NCBI GenBank assembly: GCA_015228935.1
Contig: JADGCO010000045.1
Location: forward strand, 1 to 35,518
From: Magnetococcales bacterium
GTDB lineage: Bacteria > Pseudomonadota > Magnetococcia > Magnetococcales > DC0425bin3
DNA length: 35,518 nt
Direction of reading: 5' to 3'
A program made the position numbers and the translations under genes. Below, in pieces: positions 1-35,518 of the stretch. Each line of letters starts with the position of its first letter. Positions within the stretch are counted from its first letter, which is position 1. The notes under the pieces were generated by a model that had not been told where the DNA came from, did not search any database, and saw only the letters and a program-made list of their open reading frames with translations.

Positions 1-49
1 CAGCCCTTCCCCCTGGACCCCCATCCCAGTTTTTCAAACGTTTTGAATG
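1..49 (-). repeat. Dispersed hairpin element, copy 1 (cut by the window edge)
   Basis: Read on the minus strand the sequence CATTCAAAACGTTTGAAAAA leads to CTGGGATGGGGGTCCAGG and then GGAAGGGCTG, matching copies at 7655 and 9571. Only the first arm of the hairpin is inside the window. The cysA stop codon (34-36) is the TGA within ACGTTTGAAA of the element. Confidence 0.75.
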
Positions 50-1161
50 GGTGGGCTGAAAATTTCCGCCCCGCCCATGACACCCAACTCCGACGCCAAC
101 ACACCTTCGGAAAGATAAAGCTGTGCCCGCCGGGGCCGAACTCCGAGACGATCTCCCGAACGCAAAGAAAGTTGCTTGTGCTGGGAGCGGCTCAGTTCGG
201 CTTCCAGAACCTGGCCTGAAATGGCTTGCAATTCAAGGCGCACAATCGGCCCCAGAATGGCCTGGTGACCCAGCAATACCGGAAACGATCCGGGCTGCCC
301 GGGTGCCGTAAACTCCAGATCATGAGGCCGGATGAAAATGGTTCCCGGGGCATCCTGAATGGAGGCATATTCAGCAGCGGGAAGGGTCAGACCAATATCC
401 GTTTCAGCCAAACCGTTGCGAATCCGACAGGCGAGGGTATTGACGTTGCCCAAAAACTGATAGACAAACGCCGAGGCCGGATGGTCATAAATGCGGGTGG
501 GGGTATCCACCTGTTCAATCCGCCCCTGATTCATGACCACCACCCGATCAGCCACCTCCATGGCCTCTTCCTGGTCATGGGTGACAAACACCCCCGTAAT
601 GCCAAGGGTATCGTGCAGATTGCGCAACCAGCGTCGCAAATCCCGCCGCACCTTGGCATCCAAGGCACCAAACGGTTCGTCAAGCAGCAACAACTTCGGC
701 TCAATGGCCAAAGCACGGGCCAGGGCCACACGCTGCCGCTGCCCACCCGACAATTGCGACGGATACCGCTCAGCCAGAAAACCAATCTGCACCAATTCCA
801 AAAGCTGCTCCACCCGGCGGCGAATTTCCGCCTGATCAGGACGGCTGGCACGCGGTCGCGCCCGCAAACCAAAGGCAATATTTTCAAAAACCGTCAGGTG
901 CCGAAACAGGGCATAATGCTGGAATACAAACCCCACCTGCCGTTCACGCGCACTCAACCGGGTGGCATCGGTGGTGTCAAAATGAATTTCCCCCCGATCC
1001 GGTTTTTCCAGGCCGGCGATGATCCGCAACAGGGTTGTCTTGCCCGAACCGGAAGGACCAAGCAGGGCAAGCAGTTCGCCGGTTTTAATCTTCAGGGAGA
1101 CGTCGTTCAACACAATGATGCCGCCCGTGAAGGTTTTGGTGATGGAACGAATCTCAATCAT
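34..1161 (-). CDS. cysA: Sulfate/thiosulfate ABC transporter ATP-binding protein CysA
   Basis: This is the ATPase that powers sulfate/thiosulfate import on the cytoplasmic face of the CysTW permease. The 375-residue length is normal for CysA. Visible motifs are Walker [10 protein letters not shown] (residues 35-43), the ABC signature [15 protein letters not shown], Walker [14 protein letters not shown], the switch His in [15 protein letters not shown], and a C-terminal TOBE-like region. It starts 9 bp after cysW on the same strand and is the last gene of the sbp-cysT-cysW-cysA run. The last codons (IQNV and stop) lie inside a copy of a dispersed repeat element at the window's left edge, so the C-terminus may have been altered when that element arrived. 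Confidence 0.95.
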
Positions 1162-1170
1162 GGTGGTTTC

Positions 1171-2037
1171 TCAATGGCCCATGGCCTGAAGTTGATCCCG
1201 ATAGCGCCATTGCAAAAAGTTTTTGACGCCCAACGTCACCAGGGCCAAAATGGCCAACAGCGAGGCCACGGCAAATGCGGCGACAAATTCAAATTCGTTA
1301 TAAAGAATCTCCACATGCAGCGGCATGGTGTTGGTCAGACCGCGAATATGACCGGAGATGACGGAAACCGCCCCGAACTCCCCCATGGCGCGGGCGTTGC
1401 AGAGCAGCACGCCATACATGAGACCACAACGCATGTTGGGCAAGGTCACCTTCCAGAATGTCTGCCAGCCGGAAGCCCCCAGCATCATGGCCGACTCTTC
1501 GTCATCGACTCCCTGCTCTTCCATCAGGGGAATCAGCTCCCGGGCAATAAAGGGCAGGGTGACAAACACCGTGACCAGGACCATGCCCGGAATGGCAAAA
1601 ACAATCTTGATGTCATAGGGTTGCAATAAAGGGGTCAACCACCCCTGGGCACCGAACATCAGCATGAAAATCAAGCCGGCCACCACGGGCGAGACGGAAA
1701 AAGGAAGGTCGATCAAGGTCAGCAGCAGACTGCGGCCCGGAAACCGGAATTTGGTGATGGCCCAGGCCGCCGCAACACCAAAAATCAGATTGCAGGGCAC
1801 GGCAATGGCAGCAATCATCAGGGTGAGACCTATGGCAGAGCGGGCATCCGGGGTGCGCAAGGCCGCAAAATAGACTGAAAATCCCTGGGACAGGGCCTCG
1901 CCAAATACAATGAACAGCGGCAGAAACAAAAATCCCCCCAGAAAAGACAGCCCCAAAGTCAAAATAAGAATACGCGCCCAGAGAGGTTCACTGAGCAGAG
2001 GAGACCGGTTGCTGAGAAACGGCAAATCCGTGGCCAT
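1171..2037 (-). CDS. cysW: Sulfate/thiosulfate ABC transporter permease CysW
   Basis: One of the two inner-membrane permease subunits of the sulfate importer (288 residues). It has about six hydrophobic segments and the EAA-type cytoplasmic loop that docks the ATPase ([20 protein letters not shown]). The stretch [19 protein letters not shown] is typical of CysW, and the position between cysT and cysA agrees. The ATG at 2037 gives a family-like N-terminus, though no strong Shine-Dalgarno is seen before it. The 88-bp gap to cysT contains a 7-bp inverted repeat (ATGAAAT at 2097-2103, ATTTCAT at 2115-2121) of unknown meaning. Distinguishing CysW from CysT rests on this motif and on gene order. 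Confidence 0.93.
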
Positions 2038-2125
2038 GTTTCAAACCGCATCCATCCCGGGTCTATCCATTGGAAAAAGATTCATCGAGACTCCACATGA
2101 AATTTCCGTATTTTATTTCATATTT

Positions 2126-3019
2126 TCATGGATCGATCCGGCGACGATGCCAGACCTGCAAGGAGTTGATAATGATCAACAGCAGGAAAGAGACCACGAG
2201 CATGACCGCCGCGATGGCCGTGGCACCCGCCGTGTCGTACTGCTCAAGCTGGATGACGATCAGCAGGGGGGCGATTTCCGAAACGCCGGGTATGTTGCCG
2301 GCAATGAAAATGACCGAGCCATACTCCCCAAGTCCCCGCGCAAAGGCAAGGGCAAAACCGGTCAACATGGCCGGCAGCAGGATGGGCAGGATAATGCGCA
2401 AAAAAACCTTGGTACGACTGGCCCCCAGGGTCAGGGCCGCCTCTTCCACTTCGGAATCAAAGTCCTGAAGGACCGGTTCCACCGTGCGGACCACCAGGGG
2501 GAGGCCGATGAAAATCATGGCCACAATGATGCCCAGAGGGGTGAAAGCCACCTTGATGCCCATGGCCAGCAGCCGGGAACCGAGCCAGCCATTGGGGGAA
2601 TACAACGCCGTCAGGGCAATGCCGGCCACCGCCGTCGGCAGGGCAAAGGGCAGATCAACCATGGCATCGATCAATTTTTTGCCGAAAAACCGGTACCGGA
2701 CCAGAATCCAGGCCACCAACACCCCGGCCACCACGTTGATGGACGCCGCCAGCAGGGCACTCCCGAAACTCAGACGATAGGCCGCCAGGGCACGTTCACT
2801 GAAAGCCTTGGCCATGAACTCGGCCCCGGTCAATCCCGCCGCCTTGACAAATATGCCGGCCAAAGGGGCCATGACCAGCAGGGAGAGATAAAACATGGTA
2901 AAACCCAGGGTCAAGCCAAAACCGGGCAGCGTGCCGGATTTGGAAAACGACCCGGTTTGAGTGACCTGACCGGGTTGGGTCTCCGCCGACCGGGGCGTCT
3001 GGATGGACGGATCATTCAT
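2126..3019 (-). CDS. cysT: Sulfate/thiosulfate ABC transporter permease CysT (CysU)
   Basis: The second inner-membrane permease of the sulfate importer, about 297 residues and six hydrophobic segments. Family-typical stretches include [38 protein letters not shown] and the EAA loop [22 protein letters not shown] place the start at the ATG whose A is 3019 (MNDPSIQTP): it overlaps the stop of the binding-protein gene in an ATGA arrangement, a common sign of translational coupling. A longer frame to 3094 exists but would overlap the upstream gene by 79 bp and adds no conserved sequence. Confidence 0.93.
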
Positions 3020-4041
3020 GGTGAACGTTTGGCCTGCTGGATTTGATCGAACAGCCCCCCATCGGCAAAATGGAGTGCCTGGGCCTGCGACCACCCGCCA
3101 AACATTTCCTGGATGGTAAACAGCTTCATGGCCGGAAATTGTTGGGCATGCCGGGCCAATATGACCGGATCATGCGGGCGGTAATGGTGTTTGGCCATGA
3201 TTTCCTGTCCTTCCGGAGAGTACAGATAATTCAGGTAGGCTTCGGCCACCGGGCGGGTTTTGCGGGCATCCACCTGGCGATCCACGATGGCCACCGGCGG
3301 CTGGGCGAGAATGGACAGGGAGGGTCTGACAATTTCCAGGCTTCCCTGGCCCAACTTTTCCACGGCCAGAATGGCCTCGTTTTCCCAGGACAGCAACACA
3401 TCCCCCATGCCGCGCTTGACGAAGGTGGTGGTCGAACCCCGGGCACCGGAATCCAAAACCGGAACCTGGGCAAACAATTGACTCATGAACGCCCTGGTTT
3501 TGGTCTGGTCGCCTCCAGACTGCTGCCAGGCCCACCCCCAGGCAGCCAGATAGTTCCAACGCGCCCCGCCCGAGGTCTTGGGATTGGGGGTAATCACCTG
3601 GATGCCCGGACGAATCAGGTCACCCCAATCCTGAATTCCCTTGGGATTGCCTTTCCGCACCACAAAGACAATCGTCGAGGTACAAGGGGTGCTGTCATGG
3701 GGCATGCGTGTCTGCCACTCCCCGGGCAAAAGCTGTCGCCCGACCAGGGCATCGATATCATAAGCGAGAGCCAGGGTTACCACATCGGCGGCCAGACCAT
3801 CCATGACAGCCCGGGCCTGGGCAGCCGAACCTCCATGCGATTGACGAACGGTGACCTTCTCCCCGGTTTTGGCCTGCCAATGACGCACAAAGGCGGCATT
3901 GAATTCCTGGTACAATTCCCGTGTCGGATCGTATGAAACGTTGAGAATTTCCGTATCGGCTTGCGCCGGCATTCCTCCCGTTCCCACCCCCCCAATAAAA
4001 CTCCATACCAGCGTCAGACCAAACCAGAAAAATCGTGTCAT
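3016..4041 (-). CDS. sbp: Periplasmic sulfate/thiosulfate-binding protein
   Basis: Captures sulfate or thiosulfate in the periplasm and delivers it to CysTW. The protein is about 341 residues from the ATG at 4041, which has a good Shine-Dalgarno (AGAGGG) just upstream. Residues 1-28 form a signal peptide ending near MPAQA, followed by the family hallmark [14 protein letters not shown]. Further typical stretches are [32 protein letters not shown] and LSWENEAI. The first gene of the divergently oriented operon; it could equally be called cysP, since sequence alone does not separate the sulfate- from the thiosulfate-preferring form. Confidence 0.92.
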
Positions 4042-4122
4042 GTCCGTCCCTCTGTTTCCATTGGATGTGGGACAATTTTTGAAAAACAAAAAAAGGGGAG
4101 TTGGAGAGAGTCCTGCATGAGG

Positions 4123-4128
4123 TATGAT
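4123..4128 (+). promoter_or_regulatory. Candidate -10 element upstream of ycjX
   Basis: TATGAT (5 of 6 to the sigma-70 consensus) lies about 50 bp before the ycjX start, with a weak TTGGAG at 4101-4106 after a 16-bp spacer. The 11-mer GAGAGTCCTGC at 4106-4116 within the spacer recurs just before the candidate pyrG -10 box at 19506-19516. Placement is by eye only. Confidence 0.35.
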
Positions 4129-4178
4129 GGACGCACGTAACAGGAAGACAATATCCAGCCAGGGAGCGCGACAACGAC

Positions 4179-5612
4179 GTGGCCATTCGGTTTTTCACCC
4201 CTCCATCCTGGACCACCCTCTGGTCAGAAACCCGCAAGACGCTGGAAGATACCATTCTTTTGGCCCTGGATCAAACCGTGCGTCTGGCCGTCACCGGTCT
4301 GAATCAGAGCGGCAAGACAGTCTTCATCACGACCCTGATTCACCAATTATTGCAGGGACATCGGAGCAAACGACTCCCTCTGTTCGGGGTCATCGAATCC
4401 GGGCGTTTTCAGGGTGCCAAGGTGATCCAGCAACCCAATCTGGACATATCCACCTTTGGCTATGACCGGTTCATTCACACCCTGACCAGTTCACCGCCCG
4501 CCTGGCCCCGGGCCACGGATGGCCTGAGTGAAATTCGTCTGGCCATCCGCTATCGTCCCAGGGGCATGGTGCAGAAATATCTGCAACCCCTGGCCACACT
4601 CTATCTGGATATCATCGACTACCCCGGCGAATGGCTCCTCGATCTGCCCCTGCTGGATCTTTCATTTGCCGAATGGTCGGCGGAGATATTCCGGCTTTGC
4701 GAGCAGGAACCGCGTCTGGCCCTTGCCCGGGAGTGGCGCAACGCCCTGGCCGGCGTCAATCCGGCCACCCCGGCTGATGAGGATGGAATCCGGCAACTCA
4801 GCGCGCTTTTTACCCAATTTTTGCATCGCTGCAAGGAGCCGGAAACCGGCCTGCATTTTCTGCAACCCGGACGTTTCCTGATTCCGGGTGATTTGTTGGA
4901 TACGCCGCTTCTGGCCTTCTGTCCCCTGCGCCCGCCCTCCAACAATGCCCACCTTTCCGGGTCCCTGTACGCCACCATGGAACAGCGCTATCTCCTGTAT
5001 CGGGAGCGCGTGGTGCGCAGTTTCTACAAGAAACATTTTTCCCGTTTTGATCGCCAGATCGTCCTTGTGGATCCGATGCGGGCACTCAACAAGGGCCATG
5101 GCAGCTTTGTTGACATGGAAAAAACCTTGCAATCCATCCTGAGCAGTTTCAACTATGGACCATCGGGTCTGCTCAATCGGCTGTTCAAGCCGCGCATCGA
5201 CAAACTTCTTTTTGCCGCATCCAAGGTGGATCATGTCGCGGCGAATCAACATCACAATCTGGAAAGATTGCTGGAACAATTGGTGGCCATCCCCACCAAT
5301 GAAGCCCTGTTTCATGGCGTGCAGGTCAAGGCGATGACTCTTGCCTCGGTGCGCTGTACCCAGACGGTGGTCCAGGAACATGATGGCCGGCGGCTCTCTT
5401 TCGTCCAGGGGATACCCAAGGGCCGCAGCGATGAAATCCTGTTGTTTCCGGGTGAAATTCCGGAAACAATCCCCGATGCTGCCGATTGGGATGCCGGGCG
5501 GTTTCGGTTTCTCGAATTTGAATCACGCGGCTTGGCTGGTTCCCGTGATGGCACCTTGCCGCACATTCGTCTGGATCAGGCCATGGAATTTTTGCTGGGA
5601 GACAAGCTGTGA
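4179..5612 (+). CDS. ycjX: YcjX-family (DUF463) P-loop ATPase
   Basis: A 477-residue P-loop protein of the YcjX/DUF463 family, a stress-associated NTPase of poorly known function that usually sits beside the membrane protein YcjF. Walker A is GLNQSGKT (residues 40-47). Family-typical stretches include [34 protein letters not shown] and [13 protein letters not shown] use the GTG at 4179, preceded by AGGGAG at 4161-4166; no in-frame ATG fits better. It is divergent from the sulfate operon. The TGA stop overlaps a GTG (5609) that is copied twice more downstream in a 63-bp tandem repeat. Confidence 0.9.
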
Positions 5613-5752
5613 TCGAGCCTGCCAACGAGACGTCCGGATCAGGCCAGAAAGTTTTTGCCGAGAAAGAGGCTGTGATCAAGCCTGCCAACAAGGCGTCCGG
5701 ATCAGGCCAGAAAGTTTTTGCCGGGAGATAGACTGTGGTCAAACCTGCCAGT
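5608..5752 (+). repeat. 63-bp tandem duplication at the ycjX/ycjF junction
   Basis: TGTGATC(A/G)AGCCTGCCAA recurs with a period of exactly 63 bp at 5608, 5671 and, as a partial copy with TGTGGTC, at 5734. Each unit carries one GTG (5609, 5672, 5735). The first overlaps the ycjX stop and the third is the ycjF start. Read from 5609, the first two units encode about 40 codons of a 21-residue repeat that ends at TAG 5729-5731, four bases before the third GTG and in frame with it. It looks like a duplicated stop/start junction. Confidence 0.85.
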
Positions 5753-6931
5753 TGGTTGCCGCCCATCGAAATTCGTCCAGCCGCCCGTGCCCCCGTTCCT
5801 CCCGAGGCCGGACAGACGGAACCTGTCATCCTGGCCTCATCGACGCGCCAAGGGTCCCTGTTGTCGGACCCGGAGTCCGCGACCGTGATTCAGGGGTCCA
5901 TGTCACCGGATACCGATCCTGAAGCACCGGAGGCCTCGATGCAGGCATCGGCGACAGATGACCTGAACGAAAACAGGGGCGATTCGACCAGCCGGAATGA
6001 CACCTTTGCGTCACAACGACCCGCCATCCGGGAACGGTGGGGAACCCTTGCCCTCGTCCTGGCGGGAGTTTTTTTGTTGCTGGTCCTGCTGCAAAACCTG
6101 ATCTTGTATCTCTGGCAGGAGATGACCGAGCGTCCATTGCTGGGCACACTCATGACGGTGCTGGCTTTGGGGGGAGTGGTATCGGCCACTCTCTGGATTG
6201 GTCGGGAGTGGTACCGTCTTGCCCGTTTGCGGGAGATGCGCAGCCTGGCGGAAGAGGCTGCCATTCTGGCCACACGCCGAAAGTTTGCCGGAGATGCCTG
6301 GGGTTTGACGCAACAGCTCGTTCCTCTTTATCAGCACGATCCGGAAGCCATGGCCGGTCTGGCACGCTTCAATCTGACCATCGACGACACCCTGGAAGAT
6401 TCCCAGATATTGCGTCTGTTTGCACGCCAGGTGCTGGCCCCGGTTGATTCCCGGGCGCATCGGGTGGTCGTGCGCCATGTCTCCAGCACAACCCTGTTGA
6501 CGGCCCTGAGTCCCTTTCCTCTCGTGGATGCGCTTCTCTTTCTCTGGCACAACCTGCGCATGGTACGGGAAATTGCGCAATGTTATGGCGTCCATCCCGG
6601 CACCATGGGGAGTTGGATCCTGTTGCGGGATGGATGTCAGGGATTGCTCGTGGCCGGCACCACCGATCTGCTTGCCAACCAGGTCAGCAATCTGCTGGGC
6701 AACTCCCTGGCTTCCATGCTCCTGGCCCGAGCCGGGCAAGGTATCGCCAATGGTCTTTTCACGGCCCGCATCGGCCTGCAAGCCATGCATCTCTGTCGCC
6801 CTGTGCCATTTGCCGACGAAGAACTTGCAATCATTGGTCAATGGCACAAAACCATGGCCGCATCCCTGACCCAGACCTTCCAGGGAAACGTGAGCAACAA
6901 GACACCCCGGGAGGATGCCCAACCAGGATGA
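5735..6931 (+). CDS. ycjF: YcjF-like DUF697 membrane protein
   Basis: A 398-residue protein of the YcjF/DUF697 (TIGR01620-like) family, the usual membrane partner of YcjX. The first ~105 residues are low-complexity (Pro/Ala/Asp-rich). Two hydrophobic segments follow (WGTLALVLAGVFLLLVLLQN and LLGTLMTVLALGGVVSATLW), then a soluble and a C-terminal hydrophobic part with DUF697-like sequence (LANQVSNLLGNSLASMLLAR, GLFTARIGLQAMHLCRPVPF). The GTG start at 5735 is preceded by GGGAGA. Upstream in-frame sequence is interrupted by TAG 5729-5731. The ycjX-ycjF pairing is the strongest argument for the name; the biochemical role is unknown. Confidence 0.85.
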   Translation: MVKPASWLPPIEIRPAARAPVPPEAGQTEPVILASSTRQGSLLSDPESATVIQGSMSPDTDPEAPEASMQASATDDLNENRGDSTSRNDTFASQRPAIRERWGTLALVLAGVFLLLVLLQNLILYLWQEMTERPLLGTLMTVLALGGVVSATLWIGREWYRLARLREMRSLAEEAAILATRRKFAGDAWGLTQQLVPLYQHDPEAMAGLARFNLTIDDTLEDSQILRLFARQVLAPVDSRAHRVVVRHVSSTTLLTALSPFPLVDALLFLWHNLRMVREIAQCYGVHPGTMGSWILLRDGCQGLLVAGTTDLLANQVSNLLGNSLASMLLARAGQGIANGLFTARIGLQAMHLCRPVPFADEELAIIGQWHKTMAASLTQTFQGNVSNKTPREDAQPG

Positions 6932-6934
6932 CGA

Positions 6935-7054
6935 TCCAGGATGAAACGACCTGCCTGTTTTTCCGGCGGGATTGGGAACGGAGCCACACAGGGATGGCAA
7001 TCCAGGATGAAACGACCTGCCTGTTTTTCCGGCGGGATTAGGAACGGAGCCACA
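6935..7054 (+). repeat. 66-bp tandem duplication between ycjF and rubrerythrin
   Basis: TCCAGGATGAAACGACCTGC starts at 6935 and again at 7001, a 66-bp period (22 codons); the second copy remains recognisable to about 7054. A shorter CCAGGATGA also spans the ycjF stop at 6923-6931. Both copies hold an ATG (6941, 7007) in frame with the rubrerythrin gene and with no intervening stop, so the open frame runs from 6941 into rbr. Confidence 0.85.
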
Positions 7055-7075
7055 AACGCGAAAGGAAATAAACGT

Positions 7076-7576
7076 ATGAAGACCAAGGAAAATCTGAAGG
7101 CAGCCTTTGCCGGTGAAAGCCAGGCCAACCGCAAATATCTGGCCTTTGCCAAAAAGGCCGATCAGGATGGATATCCTGGTATTGCCGGTTTGTTCCGGGC
7201 GATTGCCGAGGCCGAAACGATCCATGCCCACACTCATTTGCGCAATCTGGGCGGCATCAACGCGACCCTGGACAACCTGAAAGAGGCCATGGCCGGAGAA
7301 GATTATGAAGTCACCCAGATGTATCCCGGCATGGTGGCCACCGCCGAGGCCGAAGGTGAAAAAAAAGCCGCCATGGGCATGCGCCAGGCGATGGAGGTTG
7401 AAAAGGTCCATCGCGATCTGTACCAACAGGCCATTGCGGCCCTGGAACAAGGCAAGGATCTGGATGCTGCCGCGTGGCATGTGTGCAGCGTCTGCGGCCA
7501 TACCCACATGGGCACACCACCCGACAAATGCCCGGTGTGCGGAGCCAAACAAAGCGCCTATTCCCGGATGGCGTAA
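7076..7576 (+). CDS. rbr: Rubrerythrin
   Basis: Non-haem di-iron peroxidase that detoxifies hydrogen peroxide in the cytoplasm of anaerobes and microaerophiles. The 166-residue protein has a ferritin-like four-helix domain with metal-ligand glutamates (AFAGESQANRKYLAFA, AIAEAETIHAHTH, AMEVEKVHRDLY), then a rubredoxin-like domain with CxxC pairs at residues 137/140 and 152/155. I take the ATG at 7076 because AAAGGA lies just upstream and the protein then begins as the family does. The frame is open back to 6941 through the 66-bp duplicated block, so a 45-residue N-terminal extension (twice MKRPACFSGGI) is formally possible. Its presence hints at oxygen-sensitive lifestyles. Confidence 0.93.
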   Translation: MKTKENLKAAFAGESQANRKYLAFAKKADQDGYPGIAGLFRAIAEAETIHAHTHLRNLGGINATLDNLKEAMAGEDYEVTQMYPGMVATAEAEGEKKAAMGMRQAMEVEKVHRDLYQQAIAALEQGKDLDAAAWHVCSVCGHTHMGTPPDKCPVCGAKQSAYSRMA

Positions 7577-7599
7577 TCCGCCATATTCTGGATGGCGTA
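7566..7599 (+). repeat. 24-bp direct repeat over the rubrerythrin stop codon
   Basis: GGATGGCGTA occurs at 7566-7575, spanning into the rbr TAA stop, and again at 7590-7599 with similar flanking bases (CCGC after each). It is a short example of the stop-codon-associated duplications seen elsewhere in this window. Confidence 0.6.
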
Positions 7600-7654
7600 T
7601 CCGCAGCATCCGGGTGGTGTCATACCGGGTCGCCGTCAACAAGTTTCCAACCAT

Positions 7655-7719
7655 GCAAAACGTATGAAAAACAGGGTTGGAAATCCAGGAGGAAGGGCCA
7701 TGCCCTTCCTCGAATCCCA
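7655..7719 (+). repeat. Dispersed hairpin element, copy 2
   Basis: The block (CAAAACGTATGAAAAACAGG then TCCAGGAGGAAGGGC) matches the element at 9571 and the reverse complement of 1-49. It contains a 9-bp stem AGGAAGGGC (7690-7698) with GCCCTTCCT (7702-7710) and a CAT loop. The second, GC-rich hairpin of the 9571 copy is missing here. A separate inverted repeat TCCAGGT/ACCTGGA follows at 7720-7735. Confidence 0.7.
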
Positions 7720-7753
7720 TCCAGGTTGACCTGGATTCACTGCGTGCCACTCC

Positions 7754-7951
7754 ATGCCAAAAAAAACCTCCAAAATCGCGCAAGAAATTTTCGATCAGGT
7801 TGCCAAGGCACGTCAGGCCCTCGACTATTTTGCCGAACAGGCCCTCGATGACCGTGGAGAGTTTCGCGACGGCACGCAAGTCCGTGCGCGTTTGAATGCG
7901 GCCAGGGCCCATGTGACCCGGGCAATTGAAAAAGCCAATGCCTTGAAATAA
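7754..7951 (+). CDS. Small hypothetical protein (65 residues)
   Basis: I do not recognise the family. The product is small, charged and apparently helical, with Ala-rich amphipathic stretches (EIFDQVAKARQALDYFAEQA; VRARLNAARAHVTRAIEKAN) and no membrane segment, signal peptide or cysteine. It could be a small coiled-coil or DNA-associated protein, but nothing proves that. Support for a real gene is the sensible amino-acid composition, the position between two unrelated genes, and a terminator-like hairpin four bases after the stop. No clear Shine-Dalgarno is seen; the 34 bases upstream include a palindrome (7720-7735). Confidence 0.55.
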   Translation: MPKKTSKIAQEIFDQVAKARQALDYFAEQALDDRGEFRDGTQVRARLNAARAHVTRAIEKANALK

Positions 7952-7954
7952 AAT

Positions 7955-7986
7955 CAGGATCCAATCAATGCATCCCTGTTTTTTTT
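7955..7986 (+). terminator. Candidate intrinsic terminator after the small gene
   Basis: CAGGAT (7955-7960) pairs with ATCCCTG (7972-7978), with one bulged base, and is followed by eight T residues (7979-7986). It sits directly after the 65-residue gene and before gtrA. The stem is short, so strength is uncertain. Confidence 0.5.
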
Positions 7987-8022
7987 AGTTTTGTAACTGT
8001 TATTGATGAATAAAGCCTGACC

Positions 8023-8430
8023 ATGAAACCACTCAAACGCCAATTCAACACCTTCCTGATCGTTGGCATCACGACCGTTGCCATGGACTGGCTTGTGTAT
8101 CGTCTGCTCCTCTGGAGCGGCATGCCGGTGGCACCGGCCAAGACCATCAGCTTTCTTGCCGGGGCCACCTTTGCCTTTTATGCCAATCGCTCCTGGACAT
8201 TTCAATCAAGACAAAAAGGAATCGTGGTCCTGTCACGCTTTACCGGTGTCTATCTGGCCACATTGATTGTCAATGTTTTGGTCAATTCGATGCTTTTATA
8301 TGTGATCGGACCGGGTGAAATCGGCAAAATCGTGGCCTTCCTGGGAGCCACGACCCTTTCTGCCACATTGAATTTTATCGGCATGAAATTTTTGGTCTTT
8401 GCCAACCAAAGTCCCGAGCCGGACGGTTGA
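8023..8430 (+). CDS. GtrA-family membrane protein
   Basis: A 135-residue protein of the GtrA family, small four-helix membrane proteins thought to flip or present polyprenyl-phosphate-linked sugars during glycosylation of surface polymers. Typical features are the N-terminal RQFNTFLIVGITTVAMDWLV, the FYANRSWTF stretch that marks the family, and the C-terminal ATLNFIGMKFLVF. The hydrophobic segments lie at about residues 9-29, 37-56, 70-90 and 97-120. No strong Shine-Dalgarno is visible at 8023, but the N-terminus matches the family from this ATG. It opens the envelope cluster that includes a GT2 enzyme, the usual partner. Confidence 0.88.
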   Translation: MKPLKRQFNTFLIVGITTVAMDWLVYRLLLWSGMPVAPAKTISFLAGATFAFYANRSWTFQSRQKGIVVLSRFTGVYLATLIVNVLVNSMLLYVIGPGEIGKIVAFLGATTLSATLNFIGMKFLVFANQSPEPDG

Positions 8431-8522
8431 TGAATACACTTCTTTCCACCCGACCATCGGATTGTCATTGTGTTGCCTTCGCGTTGCCTCACCGGTTTGA
8501 CAAACCTGCCTGGAAATAAAAT

Positions 8523-9548
8523 ATGTCTTCATATTCAGTACTGACAACCCAGACCAAATCAATCCGGGGCGATTTTTTCAAGATGGTGCCCCTGTTGTTT
8601 TTTTGTTTTTTATTGCTGTTTCTGAACATGTTTGAAGATACCAGTCACCGCCTTGGTGGTGTCGTTGATGCCCAAACCACAATTCTTGACCAGATGAATG
8701 TTCGGACCATTTCTTCCCATATATCCGGACTTGAAGAAAGAAAAAAGCTGCGTTGGCTTTATAAATCAATTGAATTCAACATATACAAAAAAATTGACCA
8801 TACCCTGGGCAACAAGGCCGTGCGCTTGGCATTTGATTTACATTATTCCTTGCACCTGCTGGCATCACTTGTTTTTTGTATCCTGATCAGCCTGCATGGC
8901 CAGTCCAGACCCGGATTTGACCAGGTCGTGGTTGCCGTCTCTGCTTATCTGTTGATTTATTATTATGTTTTCAGCATCGACGGTTACCGGGAAAATTACA
9001 CCTACATTGAACTGACAGCCATCAGCATGGCCCTTTATGCCAGTCTGGAAAAAAAGATAGCCTTGTTTTTGTTCGCCGTTTTTTTGGGTGTTGCCAATCG
9101 TGAAACCGGGATCGTCATGGGACTCATATATCCCCTGCTCAATTGGCAAAAAGAATCCGCAAAAAAAATGGTTTTTTTCATCCTGTTCGGCCCCCTGCTG
9201 CTTGTCACGCTCAACCTTGATTTGTTCATGCAAAAAAATTTTTACAATCTGGCCTTGTTCATCAGCAAGGAAACATCCTCAGGCCCGAGCCTGTTTCATC
9301 TATCCAGCATTCCACCTGGAACCGGAATCATCATGGCACTCAAATACGGGGTCTTTTTTGCGCCCCTATCAATTTTTTTGCCCGGATTGCTGAGATCGGA
9401 TACCGGAAAAAAATGGATATTGATTTTCTTGTTGTATGTTGCCGTGATCGCACTGGGCAGTTATCTGGGTAATTATTTCCTGCTCAATCTGTTGATTCCT
9501 TTTTATATTTACGGGGTCGGCCTGACCTTGAATAATGCAGAAAGGTAA
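8523..9548 (+). CDS. Multi-pass membrane protein, possibly GT-C glycosyltransferase-like
   Basis: Unrecognised 341-residue integral membrane protein. It has a hydrophobic segment at about 21-37 and a long non-cytoplasmic-looking loop (38-105), then at least six more hydrophobic segments (LHLLASLVFCILISL, VVVAVSAYLLIYYYVF, IALFLFAVFLGVA, MVFFILFGPLLLVTLNL, ALKYGVFFAPLSIFLPGLL, ILIFLLYVAVIALGSYL). NRETG at the end of one helix and the general layout recall GT-C mannosyltransferase-like proteins, but the N-terminal loop lacks an obvious catalytic DxD, so activity is not shown. The gene is visibly richer in A and T runs than its neighbours, consistent with acquisition. Start ATG 8523; no good Shine-Dalgarno. 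Confidence 0.65.
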   Translation: MSSYSVLTTQTKSIRGDFFKMVPLLFFCFLLLFLNMFEDTSHRLGGVVDAQTTILDQMNVRTISSHISGLEERKKLRWLYKSIEFNIYKKIDHTLGNKAVRLAFDLHYSLHLLASLVFCILISLHGQSRPGFDQVVVAVSAYLLIYYYVFSIDGYRENYTYIELTAISMALYASLEKKIALFLFAVFLGVANRETGIVMGLIYPLLNWQKESAKKMVFFILFGPLLLVTLNLDLFMQKNFYNLALFISKETSSGPSLFHLSSIPPGTGIIMALKYGVFFAPLSIFLPGLLRSDTGKKWILIFLLYVAVIALGSYLGNYFLLNLLIPFYIYGVGLTLNNAER

Positions 9549-9570
9549 CTATTCAGCTTCCCCAAAAAAA

Positions 9571-9660
9571 TAACGTTTGAAAAACTGGGATGGAGGTCCA
9601 GGAGGAAGGGCTATGCCCTTCCTCCTGGCGGGTTTTGGGGCGGAGCCCCAACAAAGTCTT
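9571..9660 (+). repeat. Dispersed double-hairpin element, copy 3 (most complete)
   Basis: Begins with AACGTTTGAAAAACTGGGAT as in the other copies. A perfect 14-bp stem follows: CCAGGAGGAAGGGC (9598-9611), TAT loop, GCCCTTCCTCCTGG (9615-9628). A second hairpin is TGGGGC (9636-9641), GGA, GCCCCA (9645-9650). It lies between a membrane-protein gene and the GT2 gene and could terminate transcription or stabilise mRNA ends, though only a short T run follows. Confidence 0.75.
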
Positions 9661-9774
9661 TCATATCAACCCTTTTTTTGCAATGGTTCCGGATAGATAC
9701 GCAGAAAGTAGATTTTCTGACGGCGCAAGGCCAATGGTTCCGTAATTTTCAACAGCCAACAGGAAATGGACAAC

Positions 9775-10500
9775 ATGATCCGCTACTCGCTGGTGATTCC
9801 CTGCTACAATGAAGCGGCCAACCTGCCCCTGTTGATTGATCGCTGCCAAAAACACCTGACCCGACCCGATCTGGAGGTGATTCTGGTGGACAATGGCTCG
9901 ACGGATGACTCTCCCAACCTGTTGCAACGCTTGCCGGGTGATGGGGGCCTGATTCGGTCGATCCGGGTTCCGGTCAATCAGGGATACGGCTTCGGAATCC
10001 TGTCCGGTCTGCGGGCCGCCAAGGGAGAGATTCTGGCCTGGACCCATGCAGACCTGCAAACCGATCCGGCGGATATTCTCAGGGCACTCGATCTTTATGC
10101 CCGGGAAGCAAATCCTGAACGCCTGTTCGTCAAGGGCCGCCGTTCCGGGCGTCCTTGGGGGGATGTCGTGTTTACCCTGGGCATGAGCCTTTTTGAAACC
10201 CTGTTGTTGCGGCATCTGTTCTGGGACATCAACGCCCAGCCGACCCTTTTTTCCCGTGCGCATTTTCAAACCTGGGTGGATCCTCCCCACGATTTTTCCC
10301 TGGATCTCTACGCCTATCATCAGGCCAGAACCGCCGGCTTGCAAATCCGGCGCTTTCCTGTCATCTTCGGCAAGCGGGCGCACGGCATTTCGCACTGGAA
10401 TATCAACTGGCGCAGCAAGGTCAAATTCATCAAACGCACCGTCGCCTTCAGTCTGCAATTGCGACAGCGTATTCGGGTCAGTCAAACTGTTCCCAGATAA
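9775..10500 (+). CDS. Family 2 glycosyltransferase (polyprenyl-phosphate glycosyltransferase type)
   Basis: A 241-residue cytoplasmic GT2 (GT-A fold) enzyme that should transfer a sugar from a nucleotide donor, probably to a lipid-phosphate carrier in view of the GtrA neighbour. Typical motifs are LVIPCYNEAANLP near the N-terminus, VILVDNGSTDDS, NQGYGFGILSGLRAAKGE and THADLQTDP with Asp 93 in the DxD-like position. No transmembrane tail is present, unlike many DPM1-like enzymes. I chose ATG 9775 because AGGA (9761-9764) is ten bases upstream; ATG 9766 is too close to it. Upstream sequence 9661-9765 has CAATGGTTCCG twice, 51 bp apart, and a small CAGAAA/TTTCTG hairpin at 9702-9719. Confidence 0.85.
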   Translation: MIRYSLVIPCYNEAANLPLLIDRCQKHLTRPDLEVILVDNGSTDDSPNLLQRLPGDGGLIRSIRVPVNQGYGFGILSGLRAAKGEILAWTHADLQTDPADILRALDLYAREANPERLFVKGRRSGRPWGDVVFTLGMSLFETLLLRHLFWDINAQPTLFSRAHFQTWVDPPHDFSLDLYAYHQARTAGLQIRRFPVIFGKRAHGISHWNINWRSKVKFIKRTVAFSLQLRQRIRVSQTVPR

Positions 10501-10643
10501 AAAGCCTGGAGAACAGGTCGGCCACAGTAATTCCAGATATGAAGCCAGGGGCACAGGCTGGTCACAGGGATTCCAGGTATAAAGCCAGGGGCACAGGCTG
10601 GTCACAGTAACTCCAGGTGAAAAGCCTGGGGAATGGGCTGCCG
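10493..10643 (+). repeat. 40-bp tandem repeat after the GT2 gene
   Basis: CCAG(A/G)T(A/G)... AAGCC(T/A)GG recurs with an exact 40-bp period at 10493, 10533, 10573 and 10613 (last copy partial). The first copy contains the GT2 stop codon. The unit is not a multiple of three and holds no obvious coding sequence. Confidence 0.85.
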
Positions 10644-10691
10644 GTTTGGGAATCCTGGAAAAATCAACCGGGTCAGGGAAGGCACAAAAGC

Positions 10692-11279
10692 ATGATTCTG
10701 GTCCAGCATCGGATCAACACCCGGGCCGGGTTGCAGCAGGTTCCGCCCCGGTACGGCATCGAAATGGATATCCGCTCCCAGGGGAGCCATCTGGTTTTGC
10801 ACCACGATCCCTTTCAACCTGGCGAGGCCCTGACCGATTGGATCCAGGATTATCGCCATGCCCTCCTGATTCTCAACGTCAAGGAGGAGGGGTTGGAAGA
10901 GCCGGTGCTGGCCATCATGCGGGAACGCAACATTGATAATTTTTTCTTTCTGGATCAATCATTTCCTTTTTTGATGCGGACGGTGCGCCGGGGGGAGCGT
11001 CGCTGTGCGGCCCGGGTCTCGGAATTTGAATCCGTTGCTACGGCTCTCTCTCTGGCGGGTCAGATCGATTGGGTCTGGGTAGACTGTTTTACCCGTTTCC
11101 CCCTGGATCGGACGGATTATCACCGCTTGCGGGAGGCCGGTTTGCGTCTATGCCTGGTCTCCCCGGAGTTGCAGGGACGCACGGACACGCAGGAAATCAT
11201 GCAAATGCGCACTCTTTTGGATCATAACGGCATGTTCATGGATGCTGTCTGCACCAAATATCCTGACCGCTGGCAATGA
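10692..11279 (+). CDS. Glycerophosphodiester phosphodiesterase-like protein
   Basis: A 195-residue protein of the PI-PLC-like/GDPD superfamily, TIM-barrel enzymes that hydrolyse phosphodiester bonds such as glycerol-3-phosphate esters. Visible catalytic-type residues are the N-terminal VQHRIN (His-Arg), GIEMDIR (Glu/Asp metal ligands) and LVLHHDPF (second His), then LILNVKEEG. The C-terminal CTKYPDRW also resembles GDPD ends. It is shorter than a typical 240-300 residue GDPD and has no signal peptide, so it is probably cytoplasmic; the natural substrate may be a cell-envelope intermediate. ATG 10692 is supported by AGGGAAGG at 10675-10682; the longer frame runs into the tandem repeat. Its stop overlaps the next ATG by ATGA. 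Confidence 0.8.
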   Translation: MILVQHRINTRAGLQQVPPRYGIEMDIRSQGSHLVLHHDPFQPGEALTDWIQDYRHALLILNVKEEGLEEPVLAIMRERNIDNFFFLDQSFPFLMRTVRRGERRCAARVSEFESVATALSLAGQIDWVWVDCFTRFPLDRTDYHRLREAGLRLCLVSPELQGRTDTQEIMQMRTLLDHNGMFMDAVCTKYPDRWQ

Positions 11280-13363
11280 CCATCACCCCCCTCTTTCGCC
11301 ACCCTTTTTTTCTGGTCGGGATGGGTTTGCGCCTGTTGTTGATCTTTTGGGCAGAACCGTGGGTCCAATCCCACTGGTTCGTTCCCTTCCTACAGGAATT
11401 TTTGCGCCATCCAACCCTCAACCCCTGGACAACGCATCTGCTCCAGGGGGGAGATGGCATGGCCTTTCCCTATGGATTGGTCATGTTTCTGGTCTATCTT
11501 CCGGGTGTGGCCCTTGGCACGCTCCTGGATCATCTCTGGCAGATGACCGTTTTTTCTCATTGGGGATTTGCCCTCACCAATCTGGGGGTTGATCTGGCCA
11601 TCCTGTTTCTGTTGTTGCGTATTCTGGAAATCAGTGAAAGAAAAATACTGCTCTTTTACTGGCTCTCTCCCATCGTACTCTATGTCGGTTACTGGTACGG
11701 ACAGACCGACCTGGTGCCACTGGCCTTGTTGATGGCGGCATTCCTGGCTTTGCATCACAATCGTTTTCAACTGGTTGCAATCTGTCTGGCCATGAGCATT
11801 TCCGCCAAGCTCAGTTTTATCGTGGCGGTTCCCTTCTTTCTCTTCTTTTTCATCAACAATCGCCGTTATGCTGCGGTGCGCTCCCGGTTCATGACCATCC
11901 TGGGAGTTGCGCTGGTCCTGCTCAATCTGCCCCTGCTCACCTCCAGCGGGGGCATGGAAATGATCCTGAACAACCGCGAAATGGCCAAGCCGTACTGGGT
12001 ACGCATTTCCGTATCGGCAGAGGCGGATCTGTTTGTGGCTCCCCTGGTCTATCTGCTCGTTTTGTTTCATATCTGGCGGCAGGGACGCATGAACCGGGAG
12101 ATGCTGTTTTTTGCCACGGGTCTTGGCTTCATGAATCTGGTCACCCTGACCCCCTCGTCGGTGGGATGGTTTGTCTGGATCGTGCCGTTTCTGGTGGCCT
12201 GTCATGGCCAGGTCAGGGGGTGGCGGATCGACCTTTTGAGTCTTGTTTATTCAATTCTTTTTCTGATACTGGCCCCCATCAATGCCCCCGGAGCCTCTCT
12301 GCCCTGGTTGCAGATTGATTTTTCATCTCTGGGACCCGCCGTTCGGCACCTGCTGGGTGAGCGGGGGGTCAGTCTCATCCAGACCGGCCTGACCGGCGTG
12401 GGGGCGATTCTGGGCTGGTGGATGTTTGCGCGGGGGATCGTGCGCGACACCTACTCCCGCCTGACCCGCAAGCCCCTGGTCATCGGTATCTCCGGGGATT
12501 CCGGCAGTGGCAAGGATTATCTGGCCCACGCCATGGCCCATCTCTTTGGCAACGTGTCGGTGGTGGAAATATCCGGAGATGATTACCATCTCTGGGACCG
12601 CTACGCCCCCATGTGGAAGGCGTTGACCCACCTGAACCCCAAGGCCAACGACCTGAAAAAATTTCACCACGATCTGGAATCCCTGGTGGAGGGACATATC
12701 GTGCTGTGTCGGCGGTATGATCACAAAACCGGGCGCTTTTCACCTTTGACCCGGGTAGAAGGGCGGGATGTCGTCATTGCGTCTGGATTGCATGCCCTGC
12801 ATCTGCCGGAGCTTTTGGATCTCATGGATGTGCGGGTGTTTCTGGACATGGACGAGGGGTTGCGCCGTCATCTGAAAATTCAGCGCGATGTTCACAAGCG
12901 GGGGCGGTCATTCCAGGAAACCCTGGCTTCGCTGGAAAAACGTCAGCCGGATCGGGAGCGGTTCATTCTGCCGCAGGCCCGGCATGCCGATATCACTTTT
13001 CGTCTGCAACCCATTCTGCCCCTGCCCTCGGCAGATGATGCCGACTCGGCAACCTCCACCCGCCTGATCAAACTGGGCGTCACCTTGCAACGCAGCCCGT
13101 TTTATGAAGATTTATTGCGTGTCCTGATCGGTTTGCTGGGCCTGTTCCTGGAATCCGAACACGATCCGGAAACGGGTCTTTATCATCTGACCATCGAGGG
13201 ACGTCCCCTGGGCACGGAAATCCAGATGGCTGCCCGGCTGCTCATTCCGCAACTGGATGATTTGACCGGACTGGAACCCCAATGGCACGATGGCATGACC
13301 GGTTTGATGCAATTGATTGTTCTGCTCCATGCCGTTTATGTACTGAAGAAAGACAGGTCATAA
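11276..13363 (+). CDS. Fusion of a multi-pass membrane domain and a uridine-kinase-like domain
   Basis: A 695-residue two-part protein. Residues 1 to about 390 hold roughly ten hydrophobic segments with loops such as YWYGQTDLVPLALLMAAFLA that resemble GT-C polyprenol-sugar glycosyltransferases. From about residue 398 a soluble P-loop kinase domain begins: GISGDSGSGKDYLAHAMA with P-loop GDSGSGKD at 407-414, followed by VVEISGDDYHLWDRYAP, as in uridine kinase/phosphoribulokinase. An Asp occupies the Walker A position usually held by Thr or Ser, an exchange also seen in some nucleotide-kinase-like families. Residues about 600-695 form a further uncharacterised domain. ATG 11276 overlaps the upstream stop, so the gene is probably translationally coupled. 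Substrate unknown; a lipid-carrier or sugar kinase is plausible. Confidence 0.75.
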   Translation: MTITPLFRHPFFLVGMGLRLLLIFWAEPWVQSHWFVPFLQEFLRHPTLNPWTTHLLQGGDGMAFPYGLVMFLVYLPGVALGTLLDHLWQMTVFSHWGFALTNLGVDLAILFLLLRILEISERKILLFYWLSPIVLYVGYWYGQTDLVPLALLMAAFLALHHNRFQLVAICLAMSISAKLSFIVAVPFFLFFFINNRRYAAVRSRFMTILGVALVLLNLPLLTSSGGMEMILNNREMAKPYWVRISVSAEADLFVAPLVYLLVLFHIWRQGRMNREMLFFATGLGFMNLVTLTPSSVGWFVWIVPFLVACHGQVRGWRIDLLSLVYSILFLILAPINAPGASLPWLQIDFSSLGPAVRHLLGERGVSLIQTGLTGVGAILGWWMFARGIVRDTYSRLTRKPLVIGISGDSGSGKDYLAHAMAHLFGNVSVVEISGDDYHLWDRYAPMWKALTHLNPKANDLKKFHHDLESLVEGHIVLCRRYDHKTGRFSPLTRVEGRDVVIASGLHALHLPELLDLMDVRVFLDMDEGLRRHLKIQRDVHKRGRSFQETLASLEKRQPDRERFILPQARHADITFRLQPILPLPSADDADSATSTRLIKLGVTLQRSPFYEDLLRVLIGLLGLFLESEHDPETGLYHLTIEGRPLGTEIQMAARLLIPQLDDLTGLEPQWHDGMTGLMQLIVLLHAVYVLKKDRS

Positions 13364-13367
13364 AAAC

Positions 13368-14135
13368 ATGTCCCTGAAGGAAATCAACTCCCATCCGTTC
13401 GCCCAGCCACCCAGGGCGGTCATTTTCGACACCGACAACACCCTGTATGCCTATCGACCGGCCCATGAAAAAGGGATGGCGGTGGTGCGCGACAAGGCCT
13501 GTCGCATGTTCGGTCTGACCCCTGACAGCTTTGACGCGCATTTTGCCAGGGCACGCCAGGAGGTCAAGGAGCGTCTGGGCGAGGTGGCTTCCAGTCACAG
13601 CCGTCTGCTCTATTTTCAACGATTCATCGAGCTGGTCGGTTTCCGGACGCAGATCATTGCCTCCCTCGATCTGGCCCAGACCTATTGGAGTACTTTTTTG
13701 ATGACCAGCCGGCTCTTTCCGGATGTGGAAGAGTTTCTCCTGGATTTGACCCGGGCCGGTATTCTGCGGGCGGTGGTCACCGATCTGAATACCGAAATTC
13801 AGTTTCGCAAGCTGGTCTATTTCGGCCTGGACAACCGGTTTGATTTCATCATCACCTCGGAAGAGGCCGGTCGGGACAAACCCGATCCGTTGCCTTTCCA
13901 ACTGGCCCTTGCCAAACTGGATCTCCGTCCCGAAGAGACCTGGATGATCGGGGATCATCTGCAAAAAGACATTCAGGGTGCCCGGTCATTGGGGATGGTC
14001 ACGTTGCAAAAACGGCATGCCGGGGTGGAGGTTGGCCAGGGAAGTGCCCAGGCGGATGTGATTTTTGATCATTTCGGTGAGTTGCGGGAATTTTTCGGTC
14101 TCCTCCAGCAAAAGCGCTGGGCCAAAACCGGTTGA
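13368..14135 (+). CDS. HAD-superfamily hydrolase (phosphatase)
   Basis: A 255-residue HAD-family enzyme with all four motifs: nucleophile VIFDTDNTLYAY (DxDxT), motif II VVTDLNT, motif III Lys in GRDKPDPLPF and motif IV MIGDHLQKDIQGARSLG. A helical cap lies between motifs I and II, as in subfamily IA (phosphoglycolate phosphatase/YjjG-like). It is probably a cytoplasmic small-molecule phosphatase. It starts four bases after the kinase fusion, so a kinase, a phosphodiesterase and a phosphatase are encoded side by side, suggesting phosphorylated intermediates in the same envelope pathway. The specific substrate cannot be read from sequence. Confidence 0.85.
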   Translation: MSLKEINSHPFAQPPRAVIFDTDNTLYAYRPAHEKGMAVVRDKACRMFGLTPDSFDAHFARARQEVKERLGEVASSHSRLLYFQRFIELVGFRTQIIASLDLAQTYWSTFLMTSRLFPDVEEFLLDLTRAGILRAVVTDLNTEIQFRKLVYFGLDNRFDFIITSEEAGRDKPDPLPFQLALAKLDLRPEETWMIGDHLQKDIQGARSLGMVTLQKRHAGVEVGQGSAQADVIFDHFGELREFFGLLQQKRWAKTG

Positions 14136-14151
14136 ACAGGAAAAGCAGGAT

Positions 14152-14574
14152 ATGAGTTCTGGCAATATGGACCAACTCGACCTGACACCACTGGAAAACG
14201 CCGTCCAACGACTTGACGAAGGGTTGGCCCGCCACCAGCGCGACACGACCGACACACTGATACGTGACGGTCTGATTCAAAGATTTGAATTTGTTTATGA
14301 AATCAGCCATAAAATCCTGAGACGCCACCTGGAAAGGATCTCTCCCTCCCCGGAACAATTCGCTGGCATGGCCTTCGCTGACCTCATTCGTACCGGCAAC
14401 GAGCATGGCCTGCTGCTGGGGGATTGGGGGGACTGGAAGAGTTATCGGGAAAGACGTGGGAAAGCCAGTCATACCTATAACGAAGAGATGGCCAATGACG
14501 TTGTCCAGCACATTCCTGCCTTCCTGAAAGAAGTCCGTCACCTTCTGAATCAGCTACAAGCAAAGAATATTTGA
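14152..14574 (+). CDS. hepT: HepT-like HEPN protein (HI0074 family)
   Basis: A 140-residue all-helical HEPN-domain protein of the HI0074 'nucleotidyltransferase substrate-binding' family, found as the toxin-like partner in type VII HepT/MntA modules. The RX4HXY motif is present as R102-GKAS-H107-T-Y109 within ERRGKASHTYNEE; in studied systems the R and H cut RNA and the Tyr is AMPylated by MntA. Family sequence IQRFEFVYEISHKILRRHL is also visible. ATG 14152 follows GCAGGA. It lies 16 bp after the HAD gene and five bp before the MntA-like gene, the usual pair arrangement. Toxicity is not known for this copy. Confidence 0.85.
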   Translation: MSSGNMDQLDLTPLENAVQRLDEGLARHQRDTTDTLIRDGLIQRFEFVYEISHKILRRHLERISPSPEQFAGMAFADLIRTGNEHGLLLGDWGDWKSYRERRGKASHTYNEEMANDVVQHIPAFLKEVRHLLNQLQAKNI

Positions 14575-14578
14575 CGCC

Positions 14579-14824
14579 ATGGCTGAAACCGAAAAACCCC
14601 TGCTCGATATCCGCCCGGACCACCTGCAAATCGTGCAGAATATCCTGAAAAAACATGTGCCTGACCTGGAGGTTTGGGCGTTTGGTTCCCGTGTCAAATG
14701 GACAGCCAAACCCTACTCGGATCTGGATTTGTGCGTCATATCCGATACGGCACTGGATGTTTCGGTGCTGGCTGAACTGAAGGATGATTTTTCTGAATCC
14801 GACCTGCCAAAGCAAAAAAATTGA
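14579..14824 (+). CDS. mntA: MntA-like minimal nucleotidyltransferase, apparently truncated
   Basis: An 81-residue protein of the MNT/HI0073 family, the nucleotidyltransferase antitoxin partner of HepT. The active-site motif GSX10DXD is intact (G36-S37 ... D48-L-D50 in FGSRVKWTAKPYSDLDL). The sequence follows the family up to FSESDLP at residue 77, then ends in KQKN instead of the usual PxKVDVVDW-type strand and the final 20-30 residues. That strand normally carries the third acidic residue, so catalysis may be lost. An A-rich run (CAAAAAAATTG) marks the break, but I see no family continuation in other frames downstream. Confidence 0.75.
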   Translation: MAETEKPLLDIRPDHLQIVQNILKKHVPDLEVWAFGSRVKWTAKPYSDLDLCVISDTALDVSVLAELKDDFSESDLPKQKN

Positions 14825-14864
14825 CTTCCGACATATTTTCCTCCAGTATTCACCAGTATGTGGT

Positions 14865-14891
14865 CAGGCCTTGGGCATGCCTGTTTTTTTT
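14865..14891 (+). terminator. Candidate intrinsic terminator after hepT-mntA
   Basis: CAGGC (14865-14869) pairs with GCCTG (14879-14883) across a nine-base loop and is followed by eight T residues (14884-14891). The stem is only five pairs, but the position after the pair and before the ATPase genes is right for a terminator. Confidence 0.5.
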
Positions 14892-14920
14892 GTTTCGTTT
14901 TCTTTTTTGGAATCCATGAT

Positions 14921-15883
14921 ATGGGCTTTTCGACACCCGCCAGCACCTGCCCGTTTGTCGCCGGTGGCATGATTACCGATCCCCGCCTTTTTGTCGGGCG
15001 CGAGAGCGAATTGCATTTTTTGTCGAGCCGCATGACCGGTGCCCAGGTGACCAGCGTGAATGTGTATGGTCCCCGGCGAACCGGAAAATCCTCTCTTGTG
15101 TATCATTTTTATTCCACTTGGCCAGAGATGGTTGCAGATCCGGGTAATTATGCTGTGGCCTTTCTGGACCTGAAAAACGACCCATGCCACACGTCTCCGG
15201 AATTTTATCAAAAGTTGGCGACAGCCTTGCGGGATTTGCCGACTGTGCGTGGACGACCCGATTTGGCCGACCCCTTGCGAAATATCCGGAAATATGGAGA
15301 TTTCGAGTCAGCCTTGCAGGCATGGAAAGTTCAGAAGGTTCGGCCCGTTTTTTGTCTGGATGAGTTTCAAGTGATCACCTCATCTGCCGAGTTTACCAAC
15401 GATTTCTACAATGGTCTGCGCGCCTTGTTGAATCGCAGCCTGCTCATGTTGGTGTTGGTTACCCATGATCCCTTGGGCAGGTTGCGGCAGAAAGACAATT
15501 CCACTTCGCCGTTTTTTAACCTGGGTCTTCATATTCAATTGGGTGATTTGAAGGATGATGAGGTCAAAAAGCTGCTGGCTCTTCCCTCTCCTGGTGCAGA
15601 TGCCGATTCTTCCCCTTGTTTGACCACCGACGAACAAAATCTTGCCCGGCAATGGGCAGGGAATCACCCCTACGCCTTGGCCTTGGCCGCCAAAACTCTT
15701 TTTCATCTCCGACATGCGGGAAGCATGGAAAAGGCTCGGCAATCCTTTGTTCGGGAAATCAGCAATGTTTCCAGCATGAGTGCATGGTGGCGTATCTCTC
15801 ATTTGCCAATATTGAACGAAATATTTTTATTGATGAAACGGGTTGGAACGTCTGCCTTTCCTGCTGGCAATGCCTCAAAATAA
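14921..15883 (+). CDS. STAND-type P-loop ATPase, paralogue 1 (no membrane tail)
   Basis: A 320-residue AAA/STAND-like ATPase of unknown function. It has N-terminal CPFVAGGMI, an FVGRESEL entry motif, Walker A GPRRTGKSS (50-58), Walker B CLDEF with Asp 147, and a GNHPYALALAA motif from about residue 247, the Gly-x-His-Pro signature of STAND NTPases. It is clearly paralogous to the gene at 16017 over almost its whole length. Where that paralogue continues into a transmembrane helix, this copy ends soon after the shared WWRI(S/C)(H/N)LPI. I use ATG 14921 because the N-terminus then aligns with the paralogue (both have CPFV at residues 10-13). No strong ribosome binding site is seen. Confidence 0.75.
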   Translation: MGFSTPASTCPFVAGGMITDPRLFVGRESELHFLSSRMTGAQVTSVNVYGPRRTGKSSLVYHFYSTWPEMVADPGNYAVAFLDLKNDPCHTSPEFYQKLATALRDLPTVRGRPDLADPLRNIRKYGDFESALQAWKVQKVRPVFCLDEFQVITSSAEFTNDFYNGLRALLNRSLLMLVLVTHDPLGRLRQKDNSTSPFFNLGLHIQLGDLKDDEVKKLLALPSPGADADSSPCLTTDEQNLARQWAGNHPYALALAAKTLFHLRHAGSMEKARQSFVREISNVSSMSAWWRISHLPILNEIFLLMKRVGTSAFPAGNASK

Positions 15884-15888
15884 ATTTC

Positions 15889-15959
15889 CGCACTTTCCAT
15901 GAATTTTGGGTCTGTTTTTTATTTAAAAATTATATTTGATGTTTAATTATGAAAGTGCG
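15889..15959. promoter_or_regulatory. AT-rich interval with a 9-bp inverted repeat between the ATPase paralogues
   Basis: CGCACTTTC (15889-15897) is the exact reverse complement of GAAAGTGCG (15951-15959), enclosing about 53 very A/T-rich bases. It lies between the two ATPase paralogues. It could be an operator, a recombination trace or a long-loop hairpin; nothing in the window decides. Confidence 0.4.
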
Positions 15960-16016
15960 TTACGTCAAGATTGAATCTTTCAGGAGACAGACATAACATG
16001 TCATGGGAATCTTGCG

Positions 16017-17114
16017 ATGCCTCATAATGCACAAAGAGTCCCATGCCCGTTCGTGCCTGGAGGCATGATTGCTGATCAGAAACATCATACCTCGCAAATT
16101 TTTGTCGGACGCCAAAGCGAGTTGGAAACCTTGCTGGCCTGTATGACCAGAAACCCGCCAACCAGTGTGAACGTCCATGGTCCCCAGAGAATTGGCAAAT
16201 CGTCTCTCGCTGGTCAGTTTTGCTCCATCTGGTCAAAACATTTTTCAGATCAAGATAAAAATAATTATGCCGTCGCCTTTCTGAACCTGCTCAAATGCGT
16301 GACAGTTACTGATTTTTATAGAGAAATTGCGAAAGTTCTGTTGGATCTTCCAGAAGTGCATGCCCGGCCAGGGCTGGCCGCACCTTTGCAAAATGTCCAG
16401 GATTATGACAGCTTTGAAGCCGCCCTGGTGGCATGGAAAAAACAACAGGTGCGACCCGTCCTTTGTCTCGACGAGTTCAATCACCTGGGCGACATTCCTT
16501 CGGAATTCACGAATAATTTTTTCAAAAATTTGCGTTTATTGGTGGATGGCGGCCTTGTCATGCTGGTGATGGTCACCAGAAAACCCCTGGGCAGGATACA
16601 AAAATCACTCAAACTTTCTTTTCATTTCTTTAACCTCGGGCAACATATTGAATTAAGGAAATTTACTAACGATGAGGTCAGGGAACTACTGACTCTCCCT
16701 TGTTTGAATGCAAAGGCTGGATCTGCCCCTTGTTTGACAAAAGCCGAGCAAGATATTGCCCGGAAATGGGCCGGGAATCACCCTTTCGCCTTGGCACTGG
16801 CCGCAAGCTTTCTTTGTCAATATCGACACACTGAAGGTGCCCAGGAAGCTCGTCATAAATTTAACTATGAAATTAATAACAATATCAGCCTGGGTTGGTG
16901 GTGGCGTATATGCAACTTACCCATATCAGGTGAAGCACCCGATATGCTCAATAATCTTGCAATGTTTATATTTAATATCGGCAATCAAGCGTCTAATATC
17001 GGGAAAACTATTTTTGGGCTTGGCGTAATCATCGTTATTTTACTGATCCTGATAGGAATTATCCCCGCAAGGGAGTTTTATGTCGAATTTATTAAGCCAA
17101 TCTTCGTTAAATAA
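16017..17114 (+). CDS. STAND-type P-loop ATPase, paralogue 2 with C-terminal membrane helix
   Basis: A 365-residue ATPase paralogous to the preceding gene. It has N-terminal CPFVPGGMI, IFVGRQSEL, Walker A GPQRIGKSS (55-63), Walker B LCLDEF, the sensor-like region LVMLVMVTRKPLGRI and GNHPFALALAA. It ends with one hydrophobic helix (about 332-351, GLGVIIVILLILIGIIPA) and a short basic tail, so the ATPase domain should sit on the cytoplasmic face of the inner membrane. The next gene's start lies 35 bp inside its 3' end. The coding sequence is richer in A and T than flanking core genes. CAGGAGA at 15981 is rather far from the ATG, so the exact start is uncertain. Confidence 0.75.
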   Translation: MPHNAQRVPCPFVPGGMIADQKHHTSQIFVGRQSELETLLACMTRNPPTSVNVHGPQRIGKSSLAGQFCSIWSKHFSDQDKNNYAVAFLNLLKCVTVTDFYREIAKVLLDLPEVHARPGLAAPLQNVQDYDSFEAALVAWKKQQVRPVLCLDEFNHLGDIPSEFTNNFFKNLRLLVDGGLVMLVMVTRKPLGRIQKSLKLSFHFFNLGQHIELRKFTNDEVRELLTLPCLNAKAGSAPCLTKAEQDIARKWAGNHPFALALAASFLCQYRHTEGAQEARHKFNYEINNNISLGWWWRICNLPISGEAPDMLNNLAMFIFNIGNQASNIGKTIFGLGVIIVILLILIGIIPAREFYVEFIKPIFVK

Positions 17115-19455
17115 GACACATCCCTCCTTCTTCTCCCTCCCCTGGTTGAAAGAGTGCGGGCGTATTCTCTATTGGAGTTTCTTCAAGCCCTTCACTTTCA
17201 ACAAATGGTTGAAAGATATTCATCCATATCTTAAACACGATGACAATCCATTCAAGTTCAAAAAGGAATTTGCTTCCAATCCAGGCTTGCGTACTTATGC
17301 TTGGCAAGTTTGGTGGATTTCCTTGCTGGCTCCTTTGCTGTTGACCCTTGTTTTTGGAATTGTATGGCCAGGACGCTTTGATTGGGAAAAAACTGTCATG
17401 TTTTTACTCGGCTGGTCTCTTGGTCTTCTGATTTTACGCATCAATAAATCGGTCATTCAGTTCTTTATCGCGGCACTTGTTTTAGTTTTTTTGACCATAT
17501 CAATTGGGAAATATTCTGATATTTTGCCATTTAATGATATATTTTTTCAATATAAAAGAATTATCGTTTACTTAAATAATATAGAATATATAAAACCTCC
17601 GCTTAAGAACGCAGCCACCATCGCGTCAGGCGTCGCGTTCGGCGTCGCGGGAGGCGTCGCGGTAGGCGTCGCGGTAGGCGTCGCGGGAGGCGTCGCGGGA
17701 GGCGTCGCGGGAGGCGTCGCGGTAGGCGTCGCATGTATTATAGGTGTATTACGAATACCGTTTTGGATCCCGGAATGCCTTTTGCTTCTTGGACTTAAAG
17801 GATTTATTGGAAATAAGGACCCGTTACGTACCCTGAAATGGGCACCCTTGTGGGGCGATCAAGTCATTTATCTTCCTCTGCCATTCATGGATGGCATCAT
17901 CCTGGCTGCCTACCGGCAAGAACCCCAGCAAGCCATCACTTTCCTGGAATATTTGACGACTTCGACCAATCAACAAAAACGGGCGGCACGGGTCATGGAA
18001 CGGGTCGCTCTGGAAGAAGCGGGACGGCGACGCAACAGCCATGACATTGCCTTCATGGCGGAATCCCTGCAATGGCTGCCCCAACCCTATCCAAAAGAGT
18101 TTGGCAGCTACCTGCCCCAAATGCTGGAGATTGCCCAGGGGGTCCGTGCATCCCTGGAGGCATCCTCTGCCCATCGAAGGATGGAGTTGTTGCAATCACC
18201 CATTGCCCAATTGGGCCGGTTGAAAAACACCCTCACCCTGGAAAAAAAAGCCAGGCGGGCAACGGCCTGGGGCGGAGTCGCCAACCATTGGCAAGGGATC
18301 CTGGAAACCGCCCACCGCTCCCTGGCGGAAGAGGCGAAAAAATCCGGGGAAATTCCCAACCCCTATGTGGCGGGGCAACCCCTGAATCCCGAGGAGTCCC
18401 AAAGCCGCTTCAAGGGCCGCCGCGATCTGTTTCGCCGCATGGAAGAGTTGGCCCTGGCCTCCCAGGCCCCGATCCTGTTGTTACTGGGAGGCCGTCGCAC
18501 CGGCAAAAGCTCCAGCCTCAACTTTTTGCCGGAAAAAATGGGACCCGAGTGGATCCCCCTCGTGGTGGATGGCCAGGGACTCTCCCTCTCGACCTCCATT
18601 CCCGGTGTCGTCGAAGGGTTGATCAAAGCCATCCTGGAGAGTGCCCGCCGCAACCGCAACCTCCAGCTTCCAACCCCGGACAGGGAACAGGTGCAGAAAG
18701 ACCCCTTCCCGGCCTTTCTGCACTGGATGGAACAGGCTGAAAAGAGCGTCGCGCCAGAGAAAAAATTTCTTCTCTGCCTGGATGAATTCGAACGCCTGGG
18801 GCAGGTGGTGGAGCGCAACCATGGTGACCCAGGTCTGCTCAACTTTTTGCGCCACGTTGCGCAAAAACGGCGGCACTGGGTGGTGCTGTTCAGTGGTGTC
18901 CACCCCCTGGAGGATCTCCCCCCCTACTGGTCCGATTGCCTCATCAACTCCCAAACCATCCACATCAGCTTTCTGCAAACGGATGAGGCACGGGAGTTGA
19001 TCCAACAACCCATCGATCAATTCCCGGATATCTACACACAAGAGGCCGTGGAGGCACTGCTCCACATCACCCGCTGCCATCCCTATCTCGTGCAACTCCT
19101 CTGCTCCCTGTTGGTCGAGCGGCTGAATGCCACCCGACAGACCCGGGTGACGGCAGCCCAGGTGACAGCAGACCAGGTGACAGCAGCCCAGGTGACAGCA
19201 GCAGACGTGGCCGCCGTGGCTCCCTTGGCCTTTGACCGGGGCATGGGATATTTCGACGAATGGTGGCGCACCACCTTGCATGACGATGAACGAAAAATTC
19301 TGGAAACAATTCATCGCCAGGAACCGGTGGGTGACGGGAAAAACCCGGCACTGCGCCGCCTGTTGCGCTTGGAAGTTATTGAAAAAAAAGATGGGCAGTA
19401 TAAATTCCAGGTCCCGCTCCTGGAACAGTACGTGGCGCTCCAGTTGGGGGAGTGA
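17080..19455 (+). CDS. Large membrane-anchored STAND-type ATPase with GVA repeats
   Basis: A 791-residue protein, family not named. Residues 1-80 are soluble; about three hydrophobic segments follow at 85-150, then a (GVAx)n stretch at about 185-218 that is Gly/Val/Ala-only and could form further membrane helices. A helical middle part follows. The ATPase domain has FKGRRDLF, Walker A GGRRTGKSS (470-478), Walker B CLDEF with Asp 568, and a CHPYLVQLLCSLL motif from residue 666 that matches the STAND His-Pro signature. A VTAAQ repeat (about 690-712) leads to a C-terminal winged-helix-like region (DDERKILETIHRQ ... LLRLEVIEKKDGQYKF). ATG 17080 follows GGGAG (17071-17075) and overlaps the previous gene by 35 bp, implying co-translation. 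Probable membrane-bound signalling or defence NTPase; substrate unknown. Confidence 0.75.
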   Translation: MSNLLSQSSLNKTHPSFFSLPWLKECGRILYWSFFKPFTFNKWLKDIHPYLKHDDNPFKFKKEFASNPGLRTYAWQVWWISLLAPLLLTLVFGIVWPGRFDWEKTVMFLLGWSLGLLILRINKSVIQFFIAALVLVFLTISIGKYSDILPFNDIFFQYKRIIVYLNNIEYIKPPLKNAATIASGVAFGVAGGVAVGVAVGVAGGVAGGVAGGVAVGVACIIGVLRIPFWIPECLLLLGLKGFIGNKDPLRTLKWAPLWGDQVIYLPLPFMDGIILAAYRQEPQQAITFLEYLTTSTNQQKRAARVMERVALEEAGRRRNSHDIAFMAESLQWLPQPYPKEFGSYLPQMLEIAQGVRASLEASSAHRRMELLQSPIAQLGRLKNTLTLEKKARRATAWGGVANHWQGILETAHRSLAEEAKKSGEIPNPYVAGQPLNPEESQSRFKGRRDLFRRMEELALASQAPILLLLGGRRTGKSSSLNFLPEKMGPEWIPLVVDGQGLSLSTSIPGVVEGLIKAILESARRNRNLQLPTPDREQVQKDPFPAFLHWMEQAEKSVAPEKKFLLCLDEFERLGQVVERNHGDPGLLNFLRHVAQKRRHWVVLFSGVHPLEDLPPYWSDCLINSQTIHISFLQTDEARELIQQPIDQFPDIYTQEAVEALLHITRCHPYLVQLLCSLLVERLNATRQTRVTAAQVTADQVTAAQVTAADVAAVAPLAFDRGMGYFDEWWRTTLHDDERKILETIHRQEPVGDGKNPALRRLLRLEVIEKKDGQYKFQVPLLEQYVALQLGE
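17629..17732 (+). repeat. 12-bp tandem repeat encoding (GVAx)n
   Basis: GGCGTCGCG plus a variable triplet (GGA, GTA or TTC) is repeated about nine times without frame change, giving GVAFGVAGGVAVGVAVGVAG and onwards. The variable triplet alternates Gly, Val or Phe. The block is strikingly GC-rich inside an A/T-rich part of the gene and is likely to vary in copy number. Confidence 0.9.
19146..19210 (+). repeat. 15-bp tandem repeat encoding VTAAQ
   Basis: About four copies of a CAGGTGACAGCAGCC-like unit encode VTAAQVTADQVTAAQVTAAD. It forms an apparent linker between the ATPase domain and the C-terminal winged-helix-like region. Confidence 0.85.
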
Positions 19456-19493
19456 CATTTTCCGCAGCCTCTGCATCTTCGGTGCAAAGCATC

Positions 19494-19522
19494 GTGACGG
19501 AGGGGGAGAGTCCTGCTAGTAT
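19494..19522 (+). promoter_or_regulatory. Candidate sigma-70-like promoter for pyrG
   Basis: GTGACG (19494-19499, 4 of 6 to the -35 consensus), a 17-bp spacer and TAGTAT (19517-19522, 4 of 6 to the -10). It lies 115 bp before pyrG. The spacer ends in GAGAGTCCTGC, the same 11-mer found before ycjX. Weak by consensus; called because the spacing is right and a new transcription unit is expected here. Confidence 0.35.
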
Positions 19523-19630
19523 GGGGGGATTGGATTGGGCTGTTCCCTTCACCTGCCGGCGAGAGGTCAAAAATCGCCTGCCGGCCTGGCACGGAACCTG
19601 ATCCCGGCTGCAATGCAAAAAAGTGGGTAG

Positions 19631-21265
<1,635 letters not shown>

Positions 21266-21315
21266 GCCGCTGTTCCTGACCACCACCCCCGCGCCAACCA
21301 CTCCGGAACCCAAAA

Positions 21316-22155
21316 ATGGTCGCTGAAACAAGCCCCCGTAGCGTCGAGGTCGGCCCAGTCGTTTTTGGTCAACAACGGCCCCTGGTGATCATCGCCGGTC
21401 CGTGCGTGATCGAAGGACGGGATTTTGCCTTGCGTTGCGCCGCACAACTGCAAACAATCGCCGCTCGGCTCGGGATGCCCCTGGTCTATAAATCCTCCTT
21501 CGACAAGGCCAATCGCACCTCGACGCAGGGGTATCGGGGCGTTGGCCTGGACGAGGGCTTGCGCATTCTCCAGGACGTCCAAAATGCAACCGGTCTGCCG
21601 GTGGTGACCGACGTTCATGAATCCGGGCAAGCCAAAAGCGTTGCAAATGTGGTGGACATGTTGCAGACTCCGGCTTTTTTGTGCCGTCAGACCGATTTCA
21701 TCCAGGCCGTGGCCGCCACAGGCCGCCCGGTCAACATCAAGAAAGGTCAGTTTCTGGCACCGGAAGACATGACGCGCGTCGCCGAAAAAGCGGCATCCAC
21801 GGGAAATGACAAGTTGTTGTTGTGTGAAAGGGGGAGCATGTTCGGTTACCGCGATCTGGTCGTGGACATGCGCTCCCTGGCCATCATGGCCACTACGGGA
21901 TATCCGGTGGTGTTTGACGCCACCCACTCGGTCCAACGACCAGGAGGAATGGGTCTGGCCTCCGGCGGCGACCGCCGTCACGTAGCACCCCTGGCCAGGG
22001 GTGCGGTGGCGGTCGGCGTGGCCGGCATCTTCCTGGAAACCCACCCCGATCCCGACCAGGCGCCGTGCGACGGTCCGAATATGGTACCGTTGGCGGATTT
22101 GGAACCGTTTTTGGCAAGCCTGAAGAGGCTGGATGACGTCCAAAAAAACATGTAA
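21316..22155 (+). CDS. kdsA: 3-deoxy-8-phosphooctulonate (KDO-8-P) synthase
   Basis: Condenses phosphoenolpyruvate with arabinose-5-phosphate to KDO-8-phosphate for the lipopolysaccharide inner core, which shows a Gram-negative envelope. The 279-residue length is normal. Family motifs include [39 protein letters not shown] and [12 protein letters not shown]. The residue after GP in [10 protein letters not shown] is Cys 30; a cysteine here marks the metal-dependent class of the enzyme, whereas E. coli-type metal-independent enzymes have Asn. ATG 21316 lies in a sequence resembling the end of pyrG 61 bp earlier (AAGAATGACCGCTGA versus AAAAATGGTCGCTGA). Confidence 0.96.
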
Positions 22156-22166
22156 GGGGGAGCGCC

Positions 22167-23270
22167 ATGCTTCGGCGAACACCGCTTTACGACCAGCATC
22201 TGGCCCGTGGGGCCAAAATGGTTGATTTTGCAGGTTGGGACATGCCTCTGCACTACGGATCCCAGGTGCGGGAACATCATGCCGTGCGCAGAAACTGCGG
22301 CGCGTTCGATGTCTCCCACATGGGCGTGGTGGACATCGGCGGTCCCGGGGCCACACCGTTTTTAAGCCACCTGCTGGCCAATGACGTGGCCCGCCTCGGC
22401 CCGTCCACCGATGGCAAGGCGCTCTACGGGGTCATGCTCAACGAGCAGGGCGGCGTGGTGGATGACCTGATCACCTACCGAACCGGTCCCGACACCTATC
22501 GTCTGGTCATCAATGCCGGCACCCGGAACAAGGATCTGGCCTGGATCCAGGCCAGGGCCGCAACCCATGCCGTCACCATTCGGGAACGCACCGATCTGGC
22601 CATGGTGGCCATCCAGGGACCCCGGGCACGCGAACTTGTGCCCCTCGCCCTGCCTCCTGTTCTGGCCAATCAGGTTTGCGGGCTGGGATCCTTCCGCTCC
22701 ATGTATAACGGGGATATGTTCGTGGCCCGCACCGGCTATACCGGAGAAAATGGCTACGAAGTCATCCTGCCCCAAAGCGATGTCGTCCGGTTCTGGGAAA
22801 CCCTCATGAGCGTTGGCGTCGTCCCCGTGGGACTGGGTGCCCGCGACACCCTGCGTCTGGAAGCCGGTCTCAATCTGTACGGCTCCGACATGAATGACAC
22901 CACCAATCCCCTGGAAACCGGTCTGAGCTGGACCATCGCCTGGGAACCCGCCCAACGCGATTTCATGGGACGGACGGCCCTGGCCCCCCTGTGGGGCAAA
23001 CCTCCCCCCTTCAAGCGCGTGGGATTGATCCTGGAAGGTCCCGGCGTCCTGCGCGATCATCAGGCCGTGGTCAGGGATGGCCAGCGGGTCGGCGAGGTGA
23101 CCAGTGGCAGTTATTCACCGACCCTGGGGGCGGGAATTGCCCTGGCCCGGGTCGCACAAGACATTCGCGAAGGGGATACCTGTCAGGTGGAAATGCGGGG
23201 ACGCACCCAACCCGCACGTGTGGTCAGACCACCTTTTGTGCGGGCCGGCAAACCGGTCCATGACGACTGA
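22167..23270 (+). CDS. gcvT: Aminomethyltransferase, glycine cleavage system T protein
   Basis: The T protein moves the aminomethyl carbon from lipoylated H protein to tetrahydrofolate, releasing ammonia. It is 367 residues long, as usual. Visible are LYDQHLARGAKMVDFAGWDM, the conserved VDDLITYR (catalytic Asp region), RTGYTGENGYEV, GLGARDTLRLEAGLNLYG and the C-terminal barrel. AAGGGGGAG precedes ATG 22167, only 11 bp after kdsA, so it is probably in the same transcript. It is followed at 27 bp by gcvPA without an intervening gcvH. Confidence 0.97.
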   Translation: MLRRTPLYDQHLARGAKMVDFAGWDMPLHYGSQVREHHAVRRNCGAFDVSHMGVVDIGGPGATPFLSHLLANDVARLGPSTDGKALYGVMLNEQGGVVDDLITYRTGPDTYRLVINAGTRNKDLAWIQARAATHAVTIRERTDLAMVAIQGPRARELVPLALPPVLANQVCGLGSFRSMYNGDMFVARTGYTGENGYEVILPQSDVVRFWETLMSVGVVPVGLGARDTLRLEAGLNLYGSDMNDTTNPLETGLSWTIAWEPAQRDFMGRTALAPLWGKPPPFKRVGLILEGPGVLRDHQAVVRDGQRVGEVTSGSYSPTLGAGIALARVAQDIREGDTCQVEMRGRTQPARVVRPPFVRAGKPVHDD

Positions 23271-23297
23271 AAAGAGACTTTCGGGGGGAACCCAAAC

Positions 23298-24656
23298 ATG
23301 CCCTTCATTCCTCATACCGAAGCGGATCTGCGTGACATGCTGGCCGTTATCGGGGTCACGAATATCGACGCCCTGTTCGAGGAGATTCCCCAGGAATTGC
23401 GCCACGACAGCCGTGCCGATCTGCCTCCACCCCTGAATGAAATGGCCTTGCAGCGTCTCATGGAAGGCCGGGCAGCCCGGGATGGCTCCACGCTCTGTTT
23501 CACCGGGGCCGGGGCCTACCAGCACCATATTCCCGCCGCTGTCTGGGAGATTGCCACCCGGGGTGAGTTTTACAGCGCCTATACCCCCTATCAGGCGGAA
23601 GCCAGCCAGGGAACCCTGCAAACCCTGTACGAATTCCAGAGCATGATGGCCTCCCTGACCGGGATGGATGTCAGCAATGTCTCCCTCTACGATGGGGCCA
23701 GCGCCCTGGGCGAGGCCGTCCTGATGGCGGTACGGGCCAACCCGAACGGTTCCCGCCGCATCCTGCTGCCCACCACGGTCAACCCCCTCTACCGGGCCGT
23801 CACCCAGACCCTGGTCGAGGCACAGGGAATTGAACTGGTGGAGATTCCTTTTTGTGCCCAGGGCGGCCACATTGCCCCGGAAGTGCTGGCACCCCACGCC
23901 GCACAGCCCATCGCCGCCGTGGTGATGCAACAGCCCAACTTTTTCGGCACCCTGGAAGAGACCGATGTGCTGACCGATTGGGCACAGGCCCACGGTGCCC
24001 TGGTCATTGCCGTGGTCAACCCGGCATCCCTGGGCATGCTGTCCCCTCCCGGTGCCTGGGGCAGACAGGGGGCCGACATTGCCTGCGGCGACGGTCAACC
24101 CCTGGGGGCACCCCTCTCCTCCGGCGGTCCCTATTTCGGTTTTCTCTGCGGCAAGACGCCCATGCTGCGCCAAATGCCGGGGCGCATCGTCGGTCGTACC
24201 GTGGACCGGGAAGGAAAAAGCGGTTTTGTCCTGACCCTCCAGGCGCGGGAACAACACATCCGCCGCTCCCGGGCCACCTCCAACATTTGCTCCAACCAGG
24301 GCCTGATGACAGTCGCCGCCACCATCCACATGTCCCTGCTCGGACCGGAAGGCCTGCGGCGGGTGGGGCTGGCCTGCCATGCCAACCTGCGCACCCTCCT
24401 GCAACGCCTGGCCGCCATACCGGGCGTTGAGATTGTGTTCGACCGGCCCCGTTTTCACGAGGCTGTCGTGCGGCTGCCGCGTCCCGTGAACGATGTCCTG
24501 ACGGCCCTTGCCCGCGAAGGCATTGCCGGCGGCTATCCCCTGACCCGGGATTTTCCCGCCCTGGGCGAAACCCTCCTGGTGTGTACCACCGAGGTCCAGA
24601 CCCCGGAAGAAATTGAATATTTTGCAACCCGGTTGCAAGCCATACTGGAGATGTGA
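23298..24656 (+). CDS. gcvPA: Glycine decarboxylase (P protein) subunit 1
   Basis: N-terminal half of the two-subunit glycine decarboxylase, 452 residues, which with GcvPB performs the PLP-dependent decarboxylation of glycine. Typical sequence: N-terminal [55 protein letters not shown] and [11 protein letters not shown]. It lacks the PLP lysine, which is expected since that residue lies in GcvPB. ATG 23298 follows GGGGGAA. The split P protein is common in many bacteria, in contrast to the single ~950-residue form of E. coli. The stop at 24654-24656 begins the 66-bp duplicated block. Confidence 0.96.
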
Positions 24657-24794
24657 CATGGCACATTCGACTGTTGCAAGAGATGGCTTGTGGTGCAAGC
24701 CGGTTGCCGGACGGAGATGCAACATGGCAATCCTGACTGCCACTGGAAATGGCGCATGGTGCAAGCCGGTTACCGGACAGCGTGGAGAGATGAC

Positions 24795-24801
<7 letters not shown>
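24648..24801 (+). repeat. 66/73-bp tandem duplication between gcvPA and gcvPB
   Basis: GAGATG(T/C)(G/A)ACATGGCA occurs at 24648 and 24714, and GAGATGACATGGTG at 24787, the last being the gcvPB start region. The first two copies also share TGGTGCAAGCCGGTT(G/A)CCGG. Each copy holds an ATG (24658, 24724, 24795). From 24658 a 47-codon frame crosses both units and ends at TGA 24799-24801, overlapping the gcvPB start in another frame. Confidence 0.8.
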
Positions 24802-27591
<2,790 letters not shown>

Positions 27592-27612
27592 GCCTGCTTC
27601 TGTCCAACCAGG

Positions 27613-27648
27613 GACCCGCCCGGCAAGCTTCGGGCGGGTCTTTTTTTT
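27613..27648 (+). terminator. Strong intrinsic terminator after eno
   Basis: A perfect 10-bp stem GACCCGCCCG (27613-27622) with CGGGCGGGTC (27631-27640), an eight-base loop and eight T residues. It begins 21 bp after the enolase stop and is the clearest Rho-independent terminator in the window. Confidence 0.93.
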
Positions 27649-27747
27649 CTTCCCGTCCAGACGATTGCTGATTATTATCTGTAACAATTTGATCCGATTT
27701 GTTACCAAATGGTTGCCTTGGACGCCTTTGATCAGCTTGGCAACGCC

Positions 27748-27792
27748 AATTTTCCAGAAGAAAGTTTAACAATTTTCATTTTATGGAAAATT
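27748..27792. promoter_or_regulatory. AT-rich inverted repeat upstream of the MerR gene
   Basis: AATTTTCCA (27748-27756) is the exact reverse complement of TGGAAAATT (27784-27792) with 27 bases between. It lies 76-120 bp before the MerR-family start, where an operator or promoter could sit. No clear -35/-10 pair with a 19-bp spacer, typical of MerR targets, was seen. Confidence 0.3.
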
Positions 27793-27867
27793 TTTTCGTC
27801 AACGATCCCGTTTTTTTAGGCAACCTTGACTGAGAACGCAACAAAAGAATATTCCGGGAGAAGGTAG

Positions 27868-28404
27868 ATGACGGCAAATGGCATGGAAATCGACGTGGCA
27901 GGTGTACCCACCTCGGAAAACGCCGATTCCACAACGACGTCCTCGGGCGACATGGTCAAGATTGGCGTGGTTGCCCAAAAACTCGGCATCTCCATTCGGA
28001 CCATTCACATGTACGAGCGGGAAGGACTCTTCATCGCCTACAAAAATCGATCCGGAACCAGATATTTCAGCGACAGGGATGTGGAATGGCTTGTGGAGCT
28101 GCGCAAGCTGATCAAGTCCGGCATCAGCATTGCCGGTATCCGGCGTTTGATGTCCCTCATTCCTTGTTGGGAATCCCGTGGTTGCCATTTTACCGGCAAA
28201 CAAAACTGTCCGGTGATCACCGACAATCTCGCTCCCTGTTGGGCCAACAAGGAAAATGAATGCGCCGAAAATGCCCAGGAGTGCCGAAAATGTGATGTCT
28301 ATGGCCGGCGCTTTTGTATCAGCATGCTGAAGAGCTATGTCGATATTCGTTTCAAAAACAGTCAGATTCCAGATATTCCGTCACAAAATGGCCTGTATGC
28401 CTGA
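27868..28404 (+). CDS. MerR-family regulator with a Cys/Trp-rich (two-CW-like) C-terminus
   Basis: A 178-residue regulator. After a ~28-residue leader the MerR winged-helix DNA-binding domain follows (MVKIGVVAQKLGISIRTIHM, YEREGLF, GTRYFSDRDVEWL), then a helix IKSGISIAGIRRLMSLI. The C-terminus is not a dimer/metal loop of a known MerR subtype: it has IPCWESRGC, NCPVI, APCWANK, ECAENAQECRKCDVYGRRFC, so eight to nine cysteines and two CW pairs, resembling two-CW domains. Such clusters can bind metal or Fe-S, so redox or metal sensing is plausible. ATG 27868 follows GGGAGAAGG. A GCCGCC/GGCGGC hairpin with an inner CAGGAG/CTCCTG stem is 50-90 bp downstream. Confidence 0.8.
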   Translation: MTANGMEIDVAGVPTSENADSTTTSSGDMVKIGVVAQKLGISIRTIHMYEREGLFIAYKNRSGTRYFSDRDVEWLVELRKLIKSGISIAGIRRLMSLIPCWESRGCHFTGKQNCPVITDNLAPCWANKENECAENAQECRKCDVYGRRFCISMLKSYVDIRFKNSQIPDIPSQNGLYA

Positions 28405-28878
28405 GCGGGTGGGTTTCCCTCTCCTTCCATGATCTTCGCGGTCCCACCATGGCTGCCGCCGCACGTTCTTTTCAGGAGCTAAACTCCTGTGGCGGCTTGC
28501 AAGACACCCTCAAATTGTTTCTCTGCCCTGCTGGCGTGATTGCCTGCCCCTGCCCCGCTGGCATGATCTGCCTGCCGCTGACCTGCTGGCATGACGACCA
28601 TCCTGGATCGTCATGCGGTCAATTGATCCGAAAAAAACAGCTCCCTGCGCAAAAAAAAAAATTCCCGCATCATTCGGTCCGGCACCCTGGAAACTTGTTT
28701 ATTATATATTTGATTATAAATGAAATTATTTAAAAGTTTCGCCTCAGGTTCACGCCGATCCAGCCCGGAATGGAAATCTTTTGCACCCGGGGTTCATTTT
28801 TTTTGTTATCTTTTCCAGTACGCTTATGTTATGAATGACCCAGTGCTTCCACTCAGAATCAAATGGAGATTTCATATC
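28405..28878 (+). other. Non-coding interval between the MerR and cold-shock genes
   Basis: I see no gene in these 474 bp. It holds a nested inverted repeat (GCCGCC 28455-28460 with GGCGGC 28491-28496, inner CAGGAG 28473-28478 with CTCCTG 28484-28489), a triplicated GCTGGC(A/G)TGA motif (28530, 28557, 28585; period 27-28 bp) and an A/T-rich stretch at 28695-28735. It ends with a possible long 5' leader for the cold-shock gene. A weak promoter pair TTGTTA (28803-28808) and TATGTT (28825-28830), 16 bp apart, precedes it. Confidence 0.5.
28803..28830 (+). promoter_or_regulatory. Candidate promoter for the cold-shock gene
   Basis: TTGTTA and TATGTT, each 4 of 6 to sigma-70 consensus, with a 16-bp spacer, about 50 bp before the ATG at 28879. 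It is a weak call; the stretch is rich in T and A. Confidence 0.3.
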
Positions 28879-29088
28879 ATGTCAGACCGGGAAACCGGAA
28901 CCGTAAAATGGTTCAATGACAGCAAAGGGTTTGGATTTATCGAACGGGAACGCGGTGGGGATGTTTTCGTTCACCACTCAGCCATTCAGGTCCAAGGGTT
29001 TAAATCACTGGCCGAAGGTCAAAAAGTGGAGTTCAGTGTCGGCGAAGGGCCGAAAGGACCAAAAGCAGAGAACGTCATACCTATCTGA
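28879..29088 (+). CDS. Cold-shock domain protein (CspA family)
   Basis: A 69-residue single cold-shock-domain protein that binds single-stranded RNA or DNA and acts as an RNA chaperone. Both RNP motifs are present, KGFGFIE (RNP1) and VFVHHSAI (RNP2), after the canonical [16 protein letters not shown] precedes the ATG with a spacing of nine bases. A large GC hairpin follows the stop. It is too generic to assign to a numbered Csp; cold induction is not implied by family membership alone. Confidence 0.95.
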
Positions 29089-29101
29089 AGAAGTTCCAGC
29101 T

Positions 29102-29133
29102 CCGCCGCTCCGGGTTGCACCCGCGAGCGGCGG
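29102..29133 (+). terminator. GC-rich hairpin after the cold-shock gene
   Basis: CCGCCGCTC (29102-29110) pairs with GAGCGGCGG (29125-29133), with an inner GGGT/ACCC pairing across TGC. It starts 14 bp after the stop codon. No T tract follows, so it may be a stability element rather than a Rho-independent terminator. Confidence 0.45.
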
Positions 29134-29318
29134 TGCATCTGCGCATTACCCGGTTGCCGCGCCTTGCCGTTCAAGAAATTCATCCTCGCTTCCTTGTGCC
29201 TTTGATCAGGCAATCGTGGCCGCCCTTCATATCTGACCTGTCCAAGCCATGCCCCGCTGCGCTGTCGAAGGTCCATGAAAAAATCTCCTCCTGGAGCAGA
29301 TTGACAAGGAGAATCCCC

Positions 29319-29723
29319 ATGAGCAATGGCAGTGAAATGGGATACGCCGTGATACGAAAAGCCTCTGGTGGATTTGACCAGGTGGTTGAGCGGACCCGTC
29401 AGGCCCTCGTCAATCAGGGTTTTGGGATCATGTCGGAGATTGATGTTTCCGCCGCCTTGAAAAAGCGCATCGGTGCCGACTACCCGCGCACGCTCATCCT
29501 GGGGGCCTGCAATCCGGCCCTGGCCCTGAGAGCCTTGCAGGCCGTCACCGACATCAGCGTCCTGATGCCCTGCAATGTGGTCATTCGGGAAAATCAGGGT
29601 GAGGTGGAAGTGGCTGCCATCGATACCATGGCCATGGCGCATCTGGCCAACAATCCCCAGTTCGACGAAATCGCCGGGGAAGTCGGTCATCTCCTCTCCC
29701 AGGCACTGGATGCCATTTCCTAG
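29319..29723 (+). CDS. DUF302 domain protein
   Basis: A 134-residue protein of the DUF302 family, cytoplasmic proteins of unknown biochemical role. Typical sequence: FDQVVERTRQALVNQGFGIM, SEIDVSAALKKRIGADYPRT, LILGACNPALALRALQ, VLMPCNVVIRENQGEVEV and DTMAMAHL. The conserved Cys in GACNP and PCNV are visible, as in other family members. ATG 29319 has a good AAGGAGA just upstream. Family members occur near sulfur or copper genes in some bacteria, but nothing here ties it to a pathway. Confidence 0.9.
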   Translation: MSNGSEMGYAVIRKASGGFDQVVERTRQALVNQGFGIMSEIDVSAALKKRIGADYPRTLILGACNPALALRALQAVTDISVLMPCNVVIRENQGEVEVAAIDTMAMAHLANNPQFDEIAGEVGHLLSQALDAIS

Positions 29724-29840
29724 ACTCTCCTGCAACAAGCCATGTCCGTTCGTGTTGCCTCCTGGCGACAACGGTCACCCTGCTGGTACATCGTCTGCTC
29801 CACGGTCAGCTCTTTTTTCCCACCAGATCCCGCACATTCG

Positions 29841-30797
29841 ATGATTGCTCCACCTGATGAATTCGATGTGCCATGGAAAGATATCCTGGAAAATTATTTT
29901 CCGGAGTTTCTGGCATTTTTTTTGCCGGAAGCCTTCCAGGAGATCGATTGGAAACGCGGCTTTGTCTTCCTGGACAAGGAACTGGCCCGTATCACCCGTG
30001 CTGCAAAAATCGGTGATCGCCGAATGGACAAACTGGTCAAAGTATGGCGTCATGGCGATGACAAGGAACTCTGGATATTGATCCACATCGAAATCCAGGG
30101 CAATCGCAAACCGAATTTTGCCGAAGGCATGTATGTCTACCAGTACAGGGCCTATGACCTGTACCATAAACCAGTGGTCGGCTTGGCCGTATTGGCTGAC
30201 GAGGAACCTGGTTGGAGACCTGCGGAATTTGGTTACGCCATGTGGGGCACCCAACAAAGCTATCGGTTTACCGCCATCAAGCTGTTGGACTATCAGGAAG
30301 CCGGGTTGGAAACGTCCACCAATCCGTTTGCCATCGTTGTTTTGGCACATTTGCGTGCCAAAAGAACCAGACACCAACCTGTGAAACGTTACCAGGTCAA
30401 ATGGCACCTGATTCGTGGCCTGTATAGAAGCGGTTATGATCGTAAACAGGTGATAGATCTGTTTCGATTCATTGACTGGGTCCTCCATTTGCCGCCAGAA
30501 CTTGACTATCGGTTGCAAACAAAAATCACCGCATTCGAGGAGAAGCAAAAAATGCCCTATATCTCAAGTGTGGAACGCATAAGTGAAAAAAAGGGGGAGA
30601 AAAAGGGGGAGAAAAAGGGAGAAAAAAAGGGGGGGGCTCAAATATTGACTCGCCTGTTGCAACGCCGTTTCGGCACACTACCAACATGGGCTGTGGAAAA
30701 AATCGCTCAGGCTGATTTGCCATCCCTGGAAGAGTGGAGCCTCCAAATATTGGAAGCCCAGTCCCTGGAAGCGGTTTTTACGGACAACGTGCCCTAA
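29841..30797 (+). CDS. PD-(D/E)XK nuclease-family (Rpn/DUF4351-like) protein
   Basis: A 318-residue protein resembling the transposase-derived Rpn/DUF4351 group, which share a PD-(D/E)XK endonuclease fold. Candidate catalytic residues are Asp 63 in RRMDKLVKVW and Glu 84 in LIHIEIQGNRKPNFAEGMYVYQ, giving D-x20-E-x-Q where the Lys is replaced by Gln, common in this group. The C-terminal part has a Lys/Glu/Gly-only stretch (EKKGEKKGEKKGEKKG) from a purine-run repeat at 30586-30634, followed by LTRLLQRRFGTLP, typical of DUF4351. ATG 29841 is chosen for the family-like N-terminus (FDVPWKDILENYFPEFLAFF). Such genes occur in many copies and are often mobile; activity in recombination is a family inference. 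Confidence 0.8.
   Translation: MIAPPDEFDVPWKDILENYFPEFLAFFLPEAFQEIDWKRGFVFLDKELARITRAAKIGDRRMDKLVKVWRHGDDKELWILIHIEIQGNRKPNFAEGMYVYQYRAYDLYHKPVVGLAVLADEEPGWRPAEFGYAMWGTQQSYRFTAIKLLDYQEAGLETSTNPFAIVVLAHLRAKRTRHQPVKRYQVKWHLIRGLYRSGYDRKQVIDLFRFIDWVLHLPPELDYRLQTKITAFEEKQKMPYISSVERISEKKGEKKGEKKGEKKGGAQILTRLLQRRFGTLPTWAVEKIAQADLPSLEEWSLQILEAQSLEAVFTDNVP
30586..30634 (+). repeat. Purine-only repeat encoding (EKKG)n
   Basis: A G/A-only stretch of about 49 bases built on a 12-bp GAAAAAAAGGGG-like unit repeated about four times, encoding EKKGEKKGEKKGEKKG. The long homopurine run suggests slippage; polymorphism would be expected among strains. Confidence 0.85.
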
Positions 30798-30823
30798 CTT
30801 CAGCCCATATCAACGGACACTCC

Positions 30824-33631
30824 ATGGCGTGCTACAAGATCACCATCCATCGTCGGGAACAGGGGCGTGCGGAGTCCGTCCAGTCTGGACCGGCAGCCTT
30901 TACCATCCCCTGTGACGAAACGACCACCGATTATTATCTGGAATTTGCCCGCGACCTTGCCATCGAGGAACGGGATTTTCTGGTGAACCTGCTCAGTCAG
31001 CCCCTGACCGAAACCGGGACCCATGACCAGCCGTTGCACAAGGGAGAGGGGTTTTTGATCCTCTATAAACGGGGGATCGTCGATAATCAAAATGATTCGT
31101 TGGTACAATTATGCCAGAGCCATGGCCTGCCCGCAGTGGCCGGCAAGGTGGGACGCACCTATCATGGCCGGGACCCGCAGTTGGAAAAGCGGCTGCGGCA
31201 AACGGTCTTCAATGCCCAGATTCAGGAAATTTTCGAGGCTGAACCGTATTTTGCCCATCTCTCCCCCCAGGGCAACCGGGAACCGGCCCGGACCTGGGAT
31301 TTGCGCGGCATGACCGATACCGAACTGGCAACGGTCGGGGTGGCCGATGGCCGCAACCTTTCCCTGCCCCAGATGCAAAAAATCCAGGCCATGCAAGGTC
31401 GTCTGGGCCTGGCCTGTTTGACCGATTGCGTGCTGGAGGCCCTGGATGCCCGCTGGAGCGATCACTGTTTCCATACCACCTGGAAAAGTCTGGGCAATCT
31501 GCTGGGACGACTCTCCCAGACCACCCGGGAAATGCACCATCCCAACGTGGTCAGCGCCTTTGTGGACAATGCCGGAGTATGGGATTTTTATGCCGGCCAC
31601 TGTTTGGTCATCAAGGCGGAAACCCATAACGGCCCAACCGCCCTGGCTCCCTATTTCGGGCAGTTGACCAAGCTGGGCGGCGTGTTGCGGGATATTCTGG
31701 GTACGGGTCAGGGGGCGGATCCCATTGGCTCTTTCGAATATACGGCCACGGGTCTGCTGGCCACGCCACCCGTTATTCCAGGCCGTCCCACGACCCGCCA
31801 GATTGCCCTGGAAACCATCGAAGCCATCAAGGAATACGGCAATACCTTCGGGGTGCCGATGATGTTGCCCCGCATGGATTTTCATCCCGATTATCGCGGC
31901 AAACCCTTTGCCCTGGGCGGATCCCTGGGCATCATGCCCCGCTCCCGCGCCTTGAAGGGACAACCACAGGCCGACGACCTGCTCCTGCTCATCGGCGGTT
32001 TGACCGGCAATGACGGCATCCATGGTGCCTCGGCCAGTTCTGCCGGGGCCAGTATGGACAACAGTGCCGTCCAGATCGGTTCCCCCCTGGAGCAGATCAA
32101 ATTCCGGTACGCCATCCTCGAACTGCGGGATGCCGACTGTATCCGCGCCATCACCGATGTCGGGGGGGCCGGCCTCAACAGCGCCGTGGGTGAAATGGGA
32201 GAACCGGTCGGGGTCTGGGTCAATACAGCCCTGGTGCCCCTCAAAATTGCCGGTCTGGCCACCTGGCGCATCCTGCTTTCGGAATCCCAGGAACGCATGG
32301 TTCTGGCCATTCCGCCGGAAAAGCTGCCCCAATCGCAAGCCATTCTGGAGCGTCATCTGGTCCGGCATACGGTCATCGGGCGTTTTACCGGGACCGGGCG
32401 TTTTACCGTGATCCACGATCCGGAACTCGATGTGGCCCGGGTGGTGGCCACTCCTGGTCGGGCGTTGCCCCTTTCCGGCGAAGTGGGCATGGATCTCCCT
32501 TACAGCGAAATTGCCGACTCCCCCCTGCCGACTTTGACCATCCAACCCCCCCCCGATCTGGATCCTTCCACGGATCTCTGGCCACCTTGTCCGGGAGACC
32601 GACTGGCCGGGCATCTGGAGCGCATGCTGGCGGATTTGCGTCTGGCGGATCAATCCTTTGCCACGTCGCAATATGATTCGACCGTGCAGGGATGGACCTG
32701 GCAAGGCCCCACCTGTGGTACCCGCTTCCAGGTGCCGGCAACCTGTTGGGCAGGCGTTCCTCTGCCCGAGCAGCCTTGCGCGGCGGTGTTTGGTTTCTGG
32801 TTTGAACCCTGGCTTTTTGCTGCCCATCCCCAACGGGCTGCGCGTCAGGGTTTCCTGGCTTTGGTGCAAAAAATGGTTCTGGCCGGCTGTCGCATGGAAG
32901 ATGTCGGCCTGTGCGATAATTTTTATACCCCGGATCGTCATCCGCACGGTCACTATTGGCTGGTGGCCATGGTCGAGGAGTTGGAACGACTTTCCCGGCG
33001 TTTCCGGATGCCGTTCATTTCCGGCAAGGACTCTTCGGCAGGGTCGGCCCGTCTGCCGGATGGGAGTCTGGTCCATGTTCCACCCGCTGTTTTTCTTTCT
33101 GCGGTCGGCAAGGTTCCGGACGTTGGACGCCTGCGGCCCAACTGCTGGACGACACCCGGCAACCTGCTCGTGCAGATTGGTTTGTCCACGCCGGCTCCGG
33201 CTGGGACCCTGTTTGCCCGGCTGGCAGGTCTGGAGAGCCGGGGCGTCGATCTCCTGGATATCGAAGCTGCCTTGCACTATCTGACAACCCTGGAGGCTGT
33301 GCCTGACGGTGTTTTACGCAGTGCTGTTCCCATTGAAGCCGGTGGTATTCTGGCCCGTGTGGCCTTGTCGGCCTTGGCCAGTGACCTGGGTGCGGACCTG
33401 GACCTGGCTCCAGATCAGGATGGGGGGCACCTGTTGCAGGAACATCGATGTGGTGCCCTGGTGGAAGTGGCTCCCGGGGATCTCCAGCGCCTGGACCCGC
33501 ACCTGCATCCCGTGGTTTTGGGACGCATCACGGATCAGATTTATCGGGTCCGGGTTGGTGGGCAGATCGTTCTCACCTCGGCGGCCATCAATTTTTGGCA
33601 GAGAAGTTTCCAGGAGGGTCTTGCTTCATGA
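30824..33631 (+). CDS. purL: Phosphoribosylformylglycinamidine synthase, PurS-PurL fusion
   Basis: FGAM synthase of purine biosynthesis, turning FGAR and glutamine-derived ammonia into FGAM with ATP. The 935 residues are longer than a stand-alone PurL (about 740) and shorter than the 1,300-residue all-in-one enzyme. An extra N-terminal ~190 residues (FTIPCDETTTDYYLEFARDL to EIFEAEPYF) look like a PurS-type region, so it is a PurSL form. PurL motifs include DARWSDHCFHTTW, KAETHNGPTALAPYFG, GLTGNDGIHGASASSAGAS and VGGAGLNSAVGEMG, then FISGKDSSAGSARLPDG. I use ATG 30824 as the first family-like start; the Shine-Dalgarno is weak. It starts 26 bp after the nuclease gene and its stop overlaps purQ. 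Confidence 0.93.
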   Translation: MACYKITIHRREQGRAESVQSGPAAFTIPCDETTTDYYLEFARDLAIEERDFLVNLLSQPLTETGTHDQPLHKGEGFLILYKRGIVDNQNDSLVQLCQSHGLPAVAGKVGRTYHGRDPQLEKRLRQTVFNAQIQEIFEAEPYFAHLSPQGNREPARTWDLRGMTDTELATVGVADGRNLSLPQMQKIQAMQGRLGLACLTDCVLEALDARWSDHCFHTTWKSLGNLLGRLSQTTREMHHPNVVSAFVDNAGVWDFYAGHCLVIKAETHNGPTALAPYFGQLTKLGGVLRDILGTGQGADPIGSFEYTATGLLATPPVIPGRPTTRQIALETIEAIKEYGNTFGVPMMLPRMDFHPDYRGKPFALGGSLGIMPRSRALKGQPQADDLLLLIGGLTGNDGIHGASASSAGASMDNSAVQIGSPLEQIKFRYAILELRDADCIRAITDVGGAGLNSAVGEMGEPVGVWVNTALVPLKIAGLATWRILLSESQERMVLAIPPEKLPQSQAILERHLVRHTVIGRFTGTGRFTVIHDPELDVARVVATPGRALPLSGEVGMDLPYSEIADSPLPTLTIQPPPDLDPSTDLWPPCPGDRLAGHLERMLADLRLADQSFATSQYDSTVQGWTWQGPTCGTRFQVPATCWAGVPLPEQPCAAVFGFWFEPWLFAAHPQRAARQGFLALVQKMVLAGCRMEDVGLCDNFYTPDRHPHGHYWLVAMVEELERLSRRFRMPFISGKDSSAGSARLPDGSLVHVPPAVFLSAVGKVPDVGRLRPNCWTTPGNLLVQIGLSTPAPAGTLFARLAGLESRGVDLLDIEAALHYLTTLEAVPDGVLRSAVPIEAGGILARVALSALASDLGADLDLAPDQDGGHLLQEHRCGALVEVAPGDLQRLDPHLHPVVLGRITDQIYRVRVGGQIVLTSAAINFWQRSFQEGLAS

Positions 33632-34302
33632 TCCGCGTCAATATTGCTTTTTTCCCCGGAACCAACTCGCATCGGGAGGCGGCCCTGGCTTTTTCCCGGG
33701 CGGGGGCCACGCCGCATTTGACGTCCGTTCAGTCCGTCATGACCGGCCAGTCGCGTCTCGATGATGCCGACATCATCTGTCTGCCGGGGGGATTTTCCTA
33801 TGGCGACCATGTGCGTTCCGGTCTTGTGGCGGCCCATACCTTGTTGGCACATGATCCTGGTTTGACCGACCGGTTGCGCCAAAAACCGGTCTTGTGCATC
33901 TGCAACGGTTTTCAGATTGCCATGGAACTGGGGCTTTTTGGTCGTGAGGTGGTTCTCGGGCGCAATATTCGGGGGACATTTTTGGACCGTCCCCGGCAAC
34001 CCCATCAGGTTTTGGAGGGGCATGGCACCTTCTGGTTGCAGGGATTGGATGATGAAATTCTGCATTTTCCCTGTGCGCATGGCGAAGGCCGACTGATTTT
34101 TTCCAGGCATCAGCAAGACGATTGGCGACCTGTCCTGCGCTATCCCCGGGCAACCAATCCGGATGGTTCCCAGGAGGATATTGCCGGAATCACCAGCCGA
34201 AATGGTTTTGTCCTGGGCATGATGGACCATCCCGAACGGGCCTGGCGGGATGAAAAAAATATGACCATTTTTCGGAATGCCGTGGCCGCCGTGCGGAGTT
34301 GA
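33628..34302 (+). CDS. purQ: Phosphoribosylformylglycinamidine synthase glutaminase PurQ
   Basis: Class-I glutamine amidotransferase subunit of FGAM synthase, releasing ammonia for PurL. It has 224 residues. The start ATG 33628 overlaps the purL stop in ATGA and follows CAGGAGG at 33611-33617. Visible are INIAFFPGTNSHRE-type N-terminus, LPGGFSYGDHVRSG, the nucleophile Cys 92 in VLCICNGFQIAMELGLF, FPCAHGEGRLIF and HPER at the C-terminus. Purine genes are thus linked as purSL-purQ. The 249 bp after the stop show no terminator with a T run. Confidence 0.96.
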   Translation: MIRVNIAFFPGTNSHREAALAFSRAGATPHLTSVQSVMTGQSRLDDADIICLPGGFSYGDHVRSGLVAAHTLLAHDPGLTDRLRQKPVLCICNGFQIAMELGLFGREVVLGRNIRGTFLDRPRQPHQVLEGHGTFWLQGLDDEILHFPCAHGEGRLIFSRHQQDDWRPVLRYPRATNPDGSQEDIAGITSRNGFVLGMMDHPERAWRDEKNMTIFRNAVAAVRS

Positions 34303-34551
34303 CTTTTGGTGAGCTGGTTGTATTGCACGCTTGGATCCCGGTTGGCTGATTCCCTGGATGTTTCAGCCAGCCGTATTTCCGTGGTGGTTTCGTGAGAGGT
34401 CGGTTGATACAGTCCCATCCCAAGTCATGTGTGTCTTGGGCATCAACTGCCATGATTAATATCTAAAATAATTCGTTTCTCAGGCCTGCATCAATTATTT
34501 ATATTATTTTTTATGACAAATACAAACCATAGATTTACGCAGGGGCCATCC
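34303..34551. other. Non-coding interval between purQ and the CRISPR array
   Basis: No gene or clear terminator is seen in these 249 bp. The right part (about 34450-34540) is rich in A and T. It adjoins the degenerate end of the CRISPR array, so I read it as the trailer side rather than the leader. Confidence 0.5.
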
Positions 34552-35349
34552 CCTCCAATCCCCTTAAAGGCGGGGCGATAACTAAAAGGATGCCGATCTG
34601 GGGTGCAGCAGGACCCTGGTGACGGCCGTCTCAATCCCCTTAAAGGCGGGGCGATAACTGCAAGATGCCAGAGAAGAATGGGAAAAAAGTCTCGAAATTA
34701 CCGGAAGTCTCAATCCCCTTAAAGGCGGGGCGATAACTGCAAGCTGAAAAACTTTGACACGGCCCGGCATGAACCGCCTGTGACGTCTCAATCCCCTTAA
34801 AGGCGGGGCGATAACTGCAAGTTGCCACCATTGCCCAGGATGGCTGGCTGCCCGAACAGTCTCAATCCCCTTAAAGGCGGGGCGATAACTGCAAGATCCT
34901 GACCTGGTCAGGCTGCGGCCCTATTGGGAGGTCTCAATCCCCTTAAAGGCGGGGCGATAACTGCAAGCTTTCTCTGCCGAATGTTCGGGAACCGGCGGAT
35001 TTCATGTCTCAATCCCCTTAAAGGCGGGGCGATAACTGCAAGAAGAGGAATTGGAGTGTGGCAGGTACGCGAGCATATCGGTCTCAATCCCCTTAAAGGC
35101 GGGGCGATAACTGCAAGGCAAGGTCATTTCGCAAGCTTGACGATGGGCACCTTGACATTGTCTCAATCCCCTTAAAGGCGGGGCGATAACTGCAAGTACG
35201 GGGCCTCAAATCGTCATAAACAAAGAAGACGTAGAGCCTGTCTCAATCCCCTTAAAGGCGGGGCGATAACTGCAAGCTGGCGGGCCAGGTGAGGTACCGA
35301 TCACACCAGAGTGTCTCAATCCCCTTAAAGGCGGGGCGATAACTGCAAG
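34552..35349 (-). CRISPR. CRISPR array, 11 repeats of 37 bp, 10 spacers
   Basis: Repeats start at 34552, 34628, 34707, 34785, 34859, 34931, 35006, 35081, 35160, 35240 and 35313. Plus-strand repeats run GTCTCAATCCCCTT to CGATAACTGCAAG. Ten are identical; the first at 34552 differs in its first five bases and in CTAAAAG for CTGCAAG. Spacers are 39, 42, 41, 37, 35, 38, 38, 42, 43 and 36 bp, all different. The reverse complement ends in ATTGAGAC, close to the ATTGAAAC 5' handle of many type I and III crRNAs, so the crRNA strand is probably the minus strand. This agrees with the degenerate repeat lying at the left, trailer end. Repeats contain a short CCCC/GGGG stem. No cas gene is in the window; variable spacer length suits type III or some type I systems. 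Confidence 0.97.
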
Positions 35350-35518
35350 GGCACCCTTTCCATCCTGTTGAGTACAGGGGGATTTTTGGTGCCATTTTCG
35401 TAACCTCTGTCGGATGAACCCCGATCTGGTCGGATGATCAGGTGCTGATTTTGATCTGTCACCAGAAAAACCATTTTTTTCAGAGTGTTACAGATTTCCG
35501 TAACCTGCCCGGAAAAAA
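35350..35518 (-). promoter_or_regulatory. Probable CRISPR leader (partial)
   Basis: The 169 bp right of the last intact repeat carry no gene. They hold direct repeats on the plus strand: ATTT(T/C)CGTAACCT at 35394-35406 and 35494-35506, exactly 100 bp apart, and GTCGGATGA at 35409-35417 and 35429-35437. GTTAC/GTAAC forms an inverted pair at 35487-35504. These repeats and the array polarity fit a leader; it runs off the edge. Confidence 0.5.

Follow-up and report, generated by a model that had tools for sequence, protein, structure and literature searches.

A conserved pair of overlapping STAND/ORC-Cdc6-type ATPase genes in Magnetococcales and its possible role in anti-phage or anti-plasmid conflict

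The AVAST and bNACHT antiphage systems are single large proteins that combine an effector, a STAND ATPase and a C-terminal sensor, and the methylation-associated defence system (MADS) includes a methylase (mad2), a specificity protein (mad5) and an ATPase (mad8). ORC/STAND ATPases, sometimes as an active and an inactive copy, are also combined in BREX/Dnd-related conflict systems (PMC12839542, PMC10853773). Here we analysed a 35,518-nt stretch of a Magnetococcales genome (contig JADGCO010000045.1; hereafter the window), which carries three neighbouring STAND/ORC-Cdc6-type ATPase genes, A1, A2 and B, at 14921-19455 of the + strand. Because the A2-B pair travels among distant bacteria and elsewhere sits in restriction-modification (R-M) enzymes, it probably represents an undescribed module of this magnetotactic-type bacterium that acts against viruses or plasmids. 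No description of a paired-STAND or STAND-methylase system was found in the literature and, as in the first-pass annotation of the sequence, no named system was matched.

Three neighbouring ATPase genes

The open reading frames at this position confirmed the initial description of three adjacent STAND-type ATPases, the last two overlapping. The features of the locus are:

14152..14574, + strand: HEPN gene (PF08780, HI0074 family), a neighbour probably outside the module
14579..14824, + strand: MNT nucleotidyltransferase gene, cut after SDLP, a neighbour
14921..15883, + strand: gene A1, 320-aa STAND/ORC-Cdc6-type ATPase, a paralogue of A2 lacking the C-terminal transmembrane (TM) helix
16017..17114, + strand: gene A2, 365-aa STAND ATPase with a single C-terminal TM helix, the 5′ partner in the conserved pair
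17080..17114, + strand: 35-nt overlap of the A2 stop and the B start, with the ribosome-binding site AAGGGAG immediately 5′
17080..19455, + strand: gene B, 791-aa membrane protein with a GVA-repeat, a helical middle domain, a STAND ATPase and a C-terminal winged-helix-like region
17299..17772, + strand: hydrophobic/TM region of B (residues ~74-231, Kyte-Doolittle scan)
17628..17732, + strand: 12-bp tandem repeat, 8.8 copies, encoding GVAG/GVAV within the TM region
17878..18342, + strand: helical middle domain of B (residues 267-421), AlphaFold2 pLDDT ~66-91
18352..19180, + strand: STAND/ORC-Cdc6 ATPase core of B
19142..19202, + strand: 15-bp tandem repeat (VTAAQ), exclusive to the window copy of B
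19252..19452, + strand: winged-helix-like C-terminal region of B, helices followed by a conserved YxFQVPLLExY end

The A1 frame is open already from 14858, and the B start codon (ATG at 17080) follows a good ribosome-binding site. All three proteins contain Walker A (GPRRTGKSS in A1, GPQRIGKSS in A2, GGRRTGKSS in B), a CLDEF Walker B with the catalytic Glu, and an HP motif (NHP in A1 and A2, CHP in B), as had been noticed beforehand; the Walker motifs are invariant across both alignments (A4 and A9), and both are intact in A2 and B. The Walker A, the DE pair and an invariant Arg occupy residues 55-63, 152-153 and 173 in A2, and residues 470-479, 568-569 and 591 in B, which in addition has HPYL at 667-670.

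Pfam placed A1, A2 and B in the STAND/ATPase_2/AAA_16 cloud with weak scores, mostly slightly below the gathering cut-offs. The E-values were 7.5e-7 for A2 and 2.5e-5 for B against nSTAND1, and 5.5e-7 for A1 against ATPase_2. A2 exceeded the cut-offs for nSTAND1 and TniB, A1 exceeded that for AAA_22 and barely reached that for nSTAND2, and B scored 24.5 against nSTAND1, slightly under the cut-off of 27.1. A sequence search of the PDB gave no convincing match. AlphaFold2 runs built from 3-4 sequences gave weak models (mean pLDDT 54 for B and 53 for A2), so that the closest fold match of the B model, an ORC subunit (E 2.9e-4), is merely supportive.

The membrane topology was also as first described, with no TM helix in A1, one in A2 and at least two in B, plus the hydrophobic GVA stretch. 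The TM region of B is only 29-45% identical among homologues; repeats recur there in two further genomes (G039 and G026), and in G045 TM sequence without repeats takes their place. The middle domain contains the highly conserved motif FLEYLTTSTNQQ and has a weak counterpart in the G031 protein. Family A proteins end in a helical lid or a TM helix and B in the winged-helix-like region. The TM tail is missing from A1 and from the G045 family A protein, and is thus not essential. No superstructure-forming C-terminal sensor repeats or Pfam repeat families were found in A or B, and A2 and B contained no classical sensor repeats and no effector that could be recognised, such as a nuclease, NADase or protease.

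The A2-B pair, its distribution and its relatives

Of 48 Magnetococcales genomes, the same 7 carried both families, A and B, invariably adjacent, and family A never occurred without family B in this set (chance probability ~1.4e-8, assuming independent genomes). The co-occurrence check proposed in the first-pass annotation for the 365- and 791-residue families was therefore clearly positive, and its refuting conditions, scattered singletons or a housekeeping family, were excluded. The two frames overlap at nearly all loci, including those of the window, G039, G026, G031, G046 and an Acinetobacter ursingii plasmid, by 4 to 35 nt. The A and B families, whose profiles can be aligned across 272 columns (hhalign, E 3e-19), are separate paralogues inherited together as neighbours, in most cases with overlapping frames. 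The earlier proposal of a conserved trio did not hold, because A1 was seen in the window genome only; the conserved unit is the A2-B pair.

A1 is 49.7% identical to A2. The two keep 59/69 (A1) and 56/69 (A2) outgroup-invariant residues and give a dN/dS of ~0.38, which indicates at the sequence level that both are under constraint; these values do not support A1 being a pseudogene. The genome that carries A1 and A2 also contains, elsewhere, a truncated 122-aa remnant of a G035-type B. Another reading of the locus, in which ordinary STAND ATPase genes have multiplied in tandem with no conserved joint function and A1 and A2 are redundant or decaying copies, could draw on this remnant and on the missing C-terminal tail of A1. 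It is improbable given the constraint on both copies and the conserved gene overlap, and the absence of A without B already contradicts it.

The pair was missing from both same-genus relatives and from a same-family genome, and its flanks differ at each locus. The C-terminal part of B is 63% identical between G000 and G045 and 51% identical between G039 and G045, compared to 67% and 79.5%, respectively, for pyrG. Because the neighbourhoods are unrelated and B similarity contradicts host relatedness, the pair moves horizontally. The base composition, initially described as unlike the flanks, does depart in A1 (GC3 0.55), A2 (0.45) and B up to codon 230 (0.47), but the ATPase half of B (0.71) matches the host (pyrG 0.74). 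Among ~350 other genomes of the phylum, none matched B at 1e-12 and three contained an A-like match, two being partnerless single ATPases within polysaccharide loci and the third not being recovered as a called ORF. Carriage as phage cargo was rejected, with no relatives found among GenBank phages or IMG/VR.

In G046 and on the A. ursingii plasmid NZ_MH220285, the ATPase half of B is fused to an N6-methylase and a specificity domain, and the operon also encodes an A partner and the R subunit of a type I enzyme. The G046 operon consists of HsdR, HsdM, HsdS, an HsdM-S-STAND fusion and the STAND partner; the plasmid carries HsdR, MTase-S-STAND and the ATPase amid other conflict-type genes. The profile of the fusion matched B (1.3e-26) better than A (3.5e-10), and that of the partner matched A (1.4e-12) better than B (7.5e-7). 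The profiles thus group by subunit, A to A and B to B, and therefore the ATPase pair was conserved while its front end changed from the membrane to the R-M form. By this profile comparison, one A:B pair serves different front ends, a TM and helical domain here and, in operons resembling type I R-M, an N6-methylase with specificity domain. These fused relatives lend support to the defence or signalling setting suggested at the outset.

A proposed conflict module and its alternatives

We consider, with a probability of about 0.5, that A2 and B constitute a two-gene module for conflict with phages or plasmids, which spreads by horizontal transfer and has a dedicated STAND/ORC-Cdc6 pair as its core and a membrane output. 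A and B would form an NTP-bound hetero-oligomer, the invariant Arg of each being a candidate finger, and the switch may be triggered by foreign nucleic acid or protein. In the membrane version, the TM/GVA region of B would cluster with the TM tail of A and perturb the inner membrane, which would stop the infected cell; the putative TM/effector role of B is read from hydrophobicity alone. A1 could be an additional soluble A subunit that tunes assembly. Counting against the conflict reading are the lack of a recognisable effector or classical sensor repeats in A2 and B, the lack of known defence genes elsewhere in the window besides the degenerate HEPN/MNT pair, the absence of copies among the phage sequences searched, the non-essential TM tail of A and the weak AlphaFold2 models. 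More tentatively, the A:B pair might define an undescribed bipartite class of conflict systems, in which it serves as a plug-in switch for a membrane TM/GVA branch or a type I methylase-specificity and HsdR branch, so that one sensing and assembly logic would lead to either membrane killing or DNA restriction. If so, an obligate STAND ATPase pair could pass as one block between a membrane-output module and an R-M enzyme, NLR-like switches would have a direct link to type I R-M, and a small two-gene system would allow tests of what a hetero-STAND pair is for; a set of Magnetococcales genes that are AAA-like but unnamed would also be accounted for.

Alternatively, the TM region of B might sense a membrane or extracellular cue that the ATPase pair and the winged helix relay to DNA or a partner protein, making the locus a membrane-bound signalling or transcriptional switch with no defence role. 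The TM and GVA front, a middle domain that could act as transmitter, the winged-helix-like end and the missing effector enzyme would suit such a switch, and the window contains no known defence genes besides a degenerate HEPN/MNT pair. We regard this as unlikely, since the pair is patchily distributed and moves horizontally, the same ATPases are used by R-M operons, and no conserved neighbour offers itself as a regulon target.

The mobility of the locus, the ORC fold match, weak profile matches to TniB (8e-6 for A2) and Orc1/Cdc6 (TIGR02928, 0.002), and, ~2 kb from the G045 pair, a gene that probably encodes a tyrosine recombinase (translation judged by eye) could also point to ATPases left from a mobile element, acting in TniB/TnsC-like target selection or ORC-like replication or partition. 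The likelihood of this origin is low: similar weak matches are obtained across the whole STAND/ORC class, a TM region is unfit for a transposition ATPase, and none of the 7 loci has a transposase, end repeats or replication genes beside it.

The HEPN/MNT pair does adjoin the ATPases, as annotated, but in only 2 of the 7 genomes and in differing orientation (upstream on the same strand in the window, downstream on the opposite strand in G039); none was present at the pair loci of G045, G031 and G046, or, as far as seen, of G026 and G035. HEPN is intact (110 bits to PF08780), and MNT is truncated to 81 aa without the FKVDIVEW (KVD) segment of its relatives. That the HEPN toxin, the truncated MNT and the ATPases form one composite toxin-antitoxin or defence operon is therefore very improbable, even with HEPN copies as few as 4 and 6 per 4.6-4.7-Mb genome (window and G039); HEPN/MNT was rejected as a component and is probably an incidental neighbour. 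The left edge of the novel segment falls at ~14811, in the MNT gene. A simple insertion into MNT was rejected, as no leftover 3′ part was found downstream of B; in G002, HAD and pyrG are not linked, so that this genome shows no empty site.

Comparison with known systems

Typical STAND proteins have C-terminal superstructure-forming sensor repeats, which A and B lack; instead, A and B are an obligate pair of divergent subunits with a TM/GVA front end. The pair combines a GxRRxGKSS Walker A, an hhhhDEF Walker B, the HP motif and a candidate Arg finger with the winged-helix-like end of B. AVAST and bNACHT resemble it in their STAND switch, on which their antiphage sensing centres, but A2 and B are separate proteins, neither of them with a repeat sensor or an effector enzyme that could be recognised; PADLOC Avs models, NACHT above its Pfam cut-off and effector domains were not detected in A1, A2 or B. 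BREX/Dnd-related systems are likewise conflict systems with ORC/STAND ATPase partners, but the PglZ, BrxC, HerA and DUF499 components are not present in the window (no PglZ, BrxC or DUF499 gene by Pfam or PADLOC).

MADS shares the theme of a methylase with an ATPase with the R-M-linked relatives, and the PADLOC mad8 model weakly matched only their family A partners (4.1e-6 and 4.3e-4). The mad models found no match in A2 or B, and the scanned window genes include neither a mad2 methylase nor a mad5 specificity gene. The type I R-M-linked pairs of G046 and NZ_MH220285 differ from the window pair in the methylase-specificity front end of B with its HsdR partner, in the gene order (B then A) and in the degenerate Walker B (DGFD) of their A protein, but share with it overlapping genes and homology of A to A and of B to B.

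Architecture and composition of the ATPase genes

The three adjacent ATPase genes A1, A2 and B lie 3′ of a HEPN gene and an MNT gene.

14579–14824: MNT nucleotidyltransferase; similarity to relatives ends after SDLP, and the FKVDIVEW segment is lost
14921–19455, + strand: ORFs of A1 (320 aa), A2 (365 aa) and B (791 aa)

All three proteins carried CLDEF as Walker B and an HP motif, with the Walker A sequences GPRRTGKSS (A1), GPQRIGKSS (A2) and GGRRTGKSS (B). Pfam placed them in the STAND/ATPase_2/AAA_16 cloud at weak scores near the curated cut-offs, and the profiles of family A (A1/A2-type) and family B (membrane-linked, 791 aa) aligned across 272 columns (hhalign, E = 3e-19). A C-terminal TM helix was present in A2 and absent in A1. 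The A2 and B ORFs overlapped by 35 nt, the AAGGGAG ribosome-binding site belonging to B. The N-terminal part of B contained TM segments as well as a GVA-rich stretch whose coding DNA is a 12-bp repeat; next came a helical domain in the middle of the protein (block pLDDT of about 66–91), the ATPase, and a winged-helix-like end with ORC as its top fold match (E = 2.9e-4; model mean pLDDT only 54). In-frame tandem repeats were located at 17628–17732 (12 bp, GVAG/GVAV) and 19142–19202 (15 bp, VTAAQ); the VTAAQ repeat was missing from homologues, suggesting that B may vary in length.

GC3 was 0.55 in A1 and 0.45 in A2, rose along B from 0.47 (residues 1–230) through 0.60 (231–430) to 0.71 (431–791), and reached 0.74 in pyrG and 0.67 in the HAD-type gene on the flanks. 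Thus, the composition unlike core genes that the first-pass annotation had ascribed to all three genes was limited to the 5′ part of the cassette, through the end of the B TM region; the remainder was host-like (0.71 vs 0.74 in pyrG). The pairs of two other Magnetococcales genomes, G039 and G045, showed the same low, then host-like gradient. Family A also diverged faster than the B ATPase, as did the TM region of B.

Conservation and mobility of the A:B pair

A family A profile search matched 7 of 48 Magnetococcales genomes (G000, the window's own, and G026, G031, G035, G039, G045 and G046); a further match in G012, an 86-residue stretch within a 2435-aa frame, fell outside the seven. Both families occurred in the same seven genomes, with a B gene adjoining an A gene each time, a positive outcome for the proposed co-occurrence check; the chance probability of ~1.4e-8 assumes independent genomes and is optimistic given their relatedness. 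A1 was confined to G000, and the conserved unit is therefore the A:B pair rather than the trio originally proposed. The A and B ORFs overlapped by 32 nt in G039 (from its ATG), about 35 nt in G026 (TTG start), 4 nt in G031, 8 nt in G046 and on an Acinetobacter plasmid, and in G045 only with a TTG start; as called, those of G035 were separated by 295 nt.

Decay of A1 was not supported: it kept 59 of 69 outgroup-invariant residues (A2, 56 of 69), at an A1–A2 dN/dS of about 0.38.

In the window the module lies between the HAD-type gene and pyrG, which occupy separate contigs in G002, the closest complete relative. Because DNA-level synteny begins with the first bases of pyrG and MNT similarity breaks off, the segment from ~14811 to 19620 is missing from the corresponding regions of available relatives; no empty site was demonstrable. 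The pair was absent from both same-genus genomes and the same-family genome of the host, and its neighbours were unlike at every locus, for example:

G039: methyltransferase PF02636; HEPN/MNT
G026: EF-hand protein; M16 peptidase
G045: genes judged by eye to be SNase-like and CheW-like

Identity over the middle-plus-ATPase part of B was 63% for G000–G045 and 51% for G039–G045, and pyrG identity was 66.9% and 79.5%, respectively, G039 and G045 belonging to the same genus. From these comparisons, the pair moves between genomes.

Separately, G000 (L056, 5261–8626) and G035 (L020, 1740–5105), from different families, shared a 3.4-kb stretch at 94.7% identity that starts inside a B gene, of which G000 keeps merely 122 aa; this reflects either recent transfer with gene replacement or a mis-binned contig. 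A DUF4351 gene (29742–30797) had related copies near the G031 pair loci (L022, 10914–11288; L058, 1722–2030) and is apparently a common accessory gene of Magnetococcales. At 11276–13363 the window also encodes a 695-aa fusion protein whose N-terminal half is multi-TM and is joined to a PRK domain of the uridine-kinase type; G002 has a conserved counterpart (44%).

A restriction-modification form of the pair

In G046 (L021, 674–11805), a standard set of HsdR, HsdM and HsdS precedes a 1387-aa protein in which an N6-methylase and a single specificity domain are combined with a B-type ATPase; the gene for this protein overlaps that of a 546-aa A-type partner. This second, STAND-fused methylase-specificity protein contains a Gly/Asp-rich repeat linker within its methylase region. 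An Acinetobacter ursingii plasmid (NZ_MH220285.1; L044, 7062–14827) encodes HsdR, then an N6-methylase-specificity-STAND protein (1323 aa) and an ATPase (520 aa), a set that is an unnamed restriction-modification (R-M) variant. Its region holds further conflict-type genes, with WYL, Mov34/MPN and 3′-5′ exoribonuclease genes present; a second A. ursingii plasmid (L045) carries the set too and also has ThiF and ABC-three-component genes. By independent profiles, the A-type partner matched A (1.4e-12) over B (7.5e-7) and the fusion protein matched B (1.3e-26) over A (3.5e-10); the ATPase pair therefore predates its differing front ends. Walker B was degenerate (DGFD) in the R-M A-type partner, and its DE was kept in A1, A2 and B of the window. 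The form in G031 is intermediate: its TM region is Ala-rich, and its middle domain bears a weak resemblance to that of B in the window.

Proposed role and relation to known systems

Beyond the established pairing, overlap, mobility, subunit-specific homology to R-M-linked pairs and intact ATPase motifs, A and B would assemble as a hetero-oligomer, with the invariant Arg173 (A2) and Arg591 (B), 21–23 residues past Walker B, as candidate fingers. This switch would be flipped by a foreign trigger, and in the window's branch the membrane would be the output site, via the TM/GVA region of B. Taken whole, we give this conflict switch a probability of about one half; the conflict role is more secure than the membrane-effector step. 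The same TM region would also fit a membrane-sensing regulator, a tentative second choice. A transposition or replication ATPase pair, which the ORC-like end of B might recall, is improbable, and equally so a functionless expansion.

A single composite of the pair with HEPN/MNT is the least credible reading. HEPN/MNT adjoins the pair at two of seven loci, with side and orientation differing between them. PF08780 (HEPN) copies are few (4 in G000, 6 in G039), and this adjacency therefore exceeds chance expectation; we read it as shared accessory-gene hotspots rather than one operon. Beside the shortened MNT, probably an inactive antitoxin partner, the HEPN gene (14152–14574) is apparently intact.

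PADLOC returned weak matches only, and our literature search found no description of the A:B pair or of the form fused to R-M. BREX- and Dnd-related systems are already known to contain ORC/STAND ATPases in active/inactive pairs (PMC12839542, PMC10853773), and antiphage sensing by single STAND proteins is likewise known (PMC12931631, PMC12169576).
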